DNA from: Branchiostoma floridae
Taxonomy: Eukaryota; Chordata; Leptocardii; Amphioxiformes; Branchiostomatidae
Direction of reading: 5' to 3'
NCBI RefSeq assembly: GCF_000003815.2
Contig: NC_049994.1
Span: forward strand, 3,087,464-3,151,463
DNA: 64,000 nt
The notes beneath the pieces are model-generated. The model was not told where the DNA came from. It saw only the letters and a list, made by a program, of their open reading frames with translations, and ran no database searches. Shown here piece by piece: positions 1-64,000 of the stretch (within the stretch, counting starts at the first letter, position 1; the number at the start of each line of letters is the position of its first letter). The position numbers and the translations under genes were made by a program.

Positions 1-1550
1 TACCCAAAAATAAAGAATTAAGACAACTGGAAGACTTATCAAACTTTTTATTATTATTAAACTTATAACTTAAGAATATATACAGTTGAGTTCTGTTCAA
101 AACTTTTTATAGCACATGATTGACCAGTCATAGTAACCTTCTGTTATTGCTAAGGCTGACCTCTGACCTCGTGAAAGCATGCACATCAAGTGAGTGACAT
201 CCATCAAGATTTCCGTTGACAGGTCTGTAGCTGTTGGTAGATTTTCTAATGGACAATCTGACGGTGTGTCTTCAGCGCTAGCTGCAACTGTCAATCTTCG
301 AAGCCTATCTTTTGGGAACTTATTTCCGAGGTGCAAATCTTGGCATCTGGATTGACAACTCAAGATGCGATTACGGTTTCATATCATTTTCTAAACCTCA
401 TTTAGATGCCGTCAGCAGAATCTGAACTGGGAAAGAAGCCAAATTGGTAAGTTTTATCACCTATGGCCATGTTGATTTGATTATATGGATTGCGTCCTCT
501 AGGAATCCTAAAACTGATGCGAGCTTGCGAAGAACGTTTAACAGAAAAACTTGCTTCATGTTGAAACAAATCTTAGTGGTCAGAAAGGTTGGACAAGCGA
601 CCAGACACACAGATTATGGTTAAATTAACAATAGATTCCCAATGTTTCATCTTTCACATCATTTTCATTGGCTTTGGAATAGACTTACTACATCTTCTCC
701 GTCTTTTGATACTGCAGCTGTGGCATTTATGTTTTAATCAATTTGTAGCTTAATTTAGAAACAGTGGACAATTGGTATGCTTTTAGATAATAGAATCAAA
801 TCAACATGACCTATATTTACGCCAAAGAAAGATAAACATACAAGTAATAACTTAAAGATAAGCTAGAAAACTTCAAACTTAAATTCTGAAAATCCTGATA
901 CTTTTTATCATCTTGTATCTTATGTTTTTACTTTTTTACCCACTCTCATTGGAGTCTGCAGGGGATGCCATCCATAAAATTTACTCGCTGTAACCTAACC
1001 TTCAATTTTCAGAACTCTACGTTCGCGACGTGCTGTCTTGTGTTTTGATAAGTATCGTCTCCAATTCTCTGGATCTTATCTGTCGTGCCTTTGCCCTTCT
1101 TAGATCCTCTCTCTCCAACCCTTGAGGCTTAGTGCCAGATGGGGTTTGTCATGTTTCTATATAAGAAGACGCAGGGGCTCATTATGGGCTCTCATGGGGG
1201 CTTTGTAGGGATAAAACTCCTAATAATACCCAAAGGGGATCATTACTGATACCCTAAGGTCCTCCATGTCGTGTTTGCGGTGGGTTCTGGTACACACGCT
1301 AAGTCTCAGACGTCAGAGTATAAGAACGTGGTATTGACAATCTCCAGGCGTTACCTAAAATCACCTGCTGTAAGTCACTAGGGAGTATATAAATTACCTA
1401 GGTCATGCAGCTTTCAAGGGACGTGTGAACTTCTAGTTATTTCGAAATTTTTCGAAAACACTTGCGTGTGATTTTTCTTACTTTCTTTCTCCAGTTTGAA
1501 GTTTAGTTTAGTTAGTTGTAAGGTTCCCTGGTTACGAAGCAGCCACATAT
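1..1550. other. No gene recognised, AT-rich flank
   Basis: No coding region is convincing here. The minus strand is open from 363 to 97 (88 residues), but it has no ATG at its upstream end, an in-frame TGA lies just upstream, and I recognise no domain. An AATAAA on the minus strand follows its stop by about 50 bp, so a terminal exon of an off-window gene cannot be excluded. The segment 465-545 recurs near 6584-6660. Confidence 0.4.
465..545 (+). repeat. Dispersed segment also present at 6584-6660
   Basis: The phrases TTGATTTGATTATATGGATT and AAAACTGATGCGAGC recur in the same order at 6584-6660 with few changes. Looser matches continue downstream of both copies (around 690-780 and 7015-7140). 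This suggests an old duplication around the zinc-finger locus or a shared dispersed repeat. Confidence 0.6.
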
Positions 1551-1589
1551 TTTTTGGCCAAAGACCTAGAGGCTCTTGGTTCGGATACC

Positions 1590-2310
1590 CTAACAGGCTC
1601 TGATGTTGGGAAAGGCACTGAACACGGATTTTCTCACTTCGCTCAGGTGAAAATGAGTACCATGCTTCGTCTAGGGAAGTCTAACGGACGTCTTGTTCTC
1701 GCGTTAAGCGACATGAAAGTTGGCCCACCGCCATTCCCCCCACCGTCTTGATGGGGTTAACGTTATTTCTACCAAAGATCGCTGCGTCAAAAGACACGAA
1801 GTTAAAGTTGCATCTTAACTACGGTTTACGTTCTATATATATTACGTTCTAGGCACTTTACACGACTTCCCTCACTTAACTCAGGTGTAAATGAGTATCT
1901 AGCCGCGGCTATAGCTAGTGGCGTTGTGTGACCTTGGTGGGGCTTTGTGGCCGAGACAGACCTTAGGGGCATGTTCGGGCATGAGCGGCACCCGCCATGG
2001 CACGCGGGTCGGGGGTAGGAGGAACCCTTACATCCTTGGTTGGAAGTCCTCTTAGGAGACGGATACTCCAAACAACAAAGCTGCATCTGCTGGAGCCGCC
2101 TCACACGTTGCATACAGTTGCCCCTGTGAAACTCAGTGCTCCAGTAGACGAGAGGGTGGAGAAGGAATTGCACACCCCTCCTTCACCATAAAAAGTCATG
2201 TGCAGGTCATGCAGGCAAACAGGCAAAAAGCCTGTCTGCCTCCTCATCTGTCCGATCGACAGAAGAACCACGTGCACAAAAAAACGTTCTATATGTAGCA
2301 GCATATTCCT
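1590..2310 (+). repeat. SINE-like body segments, two partial copies
   Basis: Two adjacent blocks (about 1608-1700 and 1850-1930) share the body found in the SINE at 32797: AAGGCACT, then a CTCACTTNACTCAGGTG phrase, then AATGAGTA and a TAGCNNCGGCTA phrase. No complete tRNA-like head is seen, so both are partial. I see no coding capacity. Confidence 0.55.
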
Positions 2311-2313
2311 TCT

Positions 2314-2500
2314 CCCTAAGTCAGAAACATCAATATTGATACCAGTTTAGCTACTCACCAAGAGTGAGGACTAACTCACTTGATAAGGGAATCAGGGGTT
2401 ACGAAGGCTGCTCGGGATATCCCCGATTCCATTTAAACCGAAATACCTTTTCATCACACAAGGATGGACATCTATACTCTTTGCGTTAAGTGCACTGGGT
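2314..2500 (-). repeat. Dispersed repeat shared with 6260-6450
   Basis: It begins with TCCCTAAGTCAGAAACATC and carries GGCTGCTCGGGA further on; both recur at 6260-6450. The right part resembles the reverse complement of the SINE body. It ends at a TTAA into which the next element is inserted. Confidence 0.6.
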
Positions 2501-2503
2501 TAA

Positions 2504-3120
2504 CCCTATCCAGACTTGGGGGGGGGGGGGCTAAAAGTGCCTGCGCCGACTTTGACCTCCTATAGCTCCCAAACGGCTTGTGCTAGAACAATCAAACTTA
2601 GTGAGTTTTCTTAAAATATTGTTGGCAACAATTTGAAAAAAATTGGGTGAGTTTATGATTTTTCTGAAAAGCAAATTTTACAAAAATCACTAGTTTTGGT
2701 TTAAACTATGGGATTTTCAGATTTTCAGATTTTCTTGCTAAACTAAACTTCTTTTCTTATATCTTCAATATCCAACACATCTTAGTTAAACATTTATGAT
2801 TAAATATTCATAAATTATGCTAATGAGATGACGTAATTGGTCAAAATCTAAGATGGCCGACAATGTCATGATTTAAAGTATAACAAGCTTATTTTCACTC
2901 AGATTTCATCACTACGTGGTATTTTCTTACAGAAAACATTCATGTGAACGTTTTCAATCCATTTCCATGGGGTTTTAGCGTTATATGTTGAAAAAAATGT
3001 ATCTTGAAAAATTTAAGGTTCATAATCCAAGATGGCGGATAGCTAAACTACAGATGACGTCATTCTATGACAACAGAAGTCTTATAACACTAAAATATTA
3101 GTAAGAAACCTTTATTGGTA
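2504..3120 (+). mobile_element. 5' part of TTAA-flanked DNA transposon (piggyBac-like MITE)
   Basis: It starts with CCCTATCCAGAC directly after a TTAA at 2500-2503 and follows the complete element at 21596-22538 in order: G-run, AAATATTGTTGGCAACAATT, AAAAATCACTA, ATGACGTAAT, AAGATGGC. The right terminal repeat and second TTAA are absent, so this copy is 3'-broken. The end given is where similarity fades by eye. No transposase is present. Confidence 0.65.
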
Positions 3121-3229
3121 ACTTTTTGAGTAAGTATCCTATGAGAAACAAAATATTGCCGACTGTAACATAGCTACATAGGGATGTCGTCATCTGTGCT
3201 TTTTGACCAATTTAGATCTACTATTTTTC

Positions 3230-4250
3230 CCGCGGCACGTGAATCTATGATAGAGGCTACTATTTTATATATGCTGAGTCACATAGAAGAAAAAAGACAC
3301 CATTCTATGGAAAAAAGACAACTTGTCAAAGAGCAATGCCGTGTTTTAATTTATTGACGAAGATGGATTACGAAAATTGTACAAACCTATAGCAGCCTAC
3401 TGCTCACCAGTATAGGCAAATACTACTTAGCAACACCTTGATATACGTATACAGGTAAATATTTGCTACAGCTGATACTAGCCGCTTAGGTATTTTTACA
3501 GTCGGTAAAATATAAAAGGACAATTGGACCTTTAGCAGCTTAGATCTAAGCGGCCAAAACAAAGTTACTGTTATAACTAAGTGTAACATGATTATGAACA
3601 TTTAACAAATCTCTAGCAGACTACAATGTAAACATTTAGAATTGTTTAGCAACACCTTGATGCAGACACAATTAACATGTCTCTATCAGATACTAAACAC
3701 TTAAGTACATTTACAACCGTACGTTTCTCAAATACAAAGTGACAATTAGAACTTGGAAGCGAAGAAAACACGGCTATAACTAAGTGCTATATTACGTTAA
3801 ATGAACGGTGATGGTCTGGCCATTTTTTTTTAAATCGGTCGCTTTTACACACTACTTCTAGTTCTAATCAACGAAATATGGTTCATGCCACAATATACTA
3901 TAATATAATCCAGTGATGGTTACGCGAGTTAGCGTTATTTTGCTACAGCCAAACACTTAAGATATGATTATGATACGATGAAGTCTCGTGAAATTTTTGC
4001 CAACAATATTCTAGTTGGCGCATGCCTCAACCCCCCCCCCCCCCAAACAAAGACAAAAAATAACATTATAACATTTATCGAAGAAACATAGATACCGAAT
4101 TATAACAGAAGCAGAATTTGCATTCACAATAAGCTTTGGTTCTGTAACTACTGAACCATATGACACAATTTTCATTCAGGCTTTGATAGGCTTTCACCAG
4201 CGCGATCTATGAGGCCGAGTGTGTACAAGCCCCTACCTCAACATAATATG
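3230..4250. other. No gene; degenerate duplicated segments
   Basis: Two related blocks (about 3428-3600 and 3646-3790) both open with TAGCAACACCTTGAT and end with TATAACTAAGTG. A looser relative lies at 7660-7810 beyond the zinc-finger gene. A C homopolymer sits at 4030-4043. These may be decayed downstream regions of duplicated zinc-finger genes, but that is inference. Confidence 0.4.
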
Positions 4251-4251
4251 A

Positions 4252-4335
4252 CTACTGTCTCTTACCAGTGTGAGTCCGAATGTGTCTCTTTAGATTTGAC
4301 AGCGTAGTGAACCGCTTGCTGCACTTCATACAAAT
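4252..4335 (-). pseudogene. C2H2 zinc-finger relic (one finger)
   Basis: Read on the minus strand this gives ICMKCSKRFTTLSNLKRHIR, then THTGKRQ and a stop: one complete C2H2 finger with both cysteines, both histidines, the phenylalanine and leucine, and the TG(E)K linker start. No open frame continues upstream, so the rest of the gene is lost. It lies about 0.9 kb past the intact zinc-finger gene in the same orientation, so it is probably the remnant of a tandem duplicate. A lone terminal exon of another gene is less likely. Confidence 0.75.
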
Positions 4336-5175
4336 TTTTTAAACCTTGTGCGATATTTTCTATTACACAGTTCATCTGCTTACATGTTGAAGACTGAAAT
4401 ATGTATGTAACATGTTATCCATTGTCCTCGAAACTGACTAAAATATGTATTGTTTAATCAACTGAAACATGTATGTACTTATTGTACATTGAAGCTGGAA
4501 ATAAACAACAACACAACAAATAAAGGTGTTAAAGAAAAAAAAAAACATGACCGTCGTCTTATTCTCCAAGCGGTCGCGAGATATCAAGAAAGAGTACAAG
4601 AGAAATATCCCGATAAAAACGACAACAAAAACGTCAAAAAAACAGCTGGAGCCTAACTTCTGCTCCGTAGTTAGTACTCACCAAGACACGCTGATGCTCC
4701 AAAGTACTACAGGGTGTTTTCACGGCTTCAGGGTCGGTTTTGCCAAGACTCAGAGCTGCCAAGACGGGTTCATATAGTGGCTGAGTGGGGGGGGGGGGGT
4801 ATAAAAGGTTTGGTAGGTTTCACCTGATTGCTTAACAAAGGAGAGTGCATAGTCAATGTCCCTTGTGATGATTTGCATAACGAGAGATTTAGACAACATG
4901 TTCACGAAAAGGCCAATTCGTGATACAGTCACGTTCGCGTTAGCCAGTCAATATAGTTAGGAAATTTTACCAGTAAACACAAGCAAGAAACGCAAGAAAA
5001 GCGTTGAGTCGTCTTCAAAAGTGAAAATGGTGGGCAAGCTCAATGATATGGTTACTCCATTGGTGAAAGGTCAAAGTGTAATTCCTGGTTGCCCCAGTCG
5101 AACAAAAATATGGCCGGAATGTAGAATGAATTAGAGTCTTGTTGAGGATTATGTTTGCCCTTAACTTTTGTGGTT

Positions 5176-5181
5176 TTTATT
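5176..5181 (-). terminator. Poly(A) signal of the zinc-finger gene
   Basis: TTTATT on the plus strand is AATAAA on the minus strand, about 75 bp past the stop codon of the zinc-finger reading frame. Confidence 0.5.
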
Positions 5182-5253
5182 TTACTGAACTATAGCTAGC
5201 TACATGCTGTTATGTAATTCTTGACTTCACAGAGACTATAATGGCAGTCTACC

Positions 5254-6144
5254 TTAACTAGTATGAGTCCGCGCGTGTTTCTTCAGATGAGCTGACCGAC
5301 GAAAGCATTTGTTACATTTTTCACATATGTACGGTCTCTCACCGGTGTGAGTCCGTATGTGGTCCTTTAGATGAGCTAGCTGACGAAAGCATTTGTCGCA
5401 TGTTTCACATCTGTACGGTTTGTCACTAGTGTGAGTCCGCATGTGTGTCCGCAGATTGACTAGTTGACTGAACTGCTTATTACACTGTTCACAAATGTGC
5501 GGCTTTTCACCTGTGTGTGTTCTCATATGCATCTTCAGATGACTCAGCTGACTGAACTGTTTGCTACACTCGTCGCACTTGTATGGCTTTTCACCAGTAT
5601 GAGACCATATGTGTTTCTTCAGATGTCCCATCTCACCGAACTGCCTGCTGCACGCCTCGCACTTGTAGGGTTTCTCTCCCGTGTGGGTTCGCATGTGTAC
5701 CTTCAGAGGGGATAGCTGTCTGAAACGTTTGAGACAATATTTACAAAGGTACGGTTTCTCACCTGTGTGAGTTCGTACGTGTTCCCGTAGCTGACTCAGT
5801 TGTATGAACTGCCTTCGGCACTTCTCACAAATATAGGGTTTCTCGCCTGTGTGTGTCCGCATGTGTGTCTTTAGATGACTCTTCCGACTGAACCGCCTGT
5901 TGCATTCCTCACATCTGTACGGTTTCTCACCTGTGTGAGTCCGCATGTGTGCCTTTAGATGACCCAGTCGACCAAACTGCTTGCTGCATTTCTCACACCT
6001 GTGCTGCTTCTTCACTTTGCTAGACTTGTTGTCATAGTTTTCACTGTCAACAACCTTGTACTGTTGATCGATATAGGTGGAAGATTCTCCCAACTTGTCC
6101 GACTTTTCATTTGCGTACTGCATGGCTTCAGCTATGCTTCCCAT
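5254..6144 (-). CDS. C2H2 zinc-finger protein, nine fingers
   Basis: Complete 296-residue reading frame for a probable nuclear DNA-binding protein. The first 48 or so residues are acidic/polar with no recognised effector domain. Nine consecutive Cys2-His2 fingers follow (CxxC, 12 residues, HxxxH), joined by TGEKP-type linkers; the linkers before fingers 8 and 9 read TSDKP and TGERP, and the protein ends two residues after the last HTRTH-like end. Residues at helix positions -1,2,3,6 by finger: RGHA, RSHT, QSQE, QSPV, EGHK, QSHM, QVNT, QAHD, RAHK. All zinc ligands are present. The coding exon is preceded by a good splice acceptor, so a 5' UTR exon lies upstream. No KRAB, BTB or SCAN domain is seen. 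Such short-N-terminus, single-coding-exon arrays are common in lancelets; the target and orthology are unknown. Confidence 0.9.
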
Positions 6145-6157
6145 GAAGAGCTAATAG

Positions 6158-6177
6158 CTGTGTAGAAAAGACAGAGA
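6158..6177 (-). promoter_or_regulatory. 3' splice site before zinc-finger coding exon
   Basis: On the minus strand the sequence reads TCTGTCTTTTCTACACAG, then 13 bases, then the ATG. This is a pyrimidine tract with a CACAG acceptor and places an intron in the 5' UTR. The upstream exon was not found. Confidence 0.6.
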
Positions 6178-6259
6178 CGGCATTTTTTAACGAGTTTGCT
6201 CAGTGCAAGTAAATTGACCACTTTTGGACAGCTAACAACGCTCACTGTAGCAGCTTCTC

Positions 6260-6660
6260 TCCTCCCTAAGTCAGAAACATCGAGCTTCGGCAAGTTCGAC
6301 TAACTTACTCAATAGGCGAAGCAGGGGTTTATAATACAGGGCTGCTCGGGAAATTCCCGAACCCATATAGCCGGAATGGTTTTGATCCAATCACACCGAG
6401 AAGATACCTTACTGTTTTCGATAAGTGTGGTGGGGTCTTTTACGTACTTGGGCCGTGGCTCTCCAAATAAACACGGGACCTGCATTTAACGTCCTATCTG
6501 AAGGATGGCCCCAGCCGAAGCTAGGTATTCATTTTCACCTGTGTAGTGAGTGAACTGTGAAGTCCTTCGTCATTCTAACCTTAGGCCATATTGATTTGAT
6601 TATATAGATGACATCCTCTTTAAACCCCAAAACTGATGCGAGCGTGCGAATAAAAAAAGT
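6260..6660 (-). repeat. Reverse-oriented SINE-like/dispersed repeat
   Basis: It shares TCCCTAAGTCAGAAACATC with 2314. Further on it carries, in reverse complement, the SINE body seen at 32900-33100: GATAAGTGTGGTGGGGTCTT, AACACGGGACCTGCATTTAA, GCCGAAGCTAGGTA. The final 75 bp match 465-545. It lies upstream of the zinc-finger gene. Confidence 0.6.
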
Positions 6661-8560
6661 TTGGCCAAAATTAGATGTTACCTTTATCATGAAATCGAAG
6701 TGATCAAAACCTCTGGGTTATAGACCAAGCACCATGCCGTTACACCACATGACCTTTAATTGGGACACTAAACAGAGACCCTGGATCTTTTGTGATCTCT
6801 GTATGCACCCAGGACCTACTTGTTCACTGTCCCTTAAACTGTGTCCTTTTTTATATATAGTGTTGAGCTGTCCCATGAACGGTGTTACCATGTTGTCTGC
6901 TAACAACGCCCCTATTTCAGTATTTTAAACTGTAGCACTGAACCAACTTTATTTGGTCATACGTGTACATTTGGTTGCTTTAGCCAGTTTTGACAGCTTT
7001 CTCAGCCCACCTTTACCTCGTCTTCTGATATTGTTTGCAACTTACGGCACATACTAACCGCTTTGCGCTGCTTTGTGCGGATGGCAGTACGGTAGATTTT
7101 TTTTTCTATTTAGAAACAATGAACAAATTATCCCATTGAGTGTCGTAAAGGGACTCTTGGATAATCTTGCTGCCGTATTAGCATAAAAAGTCATTAATAC
7201 GATAAGTTAGTAAAAAAAATGCACTTACCGAAATACACTGATGCAGTATATTCACGGTAACACAGATGCTCACGGCTGTAGTGTTTGTATCGACGGAAAC
7301 AGACTACTGTAATTAGGAGGGTGACCGGATAGAACCGGTTCGGTAGGTTTTGCAGAGAGCAAAGGATAGCACCATGTTACATATGATTAGGCCACAGCAA
7401 GTAAATCTTATGCATTACATCCTCTGCGGACTGCAAAAACAATGTGTGGTCGTGGTACTGTCACAGTGTCGCGTTAGCGTCAGCCAGTCAATATATATAA
7501 AGAAATCATAGCAGCACTGAAGCAACATGATAAGATCATAAATAGTAACACTCAAACAAGAAAGACAACAAAATATATTGTGTCATGATTTATTTTTTAA
7601 GAAACTGATGCGTTTACAGCACATGAACCTATAGCTAGCAAAATCTATATTATCACTAATAAGTATCAAGAGCCACTTTAAAAAACTAAAGCCTTGTGCA
7701 TTTACAGTGATTAGTGAAGTATAAAGTGACAATAACGACTTCAGTAATTGATACAGGGAAAGTGCTGAGGCAAAAAGCTTTAGACCTTGCATGACGCCTA
7801 TAACTAGGGCCGTGTACTTAACTACTGGTACCTTTAAAATTGTTTAGGCACAGGTCTGTTTATTTGAAATGCAATAGATATTAAAAAAAAAACTTACAAA
7901 GTCTCTAGCATGTCATTTAAGTGCTGTTACCGAAATAGAAAATTTGTGAAGAATATGCAGAAGCTTGATTGAATTATAGTGCAAATCTTATAGTGCAACT
8001 TAATCAAAACGTTAGTACAATATTTACAGAGATAAATAAAATTAGTGACAGTTAAAACTTCAGTTGATATAAAACAATAACATAAAAAAAATGAATTACA
8101 TAAAACATCTACTTTGTAACAAGGTAACTGCTACACTTCTCGTGAATGCTTTTTACCGGTTTAACGAATAAACAATCTTACCATGTTACTATATCTGTCA
8201 CTACAGGTACTGTCACAGCACGAAAACGAATATTTAAGCCTACTTTCCGAAATACTTAAATGTAGCCTAAAGGTGGGAAAATATTTCCGCAGAGTTTATG
8301 GTATCGTAAAGACCACGGAAACCATGGTTTTACATTTCCGGAACCTTTCCGTAATCGTTAAGGCAAATTAAATACATGTGATATCTTTACATAACCTTTA
8401 AGCATCCTTATATGTGCCGTATAGATGAAACGGGTATTGCTTATGTCCAAAAAACATCTACAGGCTTTGAACCGACAATATGTTCACATACAATCAGTTA
8501 AACTTCGCCTTTTTTTACTTTCGTAGTTCTCGATTAAAAGTGGAAAAAAACATATAGGAG
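6661..8560. other. No gene recognised
   Basis: AT-rich sequence with short open frames only, none with a recognised domain. The segment 7660-7810 loosely repeats the blocks at 3428-3790. Confidence 0.4.
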
Positions 8561-9470
8561 ATAATATCTTTTCATTGCCTTTCCGTTACATTTCATCTCA
8601 TTTTTCATACTCCTATTAGTATAGGTCTATGGAGACGTCCTCCATCTTATGTATAGGTACAAAAAAGATCAGAATGGTAGCGTTTATCTTTATTTTAAGA
8701 AGAGGCATTGCTTTTGCCAAATTAAGAGTATTTTCCGCTCAATATACCACATGCGCCTTTCACTAAAGCACCGGCTTTGAACCATGAATAGTGTTAGCGT
8801 GTTTAGTTTAACTAAGAAAAGAAAATCTCAGGGCCTCCCGTGAAAAACCTACATATAACAGATACAACCTTTCCGACGTCATTCCGTTACATTTGAGCTG
8901 ACTTTACATACAAGGGGGGAGGTTTAAGCAAACCTCCCCCCCTTTATGTATAGGTGGAAAAAAGATGTCGGAAAGGTAGCGTTTATCAAAATTCTAAGAA
9001 GAGGCATTGGTTTTCCCAAATGACGAGTATTTTCTGCTCAATATATACCACATGCGCCTTTCACTAAAATAGTTGCTTCAAATGAGCGCACCTGATGTGT
9101 TATTTTAGCGTGTTCAGTTTCACTAAGAAAAGAAAATCTCCTCCCGTGAGAAACCTACATATAACAGATACAATCTTTCCGACGTCATTCCGTTACATTT
9201 GAGCTGACTTTACATACAAGGGGGGAGGTTTAAGCAAACCTGCTCCCTTTTATGTATAGGTGAAAAAAAGATGTCGGAAAGATAGCGTTTATCATAATTC
9301 TAAGAAGAGGCATTGACTTTCCCAAATGACGAGTATTTTCTGCTCAATATATACCACATGCACATTCACTAAAATAGTGGCTTCAAATGAGCGCTCCTGA
9401 TGTGTTATTTTAGCGTGTTCAGTTTCACTAAGAAAAGAAAATCTCCTCCCGTGTGAAACCTAATTTCCCA
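8560..9470 (+). repeat. Tandem duplication, about 305 bp unit, with G/C hairpin
   Basis: Roughly three units. Landmarks recur near 8790, 9110 and 9410 (TTAGCGTGTT then AGTTT, ACTAAGAAAAGAAAATCTC). Two units contain a near-perfect hairpin at 8912-8944: AAGGGGGGAGGTTT, a four-base loop, then its complement. The first unit is divergent and the last is partial. No coding potential. Confidence 0.7.
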
Positions 9471-10144
9471 AGGGCACAAAATCGGTGGTATGACAAAATT
9501 CGAACCCAGAATCTTTATGTTCTTGGCCTAACCCCTTCCCGTTATATCACACGACCCCACAAATCCAAGTCTTTCTTATAGAACTAAGTCTAGTAATGGG
9601 CATCTTTAAATCTTGTTTTGCAGAACCCATGAAAGTACCGGTAACTTGCTGACTTATGGAGCACTTTCTGTTGACCTTTTCTCAATTGATCTCTTCTGTC
9701 TCCACATTTTAGCTTAAAAGGAAATGCAGCGACGTAAAAGCCTGTAGCATTTACTGAAATACATGTGGAAAAGTCACACGAGTCAATCTTGGAACAGCGA
9801 TCTATTGACTTGTCGAGTGGTTTCCAACTATATGGCCTCCTTCGTCCAATATTGACCATGGTAGAATCCTAATTGATATCAACCCTACAGCGTCGACTGT
9901 GGCTAAACAGTTCTATACGAAAATGACAGTCTCTGCCACATAGAGCACATATGTAAGCTGAATCAAGTATGTTGCAGAGGTCTTTTCGAAGGATCCGCTT
10001 TTCGTCTGTCATGCGCATCAGTCTGGTTTCTCCTGATTTTAGCTGCCTGAACGGTGTGCATCTCCGGAGCCCCAGCTGGATTTGCCATTTGCAAGGTCCT
10101 TCCAGTGCTCTGTCTCAATACCAAGATCTCAGTGTGCACAGCAT

Positions 10145-10252
10145 TTTTATGTACTCAGAGGGACCTCTGAGTGTTTCAGAGGGACCTCTGAGTGTTTCAG
10201 AGGGACCTCTGAGTGTTTCAGAGGGACCTCTGAGTGTTTCAGAGGGACCTGA
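10145..10252 (+). repeat. 21-bp tandem repeat, about five copies
   Basis: Nearly identical units of CAGAGGGACCTCTGAGTGTTT. Each contains the inverted repeat CAGAGG/CCTCTG. The array runs into a short AG run at 10251-10266. Confidence 0.9.
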
Positions 10253-10549
10253 GAGAGAGAGAGAGAGAACTGGTTTATTTATTTAAACTCACAATGTCAT
10301 GTACAAGATTATAGTCCGAGGACTAAATTGCCTCGTACATTGTACAGGAGAGGCTGGCGCTTAGGACTAAAACAATGGAATGTCCTGCCTAAGTGGATTA
10401 ACATACTTATCACAATTTCCACTAAACTTTACAATTTAAAATTGTGGGTCTACACACCATCAAGTAAATATATACACCTCTGAGTGTTCTCCTAAGTATA
10501 TAAAACTGAGGACCTCTAAGTGTTCTGTTAAGTATATGAAACCTGCACA

Positions 10550-10940
10550 AGACTAAAGAAAGAGAAAGAAAGTAAGGAATTAGAGGTAAATACTAATTAA
10601 AGAAAGATAGAAAGAAGGAGATGAGAAATGAACGAAATAAAAGAAAAAAGACGGAGGAAGATGGAGGAAAATCAGTGATAATGGAAAAAAAGAAGGAAGA
10701 AAGGAAAGGCAAAAAAAGTTAGCAAAACAGATTGAAGGAAGGGAGTAATGAGAGGTAGGAAGAGAGAAAGATGGAAGGAAGGATGGAAAGAATGAATGAA
10801 TGAATGAATTGGGAATGAAAGGCAGAAAACTGGTTAAGAAACAGATAAGCAAGAAATTCTAATGAGGGAGGGTGAAGGGAGGTAAAAAAAAGATAGAGGG
10901 ATAGAGGGAATCAGGAAAGAAAAAAAAAACAGATTGAAGA
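10550..10940 (+). repeat. Long purine-rich tract
   Basis: About 390 bp in which the plus strand is overwhelmingly A and G (AGAAAG, GGAAGG, GAATGAATGA words). The serine/proline/phenylalanine-rich open frame on the minus strand is an artefact of composition. Such tracts can form triplex (H-DNA) structures; that is general knowledge, not shown here. Confidence 0.8.
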
Positions 10941-11134
10941 GTGGTATTATCTGCTACATGCTCTTCTCACTCCTCCATGTTCCTTTTACGAACCTCGTGC
11001 TAAATCCTAGATAATGCCGCTACAACGGCTTTTACGGCTCAGGACTTAGAACTCATCACGACAACCATCCCGAAATAGCTTTCCTCATGATGCGAACGTG
11101 ATGTTCTAGCAAGTTCGTAAAGGCAGACGAGAGA

Positions 11135-13400
11135 AAGGCTGATGATTTACATGTTTGTATGATACCGACTGTAGTCTAGCCTGGTTACCAAACCCCAGCC
11201 GGATCTCAAGTATCTATCGTGCATGCAGGGGTCTGGCCGGATGGGATAGGAACTCTTCTCAATTTTGCCCCTTATAGTGGGCAAAAAAACTCCAGTAATA
11301 GAACAACACAGGATCAGCAGGAGGTAATTACACCCCTGCCATGATTGGTTAAAGACCCCCAACTGTACTTTTTGAATCCATAACGTAGCTGATTCGCTAC
11401 TGTGTTAGCCTGCTGACCAACTGTGGTGTGTTGTAGCTGGCTACCTTTGATGAGAGTGGTCATCAATCCTATGTACTCCTCCCCCTGATCAAGGGCTTTC
11501 GAGAACCTTTCTACAGCCATCCTGCCAGACCCCAACACGAAAGATATATCTTGAGGTTGGGGTATGGAATCCAGGCTAACTGTAGTCATGAGGCTTGTTC
11601 GTGATGTCATAACTTTATCTCCTGGATTAGTACAGTTATTTAGAGAGTCTATTTTGTCGGGCTCTCTCGTCAGTACTCTATGCATGTTGCATTGTCAAGT
11701 TGCTTATACTATTTAGGGAAACGGTATAGCGAGCAACAGTAATGATGACTGTACGTAATCATGAGGTTCGCACGTGATGTCATAACTATATCCCCTGGAT
11801 TAGAGAAGCTTTTTGGAGTGCCCATCGTGTTGGACTATCTTGTCAGTGCTCTATGTATAATATGTAGTTCGAGGCATATTGTATTGTCAAGTTGTTACTA
11901 TTTAGGGAAACGGTAAAGCAAGCAACAGTGGTGATGATTTACATGTTTGTGTGATACCGACTGTCGTCATGAGTTTCGCTTGTGATGTCATAACTATATC
12001 CCCTGGATTAGTACAACTTTTTGGAGTGTCCATCGTGTTGGACTATCTCGTCAGTGCTCTATCTATGTAATATATAGTTCAAGGCATATTGCATTGTCAA
12101 GTTGTTACTACTAGTATTTAGGGTGGCAGTATAGGGAGCAACAGTGATGATGATTTACATGTCTGTGTGATACCGACTGTAGTCATGAGGTTCGCTTGTG
12201 ATGTCATAACTATATCCCCTGGATTACGGAAGCTTTTTGGAGTGCCCATCGTGTTGGGATATCTCTTTAGTACGCTATCTATAATATATAGTTCGAGGCA
12301 TATTGCATTGTCAAGTTGTTGCTATTCAGGGAAGCAGTATAGGGAGCAATAGTGATGATGATTTACGTGTTTCTGTGATACCGACTGTAGTCATGAGGTT
12401 CGCTTGTGATGTCATAACTATATCCCCTGGATTAGAGAAGTTTTTTTGGGGTGTCCATCGTGTTGGGCTATCTCGTCAGTGCTCTATCTATATAATATAT
12501 AGTTCGAGGCATATTGCATTGTCAAGTTGTTACTATTTAGGGAGGCAGTATAGGGAGCAACAGTGATGATGATTTACATGTTTGTGTGATACCGAATGTA
12601 GTCATGAGGTTCGCTTGTGATGTCATAACTATATCCCCTGGATTAGAGAAGCTTTTTGGGGTGTCCATCGTGTTGGACTATCTCGTCAATGCTCTATCTA
12701 TAATATGTAGTGCGAGGCATATTGCATTGTCAAGTTGTTACTATTTAGGGAAACGGTATAGCGAGCAACAGTGATGATGATTTACATATTTATGTGATAC
12801 CGAATGTAGTCATGAGGTTCGCTTGAGATGTCATAACTATATCCCCTGGATTAGAGAAGCTTTTTGGGGTGTCCATCGTGTTGGACTATCTCGTCAATGC
12901 TCTATCTATAATATGTAGTGCGAGGCATATTGCATTGTCAAGTTGTTACTATTTAGGGAAACGGTATAGCGAGCAATAGTAATGATGACTGTACATAGTC
13001 ATGAGGTTCACTTGTGATGTCATAACTATATCCCCTGGATTATGGAAGCTTTTTGGAGTATCCATCGTGTTGGACTATCTCGTCAGTACTCTATCTATAT
13101 GATATTTAGTTCGAAACATATTGCATTGTCAAGTTGTTACTATTTAGGGAGGCAGTATAGGGAGCAACAGTGATGATAATTTACATATTTATATGATACC
13201 GACTGTAGTCATGGGTTTCGCCCGTGATGTCATAACTATATCCCCTGGATTAGAGAAGCTTTTTGGGGTGTCCATCGTGTTGGACTCTCTCGTCAGTGCT
13301 CTATCTATATAATATGTAGTGCGAGGCATATTGCATTGTCAAGTTGTTACTATTTAGGGAAACTGTATAGCGAGCAACGGTGATAATGCAACAGTGTAGA
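11135..13400 (+). repeat. Satellite-like array, about 210-bp unit, roughly nine copies
   Basis: The landmark GTCATGAGGTTCGCTTGTGA or a close variant occurs near 11757, 11968, 12181, 12392, 12598, 12810, 13000 and 13208, giving spacings of about 190-213 bp. Each unit also has CATAACTATATCCCCTGGAT, TTGCATTGTCAAGTTGTTAC and an AGCAACAGTGATGATG box. Open frames inside units recur because of the repetition and are not genes. The leftmost copy is split by a MITE at 11177-11578. Confidence 0.9.
11177..11578. mobile_element. TAGCCTGG-type MITE with 9-bp target duplication
   Basis: Imperfect inverted termini: TAGCCTGGTTACCAAACCCC at the left, and TTGGGGTATGGAATCCAGGC then TA at the right. The 9-mer ACTGTAGTC flanks both ends (11168-11176 and 11579-11587), as expected for a target duplication. 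It inserted into the first unit of the 210-bp array. No transposase. Relatives: 19601-19766 and 52604-52704. Nine-base duplications fit Mutator-like elements, but superfamily assignment is uncertain. Confidence 0.85.
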
Positions 13401-13689
13401 TTTGTGTGTTTGAGGCAAATGTGCAAGTATTCTATTTAGCTATATTATAGGAAAGTTCCCTCGCTTTGAATATATGTCTAGTGTTGAAAAATTCATTTTT
13501 CTTATGAGCTTTAATCAAACGACATTATACAAACACATCTCAAGCTACATATTTAACATAACTAAGAAACGAGAAGAAGCCGAACAAATTTATTAGAATA
13601 GTTTTAGAATTTATGTTTTAGATTAGTCTTAGAAACCATGTTTACTGCATTACTACCCTTTGTATCTATATGCCTGTACTTAGCCCGAT

Positions 13690-13990
13690 AGGGCATGAAT
13701 GTGCAATAAATTTAAAGGCTATTACACACATTACACATTATACAGAGATCATAGAGAACGTTACATAATATATCTGTACGAGCAATGGAACCCCACAAGG
13801 GGCTTTCAATGCCCTTTTTCTTTGACAGACAAAAATATATCTTTAGACCCAGATGTATCTAGGATGTTAAAAACCGAGAGATCACGATTTTGATTTCTGA
13901 CACTCATAGATAGACGTTCTGGCCTTGGTAAAGGCTCTTAACACAACTTTAGTCACTCCACCCTTGTGTAAAAAAGGAAACCTGAATTTG
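13690..13990 (+). repeat. SINE-like dispersed segment, copy 1
   Basis: It shares GAGCAATGGA/GAGCGATGGA, CCCTTTTTC, GATCACGATTTTGAT/GGTCACGATTTCGAT, TCTGACACTCATAGATAGAC and GGCCTTGG with 14290-14545, in the same order. The tRNA-like head is missing here. Confidence 0.55.
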
Positions 13991-14025
13991 ATTGTTGAGA
14001 CAATAGCCGTGGAAGTAGGGGGCTC

Positions 14026-14149
<124 letters not shown>

Positions 14150-14289
14150 ATTTATCTCTCTACTAACTAACGCACAATTGTCAAATTTTTAATATATACA
14201 AAAATACTAACAAGGAACCTACCACACATTGTGAAATTGTAAATCTGTAGATTTGATGCAAATGAACACTTATGTTACATAAAACAGAG

Positions 14290-14550
14290 TACTAGGGATC
14301 GTTACATTATTTCTGCACGAGCGATGGATCCCACAACAGGCTTTTAACGCCCTTTTTCGATAGTTTTGTTATATAAAATATATACATTTAGAAACAGATA
14401 TATCGATATTTTTAGCCGTCAAGTGGCTGAGTGGCTAGAAAGGAGACAGAGAGGTCACGATTTCGATATCTGACACTCTTAGATAGACGATTTGGCCTTG
14501 GGGATCGAAGGCACTCTCCTCACCCCACTGTGACAATGTGACTACTTTTA
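14290..14550 (+). repeat. tRNA-derived SINE fragment, copy 2
   Basis: At 14420-14480 there is an A-box-like TGGCTGAGTGG and a degenerate B-box-like region around CACGATTTCGATATC, reminiscent of a class II (Leu/Ser) tRNA. A GGCCTTGG...AAGGCACT body follows. It is not an intact tRNA gene: no folded acceptor stem is evident. Confidence 0.5.
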
Positions 14551-14915
14551 TCATATCCCTGAGAGCAATTGAACTTCAGAAGAGGGTTTTCAATGTCCTT
14601 GTTCAGCTATTTTAGTCTTAGAAAACTTAAAGGACCATGAATGTCAATATTCATCAGTAACTAAGTAGTGTGTGTATCGAGTAGATAGTGACCATAGCCG
14701 ACTACATAATAGACAATGGCTATAGTCGACTACATAATATCTAGAATTAAACCATATATTATCATTATTTTAACTATCATTTATCATGCCCATGAGTTAT
14801 CACAAACATGTGGCTATAGAGTCTAGGTAATAAATCCCACAAGCCCAAATCTGAAAATCCCATCTTTCAGCTGCACAATATGTATGTGCCAACTTGTCGC
14901 TATCATGAAATCGAT

Positions 14916-15010
14916 CTAGTCCTCCGTTATATAACGTCGAATACATAAAGGTGTGTGTTACCTAGTCATCCGTTATATAACGTCGAATACATAAAGGTGT
15001 GTATTACCTA
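14916..15010 (+). repeat. 50-bp direct duplication
   Basis: CCGTTATATAACGTCGAATA and the following CATAAAGGTGTGTNTTACCTA occur twice in a row. The unit contains the palindrome CGTTATATAACG. Confidence 0.85.
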
Positions 15011-15424
15011 TGTGTTAAACGTCGTCGTGTTTTAGAAAGAAGCGCGCAGTAAACGAATATTCCTTATGGATGTTTTTCAAAGCTCGCCCAGAAGGCTTGA
15101 TTTGACAACTGACAAGGATAGGATTAACATCTTCCTATCTCATACCCACTGGCTGAATGTATCAAATGACAATAACGGCCTGGTATCAGTCATTCTCGCT
15201 GAGTTAAGCTCCGGTCACTGTGGCTACCAATCTATTTTTTATTTGTATTTTGCAAGTTTAAAAACTCCAAGGGCCCGGCCGTGCCACAAAATAGCTTGGT
15301 AGCCACATGGTGTGCCACGGGGCCACATAGGGATCACGCCCGAAATTGCAGAAAGAAAATCAGTCCGTACACTACCAAGAGGCCCCCTTTATATAACTGG
15401 ACCGTAGCTATAGCTTTGACCAAC

Positions 15425-15545
15425 CGTCAGCCAATAAGATACGCCTTACTGTTTTGGGGAGGAAATGTTACCAACCAATCACGTTGTCTCTTGAGTATAG
15501 GCAGCGACATGATTGGTTGGTGACGGCTGGCAAACGCTAACTCAA
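15425..15545. repeat. CCAAT-rich hairpin repeat, copy 1
   Basis: ACCAACCAATCACGTTGTC is followed, after a short loop, by GCGACATGATTGGTTGGT, its near inverse. The copy at 16440-16560 has the same layout. CCAAT sequences occur on both arms. Probably a small fold-back element. Confidence 0.65.
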
Positions 15546-16129
15546 CGAGAAGGACAGATTGCACACTGGTTTTCCAGGGCTTTTTTACTATATACAAAGC
15601 TAGTGGGCCTAGCATGAGAGGGTGGGATGATTTCAAATTTTCAAGGAATTGGAATACATACAGTTTTGAGTTGTATTTAACATTGAAAAAAAAATACTGA
15701 ACGTCGATGTTATCCGCATGATGGAAATATGCACATCCTATTAAGAAACCCCACTCCCATCGGACGTAGGTAGAATTGATAGATAATTATTCTCCATGGA
15801 ATGATAAGTTTCAACTTATCAAATCTATCCATCTCTTTAAGTGGTTTTGGAGCGTCAAGTTTCTGAAATGGCCTTGGCAGTGAATGATTTTTGAGGTTAT
15901 ATGGAGTCTCTATACCGGATGTCATATTTCATTGCAGATTATGTGGATTATTTTCCAATATAAAGCTAAGAATAACAATTACAAAGCCTCACTGTGGGCA
16001 GTACAAGGGTTTACCATCTCATCAAATCTGGATTTTCTACTGCAGTGTTAATTGGCATTGACAAATTGGTTGATGGGCATGCGAGTACAATGCATTCCCA
16101 ATAGAGTCCATACCACCTACATATATTGT

Positions 16130-16420
16130 CGTTTGTTACCTTCGCCATAAGGTTAAGTTTTGAGCGTGTTTTTCTGTCTATCTGCGTGTGTGTGTTTCTG
16201 TCTGTCTGTTAAAGGCATAACACGTGAAGCCTTAAAGGTAACATGATAATATATTAAAGGTAGGTAGGAGTCAAGTAAACAAAGGTCTAGTTTGATGATT
16301 AGCTCCCCTAGCGCCTTCCTATAGCACTGTAGCGCAACTTCTATTTTTGATAACTCTTGTTCTGGACATACTGTGTTCTTGATTTTGTAGTGGCAGATAG
16401 CCCTTGTTATTCAGCTTGTA
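16130..16420 (+). repeat. Dispersed repeat, TTACCTTCGCC family
   Basis: It starts GTTACCTTCGCCATAAGGTT, passes through a GTCTGTCTGT run, CTCCCCTAGCGCCTTC and GTTCTGGACATACTGTG, and matches 27644-27900 throughout. It is a TE-like dispersed repeat; the family was not identified by name. Confidence 0.65.
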
Positions 16421-16439
16421 GAAAACCCTAACTAGCCCC

Positions 16440-16560
16440 CAGCCAATCACATACCTCCCTCCTGTTGTTGAAAGGAAATGTACCAGCCAATCACATTGTC
16501 GCTTGGGCGTAGACGGCGATGTGATTGGTTGGTGACAACTAGCAAGTGCTGACGTAATGA
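16440..16560. repeat. CCAAT-rich hairpin repeat, copy 2
   Basis: AGCCAATCACATTGTCGC and GGCGATGTGATTGGTTGGT form inverted arms. Same structure and flanks as 15425-15545, about 1 kb away. Confidence 0.65.
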
Positions 16561-16947
16561 GGACGACTTGCGGGCTGCAAGGCCGGGGTCATTGCCTTAT
16601 AGATATAGGAGGTAGGAAAATTTTCCGGGTAAAAAATTATTTCACGTTGCAAAAAAAATAAATTGTTTTATAGTCCATCGCCTGCATGCATTGAGGCCAG
16701 AGGATTAAAAGGAAGAATGCAAAAATTGAAGAATATCTATGCCAATGTTCCTGCTGAAATGAATAGGTTTTGACATTTTCACAAGTAGCTCAATCGGCAA
16801 CAGTGCTTGGCCTATAAATGGGGAGTTCTAAGTCCACATGACAGAGATCTTCTCCATTGATTTTCTTTTCTATCTTTCTGAACATCTATCTAATTATGTC
16901 TTCCCCAGCTAACTTAAAGTATTCCGTGTTTGTGAATGAATTGGCCA

Positions 16948-17400
16948 CTTAAAAGTCACATCATACGTTTTCTTTGCCCTTTCATGCATGCCAAATTTTT
17001 TCATTAATGTCAAATCACTAGGAGAAATGTCAGTTTTTCACCAATTATTCCCTTCTTTGTAGAGAAACGCGTATTCGTTTAACACAAGGCTCTTATCAAC
17101 GCCACTTGAAAGTCACATCATACGTTTTGCCTGCCCTATCATGCCAAATGTCTCACTAATGTCAAAACATTAGGAGAAATGTCAATTCGTTCACCAATTA
17201 TTCCCTTCTTTGAGGAGAAACGCGTATCCATTAAACGCAAGTCTCTTATCAACGCTTTTCATCGTCTTGAGTCTGAATATTTACCTGGCCCAAATTACTA
17301 ACATTGAAGAAATTTCGATTTTTTTACCAATTATTCCCTTCATCGTAGAAGAATACCTTCCCACGAAGCAAAATTAAAAGATCTTATCAAGGTCTCCCAT
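16948..17400 (+). repeat. About 153-bp tandem repeat, three copies
   Basis: The first two units share AAAGTCACATCATACGTTTT, TAGGAGAAATGTCA and ACCAATTATTCCCTTC, followed by GAGAAACGCGTAT. The third (about 17262-17400) is more diverged but keeps ACCAATTATTCCCTTC and TCTTATCAA. Confidence 0.75.
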
Positions 17401-17595
17401 CGAGAGCTTGCATATCCACCTGACCCAAATTACCAACTTCTTGGTAACGGCTTAAACATGCTTCAAACGTACTTTTTCTTCCTTAGCGACCACAAAATTA
17501 GTCGAGCCTTGAAAGGCTTTGCCGCACCGCTAAGAATCAGATCACAAAGCGGGGTTTTCTCGTAGATGCGTCAGAGGAAGACCGCCCACGTTAGC

Positions 17596-17829
17596 GTGGT
17601 ATCTCACTGCACTTGGGGCACTGTTTCGGCACTGCGGGGTTCGTTCACTGCGGCACTGCTGCGTCATTTTCGCCAATTTAGATATTGTGTAATACGTAAA
17701 AGTAGGACTTACAAGACAACAAAACACGAAAAAACGTAAGAAAATTAGTTCTTTATCTCTGAAATTCGTTGGGTAATCATGCGAACCCCGCAGTGCCGCA
17801 TCAGTGCCCCAGGTGCAGTGAGATACCAC
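17596..17829. mobile_element. GTGGTATCTCACTG MITE, copy 1
   Basis: Inverted termini GTGGTATCTCACTGCACTTG and the corresponding GTGCAGTGAGATACCAC, followed inward by GGCACTGCGGGGTTCG-type arms. The 7-mer CGTTAGC flanks both ends (17589-17595 and 17830-17836). 234 bp, no coding capacity. Relatives at 20205-20884 (interrupted) and 35586-35814. Confidence 0.9.
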
Positions 17830-17836
17830 CGTTAGC

Positions 17837-19600
17837 CCATGGTAATTTGCAAGTAATTCCCCTATATCTTTTTCACCTGCTCCCCACGGTCTGTGTTTCT
17901 GTATATAGACTGAAACCTGATTGCATTCCCTGATTGCCTTTAAGTCCTGACAGAGTAGATTTGTAACTCCGCGATTCCCAAAGTATTAAAGAGAATTATG
18001 AAAAAGATTGAAGATACTCTGAAGATATTAATAATGGGAAAGCTAAGAATGTGCACAGGTGGTGTTAGATTTTCAGTCAGGCTTTTTCGGTTAGAATGAG
18101 TTTTGGTTATAAGAGTGGAGTGCCGATCACAATCTTTTACTTGTAAGTTAAGCCTATCCACTTGTGACGAGTTTTTCTTTTCATTTGACAAAATTTGATA
18201 TTGGACATAATTTTGGAAGGTGGAGTACTTCCATCACATTTTCACTCCCCAGCCAAAGTTAGGTAGTACCAATTTTACCTCTGTAGACAGTTTGCACTGC
18301 ACATCCTAGTTAATTTGGGGTCTTAATTCAAGACTGCGCGCCCCCAAGTTGAGAGGTTGTCTGTTCCAGGAAATACATCTGAAGCAGAAAAGCCGTGTGT
18401 GGGAATAAAGGGCATCCCTCCAGCTTTAACAACCGGGTTTCGTTTTTTTTTTGTGTGTAATTCTTTTGGGAAAATTGTTTTCAGGTAAAAAGATATGAAA
18501 AAGTGAAAATTTGGACGTGGAATTAAACCCATCATCTATAGTTGAGTCATGAAAATGGTTAACATTGTTGGAAAGAGAATACCCTTATGTATGATGAGGT
18601 CAAAATTAAGAGAATTCTAACACTAAGGTTTTAAAAATTGCCCGACGCACGAGGCATAGCAACACGGATTGCATGGATGTTGACTCTGGGACAACGATTC
18701 GCACTCAAACCGGTATAGAGGTATAACGTTACAATGAAGTGAGACCGCACTTTAAATTTAAAAAGAAAAATTTCAAAACCAAGATTTCCTTTTTTACCAG
18801 AAACACGTGTACATCACTTCTTATGCTCTCCAGCCGTGTTAGTACTACAATTAAGTATTATTTAACGCCTTTTCACAGCAGATCCTGACAAGTGTGAACT
18901 CAAAACTAGATCATCAAAACCCTTTCGTCCCTTTTTTGCCGCGCATTTCCCCTGTACCGGAACAATTGGAGTGAGGAAATGCGTGCTATTCGGCGCATGC
19001 ATATCCGCATTCAAGACGAACACCCCACCCACTTGGCCACTGTACCTGTCTCTGCATGTGTTTTAGCTAATCGAAATTACAATCTCACAAGTTAGAGTTT
19101 TCCGTCGTTGTTCAGATCTTCGTAATATGTTCAGATTACATGTCCACGCCTCCATCCTGCCTTTGCAAGAAATCCAATTAGAAGGGAGTGAATGAAGTTC
19201 AGCCTATCCAATTGTTCGCCTACAAGAAGCGTCTCCCCAGATAGCCAGCCCGACTCTCCTTCTATTCAAGTTCTAATTTGACTCAACACCCGGCGCCAAG
19301 CTCTTATTGAATCGACGCTGATGAAACCTTGATTGCAAAGTTTTGTCTACCTAATTTGATTTCATTACTTTTTCTGCTAATCAGATGTCGGCCGGAGTCA
19401 AGTGAGCGAAAGGTGCAATTTGTAAATTTTCTTTTCTTTATATATTAAATTGTCTGATTCTTGTAGTTTACATGCAAAATTTTGTAAACTGTGTCCTAAA
19501 TACGCGTGTACTATAGATGCAAGTTTTCACTTCACGTTATTGCCTTAATGTACTACAATGTAATAAATTTACAGTGTTTTTCTGAAATAGGGAAACAGCC
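17837..19600. other. No gene recognised
   Basis: Unique-looking AT-rich sequence. Short open frames on both strands lack recognisable domains, and I found no splice-linked exons. Confidence 0.4.
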
Positions 19601-19766
19601 TAGCCTGGGTACCATCCGGAAAGTAGTTCGGCCCGTTATATACAGTCGCTTTTCGCTCTGACATTTATCGAACACTATATATACAGTCACTTCTCTGCTG
19701 ATAGCAGAAGAGAACATATAATTATATTGCAGAAGCGAACTAATACCCCGATGGTAACCCGGGCTA
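19601..19766. mobile_element. TAGCCTGG-type MITE, second copy
   Basis: Left terminus TAGCCTGGGTACCATCCGG, right terminus GATGGTAACCCGGGCTA. Flanking 9-mers GAAACAGCC and GATGCAGCT match at 6 of 9 positions, consistent with a decayed target duplication. 166 bp, non-coding. Confidence 0.75.
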
Positions 19767-20204
19767 GATGCAGCTGAAACCGAGATGCTCTTTTCAGGAC
19801 TGAATCGCGATCCCAGAGCTACTGTCTACATGTAATTGGAACTAGGAGCACAACGGTGAGACTGCTACAAGTTGAGCTACAGGGACATCCCAAAGCCACT
19901 TCTTTGTAACATCTCAATACATCATCCACAACGTATCGCCCAAATAATATAATGCACCCATGTGCTCCCGAACCACGGCTATAACATGATAGAAGAAATT
20001 GAAGACGATCACTCAGACGACGGTCAGACCACCAGGCTATATAGATTTATTACTTCCCTACGGTAAACCCGATTCGCCTCAAACCCTGGAGTAAAGATTG
20101 TACTTGGATTTATCAAATGGAGAGTATCCATCAAATATAGATATATATATATACAAATTTGAAGCTTTACGGAGAATGATTTTTTTTCTTAAGTTGGAGT
20201 TAAT

Positions 20205-20884
20205 GTGGTATCTCACTGTACTTGGGGCAGCGGTGCGGCACGGGGTTCGTTCTATGCGTCACTGTTGTGTTATTTTCGCTGTTTTTGCCTTGCCGCCAGG
20301 CAAGGCTTTACGCCAGCTTTTTTCCATGGATCAATGGACGGACCTTTTAACCCAGCCCTTCCAAAGCCCCTTCCAAAGGCCCTTCTTTCCTTGCCGAGTT
20401 TCATGGCTTAGTTAGACAATAGTACATTCCAGGCGAGTATTAAAACGCTCTTCTAGACGCATGTTACTGTATGTGGTCCAGCGTAATAAATCTACGCTTT
20501 AACTCACCATGTTTATATAAATATATATCACAAATTGCATCAGAAGGAACTTAGTTTGTAAGAAAAAATAATGCATATTCATTGTGGGTCAAAAAGTTTT
20601 ACAAAACCTGTTTAATGTGCCAATAATTCATCTGACATAAATTATGATAATGAGGGGGGAGGGGGCGACATGTGGAACTCGGGATTTTTAAGCGTAGAAT
20701 CTAGTCTATCTTACCAAAATAACATAAAATACGCGGCAAGGCACAGCTTTTTTAAAAAGATTTCTTGTTTTATAGTCTAGATATTGCGTAAAGTATCACT
20801 TAGAGGACAACAAATGCACAGAACGTAGAAATTCGTTGAACCTCGCAGTGCCGCACGGGTGCCCCTAGCGCAGTGAAATACCAC
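20205..20884. mobile_element. GTGGTATCTCACTG MITE, interrupted copy
   Basis: The left half (from 20205) and right half (about 20775-20884, ending in AAATACCAC) match the copies at 17596 and 35586. About 450 bp of unrelated sequence lies between, with GCAAGGC/GCGGCAAGGC motifs near its ends. This looks like an insertion into an older MITE. The flanks do not show a clean target duplication. Confidence 0.7.
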
Positions 20885-21130
20885 CTTACCTACTACTATG
20901 GCTTCGTTAAAAACTACAGTCATTGCTACCACATTTGTGCCACTTTTACTATCGAACTAGTTTCCCTTCTACAACTACGGACATGGCTACATGCTCCTCA
21001 CTGAAAGCAGTCAAAGCTACCAAGCGATATATTTTAGTACTTTCTCTCCATGTTGAGCATCACCACAGATGAAAAAAAAAAGATTTTGTTTTTCGAAACC
21101 AGGCAAAAATTAATGAGTGCACTGATATAA

Positions 21131-21420
21131 TGTCCCTAGCAGAGTGGGTAGAGTGTTCGCCTTGCATTCGGTAGGTCGTGAGTTTGATCCCCGGCCGAGC
21201 GATAGCAAAGACTTTAATAATGGTTCATGCTGCCTTCTCCGCTTAGCTCTCAGCATTCGGGAAAGAGTATGGAAGCTCAAAACACACCACTACCAGTGGA
21301 CTAGCCCCCTGCTGTAGTGATTGCGCAAAGATGTGTGGCCGCGGGCTTCTGAGACGGAGATGGGCACCGCCCTATGCGCCACCAGGCGAGGAAAGGACTT
21401 TGACTTTTTGACTTTGACTG
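21131..21420 (+). mobile_element. tRNA-derived SINE
   Basis: A-box-like TAGCAGAGTGGG at about 21138 and B-box-like GAGTTTGATCCCC, followed by a body with ACTAGCCCCCTGCTGTAGTG and GAGATGGGCACC and a TTTGACT-repeat tail. The same family occurs at 59117-59400, and its 3' part at 58880-58995. The paired boxes give an internal pol III promoter architecture. Confidence 0.85.
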
Positions 21421-21595
21421 ATATGATGGTCTTCCATAAAGTTTACTTGTTCTGGCCTTTACTTCAAGGCCAGCAAAAGCCTATCGTTTTTCTGAACGAC
21501 TACTTTTACGATATCACATATCCTTCATTACTTTAGAAGCTTTAGCTTGTATTTCGCAAAAGTCCTTGGGGAATTGATACAATCACATCGTTTAA

Positions 21596-22538
21596 CCCTA
21601 TTCAGACCGGGGGGGGGCTTTTGAGGCCCGCGCTAACTTCGATGTCCTATAACGCCAGAACGGCTTACGCTAGAGCCACCAAATTTAGTGAGTTTTCCTA
21701 AAATATTGTTGGCAACAATTCTACGAAGTTTGACAAATTTTCCATTATTTCTTGTTGCCATGGCAACCGTTTGTTGACAGGCAGTTTTGCCAAAAATCAC
21801 TATTTTTGGTTCTAACAATGTATTTTTCAAATTTATTTGCTATATTACTGTGATTTTGTTACATAAATAAAATCTTATATTATTCAGCATATCTTTCATA
21901 ATTATATATGCATAAATTATGCTAATTTGATGACGTCATCAGCCCAAAATCCAAGATGGCGGACGGAATGGCCAGATCAAGAAAAACAAGCTAATTATCC
22001 CTTAAAATTTGCAACTACCTGGTATTTTTTCATCAAAAACCATCTAAATGAATGAATTTAGTCTATTTCCATTGCCCTTTGTGATTATTTGTTGCAAAAA
22101 AAGTATTTTTAAAAATTCAAGGTGGTGGATATAATATGGCGGAGCCCAACTCGTATCTTAGATGTGCATGACGTCATTTTATGACGTCATATTGACGTCA
22201 TTGATGTTGCTATTGGCAACGCAAGTCGTAATAAACATTATTATTCTGTTATCTGCACTTGTTGTTACATTTTTTCAGCATAACTTGAAGTTTTCTGAGA
22301 ATACCCATTTTTCATGGGTTTGGCCATTGTAATCAAATTGATGACGTCATAATTACGTCATCTTACGTCAACGTAACGTCAAACGTCACATACTTGTCAG
22401 ATATTAAGTCGAAATCATGTCCTAAAAATTTGGTGGCCCTACGGCACGTCGTTTGAGAGTTATAGGACTTAAAAGTGGAGGGCCTCAAAAGCCCCCCCCC
22501 GGTCCAGGGATGACCAAAAAAGCCCGGTCTGAATAGGG
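21596..22538. mobile_element. TTAA-flanked DNA transposon (piggyBac-like MITE), complete
   Basis: Terminal inverted repeats CCCTATTCAGACCGGGGGGG (left) and CCCGGTCTGAATAGGG (right), flanked by TTAA at 21592-21595 and 22539-22542. TTAA duplication and CCC termini are typical of piggyBac-like elements. 943 bp with no transposase, so non-autonomous. A G-run near the left end pairs with a C-run near the right. The interior has at least five TGACGTCA palindromes. A truncated copy lies at 2504. Confidence 0.9.
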
Positions 22539-22542
22539 TTAA

Positions 22543-23480
22543 AGACTCTCTAAATATCTTATGCTATTTTGAAATTGTTATCTTAGCGGGTATCACACTG
22601 AATAGCGTAAAAGTCCAGCAGGTTTTCGTACAGTTGTGCGAAGCTGGCAAAAACCGGCACAACCTATCGATTTAGTAAAACAATTACTATAGAAAAAAAA
22701 ATAACGTAATGGAGAGGTAACGATTCTGATTTTAAGATAAATTAACTCAGATATTTTTTGGGGGATGGAATAAACCGATATTATTTACAAGTTTAGAGCA
22801 AATATTGGTACTGCATTGTTGTTGACGTGTAACAATAGAGCTTCTGCTAGCTGAGCTTTCTAAAAATTTGAATATGGTCTCGATTTCTCTCGAACCAATT
22901 CGATCCACTAAAGAGCTATTCTTCCACTGGGCTTGACAGAGAAGACTAGGCACTACACACATGCACAGTGAATACAGGTTTATTGTATAAAGAAATTCCT
23001 CTAGCTATTTCCAACAAGCACAGTGAACCGTGGACTATGGCTATTTTTTTTCAAATTTGTGCCAGAGTGACAGCATTCAAGAGTAACCCATCGATGCATT
23101 TATTGATGATGTTATCCTTATAATGTGGCAACCAATATCATTCATCAGCAAGAATTTTATTCTGCCGTTGGGTTCGTAGTCCGGCCAGGCTCAGAAGCAA
23201 ATTTTTACTGTTATACTGCAGGACACAGGAGGGTGGGGTGGTTGTTAGGTACCTCTCGGTGTCGTTGCGATGGGGTCACGGCTTCTATTTGTTGATGGGT
23301 TCAGGGTTGATTCTAAATCCCTGCCGTGTTCGAAACGAATGGCCAGGAAGTGCAGAAAAACAGTTCGTGAACTACCCGAATGGGACCCCTTTTTTTCCAA
23401 TTTTTTTCTTTTCTTTTTTGAATTGAATCTTTTGTGGCAAAAACACATGAAGGAAGCACGTGTTTCTGGCATATAAGGTT
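22543..23480. other. No gene recognised
   Basis: Only short open frames without domains on either strand. No splice-linked exons seen. Confidence 0.4.
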
Positions 23481-23489
23481 ACCTACCTA

Positions 23490-23835
23490 CCTACCTAGTC
23501 CATTGATCCCCTGGTCGTTGGTGGGAAGAGGTAGTACATGAAGACGTTTTTAACAAGAGTTACCAACCTAGGAATGATGTGTTCAAAAATTCGTATTTCT
23601 ACAGAACTATCGTAGAGTGGAACTTGTTATCACCAAGCACAGTAGGGCATCCTCTTTGGATAGTTTAAAAGAACGCTTGCAGATAGATGTGCAAAAGTTA
23701 GGTGTGACGGATCGTTCGGTGTAACATAACCAGCTGCTGCCGCGGCGCGTGCTGCGAAGCTGGTGTGTTACGCCGAAGGGCGGTTATACCGGCTATATAG
23801 ATACAGATACAGATAGATACAGATACAGATACAGA
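23490..23835 (+). mobile_element. LINE 3' end (ORF2 C-terminus, UTR and tail)
   Basis: One frame at about 23588-23724 encodes SSLDSLKERLQIDVQKLGV, typical of the extreme C-terminus of a non-LTR retrotransposon ORF2. Upstream frames are broken by stops. The 3' UTR contains GAAGCTGGTGTGTTACGCCG then AAGGGCGGTTATACCGGCTA, and ends in a GATACA-type simple repeat, as in CR1/L2-like LINEs. The UTR segment is the monomer source-like sequence for the array at 29870-30560. Confidence 0.75.
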
Positions 23836-25600
23836 TGGAGAGTTGTTTTTAGGCCCGTCTGTCTCTTGCTACCGTTACAAGATTATATGGTTGGTGTTTT
23901 AAAATCTATTACGTAAATTACTTGTAGCTCCAATGATAGCAGCCTAAACCCTGAACCCCTAGATCCAATTAGTTGATGGAGGAACTCACTGGTTCAATTT
24001 CGAGAAGGGCACCTTGGTAGGGGCTGCATTCGTCTTTTGGAAGGGACACAAAATGGAGGTGGTGTGTTTGAAAAGGTGCCTCCAGCATATAAGGGGAAGG
24101 ACTAGTGACCCCTCCATGTAACATAAATACCTTGCTACAAGAACAACAAGACTGTCAATAAAATGTATTATTGCCATGATGACGATTGAGGGTACAACAA
24201 TACAGCTCAAATCAAATAGACTGGAACTTCCCTGTCACTATCCCTGACACAATATACTAGCCCACCTGTAACATAAACCTACAGCCAGCAGAAATGTACT
24301 ATCCCCGGTACAGCACAATGGTCTGACCTACATTCCACCATTGCATACCAGAGATACATCTGGAACAGATTTGGGGGGGGGGGGGTGACTTGCATACCTA
24401 GCATACTGTGGAGTACTAGCATTCTTGGAGAAAATGCCTGTGCAATTCCTAGAATTTTTGCAGACTGAATGCAATATACACCACTTGACGACTCCCCTGA
24501 GGCGTCGTCAAAAAGACAACTTACTGTCCTACAGGGCACTACGTATACAGAGGTCTAGGCGAACCAACGATTACGGAAAATAAAGATACCCTGAATGATT
24601 AGTTGTAAGGTACATTTGCTAGATGGTACCAAGGGGTGCTCAGAAATCTGTTTGTAACGTTTTCAAAGATAAATCACCAAGATAAAAACTTGAAAGCATT
24701 GATAGAACCATGCATAATTCATAAATGAAAATATAACGATTCTCATAACGATTATGTTCAACCAGACGTAATACGATACATCATTTTACATTCACTTAAA
24801 TGTATTTCCCATGTGGTAACAAAGACGACCTAAGCGTTTTTAAATTCACCACCAGAGACGTGAGATATCGATTATCACGCAACCTGTGACTCCCAAAGAG
24901 TGAAAAGTTCATTAGCTTTGACTTGAAAACTTAAATCTTCGGTAAGTGTCTTCTTTCTTCTTGTAAGTGTGATGAGCTGTAGTCGATACGGCACTGTTAC
25001 CTCAAAGACTTTCCAATTTTGAAGGATAGTGATTGGAAGTAAAGATAGCGAAGCAGTGCGAAGCTTCATATTGATCGTGGGGGGAAGGGGGTAGTCATAA
25101 TTGAATGTAGATGAATGTAGTTTGACATTCAGGTAATAAGATAGGCTAAATAGCAGATAATCAAGCAACAAAATATGATTTTGGAAACGGTCAGACGTCT
25201 CAGGTAGCGTCCACTGTCTTTCGCCCGTGACACTGACAAGATCTGTTGATGAGCAGGTGCTAGGTTGTTAACCAAAACCTATAAATCGATGTGGAAATTA
25301 ATAATTATAAGGTGAGAGACAAATCTTAGATAATTCGATACGAAGCAAAAGTAAGACAAAGCCAATACAAGCATGGTATTTATCAGTCAAATAGCTCTTG
25401 TTGTTTTAGTAAAGTCGTTGATATTGTCTTGAATATATGGAAATTTTATTTAGGACACTAGCTATCATACATTATTCTATAGATATCTAACCTTCCTGGA
25501 CTTTAAAACATGAATAAAGGACATGCAAGCTACATATAATTTTACAGCTGTTGTTCACAGACTTTGATACAATTAATAATTTGACTAAGTAAGAAGGGGT
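23836..25600. other. No gene recognised
   Basis: Contains a G-run near 24371 and, at about 25190-25260, a fragment resembling the arms of the fold-back element at 31907. Open frames are short and unrecognised. Confidence 0.4.
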
Positions 25601-25605
25601 CCTAA

Positions 25606-26139
25606 ATGCCCGCAAGCTGGGTGCTGGGTCTGACTGTGCAAAATGACTTGAAATGGGACATTCAAGTCGGTAACATGCTCACGTCAGCCAACAGGAGATT
25701 GCACATGATTCGCCGGCTCAAGCGTTTCGGTGTGTCTGTCCCAGACCTTAAGTCAGTATACACGTCGTATGTGAGACCCGCGCTTGAGTATGCGGCACCG
25801 GCGTGGCACTCGTCACTCACCAAGGTCCAAACAGCAAAACTTGAGAGAATTCAAAAGAGAGCTTGCAGAATTATCCTCGGAACTCAATATACTGACTATG
25901 CTTCGGCACTCTCCTCACTTGACCTCAACACCTTAGCAGACCGACGGATGAGTATCTGCACTACATTCGCGGAGTCGTTACTACGGTCATCAGAGTTCCG
26001 GGACTGGCTCCCCCCATCCAGACAGCAAACGATGGGACGTACCACTCGCAGTTCTGAGAAACTGGACATTCCATTTTGCCGAACTAACAGACATAAGAAC
26101 TCACCGATACCATACCTGGTATACTTACTGAATAAGTAA
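25606..26139 (+). mobile_element. LINE ORF2 C-terminal fragment, frame still open
   Basis: 177 codons without a stop. The product matches the region after the reverse-transcriptase palm of CR1/L2-like non-LTR retrotransposons: LGLTVQNDLKWD, then RRLKRFGV, VRPALEYAAPAWHSSLTKVQ, LERIQKRACRIILG, and a terminal SPIPYLVYLLNK. The endonuclease domain and the YxDD catalytic block are missing, so the insertion is 5'-truncated and the apparent ATG is not a real start. An AATAAA lies downstream near 26386. No function is expected alone. Confidence 0.9.
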
Positions 26140-26399
26140 TTACTCATTAGAAACCGCTTCTGATATGTTTATTACTCAGTAATGATACAGCGTTTGTATG
26201 GCAACTTGATATTTTATACTTATTATAAATTTTAAGACGAATACCCTACAATATTCTAGTAAGAATTGCTTGTAGGACATTATGTAAAGTTTTTAATAGT
26301 GTGCCCGTTTTTTTTTACTACAGCTGTTTGTATTATGTGAATGTCGACGCAATTCAGCTATCAGCTGCTATGTCGTACATGTTGCAATAAAACTTGTCA

Positions 26400-27560
26400 T
26401 TACGTTAGTGCCGCTATAAAGCTCGACACGTCGGCCTCCTTCTCTGTTGAGGGTTGAGATTGATCAAGATGTATATTCTCTCAAACATTGCCTCAGTCAC
26501 TAACTCCACGTTGAAACCATCGGGGTTTGCGGTCTACGGCTTTGTAGAATGAAAGGTGTGTCGTAGGTGGTAAAAAAAAATGGCAAAGGAGTTGCCATTA
26601 GCGCTAGATTTGAATGTCCTGCTGTGGCGTTAGAGAGGCAATATTTGAGAAAATCCCGCTCTCAGCAGAAAAGGAGGCCTTCGCGGGCTCAGTTCGAACT
26701 TTCCAGTATTTGGCGCTTCCACTCGCGCAACATTAGCTCTAACTTGTACTTACATGTAAAAAACAGGAGCTAGTTGACTTATTTTACAGGGACGAATTCT
26801 AGCCTTTCTTCTTTAACATGCTTGAGGAACCACTTCGAATACGAAACCCCAATTTTACATCGACACCCCTTCCAAAACACCGATGCTGCCCCAAACGATG
26901 TCCTTCCCAGGATTGAGTTGCATGGGGTCCACAGTTATTTTTTAAAAGTATCTTTTTACTGATTTTCATGAAAAGGAACATAAACCAATCGTTACTCTGA
27001 GTCTGCTACCACTTAAGCTACAGGGACATCCCATCGTTGTAGACGTTGTGGTGATTGGCAATCTCCATAGGTATAGACACAGTCGAAATTTTAGATCTAG
27101 GTCCGAAACCCCAGCTTTACTCGACTTCTAAAATCAGTACAACGAAATAATGAAAAGAAGGTTGATGAAAAAAAAAAAAATCGAAGCAAAGTATATATAA
27201 TTTGAAAATTTGTTCTTCTTTATCATGTTTTTTAAGTGTTGCGGTTATTGATAATGCTATTGATTGATATAGTGTACTTCTAATACAATTCGACATGGTC
27301 TCCGTAATGTTTTGGGGTCATTTAACCCATTTGCCTTGTTTCTACTGATCTGTTTTGCGGCACAAGAAAAGCCGGGCGTAAGATCTGACGTCTCAAGAGA
27401 TGTAATTATTTTTCTTGTGGTAGACAAGGCGTTGATGAAAAAAAAGGATTTGAAAAATTGCCTCATTAATCAACAATCTTGTGATCCTTTGAGATCCGAA
27501 AAGATATTCGCACGTTTGAATGATGGTAATACTCGGTCTGATTGATGATTATGTAACATG
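26400..27560. other. No gene recognised
   Basis: Short open frames on both strands without recognisable domains. Nothing further could be supported. Confidence 0.4.
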
Positions 27561-27643
27561 CATTGGCATAATACCGGTCATAAGCCTTATACCGGTCGAT
27601 TAAAAATAGTGGAACTTAAAGAGATCTACACATGCAACAATAG

Positions 27644-27900
27644 TTACCTTTGCCAGAATGGCTAAGGTTATGTTTTAGGCTTGTGAGTCTGTCTGTGTGT
27701 CTGTTAACAGCATAACTCGAGAAGCCTTGGATGGATCCAGATGATATTTGGTAGGTGGGTAGGGGTCGGGAAAACGAAGGTCAAGTTCGATAATGGGCCC
27801 CCTAGCGGCTTGCTAAGGTACTGCAGCAGAACCTCAATTTCTGATATCTCATGTTCTGGACATGCTGTGGTTATGATGTTCGAGTGGTAGATAGCCCTTG
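27644..27900 (+). repeat. Dispersed repeat, TTACCTTCGCC family, copy 2
   Basis: Same order of landmarks as 16130-16420: GTTACCTTTGCCAGAATGG, GTCTGTCTGTGTGT, CCCCCTAGCGGCTTG, GTTCTGGACATGCTGTGG, GATAGCCCTTG. Confidence 0.65.
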
Positions 27901-28059
27901 GGGCAGAGAGTAAGTGCGGTAAGTTTGGACCCCCTAGCGGCTTGTTTGGAACTGCAGTCGCCGATTTCCTTTCAAACTTTGGTCGAGAATAACTCCAGAA
28001 CGTGTTGATGGATTGTCATGATTCTTGGTATGTAGATAGCCCAAGTAACAATGTACATA

Positions 28060-28640
28060 ATAAAATACTAATTATGCAAATCAGCAGCTAATTTGCATAA
28101 TTAATGACGAAAGTTTATAAATCCACTGCATTTCATGATAGGACTTTCAAACTTGTCACATATATAGATGAGAAAGATAGAAATATAATACATGTTAATT
28201 ATGCAAATGGTGGCCTCATTTGCATAATTAATGAGAAAATATAGACGAGTTGACGGATCGTCATAATTTTTTGTATGTAGATAGCCAAAGGGAAGACTTA
28301 CATGATGGAATTCTAATAATGCAAATCGACGGCTAATTTGCATAATTAATGAGGAAAGTTTGTAAATCCACTGCATTCCTTTCTAGGACTTTCAAGCTTG
28401 TCATATTTGTAGCTGAGAAAGAAAGATATATCAGTACATATTAATTATGCAGATGATGATCTCATTTGCATAATTAATGAAAAAAATATGAACGTGTTGA
28501 CGAATCGTCATGATTTTCGGTATGTAGGTAGCCTAAGTAAAAATTTACATAACGAGATACTAATTATGCAAATTAACGGCTAATTTGCATAGTTAATGCG
28601 GAAAGTTCATAAATCGAATGCATTCCGTGATAGGACTTTC
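28060..28640 (+). repeat. Tandem repeat rich in ATGCAAAT octamers
   Basis: Blocks spaced about 118-129 bp apart. Most contain ATGCAAAT and, about 16 bp on, its inverse ATTTGCAT followed by AATTAATGA. I count nine octamers between 28073 and 28590. Alternating blocks share GGACTTTCAAACTTGTCA or TTTTGGTATGTAGATAGCC-type spacers, giving a composite unit of about 247 bp. Confidence 0.8.
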
Positions 28641-29869
28641 AAACTTGTCACATGTACATACATGTATGCACATATGTAACTGAGAAAGATGGCAGAGAGT
28701 AAGAGGTGTATGTTTGGGTCCGGTAATGTCTTTTCTTGAACTGCAGGAGCCGGTTTAGTTTCCTACTTTGAAAGAGAATAAGTCAAGAAGGGATGAAAGG
28801 ATCATAATGATTTTTGGTATGCTGATAGCTTAAGTGATGCTTGATACAATTTAATATTATTATGTTAATAGGGATCTAATTTGTATAAGCAATGGCGAAA
28901 TGTTAAGAACCAACTCCAGGCATATAAAATAAAATGTAATGGGTAACACATTTATGTCTACAGACAACATTCTACATAACAAACCTGGTTTATTTGGCAA
29001 AGGTATGTGTTCGTGGAACTCTAGTTATTTCTGAGGTATGCACACTTCAGACATCTAGGTGTCCAATACATAATTTACAAAGCATCGATAACAATGCATT
29101 CGAAGACAACAAGGCCAAAAGTTTTCAGGTCATTTTCGGGGCAGGCGAGCTCGTCGTGGGACAAACACACTGTCACGTTCATCGCCAGATTTGTAGATAA
29201 TAATCACATGTGCTCACGGCACAAGACGAGCATGATTCAACAGCAATCTTGAATGTCTTTTGGTGACCTACAACTCGTGTAAAAGTGTGAGGAACCTTTG
29301 CATAATAGCCCGGATGTAGTACGGCTGAATGGGTCAAATTGAACGTACGCCGCAATTTTCCCGCCATTTTTAATGCTACGGCCAGCAGTAAAGGTTTACG
29401 TCATAGCGGTTGTGACGGACCAAAATTAAATGAAAATTCTTGTCAGTATACGCCCATTTTCTCATGACTTTTTGTATGCTCATGCAGATTTTTGCTTTGT
29501 GCAACTACTAACAGGAAAGAAAGGAACAACAGAGGATGAATAAAGGTACATAGCGGCAGTTAATTGTGCCGTGTTTCGTTCGACCGGTATAGTGCACCCC
29601 CTTCCAACCACGCGCCCGTTCTCCGTGCAATTCCGCGGTGCGTTCCAATTACGATATTATGTTTTTAGCAGGACCAGAGAGACAAAATAATTTACACAGA
29701 AGAAGTGGCAAAGGTAAGCTGTAACAGCAACATGTAACTGGAGAAAATGATGCGTTGATGATTTGCCAAATTAGCATTGCTTGAGAAATTGCAGTAAACC
29801 GACCGGTATTATGCCAATGGATGTTATAGCCGATATGCCTTCATAACACACCAGTTTCTGTAACTGTAC

Positions 29870-30560
29870 CTAGTATATAGTCGGTATAACCAACATTCGG
29901 AGTAACACACCAGCTTCTAGCTATATAGCTGTATCTATATAGCCAATACAACTACCCTTCGGCGTAACACACCAGCTTCTGCAAGAGTATTTGTATAGCC
30001 GGTAAAGCCAAACTTCGGTGTAACACACCAGCTTCTGTAACTGTATCTATATAGCCGGTATAACCGCCCTTCGGTGTAACACACCAGCTTCTGTATCTGT
30101 ATCTATATAGCCGGTATAACCGCCCTTCGGTGTAACACACCAGCTTCTGTATCTGTATCTATATAGCCGGTATAACCGCCCTTCGGCGTAACACACCGGC
30201 TTCTGTAACTGTATCTAATATAGCCGGTATAACCAACATTCGGTGTAACACACAGGATTCTGTAGCTCTATCTGTATAGCCAATACAACCCTTCGGTGTA
30301 ACACACCAGCTTCTGTAACTGTATCTGTATAGCATGCATAACCACCCTTCGGTTTAACACACCAGCTTCTGTGTCTGTGTAGCCGGTAAAACCGTCAATC
30401 GATGTAACACACCAGCTTCTGTACCTGTACCCGTATCTGTATCTGTATAACGAACTTTTGTTTTTCACACACCAGTTTCTGTAACCGTATCTTTATATAG
30501 CCGGTATAGCCAACCTTCTGTGTGAAACACCAGCTTGTGTATACAGCTATATAACCCCTC
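29870..30560 (-). repeat. 56-bp minisatellite matching a LINE 3' tail
   Basis: More than ten head-to-tail units with landmarks TTCGGTGTAACACACCAGCT, TCTGTAACTGTATCTATATA and GCCGGTATAACCGCC. The best copies (30014-30190) repeat every 56 bp. The reverse complement of a unit equals the LINE 3' UTR/tail at 23756-23812. Edge units are more degenerate. Confidence 0.9.
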
Positions 30561-30599
30561 TTCGGCGTAATTCACCAGCTTCTGTGGGCATCTCATTAG

Positions 30600-31900
30600 C
30601 GGCACGTTGCTCAGCGAAGTCGCTATGGCCGAGATTTGACAGTTGAGCGCTCTACCAATTTCATCCCTAAAATCCAAACCTTTTTAAACTCTGTGCAATT
30701 TGTTGTAATATCTGTACGTTTTCCATGGCATTTCTATGATAAATTTAAGGATGATTTAAATTCAATTGAGAAAGCAACGATGGCGCCAACGATCCGCAGT
30801 CCAATGAGATACCCGGTTTAAGTAACAAGAAAAGTACAAGGAAAATGTTCACCTAACATCCGAAAACAAAGATGAGCATGATGATAAAAAAGATATGACA
30901 GTAATGTTCATCAAATGGCAGTATCTCTGACGAAATTGATACAAATCAAATCACTTCCACACAGTGGATCAAATATGAAATAGATACGCACCTAGAATGT
31001 TGCATCACGTGACCGATTGCGTCATACTGACGTCAGCAAATGACGTCACCGATGGCTGTCTCCATTACATGTCTTGAACAGGATTTACTCCAAGGATTTT
31101 TTTCTGTCAAGAAATCTTTACAAGACGAATGTTCCCCTTAAGATAAAGCCGTGTAGTCTTTTAACCAAAGCGGGGGGCCTTAATGTTGTTTTTGAAGTTC
31201 CCACAAAAAGATGTTTCTTAAGAGCAAACTGATAGCTTCAGTGCTTATCCTATATGTCCAATATGATGTTTTGAGGCACTCGTCCAAATTGAATTAAGTA
31301 TGATGCATCGGTGTTTGGGAGGTAGGATTCGGCGCTTACACAAAATGGTTTTTTGTGGCCACCCCGTGGAAATAACTGCAAGAACTTATTAAGTATTTTT
31401 TTGTAAATAAATCCTCAAGGGGCCGACCTTTTTTGCGACTAAAATGACCGAATGGGGTCCAAACGGACCCCGAAATGATTGTTCAATAAAATCTTATTTC
31501 TAATTCTTATCGGTGATTATTGTACATACATTGTTTCGACAATGTAAGAGAAATATTTTGACATGTTGAGGTGTTACTAAGTCCAGCTCATTATCATACC
31601 AGAAAGACTTCGTTATGCACTGACGCTATTCCAACCAATGAGGGAAATTTTGAGGCCTTCAGCAACTTTTATGTTGCAAAACTCATGAACGTCTAGCGCA
31701 AAAGCTACCAAACTCGGTAATTTATCGCAAAATGTTGTTACCAAAAATTTGAGGTCAATAAAGAAGGCAATTAAACAATCTCTCTTTCGCAAGGCGTAGC
31801 CCAACAAATTACTGGCAAATGTAGATGACGGTTAGACATCCTGGAAAAAAGATACGCCAAAAAGCAGCTACTCAGGAAACTGGCTTTGATTTTAGATTCA
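30600..31900. other. No gene recognised
   Basis: AT-rich, with TGACGTCA-like words near 31030. No domain-bearing open frame on either strand. Confidence 0.4.
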
Positions 31901-31906
31901 GACGAT

Positions 31907-32062
31907 CAGACAGCCATCCGTTTTTTTTTTCGTCAGTGGCACTGAAGAGATCTGATCTTTAACTAGATCTCTTTTGTATAGCAATTCACAGCTAGTATAA
32001 AGAAGTTCTCTCCAACAAGATCTTATCAGTGTCACTGACGAAAGACACCGGATGGCTGTCTG
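31907..32062. mobile_element. Small fold-back element, CAGACAGCCATCCG termini
   Basis: CAGACAGCCATCCG at 31907-31920 is exactly inverted at 32049-32062. A second inverted pair lies inside (CGTCAGTG...CACTGACG). 156 bp, non-coding. Related phrases (GACACTGACAAGATCT) appear near 25225. Confidence 0.7.
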
Positions 32063-32179
32063 AAAAGTCTGGCCGTTTTCAAAATCATATCCAGTAGCTT
32101 GAATAATACTCTTTGGCGCAAACTACTGCTCTGTTTATTGTTACTCAAACGCATTCATATCTATAGTAACCAGCTGGAA

Positions 32180-32277
32180 ATTATTTCAAGTTATCATTAC
32201 TTTTTAGGTAAAATCATTTTAAGTTATCATTACCTTTTTAGGCAAAATCATTTCAAGTTATCATTACTTTTTAGGCA
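32180..32277 (+). repeat. 36-bp tandem triplication
   Basis: Three copies of a unit containing AAGTTATCATTACTTTTTAG and AAAATCATTT. Confidence 0.9.
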
Positions 32278-32796
32278 ATGACGCAGAAGAGCTTTTTTCA
32301 ATAATGATAAATATTTTCGGTCATATTTGGGAAATAAATTGACTAGTTTTCAAATGGATGTCTCCGTTTTATCCGCATTTTGACAAAATAATTTATTTTG
32401 GATAAAGCTTGTGCCAAAGATTTAGCTAAATCTGATTACATTTTGACATTTTCCATTAAGAAAGTATGTCCATATCTGAACCTATGTAAGCCCGTATGTG
32501 AAATATGTACGTCCTTCTAGACCTGATAGTTTACATATATCTTCATTTCAAGTTTTCTTTGATACCATGGCAGGGACCCAAGAAGACTTCAAACCGATTG
32601 AATGTACTGGGCAACACATTCTTCTTTGTATACAACTAAGTGACTTATTCAAGATTGAAGTATTGGTGACGATCTGTGAACTTTCTTGCAATTCTTGTAC
32701 TATTACACACTGCAGGTCACATTCCCTAACCAGGGCCCGACCGGGCAGCTTTTGGGAGCGAAAATAATTATATTGTCATATAAAAGACATCATAGG

Positions 32797-33300
32797 GACC
32801 GCATAGCGCAGCGGGACCGCATTCGGTCCGTGACCGAGAGGTTGCGTGTTCGAATCCGGCTGCCGTGTTACCGATCTTGTGCCCTTGCGAAAGGCACTTT
32901 ACACGACTTTCCTCACTTTACTCAGGTTCAAATGAGTACCTAGCTTCGGCTAGGGCCGTCCCTCGGATAGGACGTTAAATGGAGGTCCCGTGTCTAGCGA
33001 GAGCCATACCCCAGGCACGTTAAAGAACCCCCACACGTGCGATGGTGCGGTGTGCGATGGATCAAATCATTCTGTCTGACTGGAGTTGGTGATTTGCTAC
33101 AAATCACCCGGATAGAGGCCTGGCGAACCTCTGTCTCGTATCAGCCACATGGTGAGTGACGTGTTGGAACATTCACCCGGACGGGAGACGTGGCGCATCA
33201 CCGTCTTGTACTTGCCAAAGAAGGGTATATCACCTCGTAAGAGGCGGTATTACCCTACGCGAGGGGACAGTCCTGGCCTATGCACGTACATGCATACATA
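32797..33300 (+). mobile_element. tRNA-derived SINE, near full length
   Basis: A-box TAGCGCAGCGGG and B-box GTTCGAATCC sit about 35 bp apart, an intact pol III internal promoter layout. The long body contains GCGAAAGGCACTTTACACGA, TACTCAGGTTCAAATGAGTA, AGGACGTTAAATGGAGGTCC and CACGTTAAAGAACCCCCACA. This body is the reference for the partial copies at 1590-2310, 6260-6600, 50460-50620 and 52430-52590. No protein coding. Confidence 0.85.
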
Positions 33301-33779
33301 AAAGACATCAGAATGAAAAAAAATGGCATATTTTACTATATCTATAGGTATACACTTAAATTTTTCGTTCCTTGAAACATCCCGACCGGGCGCCGGGTTG
33401 GAAATGTAACCTACACGTACGTACATAAAAGGAAACGGTGGTCTTTTTATAACGAAAGGCACTTGGCTGCGTTGAAAAAACTTTGTTATCTAGTGACTTA
33501 GCAAACTAATAAAACTGTTAACGGAGGCCATTGAATGTACTGTCTATTTTGCGGTTTCTCAAAATTATGCTAGAGGTCACATTGATTTATTGTTTATTGT
33601 TTTGGTCGCTACGTTACCGTCGGGGTTCTGGCCGGTCTGTGAAGCCACATTTTGTACTTGTGGAGTACCTATACTACATATAGTTACGATTAGTTTACGC
33701 ACGGCGTCTATTCGCTGCTGGGTCCCAGCTTGATTTTAACTAGTGTTAAAAAAAATCTTGGATCCCGGCTGTTCCCTAA

Positions 33780-34290
33780 AATAACCAGGTAACCACAAAG
33801 TGTCCCACGGGGCCACGTAGGGGTCACAACCGAAAGTAAAAAAAAAAAAAAAGGAACAGCTCGTAATTTACCCCCGTGGCCTCTTTTTTCCAATTATTAC
33901 CGACGCACTGACTGTCACAGACGTTGAGACCATCTATGACGATTGATATCTCTGCTATAGTATCACTGCAGTCAGCACGGGGCCACTCAGGGGTCACCCC
34001 AAAAAGTTGAAAAAAAAAGATCCCATAAACTATTCCTCATATCCCTCTTTTCCAGTTGTTACCAACGCAATAACTGTCACAGACGTTGAGACCATCTATA
34101 ACGATACTTATCTCTGCTATAGCATCACTGCAGTCAGCACGGGGCCATTTAGGGGTTACGCCCGAAAGTTGAAAAAAAAACAGCCCTTAAACTATCTCTC
34201 ATGGCCCCTTTTCCCAATTGTTACCAACGCAATAACTGACACAGACATTGCATGGGACCACCTGTAACGATTCTAATCTCTGCTATAGCA
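33780..34290 (+). repeat. About 165-180-bp tandem repeat, three copies
   Basis: Each unit has CACGGGGCCAC, GGGGTCAC, an A-run, CCAATTGTTACCAACGCA-type words, ATAACTGTCACAGACGTTGA and CTCTGCTATAGCATCACTGC. The unit start also resembles 15299-15350. Confidence 0.8.
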
Positions 34291-34299
34291 TCACTCCAG

Positions 34300-35060
34300 T
34301 CAGCACAAATTCCTTACCTTTGGACTTTTGCCATACCTAGTTGGTATTGTTCCAACCTAGCATCCATCCCTCTTATATCTTTATGGGTTTCCTTTTTTGT
34401 CTGTTTGATATAGCTACATGGTGCCTTTTGGAATGATAAGGATAGATCTATAAGTGTGTATTTCACTTCGTCGCGGTAACTTTAGACAGAATGTTATACA
34501 AAGTTTTCGAAATTTGTACCTTGCAGCTACAATGACATGCGATGTATTTGATAAGATAAGATTTTGTACTTTCTGCTACAATATCAACTCTATAACAACC
34601 AACGTGAAGTCTTAACCCGCAATTGACGAATAGCACGCACAACATAAACCTCTCTGGTAAATACACATTCAAACAAGTACTTTAATTCGGGCCCTTGAAA
34701 CAATTCAAAGTGTCCTTCACTTAAACCACCCTCTCTATATACTCCAAGTCTGTTACTCAAATTCCTGTCATGATTATACCTCAGACCTACCCTAAGCTTA
34801 TTAAGTGTATAACATGTTTTACGTATAGCTACGTTTGCTTCTTTAAAAAGAAATGTTCATTGTTGTTTTCAGTTTTACTGAAAACAACAAAGCTATGATA
34901 AAATTTTATGCAAACCTCATTTAATCATTCAAGCCTACGAAAAGGTGAGAAATATACTTAAAAGACTTTGTGTATTTCCCCAAAAGAGGCCCCCTCGATC
35001 CTCACAACCATTAGAATTTCTATGTGCATGATCAGATTCATACCCGTAGGCTTTGGGGTA
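34300..35060. other. No gene recognised
   Basis: AT-rich and without recognised motifs apart from a short inverted repeat near 34855-34895 (GTTGTTTTCAGT/ACTGAAAACAAC). Confidence 0.4.
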
Positions 35061-35067
35061 GACTTAA

Positions 35068-35571
35068 AGGGGCATTCCACTCCATAAGGGAGTGTTATGT
35101 TCTGCTGGATATTCATTTTAGGAAGTATACTTCTTCAAATTATACGATAAAGTACCCATTAGTATAGCACTGCGCACATCAAAAAGCATTCTGTCTTCTG
35201 CTAAACTCCCTACGTACCCTCTAATTAGAGTTATCGATCTCAGTCTATGTCTGAATATAACTCCTGGCTTAAGTCATGTTACATAACTACTTTTAGAATC
35301 GCTGAGATGAACTCATCCTGTTATGTGTTCTTTGATCTCACATGAGCAATTGGACTTCTTGGTGTGCTTAGCGCTTCTCACATTTTCCGGAAATATACAC
35401 AATAAAGGAGGGCCTGCATGGGTTTAACGATCATGAGTGTCATACTATTGTTTTACAAAACACATATTGCATATATCCATAAGTGGAATTCCACAAAAGG
35501 TCTACTGATTGTGTACCAATTGATATATCATGTGTTGAAAATGAACACTCCCTTCTGGAGTAGAATTCCCC
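35068..35571. mobile_element. TTAA-flanked MITE with TTAAAGGGG ends (T2/Kolobok-like)
   Basis: Left end AGGGGCATTCCACTCCATAA after TTAA at 35064-35067; right end inverse CTGGAGTAGAATTCCCC before TTAA at 35572-35575. Both arms continue inward with a GGGAGTGTT word, giving imperfect inverted repeats of about 36 bp. TTAA duplication with TTAAAGG-type ends is characteristic of T2/Kolobok MITEs. 504 bp, no transposase. Another MITE begins 11 bp after its right TTAA. Confidence 0.8.
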
Positions 35572-35585
35572 TTAAAGCTCTAAAG

Positions 35586-35814
35586 GTGGTATCTCACTGC
35601 ACTTGGGGCACCGGTGCGGCACTGCGGGTTTCTTTCACTGTGTTATTTTCGCAGATTTTTGTAATCTTGATATTGCGTAGTACTTAAAAGTATGACTTAG
35701 AAGACAACAAAATACACAAAACGTAAGAAAACCGTTCTCTATCTCTGAAATTCGCTGAGTAATCTTCGAACCCAGCAGTGCCGCACCGGTGCCCCAAGTG
35801 CAGTGAGATACTAC
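35586..35814. mobile_element. GTGGTATCTCACTG MITE, copy 3
   Basis: Inverted termini GTGGTATCTCACTGCACTTG and CAAGTGCAGTGAGATACTAC with GGGCACCGGTGCGGCACTGC arms. Flanking 7-mers TCTAAAG and CCTAATG match at 5 of 7 positions. 229 bp, the best preserved arms of the three copies. Confidence 0.85.
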
Positions 35815-35899
35815 CCTAATGCGTATTACGCCGTGTTGGTGCCAGGCGACCCGTAACTCTAATCCCTTGTCAATTTTGATTGATGAAAACTTCTTAAGG

Positions 35900-36700
35900 G
35901 TTGGAAAGAATCGACCCAAAACTCTACCAAGCTAAACAAGGTCCTTGATGTACAACATGTTCCATTTTGCACGGGCCAAAGCATCAAAGCCACGCCTCGC
36001 TTGCGAAGGACTCCGAAATGGCGATTTGTTAGTGTCAATCGGCTGTCTCGAAAGTGCTTCGTTTCAATTTCATGGCTCATGACGTTTGACGATGCATATT
36101 TGCCAGCTTAGGCAATAACAGATATAGATTAGTGCAAGTAGGCTTATAAATAAAACGTGTAAAGCGGGCATCTCTCTGAATACGCCAAAATTGCGCTAGG
36201 GTATTGCGTCAATTTTGCGAAATTGTGCCAATATTTTCCTTGCGGTCAAGATGAGCAAAAAAAAAAAAATGGCGGCACGCCGAATGTAAAAATTTTAGTT
36301 TAGCTTAATTGAAAATCACACAGTCCCCACAGTATAAAAAGTAAGTTAATGCTCAATGATCAGATTGCAGTAATAGTCTATTGTAAATTCTTGCCCGAGG
36401 GCTAGTTGAAGGTAACAGCAGAAATGGTATAGACAAATCATATAGCACTACTACTATAATCTCTACTCTAGATAGTCTACAAGCTAACTCTAAAATTCTA
36501 ACTTTTAACTCAAAACTAGGGTTTCCCATTTTCTGTATTGTGTAGTTTTCTTTTTGTTAGTGGGGGAATTTCAGTATATATATCAAACAGGGACATGCAA
36601 AACATGTTGGAAATGTGTTTTGCGCGTGTTACTCCATTTTGACAAGTATGGATATCTTTATCTTTATCTTTAAAACATCGTGATTACAGGCGACGAGTTG
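35900..36700. other. No gene recognised
   Basis: No recognised domain or repeat apart from an A-run near 36258. Confidence 0.4.
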
Positions 36701-36719
36701 CAACTTATTACACTGGACA

Positions 36720-36860
36720 AAATGGATACGGATGCGGGCATATACCGCGGTATTCGTTAGGTGCGGATGCGGAAGAATCCAAACAAATACGAACGAATCA
36801 CAGATTCTAATAGGATACGACAAAACACTGAACAGATACGATACTGTATCCGCTAGGATG
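36720..36860 (+). repeat. Left arm of a long inner inverted repeat
   Basis: GATGCGGAAGAATCCAAACA, AATACGAACGAATCACAGAT and TTCTAATAGGATACG occur in inverse order and orientation at 39070-39220 with few mismatches. It is the subterminal part of the CACTA-like element. Confidence 0.85.
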
Positions 36861-37074
36861 AAAAATACGAAGAGATACTATGTCGTATACAGTTGGATCC
36901 CTTACTGTTAACAAATACGAAAATGTCATTTGCTCGAATCCTTCAGTTTGGAAATCTGCAATGTTCAATCTGGTCTTGAGTTTCCTTTTGCGTCATAAAA
37001 ACATTTTACCCATCGGCGGGCCCACTCTTCGATAAAAGTACGTTCTGAAAATACACAAATACTAGAAGATCCCT

Positions 37075-37445
37075 ATTCCGTATTTCTATGGATCCGCTGG
37101 CCCATTTCACGGCAAAAAGGCATCAAGGATAATCTGCAGATCCTAACGAATCTCTTTTCTGTATTTTCTATGGTTCAGATGGCCCACTTCGCGACAGAAA
37201 TGTCCAGGGTCAATCTATGGATCCTAGCAAATCCTTTTCCCGTATTTTCTACGAATACGTTGCCCCACCTCACGGCAGATGGATCCTAGCAAATCCTTTT
37301 CCGTATTTTCTATGGATTCGTTGCCCACCTCACAGCAGACGGATCATAGGAAATACCCTTTCCGTATTTTCTATGGATTCGTTGCCTCACCTCACGGCAG
37401 ACGGATCCTAGGAAATACCATTTCGTATTTTCTATGGATTTGTTA
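37075..37445 (+). repeat. About 62-bp tandem repeat inside the element
   Basis: Units with CCGTATTTTCTATGGATTCG, TTGCCCACCTCACGGCAGA and GGATCCTAGCAAATCC, at about 37219, 37281, 37341 and 37404, with more degenerate units to the left. Confidence 0.85.
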
Positions 37446-39000
37446 CCCCCACCTCTCATTTTTCACAAAAAGTACAGGTTTCGCGAAAAGAAGTCCGATT
37501 TCCGATCAGACGTACACATTGTTTGTCGAAAAATAGTAATTTGCTCTCTTGAGCCAAAAAGAGCATTTTTCACAAAAAAATACAGGTTTCGCGAAACAAT
37601 GTCCGATTTCCTCGGAACCAACTTTATTGCATGCGGAAAAATTCCTCGACATCAGACATACACCTTGTTTGTCGAAAAATGGTAATTTGCTCCCCCGAGC
37701 CAAAAAGAGCATTTTTCACAAAAAATTCAGGTTTCGCGAAACAATGTCCGATTTCCTCGGAACCAACTTTATTGGATGCGGAATGGTTCCTCTACATCAG
37801 GCATATACCTTGTTTGTTGAAAAATGGTAATTTGCTCTCCTGAGCCAAAAAGAGCAGTTTCGTGAAACGATGTCCGATTTTGTCGGAACCCACTTCATTG
37901 CATGCGGAACAATTCCTCAACATCAGACATACACATTTTTTGTCGACAAATGGTAATTTGCTCTACTGAGCCAAAAAGAGCATTTTTCTCAAAAAATTCA
38001 GGTTTCGCGAAACAATGTCCGATTTCCTCGAAACCAACTTTATTGCATGCGGAACGGTTCCTCGACACCAGACATACACATTTTTTGTCGAAAAATGGTA
38101 ATTTGCTCTGCTGAGCCAAAAAGAGCATTTTTCACAAAAAGTACAGGTTTCGCGAAACTATGTATGATTTTCTCCGTACCAACTTTATTGCATGCGGAAC
38201 GATTCCTCGACACCAGACATACACATTTTTTGCCGAAAAATGGTAATTTGCTCTCCTGAGCCAAAAAGAGCATTTTTCACAAAAAATACAGGGTTCGCGA
38301 AACAATGTCCGATTTCCTCGAAACCAACTTTATTGCATGCGGAATGGTTCCTCGACATCAGACATACACATTTTTTGCCGAAAAATGGTAATTTGCTCCC
38401 CCGAGCCAAAAAGAGCATTTTTCGCAAAAAATACAGGGTTCGCGAAACAATGTCCGATTTCCTCGAAACCAACTTTATTGCATGCGGAATGGTTCCTCGA
38501 CATCAGACATACACATTTTTTGTCGAAAAATGGTAATTTGCTCTGCTGAGCCAAAAAGAGCATTTTTCACAAAAAATTCAGGTTTCGCGAAACAATGTCC
38601 GATTTCCTCGAAACCAACTTTATTGCATGCGGAATGGTTCCTCGACATCAGACATACACATTTTTTGTCGACAAATGGTAATTTCCTCTGCTGAGCCAAA
38701 AAGAGTATTTTTCACAAAAAATTCAGGTTTCACGAAACAATGTCCGATTTCCTCGAAACCAACTTTATTGCATGCGGAATGGTTCCTCGACATCAGACAT
38801 ACACATTGTTTGTCGACAAATGGTAATTTCCTCTGCTGAGCCAAAAAGAGCATTTTTCACAAAAAATTCAGGTTTCGCGAAACAATGTCCGATTTCCTCG
38901 AAACCAACTTTATTGCATGCGGAACGGTTCCTCGACATCAGACATACACCTTGTTTGTTGAAAACTATTAATTTGCTCTCCTGACCCAAAAAGAGCATTT
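37445..39000 (+). repeat. 145-bp satellite array, ten to eleven copies
   Basis: The unit repeats exactly every 145 bp from about 37902 to 38984. Landmarks: GAGCCAAAAAGAGCATTTTT, GGTTTCGCGAAAC, AATGTCCGATTTCCTCG, TTATTGCATGCGGAA, CATCAGACATACACATT. One left unit is shortened (near 37855). Each unit holds the 12-bp palindrome GTTTCGCGAAAC and a GCATGC. Overlapping 70-114-codon open frames on both strands are by-products of the periodicity. Confidence 0.95.
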
Positions 39001-39069
39001 CCATGTTCGTTGACAGCCAGGGATCCATGTATATACGACAGCGTATTCCTTGTGGGTTATAATTCCAGC

Positions 39070-39220
39070 AGATACAGTGTCGCATCTGTTCGGTACTTTG
39101 GCGTATCCTTTAGAATCTGGGATTCGTTCGTATTTGTTCGGAATCTTCCGCATCCACATTTGAGATATTTGACGGATACCTTGGTATCTGCCGGGATCCG
39201 TACCCATCCGTACGCTGTAG
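39070..39220 (-). repeat. Right arm of the inner inverted repeat
   Basis: Inverse of 36720-36860: CGTATCCTTTAGAATCTGGG, ATTCGTTCGTATTTGTTCGG, ATCTTCCGCATCC. Confidence 0.85.
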
Positions 39221-40304
39221 AAAGGCTATAAATGGCTAAATGAAATATAACAAAATACACAGGATTCGAGTGTTTAATTGTATTAAAGCTACAAGTGACA
39301 AGTAGAATCTTTAGAAAGGCGTCCTAACAGAAATTCTGCCTGCGCCTATCGAACGGTTTAATACACTTCTCCCGGCCATTCAGCGTCGATCTGGTAAAAT
39401 AATAGTAACTTGTTGCTTGTTTCATGTGTTTTGTCCGGGTCAAATGCGTGTCACAGCCACTGTGCTTTTTAAATGTAAATTTATTCGGTGTTAATTGGTA
39501 AACAAGCAATCAGCACCAACGGGGGGCAGGTCTCCGTTCGGGCCAGATGAGAGTCATGTGACAGGGAGTACCCAATGACAGGCAAGTCTGGGGATTTCAA
39601 ATGTACCGTTATGCGAGACGAAGCAAGCATTTTCCGGGCCTCTGTTGCGAGAGGAGAAGAAATGGAGAAAGTTTGGACCTGTTTTACCTCTGAAGTTCTG
39701 GTCGGGACTTTGCTTTCCAGCTGGGACCCCGCCGACCCAAAGAACGCCAAGCTATATGCGCTAGGATGCCTGGATTCTGTACAAAGTTGATGAGGCGGAT
39801 TATGTTGGAGATTTGTGCAAGGTCACGGAATAGTAAATTCACTTTGAGCCAAGATTGCAAGGTGAACAAACTTTGCGACCTATCCAACACAAGTCATATG
39901 GATCGGACTGCGCAAATCTCAGCGGATTATTCCTCCTTCCGTAGCCTGTTGGAACCGTGTGCTCTTTTTAATAACTACCCCTGGTCCCGGCCCCGGAGTG
40001 TCGCTGGACAATGGAGTCTGAGTTGGACCAATTGGTTGGACACAGCACAGAATCGTGAATCATTTTGAAATTGCACAGTCACTGCGATTGATCCCGATGC
40101 CATCGACGTTAACTACAAGTTTTGAATAAAAGGCCGCAAAATTATATACCTGGATATAAGAGTATATGGATATTTCCGATCCAACCAAATGCGAAACCTG
40201 TATTCCCACTTATTTGCTACGTATACTTTTCTTGGATCCCATTCAAGAAAATCCGAAATCTGAATTGTTCCGTAGGTATGTACTATCTAAACTTAGACAA
40301 AATA

Positions 40305-40545
40305 CGGGGGATACAGCTTTCGGATTTGGTTAGGATCCGGGAAAATCCGCATTTCGTATCTGCATAAACGTATCCAAAATACGGGCGGATACAGCTTTCG
40401 GATTTGGTTAGGATCCGGGAAAATCCGCATTTCGTATCTGCATAAACGTATCCAAAATACGGGCGGATACAGCTTTCGGATTTGGTTAGAATCCGAGAAA
40501 GTCCGAATTTCGTATCTACGTATACGTAGCAAATACGTTTGGGAT
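40305..40545 (+). repeat. 78-bp tandem repeat, three copies
   Basis: GATACAGCTTTCGGATTTGG recurs at about 40310, 40388 and 40466. Each unit has TTAGGATCCGGGAAAATCCG and CATTTCGTATCTGCATAAAC, and contains the inverted pair CGGATTT/AAATCCG. It lies in the right subterminal part of the CACTA-like element. Confidence 0.9.
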
Positions 40546-40815
40546 TTGGTTAGTATACGGAAAAATACCGACGTTTCGACGTGTTCTCCGCGGTAAGGAT
40601 ACGAAAAAATACCAATGGGATCCGCTACCGTATTTGCCAAAAATACGGATTTCGTATTTTTCCGTGTTTAATTAGTCCGGATTCGAGAAAATCCGAAATT
40701 TCGGATCCGTAACAGATTCCGCTCGCATCTGTCCGTAAACGATCGTATCCTTCAAGGATACGGAAAGATAACGGCCCGGATTTGACTGCATTTGAACCCA
40801 TTTTTTCCAGTGTTA

Positions 40816-42090
40816 GTGCCTAAGTCATCACCTTATTATCAATACCGTAGATACATGCCATCTTGACTTCATAAGATCTGGTTTCAGGCAGTCGATCACG
40901 CTCGTAACCAGTGTGACCTTAGCATTATGCAAATATGGAGGAGATCGATATAAGGCCTTGGATGCTTGTGTATATTTCAACCGTTGTGCCTCGGGTCAGC
41001 AAAATTTTGATATTTCATTGATATAATATTCACAATATCATCGCCGAGTTAATACTTATGGCAGCTCTTATTTATTATAAACGCAACATTCTACAAGGAT
41101 CGAAAGTTTAAACCCGACTGAGATTTCTAAAAGCGCCAGAAGTAACAGTTATCTTGACATTGGCCTGGGCGACTGGAACTTACCAATCGGAGAGTCGGAG
41201 ATTTAGTTGAGTTAGCATTACCAGCGAATCAGTTCAAACGTTCCCTCGACCTTCTGATTTAGGCGCGCGACCGGAACCAACCAATCGGAAAGCCGGAAAT
41301 CTAATTGATTTATCATTACCAACGGATCACTTCAGAAGGGTGACATACAATCCTTACGCGAAATTTCACAACCCCTCTCCGTTAATTAGCACGAATATGC
41401 ACCTTTTGCCTACGTACGGGCGCTTATTACCGGTTTTATGTACCGATTTTCTTGGAACAAATCCCACGCTCAATTCCTTTATCCGGAAGAAATCGATTTT
41501 AACGTTAATTTGTGGACGTGAGGAGACCTTTAGAGCGTCCTTGGGGCACAATTCCTTCTTAGATCTTTCAAAGTTGGAGATTTATTAGAAGGTTTTTTCC
41601 TTCCTATCGGTACTTTTAATTAAGACAAATGAGCTATCCAATACGTCAATACTAGATGAGATATATCCGGATGAAACGTGAACGATACTCGGAAGACTTT
41701 GAAAAATGAGCTGATTTCTGGGAAGATGGTATCAAAGACTAGATGTATGTACTAATTTAGAGTATTACTGATAGTGTAAATGTCGTTAAGGTGATAGATT
41801 ATATGCTTTATATTATGGATTAGTGTTCACACGTGTAAGGATGTTATTTGTAATGAAGCTGATATGTTATAGCCTAACCGCAGGCCAGGGAAAGGCAATT
41901 TTTTTTCCACATTTTATTCACAAGTTATAAATTACAGAACATTCAAAGATAATCGCTAAAAACTAAACACAAACATTGTAGAGTATTTACACGAGCATTC
42001 CCTTACCATATTTTACACACAACTCTGCCTTTACTCCATCATCTAGACATTTGCAGTGCTATATAATATAACACATTTACATATTGTTGC
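40816..42090. other. No gene recognised
   Basis: Two related segments around 41155-41215 and 41245-41320 share GGGCGACTGGAAC/GCGCGACCGGAAC, CCAATCGGA and CATTACCA. No coding region supported. Confidence 0.4.
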
Positions 42091-42262
42091 AGGGGCCATT
42101 CCCACTGGCTTTTTTTGGCTAGGGTTTGCTCCCTAGGACTTTTTTTACATGGGTGTTTTATCCCCCCTGGATTTTTTGTGCTAGGGTTTCTTCCCTAGGA
42201 CTTCTGTGCAGGGGTGTCATCCCTGGGTTTCTGTGCAGGGTTTTCCTTCCCTGGTCAATTTT
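42090..42262 (+). repeat. Degenerate CTAGGG/CCCTAG short repeat
   Basis: Successive blocks of about 20-25 bp with GCTAGGGTTT, CCCTAGGACTT, GCAGGGGTGT and CCCTGGGTTTC. It alternates purine- and pyrimidine-biased half-units, so neighbouring units can pair. Confidence 0.55.
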
Positions 42263-43054
42263 CCACACATCACAAATTTACAGAAATATTACTCAAACAT
42301 TCCCATTTGCAACAAAAAAGACAAATAAAAAAATACAAGACAAAAAATCAGGGAAAGGCAATGCTGTGTTTCTAGTTTACGGTCCTGAAAAAAAGGAGAG
42401 TTCGTAACGCTAGTTCACCTTCCCGTGGGGTAACCTATATCCGTTTTTTTTTTCATAAACAAGGTATTTAGGGATATCAAGACGATGGAATTTGTAATGA
42501 GTTGAAAATTTGAAACATAACCACTGTCCATTGACTCGAAAGACGTTTTTTTTTCCCAAACGTTTAGGGGAAACTTTTCTGTGTCGCAAATCAATGATTT
42601 TCACTTAAGGTTCTGTCTTATCTATCGGTCAAGTTCACCCACTAAAACGGATTAGCAACGGGACATCCGTACGTAGTAAGTATCAATGGTACGTACTCTC
42701 CACGTTCATGACTCATTGCTTTGTGCTGACACTCTAAAGGGGCTCAGAAGTTGCTTTTGGACATTAAAAGGGATTATGACCCACTATACCACGCCAAATT
42801 TACCGTAATCCTCTTAACATCCGAATGAAATCTCATCTGTGTTGGTGGAATCCATAGTTGTAAAGTTTAAACTTTGTTCGAACAAAAAATAAAGGAACTC
42901 GCCGTAACTTTTCGGTCAAACTCGTCGACCTAATCAGATGTACGATTCGCTTCACTAATGTTCCGGAAGTCGGACCGAAGATGACGTCAGCAGCGAATCA
43001 TAAATGGCTGGAAAACCGAACCTGCCATTGCCACTGCCACGGTTCAGAGAGGGT

Positions 43055-43366
43055 TAATGGGCCCTTGTGTATAGTTTGACCGGAAATTTATGGCGAGTTC
43101 CTTTCTTCTGTGTTGGAACAAAGCTTACACTTTACAACTGCTATAAATGTATTAAAGTTCGCGGTGATTTAATTTCGCAGTACGTAGCGAGAAAATGTCT
43201 TTTCGCGGTTTTTTTTTTTTTTTTAATTCGCGTCATCACCATGCATTGTAGTTTCTTACTGCTATGAAAAATGTTCGCGGTGCTTTAAGTTCATGGTGAA
43301 TCGGCCACCGCGAAAACCGCGAACATTAAACCACCGCGAATGTTTCGAAATTCTGCATTTACAGTA
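43055..43366. mobile_element. CGCGG-rich MITE (TA...CTGTAAATGCAGAA family)
   Basis: The right end reads TTCTGCATTTACAG followed by TA. The body has repeated TTCGCGGT/ACCGCGAA words and AACATTAAACCACCGCGAA. The left end is not well defined; similarity to the copy at 47009 begins near 43150. TA-flanked CTGTAAAT termini suggest a Tc1/mariner-type MITE. Confidence 0.6.
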
Positions 43367-44232
43367 TTCTCTTAACAATTGTGATAAATCCAGCCAGTAA
43401 ATAATATCCGAACAACAGCCAGTTCAATGAAAATCAATCGATTGCAGCATTTTTATTGGGCTTTACGCACGCGTTTTGGGAGGCGACTTGGGCACTAGAG
43501 TGTTTTGTTTACGCACGGGGCCTCAACGTGACTTAAGCCTGTAACGCCTGGTGTGCTTTCGTAGACAGAATAGCTCGCTAGAATTGTCTATAGGCATCGG
43601 CAAAATATTGAACAAGATATTCAAATACATTCAATCTCTGAAACTTTATAAAAACGGGGACTTACTTCCGGACGTTTCGAGTGACATCTACCACTCTTCT
43701 TCAGCTAGAAGAAACTGGCAAAAACAATTTATTAGAAAAAAAAGTACAGCTAACTGATGGAACATATCAATTTATTAACTCATACGGATCGTCTGAAAAT
43801 GACACGCAAGGAAAAATCATAGTTCCGTATGGTATAACATTTGAGTGACATTTGTATACGAATTATGATCATAATGTCTTGATTCACTTGTTTAACATAC
43901 ACTATTACTTTAATCATTGTTACATCGTTTACGTTCTCCACTTCCAAAACAAATTAAGGCATCTTGGATTTTTGGCAATCTTTTGCATAAGATTCTAGGC
44001 AGAGAGCGACATTCCTGAAATCTACTTGAAGTAGCCAGGCAGTGAAAAATTACGTATAGTCATCATTATCTTCTATATGCTGACGGCTATGTTTTAATAA
44101 CGAAGTACTCTTAAGCCCCCTTAAGATCAAATAGACGTCATTTCCTTGCTAATCGTGTTTGATAAAAATCCTTCCCATCGGCATTTCCTGAAATTCAAAT
44201 CTAATGGAGAACCGATAAGAATCTTGCGGATA

Positions 44233-44338
44233 CTGTAAAATTGGGAATATTTGCAGTTATTTTATGTTTGTGGTTTGCGTGATGACCGAAAGCTTCCACG
44301 CGAAATTAAAACCACAGCGAAAATTTTCCCTTTTACAG
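44233..44338. mobile_element. Short TA-flanked MITE, CTGTAAAA termini
   Basis: CTGTAAAATTGGGAA at the left and TTTTCCCTTTTACAG at the right, flanked by TA at 44231-44232 and 44339-44340. 106 bp. Confidence 0.75.
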
Positions 44339-44344
44339 TAAAAC

Positions 44345-45670
44345 CCTGTAAGGATGTTTCAACCGATAACTCAAACACACCACTAACATTCCATTTCCCT
44401 CTACCTCGGACTCGGAAACCATATAGAGAACATTATCCATATTTACAGTACCCGTACTTAAAATTGATACCCCATTCTACCATAGAATCCCAGCCAATGG
44501 CATTCTAGAAAACTAAATTCGATCATCTCTCATTACGAACTGGTAATATGTATGTAGTCGGCTTATGAAAAATGTACGAATGCTTCTAACTACGCGACTT
44601 ACATCCAGAAATCTTCTTATAGATGTCTTTCATTCGTATGACAAGATTCAGATATAGGATAGGTCGCTACGTTTATCATGCATCCTAGATAGAAGTACTT
44701 CGTCTTATCTTGTAGGTTTAGCAGTTTTTCAACAAGTCGTGTTCTGAATCTAAAATGGCTCGTATTTGATGGGCGCTACAATGATAGTTATACTAGTTGA
44801 ACTATAAATTCCAACACAAAAAATGGACTCACACAAACGAAAAAAAATTCGACTGAACAGCGCCCGTCTTTGTCAAGGAATGGACAATCCACTGCTGCCG
44901 TGATGTTACTTTATGCAGATAAAACACGTGACTCAGTGAGCAGTGGATCATAGGTTGCAGGGAGTCAACAATGACTTTTACCAACACAGACTAACTTTCA
45001 AGTTAGTGACAGGAGTTATGAGGTATCCGTAGCTATCGTGAGTGTATGTCGTTTCTGAATACCTCGTCTTTTCGTCAAATCGTGAAACTATAGAACCAAA
45101 ATTGCTCGACGAGAATATATCACTTGTCACAACCAGTTAAATTGTATTACACGACGCTGATAAACAGGAGATAATGATTCAGTTTAGTTGAGTTCATCCT
45201 CTGTGACACCAAGATTTCCAAACCTTCCTGTCCAGCATGACAGCTCATCGAAGCTCGTCCACCCGAAGTCCTTTGTTCTCCATAATGACTTCCCTTAGAT
45301 AATGGTACCATAAAGTATTGGGATCTTAAAACGTACATACGAATGTTACAGGTTACAATTATGTTGATTGGCTTCACGTTGTGCGTCAAAGTAACACCGC
45401 TCAAGTGCCCCCTCTAGCGGAAAAATACTGAACCGCACCATCCTGTTCTCATTTCTCATTGGGGTACTACTTACTATGTACAGTAACTCCCCAATGAGCT
45501 CTTGCTCACACATATTTAAGGGATATTGACTAGGAAGAGACTACTTTTGACCGGTTTGAAGGATTTCAGATTTTCCAAAGTACACGTGGAAAATGCAGAA
45601 CGTACCGGAATACTGCAAACTAGCAGTAAATGATAAATCCTCAACCTGAAGTAAAATATAGCTACATATT
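44345..45670. other. No gene recognised; dispersed segments
   Basis: Segment 44875-44970 resembles 50085-50170 (GATGTTAC...ATGCAGATAAAACACGTGACTCA). Segment 45165-45310 resembles 55205-55320 (GTGACACCAAGATTTCC, TCCTGTCCAGCATGACAG). These are unnamed dispersed repeats. Confidence 0.45.
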
Positions 45671-45678
45671 ACTGTTAA

Positions 45679-46150
45679 AGCCCCCTTCACACGAGAGCAC
45701 GAATGAGCCGGAATGCCGTCCGAATGAATTTTTTTTCTATTCGTGGCAATTCCTCGCAATTCGTACTGTATTCTAAACATTCTTACTGCATTCGAGATAT
45801 TCGTCCTGTACTTTTGGCTGGCTCGAAAGTTTTTGACATGTTAAAAACTGTCGAGGTGCATTCGAAGTGGTGAAATATCAAATGGCATTCGTAGTGGATT
45901 TTTAGTGTATTCTAACTATTCTGACTGCAGTCTGACCGCATTCTACGGCATTCTAGCATTATTCGAAACATTCTTATTTCATTCGATGGAGAACCGAAAC
46001 GGCAAGCCACCTCGAATCCTGCCAGAATGTGGCCGAAAGAATATTTCGAATGCCGTAAGAATGTCTAGAATGCACTACGAATTCACAGGAATAGACAAGA
46101 ATTTTCATTCTGACGGCATTCCGGCTCATTCCATCTCGTGTGAAGGGGAT
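45679..46150. mobile_element. TTAA-flanked MITE with CCCCTTCACACGAGA termini
   Basis: Left terminus CCCCCTTCACACGAGAGCAC, then GAATGAGCCGGAATGCCGTC; the right end is its inverse (GACGGCATTCCGGCTCATTC, then CTCGTGTGAAGGGG). TTAA flanks at 45675-45678 and 46151-46154. 472 bp, interior crowded with GAATG/CATTC words on both strands. A related inverse terminus (CGTGTGAAGGCCCT) just outside at 46242 hints at a nested or longer element. Confidence 0.8.
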
Positions 46151-46269
46151 TTAAGGCCCATTTGGAATTCCCACCCGAATGTGACATGAAGTTTGCAAAT
46201 ACTTCATTCCGGCTGGTTCGGCTTGATTCCTGCTAATTCGATTTCCGTGTGAAGGCCCTATAACCAAGA

Positions 46270-47000
46270 TGGCTTGTCTTTACGTTTACCCGTTGCATAT
46301 TACAGTTTCGAATTCTGGTACAGCAAGAACATCACAAAAACACAGTAGATATATTTATGAATAGAATTCAGTGTATTTCATATCATCAATGTCACATATT
46401 GCAACAGTAAATCTTATACAAACCAACATGTGTAACTAAGATGTTTTTGACTGACAACATCTCACACTTTTCATAACCAAAATAACAGTAGTCAGATCTA
46501 AATTGACAAAAGCTGGTTGCTAATGAATAGTTAAAAGTCACATTTCATATTGAAACATTATGCAGCATGTTGTAACTCTTCTGACAATAATCACAAGGGG
46601 AAAGCATATCTCATTGTACAGAACATAGAAATGGAGTTGTGCATCAAGAATACACTACACAAGTACCCCCTCTAGTGGACATATATTGAACAGCACGTAC
46701 TGCAGATAATGACATATTCTATTGGTGCTATGGTAAATGACTATTTGGGAAACGAATAATCACCTGATGGGTGGGGGAGTCATATGAAACTTATTTGTCT
46801 ACTTTGATACAGAAAAAATACACTTCTATCGACAGTCACTGTTTTGTCCCTTAGATATATCTGTTTGTAACATTGGTTGCCCAGCTGATTTGCATAAAAT
46901 GATACAAATATAACATCATAAACAGTACCATTACTGCATGCATATAGTGACTTACAATGTTTCAAAAGTGTGACTTATATATACATATCTCATTGACAAT
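46270..47000. other. Probable downstream flank of the PIERCE1-like gene
   Basis: No gene. AT-rich unique-looking sequence between a MITE and two TA-flanked MITEs. A 48-bp segment at 46661-46707 resembles 45398-45447. Confidence 0.4.
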
Positions 47001-47008
47001 CTGACATA

Positions 47009-47209
47009 CTGTAAATGCAGAAACTTTTGCTGTGGTTTAATGTTTGCGGTTTTGCGGTGGCCGCTACACCACGGACTTAAAACCACCGCGAACATTTTTC
47101 CATGGCAATAAGAAACTACAGCGTATGGTGCTACCGTGAACTTAAAACCGCCGCAAAAAGTCCTTCTTTCCACTACCGCAAAATTAAGTCCCCGCAAACT
47201 TCATTTACA
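47009..47209. mobile_element. CGCGG-rich TA-flanked MITE
   Basis: Starts CTGTAAATGCAGAAACTTTT after TA at 47007-47008 and ends near CATTTACAA. The body has GTTTGCGGTTTTGCGGTGG and AACCACCGCGAACATTTTTC, matching 43150-43366 in inverse orientation. Confidence 0.7.
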
Positions 47210-47212
47210 ATA

Positions 47213-47333
47213 CTGTAAAACGGGAAATGTTTCAGTTAGAATCTATGCTCACGTTTTTCAGGATGACCTCTTCATCACAAACTTAAAACCAACGTGAACA
47301 TTCTCCCCTTTGCATTAAAATCCATTTTTACAG
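47213..47333. mobile_element. Short TA-flanked MITE next to the previous one
   Basis: CTGTAAAACGGGAAATG at the left and CCATTTTTACAG at the right, with TA on both sides (47211-47212, 47334-47335). It lies about 100 bp beyond the PIERCE1-like stop codon, probably in its 3' UTR or just past it. Confidence 0.65.
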
Positions 47334-47430
47334 TATTGTGCAAGTAATGTCATAACTTGGAAGAACAGGTGGTTGTTACATGATATAATAATTATAAACA
47401 TCTCCAACAACAACGACAAACATATCGTCA

Positions 47431-47880
47431 TCACAACATGGCAGGTCCGTTGGGATTGTAGCTTCTGTGGAAATTGTTCTTTTCCTCCATGGTTATGAGA
47501 TTGTCCACGCCATTAACTTTGCTCTTCTCGACGTATGTGTTGAACGAGTGGTTCCTGTACATCCCGCATACCCCCAGGTGTTGGGAGAACTTCTGCGACC
47601 TTCCGTGGAACTGCGTCTGCATGGTGTGTACGTTTGGGTTCCTGCCGCCGTAGTCTCCGTTGGATGTACGGTACTGGGGGTGAGGTCCCTTGGCCCGGTA
47701 TCCCTGAAACCAGTCTGGGTTGTCGAATCTTGCAGGCAACTTCTCGTGGACTCGGTAAAACTCGGAAGTCTTGGCTCCCTTCGGAATGCCCAGTTCGTCA
47801 ACCTCCTTGGGAGGGGCGATAGAGTCGTTGTTGGTCTCTTCCACCGCCTTTGGAGCGCCGTTTTCACCGGTTGCAGGCAT
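47431..47880 (-). CDS. PIERCE1: PIERCE1-like protein (piercer of microtubule wall)
   Basis: 149 residues, uninterrupted from ATG (47880) to TGA (47431). A disordered acidic N-terminus of about 35 residues precedes the conserved family block: SEFYRVHEKLPARFDNPDWF, then GYRAKGPHPQYRTSNGDYGG, the KFSQHLGVCGMYRNHSFNTY core and a C-terminal NFHRSYNPNGPAML. This order and spacing match vertebrate PIERCE1 (C9orf116), a microtubule inner protein that binds the lumen of ciliary doublets and helps dock outer dynein arms. The paralogue PIERCE2 lacks the YRV...RFNNP-like start, so PIERCE1 is preferred. Length is close to the vertebrate protein. The whole coding region is one exon here. It is head to head with SPAG16, 657 bp away, sharing a promoter with RFX-type sites. 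Confidence 0.88.
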   Translation of the reverse strand: MPATGENGAPKAVEETNNDSIAPPKEVDELGIPKGAKTSEFYRVHEKLPARFDNPDWFQGYRAKGPHPQYRTSNGDYGGRNPNVHTMQTQFHGRSQKFSQHLGVCGMYRNHSFNTYVEKSKVNGVDNLITMEEKNNFHRSYNPNGPAML

Positions 47881-48079
47881 CGTTTTGTCGTCTACACGGG
47901 TTTCTTGTCGTCCAGAAAAGGCGAGTTTGCGTCAGACTGCAAGGACAGTGGCTAAGGGAGACCACGGAAGATGTGAAACGTACCGCAAGTCAGGAGGAAG
48001 TCGAGCAGAGTGTGTGTCAAAGCAGCAATGGCGGCGTTTTGATGCCACGGGTCATGTTTGTTGTACTGTTATGGTGACC

Positions 48080-48093
48080 GTTCCCATGGAGAC
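48080..48093. promoter_or_regulatory. Imperfect RFX X-box, PIERCE1 side
   Basis: GTTCCCATGGAGAC resembles the X-box palindrome GTTGCCATGGCAAC at 11 of 14 positions. It lies 200 bp upstream of the PIERCE1-like ATG. Confidence 0.4.
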
Positions 48094-48503
48094 AAAGCAT
48101 TGTTTGTGCTACAGCGACATCTAGCGATATATGCTGACATATCAGCCTGTTTTATAACTGCTTCTATTTTTCGTTATATTTACAGCCGTGGATGCGCCAA
48201 AAATCAACTTAGTATAATAGTTATACTTCTAAAATTAAAATGTCAAGAATTAAAATTAACTCTGTCAAGAAACATGCAGGAAAAACATTATTCCTTGAAA
48301 GTTGGAAACATCCAAACGCAAAACCACCAAACAAATTCGATTGACCGAAAATATGGTTATCATAACAAATATTGTAGTGTTACAGCTTGTAAATAAATTT
48401 TCTTTATAAGTTGTGCACTTGATATCATTTCAAAACCGTTTCAACGGCCCAAAATGATTCTCAAAGGCGCAACACACGGAAAGCGTCTTTGTTTACATGC
48501 GAT

Positions 48504-48516
48504 GTTGCTTGGCAAC
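48504..48516. promoter_or_regulatory. Near-perfect RFX X-box, SPAG16 side
   Basis: GTTGCTTGGCAAC: two X-box half-sites in inverse orientation with a one-base spacer, 21 bp before the SPAG16 ATG. RFX factors use this motif to drive ciliary genes across animals. Confidence 0.8.
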
Positions 48517-48537
48517 CCGTTGTTCTTCAGAAACAAA

Positions 48538-48583
48538 ATGGCGGACGTAGAGGCTCCCGACGACAGTGCCTACTATTTGGACC
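48538..48583 (+). CDS. SPAG16: SPAG16 exon 1
   Basis: Residues 1-15, MADVEAPDDSAYYLD, plus one base of codon 16. The YYL(D/E)Q junction to exon 2 is conserved with vertebrates. The donor GTATCCTTT is U12-type. Confidence 0.85.
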
Positions 48584-51500
48584 GTATCCTTTGTCTTATA
48601 TTAATATTTAGCACTCTGTATTTCTGTGCAAATATTAGATAAAGCATAGAATTAGCCATAGAGTCTCTAAATTACTTTTGAAAGTCTATCATTATTAAAT
48701 GTCAGTCCAGAAAACTAGTGTGTTATGGGGAGGGGGGCACACACGGCAGTTTTCAGTGCCAAACTTTTTTTTTTCATTTTTCTGGGTACAATTTAGTGTT
48801 TAATAAGACGATCTGTGCCGTGTAGTTGAATAAAAAATCAGTTTACATCCTTAATATTAGTTTGACATTCCATGGTATCTATTATGGTACAAATTCAGGT
48901 ACATTGGTTTCTGTTTTGTTAGTGTTGTGTAACGTAACTAATGTTTCTACTTACCTGTCTGAAAAGATAGGGATATCGGAACAATATTACCTTTTTTTAA
49001 TACCTTGGCCAAGATAACATTTGATATTAGTGTTCTGGATTGGTCCATGTTTTACGGATTTGTATCACGCGGTTTCAATCAGATAATTTGAATGCACTCT
49101 GCGACTGCGTGCACCATTGTTGAAAAATGCACACACAGGATTTGGGCATTGGAATTGACGATTATATCCTTGAGGACACCAAACTTTCTCACCTCTTGGT
49201 GCATTTTGCATCTAAACCTATGTTTTCCATTCGGGTATGACAAAACTCATATACAGCATAGTGGTTTTTTTTTTCCTGCATGACATAAAAAGAAACTGTG
49301 TTCTGCATCGATCACCCTCGGTTTAAGGATCCTACTACATGGTGGTCAGTCTAGTACAGAATACACCGTGTTGTATTCCCTATCTATAGTTCTATCCAAC
49401 ACTTTGTTAGCTAGAATGCTATTTGACCTTGACCCATGACCCAGAGGTCACCATCACAGAGGACCTGGATGATGATTACCAGTATGAGGAGGTGTCTGTG
49501 GATGAGGAGACCATCGCTGGTAACCTTCACTTCCATATATGGAACTTCATTTACATATTGTTTATTTCCAGGGATCGAAATACTTTTTTTTTTTGGCTAC
49601 ATGCAAAATTGCAAGTTTGCAGAAATTTTACGTGCAATTTGAAAAATTTACATGCAAAATACAACAAGGCGGCAATCACGACAAGGATCGCTAGCTTGAA
49701 TTGGCGAATTTTGATTACATCTAGTGAAGTTACCGGAGAAAGTTACCGGCAAAAACAAAGATGAAAAAGAAAGACGTCCATATGTTGTTCTGTCTAAGAG
49801 TAGGGTGTCTAATTCCTGAGAGTATTTTTTTACGGCCAGGTGTTTTCAACATGCAAGATTGCAAGTTCAGAATATTTTTACGTGCAAATCTCGAAAATAA
49901 TGTGCAAATTGCAAGTTAAGTATGTGTATTTATTCGAACCCTGATTTCTAACTTGAAAGTTCTGACTGTGTTGGTAGGAGTCATTCTGGATAAAGTTTGA
50001 TTTGTAATTTTTTAACACAAGAAACTGGACTTATCCAATTTTTTGACTGATTGAATCTTGGACCTGTCTTAAATGTGAAGGAATGTGAAGAAAAATCCAC
50101 AGCTTCTGCGATGTCATGTTATGTAGATAACACACGTGACTCAGGCAGCAGTTGATCTTAAGTTTAAGAGAGTTTATTTTGCTCTTTGGCTCTTACTTAG
50201 TGATCATACTTAGGTTGCACTTGCTGTACAATTCATTGGCTATACAAATAAAGAAACTGAAAATGAGCAATAACCATTTTCTTGCTGTTTTCAGAAGGCG
50301 ATGAGGACTTGGATGCTGCAGTGAGAGTGATAGAAGAGGCAGCACAGGATATAAGGGCTTCAGTAAGTCAATCATCCTCTCCTTCTATTCTATAATAAGA
50401 CTGAGTCACAATTTCTTAAGTGGTGTTGAGTGACTTGAGATTAAGCGGTCACAGGTTTGATGGCATTTCTGGCTAGATATCATGTCCTTCGAAAAAACAC
50501 TTTACACGAAAAAAAACCCACCCCATCCAGGTGTAAAAATGGGTATATCTGACTAATCAGTTAGGGAAGTAAAAGGCAGTAGAAGGAGAGTAAAGGGATA
50601 GGATTTGCCTTCAATACCATGCCCTAGATACAGAAAATATTGGGTCATGACAGCCTACATATACTTTTGATTTTGATTTATCTGTGTCTTTCATGTTTCA
50701 GTTGTATTTATATGTTCCGACATATATGTCTACTTTTCTCTCTGTAAGTTTTTTATTTTTTTATTTCCTCGTATGTATATGTGAAATCTGGGCCCTATTG
50801 AAAACCAGGGTACTAGCACTGAATAGGCTATCCAGGTGTATGAAAATAAACAAAACAAAACAAACAACATGTACTTTCAAACCTACAAAAGCAATTAGAT
50901 AGTCATTACATCTTCTTTAAGTCAGGAATGTTTTTACCATTGTATTAAACATTTTTGTGTTTAAGAATCTAGTAGTATAAAACAAGACTAGTGAAGGATA
51001 TTGATGTCGATGCATCATGTTATGATACTACAGCTGCGTAGAGAGGGTGTTCCTGGTCCTGCTGTTATCGAGCGTCCGGAGGTGGTGGATGATTTCGTAA
51101 GGAACTATCTCCTAAAGATGGGGATGAGGAAGACTCTGGAATGCTTCCAGACAGAGTGGTAAGTAGGAAATTTTGATGTAAAAATTAAAGTGGACTCGAC
51201 AAGCAACTAACATCTTTTACAATGCAGTTGTATCTTAGTAAGCCATCTCTCTCTCTCTCTCTCTGACCGGTTTAGCGTCCGTTCTTCCCTGTAGCAGGGG
51301 TTGGACGTGTCGCCATGACGTTTTGGTTTAACTGCTGCTCTCCCTCCATCATCTTCGCCTGGGGCAGCAAATCAAACACACAACACGACTTGGCAAGGAT
51401 TTGAAGCGGGGGTTTTTACGGTTGAATGGCCTTTCTAACACCAACTCTGCTCACAGCCACCAGAGTCCGGCTGGGTTTCTTAGAGTTTTCCTTCTCTTGA

Positions 51501-54500
51501 GTTGGTTGGTGTTTCAGGTCACTTGGATGTTGAGTAAATCTGGAGCCGTATAGATTTAAATTTTTATCTACTTGTCGGCCCAACCAATTTCGTCGCTTAC
51601 AGCTTCTTCAGTGGTTAGAGATAAATGACAAAAACATACATGGAGTTTGCCCTCATATACTGTCCTAGTGCATTTTCATACCTTTGAATGACATAAATGT
51701 AGGATCATAAGAATTCAGTGTAATGAGTGATAAAATTTCTAATAAATGACAAACTTTTGATAATTTGAGGGAATAACGGAGACATAGCTTCTGAGCTTTT
51801 TGTGTTGATTGCTTCAAGTTTCATATATTAGTAGCACATATAATTTTTAGACTACTTAGACTCATTGTCAGAAGGTATAATGACTTTAATTTTTTCAGGT
51901 ATGAACTTCAACAGAAGGGTCTGCTTAAGGAAGAGGATGTACAAACAGTTCCAGATGTTTATTCCAGGTAAGATTTGCTGTCGTTGTGTCACTATGGCAG
52001 GGCTCTAGCCAGCGTCCGTTTTTCCGTCAATTGACGGAAATTTGCTGCGTGTGACGGAAAAATTTTATAACCAATCCGTCAACCTTGACGGTCAAAAATC
52101 TGATGAAATCTCTTTGGTGGAAGCTATAGGTGGCTTGGGGACGCCGTCCACGGCCGTAAAAGCCACACACTGTTTATTTTGCTATTGTTATGATTGTTGA
52201 CAATGTGTGTCGGTGCCCTTTCGCATACGATAATCTCATTAAAACCCGTTTTTCAAGGTCTCAGTACAGTCTCTCTAACTCCTGGAATAGTGTTTTCGCG
52301 ACAATGGGAATTGGCTGACGGAAAAAAATTTCGAGCTGGCTAGAGCCCTGCACTTTTGCAACAATTTTTTTGTTAAAAGTACCTTCAGCCGCAACTTGCT
52401 GCATAAGACCAGACTGTACGGTTTGATCCACTCACACCATGCAGAAAGGACCCCTACTTTTTTTGATAAGTGTGGTGGGTTCTTTAATGTGCTTAAAGTG
52501 TATATGGTTCAAGAATCAAGATATCCCCAAACATGGGACCTCCAAGAAACATTCTATCAAAAGGGACGACACTAACCAAAGTGGTACTCATTTTGACCTG
52601 AGTTAGCCTGGTATCCAGCCGTATTATACCTCCCGAGTCTCTTCTGTCCTCTACACAAATACAGAAGAGACTCAGGAGCTATGATATGGCTGGATACCAG
52701 GCTAGACCTGAGTAGCATAAGAGTAAGGAAATAGGACGTGAAGTGATGTTTACATAAAAGGCACAAAAATTTAGCCTTCTTTCACACATATATGGCTCGT
52801 TCTCATTTAAATGTCGAAATGCTGTCGCCTGACTTTACGCCTTGATATAGAGCAAATTATAGACAACATCACTGGTTTCTTCATTTTTCCACAACCCCTG
52901 TAATGTTTTACAAAAGATGCACCACAACATTCGTATTGGTTGATGGCTTAAAAGATTATAATAGCCACGGGTGGGATTTCACACCCTAAAAAATGGCTGT
53001 CGCCTGAGAAGAAACAAAGAATTCAAATAGTAGCCAAAAATTTAACAATTCAGTTCCCACAATGATTTGTTCGGCAGGTGAAACCAGCTACCCAGGCCCT
53101 CTGCCCGATCACGTCAGATCGCTACTGTCACTGATCTTGGAGGCTGTGTGAGGTGGTTTATGCCTGTCGCCAGATTCTGTAACAAACGTTACCACCACTA
53201 GTGCGATGGTTGCCACAGTTATATTATACACTTATAAGACTTGAAGTGGCCGTTTTTGTGACGCTGTACAGTTTTTCTGGCTTTCTAAAGAAACAAGAAA
53301 GGGTTGTTGACTGTCATTGTCGCCCACCTTGCTTACAAAATGTTGTACAGAAATGACTCTAACAAACGTTACCATTGCCACTTTTCAAATATCCCTATGG
53401 ACGTCCACTTATACCTAAATGATGTAGTCAATAAGGTAAGTCCTTTCGAAGAAAACAGGGTAAAGTCTACTGTTGTAACAAATGTTACTGGTAACGTTTG
53501 TTACCTGCGCTGTAATGCATTACCAATGGGACCGAAAATAATAAGTTGGTTAAAAGAGGAATTTTCCCAAAGAACCAAGTAGTTTTCAGTGAAAATAAAG
53601 CCGCTTTATTTTTCGACCAAAAAAATGCCATTTTCGACATTTCAATGAGAACGAGTGATATATGTCCTGTGTGCCGCACCCGAATATTTCCGGAATAGAG
53701 TATTCCCCCGAAGTAGCAACTTTGAGCGCACGTAGCGCACGAACCCCGGAAGTTTGGGACTTGGGCCTTGTTCGGGGGGTTCTTTTTGGAGGTCAGCAGC
53801 CAACCCTGGCACTGATAGCATTTTGTAGTGCTGAAACTCTGGCAGTTTAACGGTTAAACATGTAAGCTTTAGATTGTGAGTACACAACCCTAACCGCTAG
53901 ACAACCTTGCCCCTCCGTACAGGAACCAACAGCTTGATGACCATGTTAAACTTCTCAGGAAGGAGGTGGACAAGTTCAAGGATGCTGCCAAGTAAGACTG
54001 AAGTTTCTAACATGATCTTTAACCTTAGTCCTAAGTTGGTTACAATTTATTATTTCAATCTAATTTTAGAGGTATGAGATAGCTACTGTTACATTAATGG
54101 CATTAAGGATTTTGAAAGCTCAAAAATTTTATTATATAACAGAATTATGAGATCTTTGATGTCTTGTTCTGTTTTTCCCAGTCCGAAAATACATTATTGT
54201 TTTTTTGCCAGTATGTTCTTTTTTCCTTTGATTCCTTTTTTCTGCCATTAGCCAATCAGAGCTAAGGTTACATTTGAGCTGCAAATATGAGCAATCAGTA
54301 GCCAATCAGATATTACCTGTTATTGCAAATATGAGTATTTCTGTTTCTTGCACACAATGCTATAGGGCAGGCCCAATGGTTTAGTACGATTATGATAATG
54401 ACCTGGTCCAAGCAGATGTTTGTTGTTGTTGTTTTTTTCTCATACAATACTATAAGGCGAGCCTAACGGTATACATCATGTAGTATTGCAAGTGGCTTGA

Positions 54501-57500
54501 CTAAAAGGGTACAGGAAAAGTGTTGTACCTTTTCCCAAGAATGTTGCCTTTCTAGTTACAACCATTATTTCATTTCTACCAACAGCAAAGCCAAGGACAT
54601 GTACGTGAAACTGCGTAAAGAGAGAGATTTCCACCGAATGCACCACAAGAGGGTTGTACAGGAGAAGAACAAGCTGGTAACCGACATCAAAAGGTACTTA
54701 ATAAATATTATGTTTGCAAACTCTTTTATCTTCTAGAGGACTTGACTTTGCAGTAATGCTAGTTCACCTTTATCCATGTCTGTTATATTTGAAAAAGTGT
54801 AATTAGTGACATGCAGTTGACAGATAGTGGTTTCAAATTGCACTTTTTTTCAAAATATCTATTGCAGGTTGAAACCACCGTACTTAACATTGTCTGACTT
54901 GAAATCCCTAAATATAGACATGCACAACACAGCAGTATGTTGCATAATAGTATGTATTGCAGTGTACTTATAATAGTTTGTGGTAACGCTGAAGAAGAGC
55001 GATGGACATCTTTCTAATTTTCATGTGGAATCAGCATCGAGGACGGGTTTAGAATTGTAGTAGTCACTGTGAGTTCACATCTGTTTATCCTCTGTAGCTT
55101 TGTATGTAGCCTCTTAGTACTACTGTCTGTATAGCTATTAGCTGTTACTAATTGCCATACATTGTACCCTGTGTGATTGTTGAGCAATAAAATTCATTCA
55201 TTCATTCATTCTGTGGATAAGTGATACCAAGATTTCCACTAAGTCCTGTCCAACATAACAGAGCAGAGTTTGTCAACCTAAAGGCATGTATCCTCCATGA
55301 GTAACAGTGAGACACTATCTGTGCTGAGCTCTTCTGTATGTTGTAATATGTTTTGTTCCTGTGTACACTAGGCTGAAGAAACACTACGCCTCCTACGAGC
55401 CCACCCTACGCCAGCTGAAGCACAAGTATGAGACAGCCATGAAGGAGAAGATGTTGTCTAAACTGGAGAGGGACAGGGCTGTGGGACAGGTAAGTTTTTG
55501 TCTTGGAGTTTTAAGAAAAAAACCTGGAAGTCAAAGGACACATTTAGTGTTCGTGTCAGGCATTTTTAACATAGGGGGCCTCTGTGCTGTAAAGTTGATC
55601 CCCTTTAAGATACATGCTGTGATTTGGGTCCATATGCTGTGAGTGTGATCCCTACACTGTGATTTGGGTCCCTATGGTGTGTTTTGGGACCCTTCACTGT
55701 GATTTAGATCCCTATGCTGTGATTTGGGCCCTTACACTGTGAATTAGATATGCTATGTACACTGCTATTTGGGCCCGTATGCTTTCTTCCAACCAGCGCT
55801 GGGGACTTTTCTGTTGTTTGGTAAAAAATTGGATTTACCTTTAGTTCTAAATTTGGCCCTCAAAATGCAGTAAAAATTAATATTGTTTCTGAGTAGTAGT
55901 ATCCATTATTTGATTATGTTGCTGTTGGGATCCCTGACACAGGGTTATAAATTCAATTTTAGGAGGAGGATTCTCTACAATGCTCTTGCCTGCATCGCTT
56001 ATCAAGTAATCATGATAATATCCATGATTTATATTGTGTTTTGTTTACTCATATAATGCAGGTCAGTGGTCTCCAGGCCACCTTGAAGAATATAGAGACA
56101 GGCAGAGGAGAGACAGTCTTTCTTCAAGGAGGTAAGCAAGATTTTTATCTTAATTTTCAGAGCAAATTCAAGGCATCTAAAAAGTGCTACAACCCTTAAG
56201 TCTCAGTTATGACCCCATGAAAATAATTGTTGTATTAGGTATGGTCCAACCTGTCTTAAATGATTTATAAGTAGGGACTTGATACTTGTGTCTGACAAAA
56301 TATGGCAAAAAGACTACCAAAAAGTTGCCACAGTAGCCAAGTAACCCTTAGACTAAGAGTTGGTCAATTGTACAGATTTGACACTGTACTTGCATCTTGA
56401 AAATTTTGGTACAACTGCAAAGTACATGACCATGCAGTAGTGCCCTCTAGTGACTTTTGTAATTATTGCAGCATTACTATTGGTTGACATAACAATTTAC
56501 TGTGTCTGTTCAGTCCATAGTTCCCGTGAGTTGGCGAAGGCCGGGATAGGGCCCACACAGCAGAGCCTGCGTGAGGCTAGGAACATCGAGGGTCTGCCAG
56601 GGTACGATCCCAGTAAGGATCCTACCAGGGGCGAATTCAAGAGACATCCCAAAGTAAGTTTAATTTCTTGAGATTGCAGAAAAACCCAGGCAGTTTAGCT
56701 GATACTAGATGCAGTTTGAAGACACTTAAAAGTGCCTGTGACATTGATATTGAAATACAAAAGTTATGGAATACAAACCATCATAATAAGTATTTTGTCA
56801 CATAATTGTATACTTACTAATACTATAGTAATTGGTACAAAATATAGATTTTTTTTAACATAGTGGACATAAAACTGTTCAAATTTTGATTCCATTTCTT
56901 AATTCATAACCACCAGATAATCATGTTGCTTTATCTGTGTGGTAACCTAAATTTATATCTGCTGCTTTTGAAAATGGGGTATTTAGGGATATCACGTTGA
57001 TAAATTAAGCAATATTTTCAAAATGAACACATTTCACATATTTGGACTATATTACAAATTTTGAAACCACTGTCTGCTGACTTCATATCCTGAAATACCT
57101 CGTTTTTGAACTCATTCGATTCCCTTAATTTCCCTTAAAATCACAAAATTGTTTCATGTGTTTTTTCCACATTAGGATACAGAGTTTCCACTGGACAACA
57201 GAGTCAACCCCTACTTGACCAGTCAGAAGACACCCACTGGTCATCTGACCAGGACCGGAGGCTTCCGACTGACCAACACCCTGCATGCTCACCAACTGGC
57301 CATCAGCAAGTATGTTCTCTGTGCAATTATGAAAGATGTGAGGATTTTAAAAAAAGTTATTATTTTGAGGAAAAGTGGCACCAAGGACAGGACCAGTATG
57401 TCTGGTGTAAGGTACTATTAGATTGTTACTGAAGGAACAGTAGCACCAAGGACAGGACCAGTATGTATGGTGTAAGGGAGCATTAGATGGTTACTGAAGG

Positions 57501-60500
57501 TACAGTAGCACCAAGGACAGGACCAGTATGTATGGTGTAAGGGAGCATTAGATGGTTACTGAAGGTACAGTAGCACCAAGGACAGGACCAGTATGTATGG
57601 TGTAAGGGAGCATTAGATGGTTACTGAAGGTACAGTAGCACCAAGGACAGGACCAGTATGTATGGTGTAAGGGAGCATTAGATGGTTACTGAAGGTACAA
57701 TAGCACCAAGGACAGGACCCGTATGTATGGTGTAAGGGAGCATTAGATGGTTACTGAAGGTACAGTAGCACCAAGGACAGGACCAGTATGTATGGTGTAA
57801 GGGAGCATTAGATGGTTACTGAAGGAACAGTAGCACCAAGGACAGGACCAGTATGTCTGGTGTAAGGTACTATTAGATTGTTACTGAAGGAACAGTAGCA
57901 CCAAGGACAGGACCAGTATGTATGGTGTAAGGGAGCATTAGATGGTTACTGAAGGTACAGTAGCACCAAGGACAGGACCCGTATGTATGGTGTAAGGGAG
58001 CATTAGATGGTTACTGAAGGTACAATAGCACCAAGGACAGGACCCGTATGTATGGTGTAAGGGAGCATTAGATGGTTACTGAAGGTACAATAGCACCAAG
58101 GACAGGACCAGTATGTTTGGTGTAAGGGTGCATTAGATGGTTACTGAAGGTACAGTAGCACCAAGGACAGGACCAGTATGTATGGTGTAAGGGAGCATTA
58201 GATGGTTACTGAAGGTACAGTAGCACCAAGGACAGGACCAGTATGTATGGTGTAAGGGAGCATTAGATGGTTACTGAAGGTACAGTAGCACCAAGGACAG
58301 GACCCGTATGTATGGTGTAAGGGAGCATTAGATGGTTACTGAAGGTACAATAGCACCAAGGACAGGACCAGTATGTTTGGTGTAAGGGTGCATTAGATGG
58401 TTACTGAAGGTACAGTAGCACCAAGGACAGGACCAGTATGTATGGTGTAAGGGAGCATTAGATGGTTACTGAAGGTACAGTAGCACCAAGGACAGGACCA
58501 GTATGTATGGTGTAAGGGAGCATTAGATGGTTACTGAAGGTACAGTAGCACCAAGGACAGGACCAGTATGTATGGTGTAAGGGAGCATTAGATGGTTACT
58601 GAAGGTACAGTAGCACCAAGGACAGGACCAGTATGTTTGGTGTAAGGGTGCATTAGATGGTTACTGAAAGACCATTAGCACCAAGTACAGGACCAGTATG
58701 TTTGGTGTAAGGGGGCATTGGTTGGTTACTGAATAGTCTAAAGTGACCATTCAAGAATTGTTTTGATTTGACCTAGAATGAAATCTCCTTGGTTTGACTG
58801 TATTTTCATCCTTCAAAATATAGATGCCTTACAAATGTGCAACAGATGGTTACTGAAGGTACAGTAGCAGCATGAACAGGACCAGTGGACTAGCCCCTTT
58901 TTGTAGCAATTTCAAAAAGTTGTGTGGCCGAGGGCTACTGAAATGGAGATGGGCACTGTCCTATATGCCTTCGCGCTCTGGAAAGACTTTGACTTGAACA
59001 GAACATGAAATTGGCTGATACTACTGGAAAACTAACACCAATGACATGGCATGATGAAAATGCAATGAAGAACTGTAACAGTGTGACCAGTATGTATGGT
59101 ATAAGTTAGCATTAGATGGTGCAATGGGCGAGTGGGCAGAGTGTTCGCCTTGCATTCGGTAGGTCGTGAGTTCAATTCCTGGCCGAGTCATACCAAAGAC
59201 TCTAAAAATGGTACATGGTGCTTTCTCTGCTTAGCACTCAGCACTAATGAGGAAGAGTACGGAAGTTAAACACACATCACTACCAGCGGACCAGCCCCCT
59301 GCTGTAGTGGCTTGCACATGTGTGGCCCAAGGGCTTAGAAGCGGAGATGGGTGCCACCGTACGCATCTGTAGATGCAAGGGCAAACTTTAACTTTTTTTA
59401 AAACTGTAACAGTAACTGTGCTGGGTGTTTTTTGTGTTACAGTTTGGCCCTACACCCTCGTAAGGAGATTTTGGTCACCACAAGTGATGACCACACCTGG
59501 AAGATGTGGGCCATTCCTAACGGTGACATCATCATGACTGGGGAGGGTCACGAGGACTGGGTGTCTGCAGCTGACTTCCATCCAAGGTAAATGTCAATCA
59601 ACACATGACATCATCACATGGGGGTGGAGTCTAGGATGATTGAAGCATAGCTGCGGTGTTGAGCTTTAGATACAGATAATTCAGCAGTACTGAATCAGCT
59701 GAATCACATGGGGGTGAAGGTTTTAGGTTTTAGTGCTTCAGCCATATTCAAGAAATTCAGATTTTTGGGACAAACTGTAAATTTCTGTTCGAAAATTAAG
59801 TGATGAATCCTATTGATGGCTCTAATTAGAATTAGAGAAAAACTTTCAGTCTTCAAACAACTTTTTTCAAACTAATCCTCCAAAGTGTAGTTGTATGAAT
59901 TCCCATTAAATGTCAAATAATGGTTACTCAACAATACATGGTGTAGTTACTTGATTTCAGGACTGCAGTATAATTCCAAAAGTATTCTTCACTTGAAAAT
60001 TGCATTGTTATGTTGAACTATGCAATAATTAATCATTTTTCATGTTGTGACTTCCAGTGGTACCAAGCTAGCCACTACTGCAGGTGACAGTACAGTAAAG
60101 GTGTGGGACTTTGCCAAGACTGAATGTACCGTCACATTCGCAGAACACACACATGCAGGTAAGTCTTGAAAAAAAAAATTACTTTCCACTTTGGACTGTG
60201 CTTGACACTGGGCACTTTATTTCTGACCAATTCGTTGGTTTGACTGTTTGACTGTACAGTCAAACCTCTATTAGTGGCCACCTTTGCATACCGGCCACCT
60301 GCCCATAGTGGCCACTTTTTGTCGGTCCCTTGGATTCGTAATGATTAAGAAATAGGCTTATCGGCCACCTGTCCAACGCGGCCACGGCCACACGATTTCC
60401 GGTCCCGCAGGTACAAAGACACTGCCGATTACGGCCACGCGGACTGCTGATCTTTGTTTCGGCACGCGTTCAGCCATATACAGCGGCCGTATCGTCACCC

Positions 60501-63163
60501 TACGCAGGATTTAAAACCTCTTTGATTGATTTTCAAAACAAAACTTCGCAAACTGGCGCTACATATACCCGCTGACAAACGAGGTCATATAAGGTCAATA
60601 GACGGCATCAATATTACGGAGGTAAATTGTGTTAAAGTTACGTTCTAATGCACTATCGCTTAGGTTAATTTACATCACAAAAACTTTCTGAATAAATTGT
60701 TACAAAGACAAAATGATATGAACTTCAGACTATGGTGGATTTTATTCTTACATTTATTAAGAGATAAGTCTAAAATGACGAGACTTTTCTTATGAGTACC
60801 ATATTAGCATAATGGGCGAATCTGACGTGTGAACGCGAGCGGTAAACACACGGACGGCGAAGTATCAAAGGATACAACACGAAAGATCAAAGAAATATGA
60901 CGATACCGGTCTCTTCATACAATATCAACTGTAGAACATTTAAAACTTTTTATAGCTTTTGTTTTCTTAATACATATAGTGTAAAAATCATTGCAGTACA
61001 TGTACAGTACTGTATTATGTGAATAAAGATCAGTGGGCACTAAAACAATGTGAAACTTATTGCCTCTGGTCAATTAATTAGCATATTCTCTATAGTGGCA
61101 ACCTCTCTATAGTGGCCAATTTTGACCAGTCCCTTGAGTGGCCGCTATAGACAGGTTTGACTGTATTTTCATCTTGAAAATTTGGATACCTTATACAGTA
61201 CAGCAGTGCCCTCTTTTGACTTTTGTTAGAATTGCAGCACTTCTAAAAAAATCCAAAGCCTTTCATCTTTGGACTGTGCTTGCTTGGCACTTGTCACTTG
61301 CTTTGACCAAGATCAGACCTCATCAATTTGACTGACTGTATTCTCATATCAATGCAGCAGTGCCCACTTGTGACTTTTGTAAGAATTGCAGCACTAATAA
61401 AAGAACTGAAACCCTTTCAGCCTGGGATTGTGCTTGGCACTGGACTGGTGACTTCCTAGCGTCCTGCTCCATGGATAACACATCGAAGGTCTGGGACCTG
61501 AACAGCGAGCGATGTCGCTACACTCTACGCGGGCACGCCGACTCCGTGAACAGTATCACATTCCTGTACTACTCCAACACTCTCTGTACTGGCTCCGCGG
61601 ACAAGACCATCTCTCTATGGGATGCCAGAACTGTGAGTCTAGCATAAAAGTTTGCATACCTTAAATTCACATATTTTTGTGGAAACTTTGATTCTGTGAT
61701 AGGGGGGGGGGGCTGTTGTTTTTTCCTGCAGCTCTCTGTTGAAATTCATAATCAGATGAAGTGCAAATGAATGTAATTATTATTGAATTTGGAAACCACA
61801 ACAACAAAAATACTGCTAGCAATTCAATATTGTTTATCAATAAACTTGAACTTTGTCATAACTATACTGAATAAGTCGTTCTTTGGATTTATTAAGGTTA
61901 GTGCCATTGCTTACATTTTTCACTAAAGAAAAAAAAAAAGGATTATGAGTGAATGGAACTAAATGAATTTTTTGGCCATATTTTCAACAGGGACTGTGCG
62001 CTCAGACCTTCTATGGCCACATGCACTCTGTCAACAATGTGACATTCAACCTGAGGGTGAGTACTACTATTTATGATCAGATTGTGTGACTGATGATGAT
62101 GTGTATACAGTTTGAAACTTTTTGATCAAATTAGAATGTTTACATAAAGATAGGATATTCTACCAAACAAATTCATTTGTAGCAAAATGGACCTGATGTT
62201 TTGAGTATTGCACCTGGACCTGTTCCTCTGTACGTGGACTGTACCTGAAGCTAAATTTTCTGTACCGGTACTTACCAGTAGTCCTGACAGATGTCTAAAC
62301 CGTGTTCCCCTCCCCAGGGTGACACCATAGCGTCCTGTGACTCGTACGGTGTACTGAAGCTATGGGACGTGCGGGCCATCGCTACCATCACCAGCGTGGA
62401 CCTGGGGCCGCACCCAACCAACAGGGTGGCCTTTGACCCCTCTGGTAAGTTAACGCGTCAACTGTCTTATTATGTTAAAATTTTAAACTCTATATCCGTA
62501 CACAAAATAAAGCACCAACAAGCTTTCGATCAGTCCTCTGATCCTGATCAAGTCTGGATGTGTGACTTAGGCTTTGGGTAATTTCAACTTGATAAGGATC
62601 AGAGGTCTGATCGAAAGCTTGTTGGTTACCGCTTTTTTTGTGTATTGGTATACAGTTTAAAATTTTAACATAATGTTGCCTACCGTCAGAGACAAACTTA
62701 TGTCAGCTATGTTATTTCATTGGTTCATTCATTCATGCATTCTTTCAGACAATAATTCAGTCATCCATTCATTCAGTCAGTCATGCATTCATTCCTTCAT
62801 CATCCATCAAATCATTCATTCATTCAATTCATCCATTTACCCAACTTTATGCACGCATTTGTGTTTACTTGAGAGTTACACTACTACACTACATTAACAA
62901 GAATCTCCTTTAAATTTGTTTTTACTTGTAGTCGAATCATCTAGTTTTGTGAAGTCATTTACAAACTTTGACAGTCACTAGTCTAATCAGATCAATCATG
63001 TTTTTTTTTTTTTTTTATGAAATGTTTGAAGGAAAAGTCCAGTGTTGTATTTGTGTATTGTTTTGTTCTAACTGCTGAATATTTTTGCACATTTTCAGGC
63101 CAAGTTCTTGCTGTTGCTAGTAACGATGGAACAGTGAAGATGTTTGAGGTTGGGTCTGGACAG
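48538..63163 (+). CDS. SPAG16: SPAG16/PF20 axonemal central-apparatus WD-repeat protein (3'-partial)
   Basis: Seventeen exons join in frame to 579 residues: 48538-48583, 49445-49519, 50295-50362, 51034-51158, 51899-51967, 53923-53991, 54586-54693, 55372-55489, 56062-56131, 56514-56653, 57176-57309, 59443-59586, 60058-60158, 61421-61632, 61991-62056, 62318-62444, 63099-63163. Every intron is GT-AG. Layout: acidic N-terminus (1-60), LisH-like segment (about 80-107), coiled coil (127-235) with RDFHRMHHKR, a linker with PTQQSLREAR, then WD repeats from about 325 with blade ends WKMW, VKVWD, SKVWD, ISLWD, LKLWD and VKMFE. These match vertebrate SPAG16, the orthologue of Chlamydomonas PF20, which bridges the central-pair microtubules and is needed for flagellar beating. 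About 50 C-terminal residues (last blade) lie past the window. It is divergent from PIERCE1. Confidence 0.95.
48584..49444 (+). other. SPAG16: SPAG16 intron 1, probable U12-type (minor spliceosome)
   Basis: The donor GTATCCTTT (48584-48592) matches the U12 consensus RTATCCTTT exactly. The branch-like CCTTGAC (49427-49433) puts its A 12 bases before the AG of the acceptor, within the U12 range, and there is no strong pyrimidine tract at the acceptor. The ends are GT-AG. Other SPAG16 introns look U2-type. Confidence 0.8.
49445..49519 (+). CDS. SPAG16: SPAG16 exon 2
   Basis: Residues 16-40, QVTITEDLDDDYQYEEVSVD then EETIA. The acidic DDYxYEE stretch is a SPAG16 hallmark. Donor GTAACC. Confidence 0.9.
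49569..49943. mobile_element. Possible hAT-like MITE in intron 2
   Basis: Left CAGGGATCGAAATAC and right TATTCGAACCCTG are imperfect inverses with CAGGG ends. No target duplication is preserved. The interior has two direct copies of an ATTGCAAGTT...TTTTACGTGCAA segment. Confidence 0.45.
50295..50362 (+). CDS. SPAG16: SPAG16 exon 3
   Basis: Residues 41-63, EGDEDLDAAVRVIEEAAQDI then RAS. Acceptor TTTTCAG, donor GTAAGT. Confidence 0.9.
50460..50640 (+). repeat. SINE body fragment in intron 3
   Basis: CACTTTACACGA, CAGGTGTAAAAATGGGTA and related phrases follow the order of the SINE at 32797, much diverged. Confidence 0.45.
51034..51158 (+). CDS. SPAG16: SPAG16 exon 4
   Basis: Residues 64-105 (codon split), including VVDDFVRNYLLKMGMRKTLE and CFQTEW, the LisH-like dimerisation segment. 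Donor GTAAGT. Confidence 0.93.
51240..51490 (+). repeat. CT run and dispersed repeat in intron 4
   Basis: A short CT microsatellite (51247-51264) is followed by about 220 bp of GC-richer sequence (TTAGCGTCCGTTCTTCCCTG, CAGGGGTTGGACGTG) unlike the surrounding intron. Probably a dispersed repeat; no second copy is in this window. Confidence 0.4.
51899..51967 (+). CDS. SPAG16: SPAG16 exon 5
   Basis: Residues 105-127, WYELQQKGLLKEEDVQTVPD then VYS. It completes the LisH-like segment. Donor GTAAGA. Confidence 0.93.
51998..52350. mobile_element. hAT-like MITE in intron 5
   Basis: Perfect 16-bp inverted termini CAGGGCTCTAGCCAGC/GCTGGCTAGAGCCCTG. Flanking 8-mers CACTATGG and CACTTTTG match at 6 of 8 positions. 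CAGGG ends and 8-bp duplication fit hAT. Interior has repeated TGACGGAAA/TTTCCGTCA words. 353 bp, no transposase. Confidence 0.85.
52430..52590 (-). repeat. Reverse SINE body fragment in intron 5
   Basis: TTTGATAAGTGTGGTGGGTT and ACATGGGACCTCCA follow the reverse complement of the SINE body. The MITE at 52604 inserted within it: its target duplication GACCTGAGT is part of the SINE phrase. Confidence 0.6.
52604..52704. mobile_element. TAGCCTGG-type MITE, third copy, perfect 9-bp target duplication
   Basis: Inverted termini TAGCCTGGTATCCAGCC/GGCTGGATACCAGGCTA (17 bp, perfect). GACCTGAGT flanks both ends (52595-52603, 52705-52713). 101 bp. It appears to be the youngest copy in the window. Confidence 0.92.
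53923..53991 (+). CDS. SPAG16: SPAG16 exon 6
   Basis: Residues 128-150, start of the coiled coil: NQQLDDHVKLLRKEVDKFKD then AA. Donor GTAAGA. Confidence 0.93.
54586..54693 (+). CDS. SPAG16: SPAG16 exon 7
   Basis: Residues 151-186, coiled coil with the signature KERDFHRMHHKRVVQEKNKL. Donor GTACTT is weak but the frame join to exon 8 is conserved. Confidence 0.95.
55372..55489 (+). CDS. SPAG16: SPAG16 exon 8
   Basis: Residues 187-226, RLKKHYASYEPTLRQLKHKY through LERDRAVGQ; coiled coil continues. Donor GTAAGT. Confidence 0.95.
55590..55755 (+). repeat. Degenerate short tandem repeat in intron 8
   Basis: About seven diverged copies of a 20-22-bp unit like TGTGATTTGGGTCCCTATGC. Confidence 0.7.
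56062..56131 (+). CDS. SPAG16: SPAG16 exon 9
   Basis: Residues 227-249, VSGLQATLKNIETGRGETVF then LQG; end of the coiled coil. Donor GTAAGC. Confidence 0.92.
56514..56653 (+). CDS. SPAG16: SPAG16 exon 10
   Basis: Residues 250-296, linker with GPTQQSLREARN (conserved) followed by a lineage-variable stretch ending FKRHPK. Donor GTAAGT. Confidence 0.92.
57176..57309 (+). CDS. SPAG16: SPAG16 exon 11
   Basis: Residues 297-340, DTEFPLDNRVNPYLTSQKTP through HAHQLAIS. DxEFPxD is conserved; the end begins WD blade 1. Donor GTATGT. Confidence 0.92.
57370..58740 (+). repeat. 65-bp minisatellite in SPAG16 intron 11, about 21 copies
   Basis: Very homogeneous unit with TAGCACCAAGGACAGGACCA, GTATGTATGGTGTAAGGGAG and CATTAGATGGTTACTGAAGG. 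It begins about 60 bp after the exon 11 donor. Variants recur at multiples of the unit: GTATGTTTGG at 58111, 58371 and 58631 (every 260 bp) and GTATGTCTGG at about 57395 and 57851 (seven units apart), showing multi-unit duplication. Confidence 0.97.
58855..58995 (+). mobile_element. 3' part of tRNA-SINE in intron 11
   Basis: GACTAGCCCC, TGTAGCAATT, GTGTGGCCGAGGGCTACTGA, GGAGATGGGCAC and a TTTGACTT end match the 3' half of the SINE at 21131. No promoter head. Confidence 0.7.
59117..59400 (+). mobile_element. tRNA-derived SINE in intron 11
   Basis: Head with GCGAGTGGGCAGAGTG (A-box-like) and GAGTTCAATTCCTGG (B-box-like); body with GACCAGCCCCCTGCTGTAGT, GCGGAGATGGGTGCCA and a TTTAACTTTTTTT end. 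Same family and orientation as 21131-21420. It ends about 45 bp before exon 12. Confidence 0.85.
59443..59586 (+). CDS. SPAG16: SPAG16 exon 12
   Basis: Residues 341-388. Rest of WD blade 1 (LVTTSDDHTWKMW) and start of blade 2 (GHEDWVSAADFHP). Donor GTAAAT. Confidence 0.95.
60058..60158 (+). CDS. SPAG16: SPAG16 exon 13
   Basis: Residues 389-422, WD blade 2 (KLATTAGDSTVKVWD) and FAEHTHA. Donor GTAAGT. Confidence 0.95.
60257..61163. mobile_element. pogo/Tigger-like non-autonomous element in intron 13
   Basis: Inverted termini CAGTCAAACCTCTATTAGTG (left) and AGGTTTGACTG (right), flanked by TA at 60255-60256 and 61164-61165. CAGTCAAACC ends with TA duplication are typical of pogo/Tigger elements. 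907 bp, both subterminal regions rich in TGGCCAC/GTGGCCA, no transposase frame. Confidence 0.88.
61170..61420 (+). repeat. Tandem duplication of exon 14 acceptor region
   Basis: GCAGTGCCC, TGACTTTTGTNAGAATTGCA and GCACT occur at about 61203-61245 and 61356-61395. After the first copy, CCTTTCATCTTTGGACTGTG then CTTGCTTGGCACTTG mimics the real CCCTTTCAG-exon 14 junction. A further mimic (TTTGGACTGTGCTTGACACT) lies at 60192, left of the pogo-like insertion. Confidence 0.65.
61421..61632 (+). CDS. SPAG16: SPAG16 exon 14
   Basis: Residues 423-493, WD blades 3 and 4: WDCAWHWTGDFLASCSMDNT then SKVWD, and RGHADSVNSITF...DKTISLWDART. Largest exon. Donor GTGAGT. Confidence 0.96.
61991..62056 (+). CDS. 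SPAG16: SPAG16 exon 15
   Basis: Residues 494-515, GLCAQTFYGHMHSVNNVTFN then LR, first half of blade 5. Donor GTGAGT. Confidence 0.95.
62318..62444 (+). CDS. SPAG16: SPAG16 exon 16
   Basis: Residues 516-557, rest of blade 5 (IASCDSYGVLKLWDVR) and start of blade 6 (VDLGPHPTNRVAFDPS). Donor GTAAGT. Confidence 0.96.
62472..62671. mobile_element. 200-bp fold-back element in intron 16
   Basis: ATGTTAAAATTTTAAACT at the left is exactly inverted at the right. Inside, CCAACAAGCTTTCGATCAG and CTGATCGAAAGCTTGTTGG are also exact inverses, and ATCCTGATCAAGT pairs loosely with ACTTGATAAGGAT. About 80 bp of each half can pair. Confidence 0.85.
62700..62840 (+). repeat. Degenerate CATT/ATTC simple repeat in intron 16
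   Basis: Imperfect ATTCATTC, ATCCATTC and AGTCAGTC words over about 130 bp. Confidence 0.8.
63099..63163 (+). CDS. SPAG16: SPAG16 exon 17 (last exon in window)
   Basis: Residues 558-579, blade 6 end: QVLAVASNDGTVKMFEVGSG then Q. Donor GTGAGA. The final blade is encoded beyond 64000. Confidence 0.93.
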
Positions 63164-63310
63164 GTGAGATAGAAAATATTATTATGATAGTATGGTGAAC
63201 AAGTTATGATCTTTAATATGGGTTGCCTAACTTGATTTTGTTACATACCTTTCAGTGTACATACCTTAGGGCAATGCCTGTGTCCCTTTTGTATAGTCCA
63301 TGGGCCACAA

Positions 63311-63669
63311 CAGGGTTGTAGCCAGCACCTGTCCTTCAGTCCTTTAAAGGTATTTTCAGCTGGGGACTGAAAAAAGTTTTCCCCATTCTGTCCCCTGGGA
63401 CAGACAAAAATTGATATGTAAAGATATAAAAAAAACTGATGTGTTCTTCTTCACCAAAACAGAATGCCATGGAACAGCTTAGTCTACAAGCAAAATTTGC
63501 ATCTCAAAATGCAGGAAAAAGTGTTTCAGGGGGTCTTTATTTAAAAATTTTCTGGGACCCAGACCCCCTAGAAATGACGTGCAACGTCATGCCATGCCTT
63601 CTGTGCTCGAAAGGATTCCCATTCAAAATCAAGGGGACTGAAAATGATTTCAGGCTGGCTACAACCCTG
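63311..63669. mobile_element. hAT-like MITE with perfect 8-bp target duplication, intron 17
   Basis: Inverted termini CAGGGTTGTAGCCAGC/GCTGGCTACAACCCTG, perfect over 16 bp. GGCCACAA flanks both ends (63303-63310, 63670-63677). 359 bp. Termini differ from the 51998 element at only two positions, so the two are related. The open frame inside has no domain. Confidence 0.92.
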
Positions 63670-64000
63670 GGCCACAATGACACTTAAGTATATCATTGTC
63701 CACCATTGGTGGTGGTTGTTCAGCTCTTTCACTCTTACTCAAACATTTTGTATATGTTAAGCAGAGAAAGCTGCATATAGTACGTTTTTCAAAGCTTTGG
63801 ATTTCCAACGACAATGCATATCTACCCTAAAAATTGTGCAACAACAAAATCTGCAGCACTTACTCTAAAATGGAGCTGTTATTTCTGTACAACAACCCTG
63901 TACAGTTTTACTTACAATCCTTTGTTGTTGTTACGTGGTCCTTGAGTTTTGACATGACATAGTTTCTAAATAAAAGTAAAGGCTCTACAATATGTTGCAA

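Follow-up and report, generated by a model that had tools for sequence, protein, structure and literature searches.

Divergent gene pairs are well described in amphioxus, where bidirectional promoters involve 3,950 of 15,884 neighbouring genes (25%), or 1,975 pairs; passages of the same study describe an amphioxus cilium module of 261 genes, a cilium gene module common to amphioxus and zebrafish, and RFX in the set of motifs displayed for modules that correlate highly between these two animals, and give GSE106429 as the accession of the B. lanceolatum CAGE data (PMC6292497). Rfx motifs are strongly enriched in the promoters of multiciliated-cell genes from Nematostella to human, according to the part of PMC5245798 that deals with them, and forkhead motifs in these promoters may be dispensable.

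Here we describe a pair of axonemal genes that combines the two features, a short divergent interval and candidate RFX sites (X-boxes). It lies in a 64,000-bp stretch of Branchiostoma floridae DNA (C16:3087464-3151463, hereafter the window) and is composed of the following parts.

47431-47880, minus strand: PIERCE1 coding sequence, a single exon of 149 aa plus stop
47881-48537, no strand: ATG-to-ATG interval of 657 bp between PIERCE1 and SPAG16
48538-63163, plus strand: SPAG16, 17 coding exons within the window, the first at 48538-48583 and the last at 63099-63163

The minus-strand open reading frame is intact and intronless, with its start codon at 47880 and its stop at 47433-47431. It contains a PIRC1_2 Pfam domain (E = 1.3e-36) and matches five PIERCE1 chains in the PDB at 3.7e-37 to 1.1e-24, versus only 4e-4 for a PIERCE2 chain. 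Judged by these matches, it is PIERCE1 (Piercer of microtubule wall 1), nearer to PIERCE1 than to PIERCE2. A six-frame search of the 513,431,437-bp genome gave a strong PIERCE1 match at this locus only; the remaining two matches are short pieces on C5, parts of an exon-split PIERCE2 gene.

The plus-strand model joins 17 exons with GT-AG ends in an unbroken frame of 579 aa. Its product aligns with a SPAG16 chain (9ijj; 8.3e-189) over residues 8-579 of 579 and with Chlamydomonas PF20 (1.2e-164) over residues 20-576, a near full-length match that takes in both the N-terminal region and the WD repeats. One further exon probably lies past the window edge, where an open frame resembles a C-terminal WD repeat. 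A preliminary description of this DNA had named both genes, and these names hold, as do the divergent orientation and the distance of exactly 657 bp that it gave. The locus thus has the divergent genes and short common interval of a bidirectional promoter.

Several other elements are present in the window. A minisatellite of 65-bp units (~21 copies, 96% match) occupies 57374-58733 within a SPAG16 intron. Left of PIERCE1, at a distance of about 8 kb, a tandem array at 37505-39000 has a 145-bp unit and ~8 copies in its largest row, and a 298-aa open frame in one exon on the minus strand at 5254-6150 encodes at least eight C2H2 zinc fingers.

The two X-boxes that had been reported for the interval, a near-perfect one at 48504 and a weaker one at 48080, are present, together with forkhead-type and YY1/TISU-like words. 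Consensus motifs underlie all of these calls: the simple scheme by which X-boxes were scored, the RYMAACA word for forkhead sites and the word for YY1/TISU.

48055-48061, minus strand: ACAAACA, a forkhead-type word close to the X-box on the PIERCE1 side
48080-48093, no strand: the weaker of the two X-boxes, GTTCCCATGGAGAC, at a distance of 199 bp to the PIERCE1 ATG
48101-48107, minus strand: ACAAACA, a second forkhead-type word close to the X-box on the PIERCE1 side
48490-48496, minus strand: GTAAACA, a forkhead-type word separated from the strong X-box by 7 bp
48504-48516, no strand: strong X-box GTTGCTTGGCAAC, 21 bp from the assigned SPAG16 ATG
48535-48545, plus strand: YY1/TISU-like word AAAATGGCGGA, spanning the assigned SPAG16 ATG, with 1 mismatch to the consensus

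The two X-boxes are separated by 410 bp and each is nearer its own gene, the strong one lying 623 bp from the PIERCE1 ATG. GC content is 51% over 47881-48100, 32% over 48101-48450 and 48% over 48451-48583, the last stretch extending into SPAG16 exon 1. The SPAG16 start codon is uncertain, because in-frame ATGs occur upstream of the assigned one (48538) at 48454 and 48502; a start at 48502 would place the strong X-box inside the coding sequence. The YY1/TISU-like word at the assigned start, a motif that we picked after inspecting the sequence, has six others like it in the window, one of them in the interval at 48025.

The exact 13-bp pattern GTTGCYNRGYAAC occurs in the window only at 48504-48516. 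Once one mismatch is allowed, the window has three matches to this pattern, no more than shuffled sequence readily gives (mean 1.63, with 23 of 100 shuffles reaching three). A looser 14-bp pattern has two matches, one at 48080-48093 and the other at 21754 in a transposon, against a shuffle mean of 0.17 and three of 100 shuffles that reach two. Ranked by X-box score among 191,961 window positions, the 48504 site is tied second and the 48080 site ninth, while the first-ranked and the other tied-second scores both fall in the transposon.

Simulated intervals support the view that the 48504 X-box is stronger than chance yields. A site at least as strong was found in one of 2000 order-1 intervals and in none of 400 order-2 intervals. 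The weaker X-box is not rare by chance (39 of 2000 intervals hold a site at least as strong), and no interval among 2000 reached both strengths together. All three RYMAACA words in the interval lie within 25 bp of an X-box, an arrangement equalled in 18 of 4000 simulations. A forkhead word at both X-boxes was seen in 59 of 4000, whereas three or more such words anywhere in the interval are common (935 of 4000); this forkhead test was chosen post hoc, after inspection of the sequence.

In real DNA, seven of 477 overlapping 657-bp tiles from the window and its flanks hold a site as strong as that at 48504. Three sites are responsible, at 21754 and 22206 in the window and at L008:9580, and all are in or match one transposon; around L008:9580, 125 of 135 bases agree with the surroundings of 22206. 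Within the background DNA scanned, sites equal in strength to 48504 are confined to a single transposon family.

The window copy of this transposon is a 945-bp element with terminal inverted repeats (TIRs) at 21595-22539. It carries a perfect palindromic X-box, GTTGCCATGGCAAC, at 21754-21767 and a second strong X-box at 22206-22220. All 40 scored candidates, taken from 2596 first-look candidates and including the window copy, are full-length at 97-100%. In its 22-letter context, the element's X-box has 209 exact occurrences in the genome, compared with none for a reversed control. Through this one family of transposons, which is apparently young, at least 209 perfect RFX sites seem to have been dispersed across the genome. 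The X-box at 21754 was considered as a second cilium promoter and rejected because it sits within this many-copy TIR transposon.

Among five other cilium genes checked for X-boxes, PIERCE2, DNALI1 and ENKUR provide support, RIBC2 does not, and the fifth cannot be judged. The distance from X-box to assigned ATG is 81 bp in PIERCE2, 93 bp in DNALI1 and 154 bp in ENKUR, and each of these X-boxes is the best or tied-best in its own 10-kb stretch. The first exon of DNALI1 is confirmed by a match (1.3e-7), that of ENKUR has a weak match (7e-4), and that of PIERCE2 was deduced from an open reading frame that ends in a splice donor, the identity of the gene being drawn from later exons. The best single match of this C5 gene is to a chain of sea-urchin type that bears the name Pierce1 (8.6e-20), with PIERCE2 next (9.4e-16); we call it PIERCE2 because the PIERCE2 chains match including their N-terminal NPGNP-FSCM block. 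Its X-box, GTCACCATAGCAAC, lies at L007:4009-4022, with a weaker one at 3983.

No X-box scoring above 24.5 was found for RIBC2 in the 1 kb fetched (~860 bp upstream of the ATG); this gene likely has a 5' UTR intron. A second enkurin-domain gene, on C3 and with its 5' end unplaced, has no X-box above 23.5 in 10 kb. ENKUR has two forkhead words, starting ~28 and ~47 bp past the end of its X-box, and none occurs within 150 bp of the DNALI1 and PIERCE2 X-boxes.

Genome-wide, the 16-letter pattern GTTGCYNRGYAACNNG occurs at 389 places, compared with 44 for a reversed control. Repeats add to this excess: of 30 loci extracted from the 389, all on C1, 12 belong to three sets whose members overlap or resemble one another in sequence. 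A survey of such loci by eye as evidence from cilium genes was dropped, as the remaining loci could not be reliably assigned to genes.

DNALI1 is itself head to head with another gene, EMC2, at an ATG-to-ATG distance of 182 bp (L075:3271-3454, on C17), with a strong X-box in between at 3346-3360. One EMC2 exon matches at 4.4e-10, and the start peptide next to DNALI1 is probably that of EMC2. This second pair indicates that cilium genes in divergent, X-box-bearing pairs are not rare in the B. floridae genome, and also that an X-box in a divergent interval does not by itself make both genes cilium genes. Under independence, a set of 261 cilium genes would give 0.32 cilium-cilium divergent pairs, and an assumed set of 900 would give 3.78.

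The preliminary description had proposed co-regulation by RFX from one bidirectional promoter. The RFX part of this proposal gains from a 48504 site that beats chance and from X-boxes at three of five other cilium genes, but a single promoter now appears weaker than two adjacent ones. We favor two abutting RFX modules over one core promoter because the sites are 410 bp apart, each is nearest its own gene, and the DNA between them has 32% GC. PIERCE1 and SPAG16 would then form a divergent motile-cilium pair with one proximal RFX site per gene, the strong site on the SPAG16 side and the weaker one on the PIERCE1 side, and with forkhead-type words within ~20 bp of each. The 657-bp interval would hold two short promoters with an AT-rich spacer of ~410 bp between them. 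RFX, with FOXJ1, may bind both modules in motile-cilium cells and sperm, so that both genes would be on together, and RFX dimers could bridge the modules. From gene layout and motifs we infer the RFX binding, the transcription starts and the co-expression; the pairing itself would most simply be a product of the abundant divergent pairs in such genomes. As a whole, we regard this as the best explanation, with a probability of about 0.6.

An unlikely alternative is a single shared core promoter, in which 48504, with the weaker site, would drive both genes from one nucleosome-depleted region. The genes are divergent with less than 1 kb between them, and in the far tighter DNALI1-EMC2 interval an X-box lies inside 182 bp. 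Paired amphioxus starts have 0, 1 or 2 nucleosomes between them (a passage of PMC6292497), a range that the few hundred bp between the putative starts here would fit and that allows two modules as well as one core promoter. Against a shared core stand the two separate site clusters with their GC-poor spacer and the 623 bp between the strong site and the PIERCE1 ATG.

How the genes came to be neighbors is a separate matter, since the possible origins are compatible with either promoter arrangement. A stronger form of the idea, a dedicated cilium promoter unit whose RFX sites would join a doublet-lumen gene to a central-apparatus gene, appears doubtful; such a unit would have one of two origins, an old pair that vertebrates have lost or a PIERCE1 retrocopy that was inserted at the SPAG16 promoter and then replaced its parent.

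The retrocopy origin is a conjecture and, in our estimate, rather improbable. PIERCE1 would have landed beside SPAG16 and taken over its RFX neighborhood, like AmphiSYCP1 beside AmphiCHIC, the amphioxus precedent (PMC5803294, in the portion on SYCP1). The gene is intronless, while its paralog PIERCE2 on C5 has coding introns and the Fig. 5 legend of PMC7398528 refers to introns as well as exons in the mammalian gene. Conversely, the 5' region of PIERCE1 is GC-richer and the gene has an X-box to itself, an intron-bearing PIERCE1 was not found in the genome, and the ~830 bp scanned 3' of the stop contain no AATAAA and one ATTAAA.

Rather improbable, too, is an ancient pairing, of deuterostome age or older, that shared RFX control would have kept together and that was broken in vertebrates. 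It would be in line with 372 putatively ancestral bidirectional promoters, most of them lost in vertebrates and 54.5% in stem vertebrates, as given in a section of PMC6292497. Against it, SPAG16 and PIERCE1 were not found together in the literature collection searched, which yielded no publication linking the two; SPAG16 and C9orf116 co-occur there in a testis single-cell review, judged by its title. In human, SPAG16 and PIERCE1 are presumably on different chromosomes, with MRPS2 as the presumed head-to-head neighbor of PIERCE1.

The sequence GTTGCCAAGCGAC, part of a primer for mutagenesis of the PIERCE1 promoter in human (primer details of PMC7398528), agrees in 12 of 13 letters with the strong X-box of the window read on the PIERCE1 strand. 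If this portion of the primer is unmutated, as we assume, the similarity suggests that RFX control of PIERCE1 predates its arrangement with SPAG16. The weakest reading, chance neighbors with chance motifs and without a regulatory link, could draw on the ~0.3 to 4 cilium-cilium pairs expected by chance and on a transposon that also spreads perfect X-boxes, but it is highly improbable given how strong the 48504 site is, where it lies, and how similarly X-boxes are placed at three other cilium genes.

The implied novelty of the pair is reduced because a quarter of amphioxus neighbors have bidirectional promoters, as cited above from PMC6292497, and because of DNALI1-EMC2. The PIERCE1-SPAG16 layout is real and tidy, but its kind is common in the genome, and a new principle is probably not to be expected. 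At present it is a good but ordinary case of two known phenomena, divergent amphioxus pairs and RFX-controlled cilium genes. If both transcription starts lie inside the interval, the locus would offer a compact test bed for RFX sites driving two axonemal genes jointly, and also for the splitting of such pairs by vertebrate genome duplication.

Like the CAGE-defined bidirectional promoters of amphioxus, the locus consists of divergent protein-coding genes with a short interval; those promoters are enriched in housekeeping genes in the account of PMC6292497, whereas here both are cilium genes, and their starts are putative. With the RFX/FOXJ1 motile-cilium promoters treated in part of PMC5245798 it shares an X-box near the start of an axonemal gene, a distance of 21 bp for SPAG16 and, with the weaker site, 199 bp for PIERCE1; it differs in having two such candidate promoters back to back, recognized by their motifs. 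AmphiSYCP1-AmphiCHIC is likewise a single-coding-exon gene beside a divergent neighbor's promoter in amphioxus, and its origin is argued from gene structure in three species in the pertinent part of PMC5803294, compared with a conjecture for PIERCE1. The PACRG-PARK2 bidirectional promoter, as presented in a passage of PMC3555705, also includes a cilium gene. In the window, both partners are axonemal. PACRG's partner Park2, in contrast, is a Parkinson's disease gene and not axonemal. A parallel in the same genome, DNALI1-EMC2, also places a cilium gene head to head with a neighbor and an X-box in the interval, but differs from PIERCE1-SPAG16 in its housekeeping partner and in the shorter distance, 182 bp, between the two genes.
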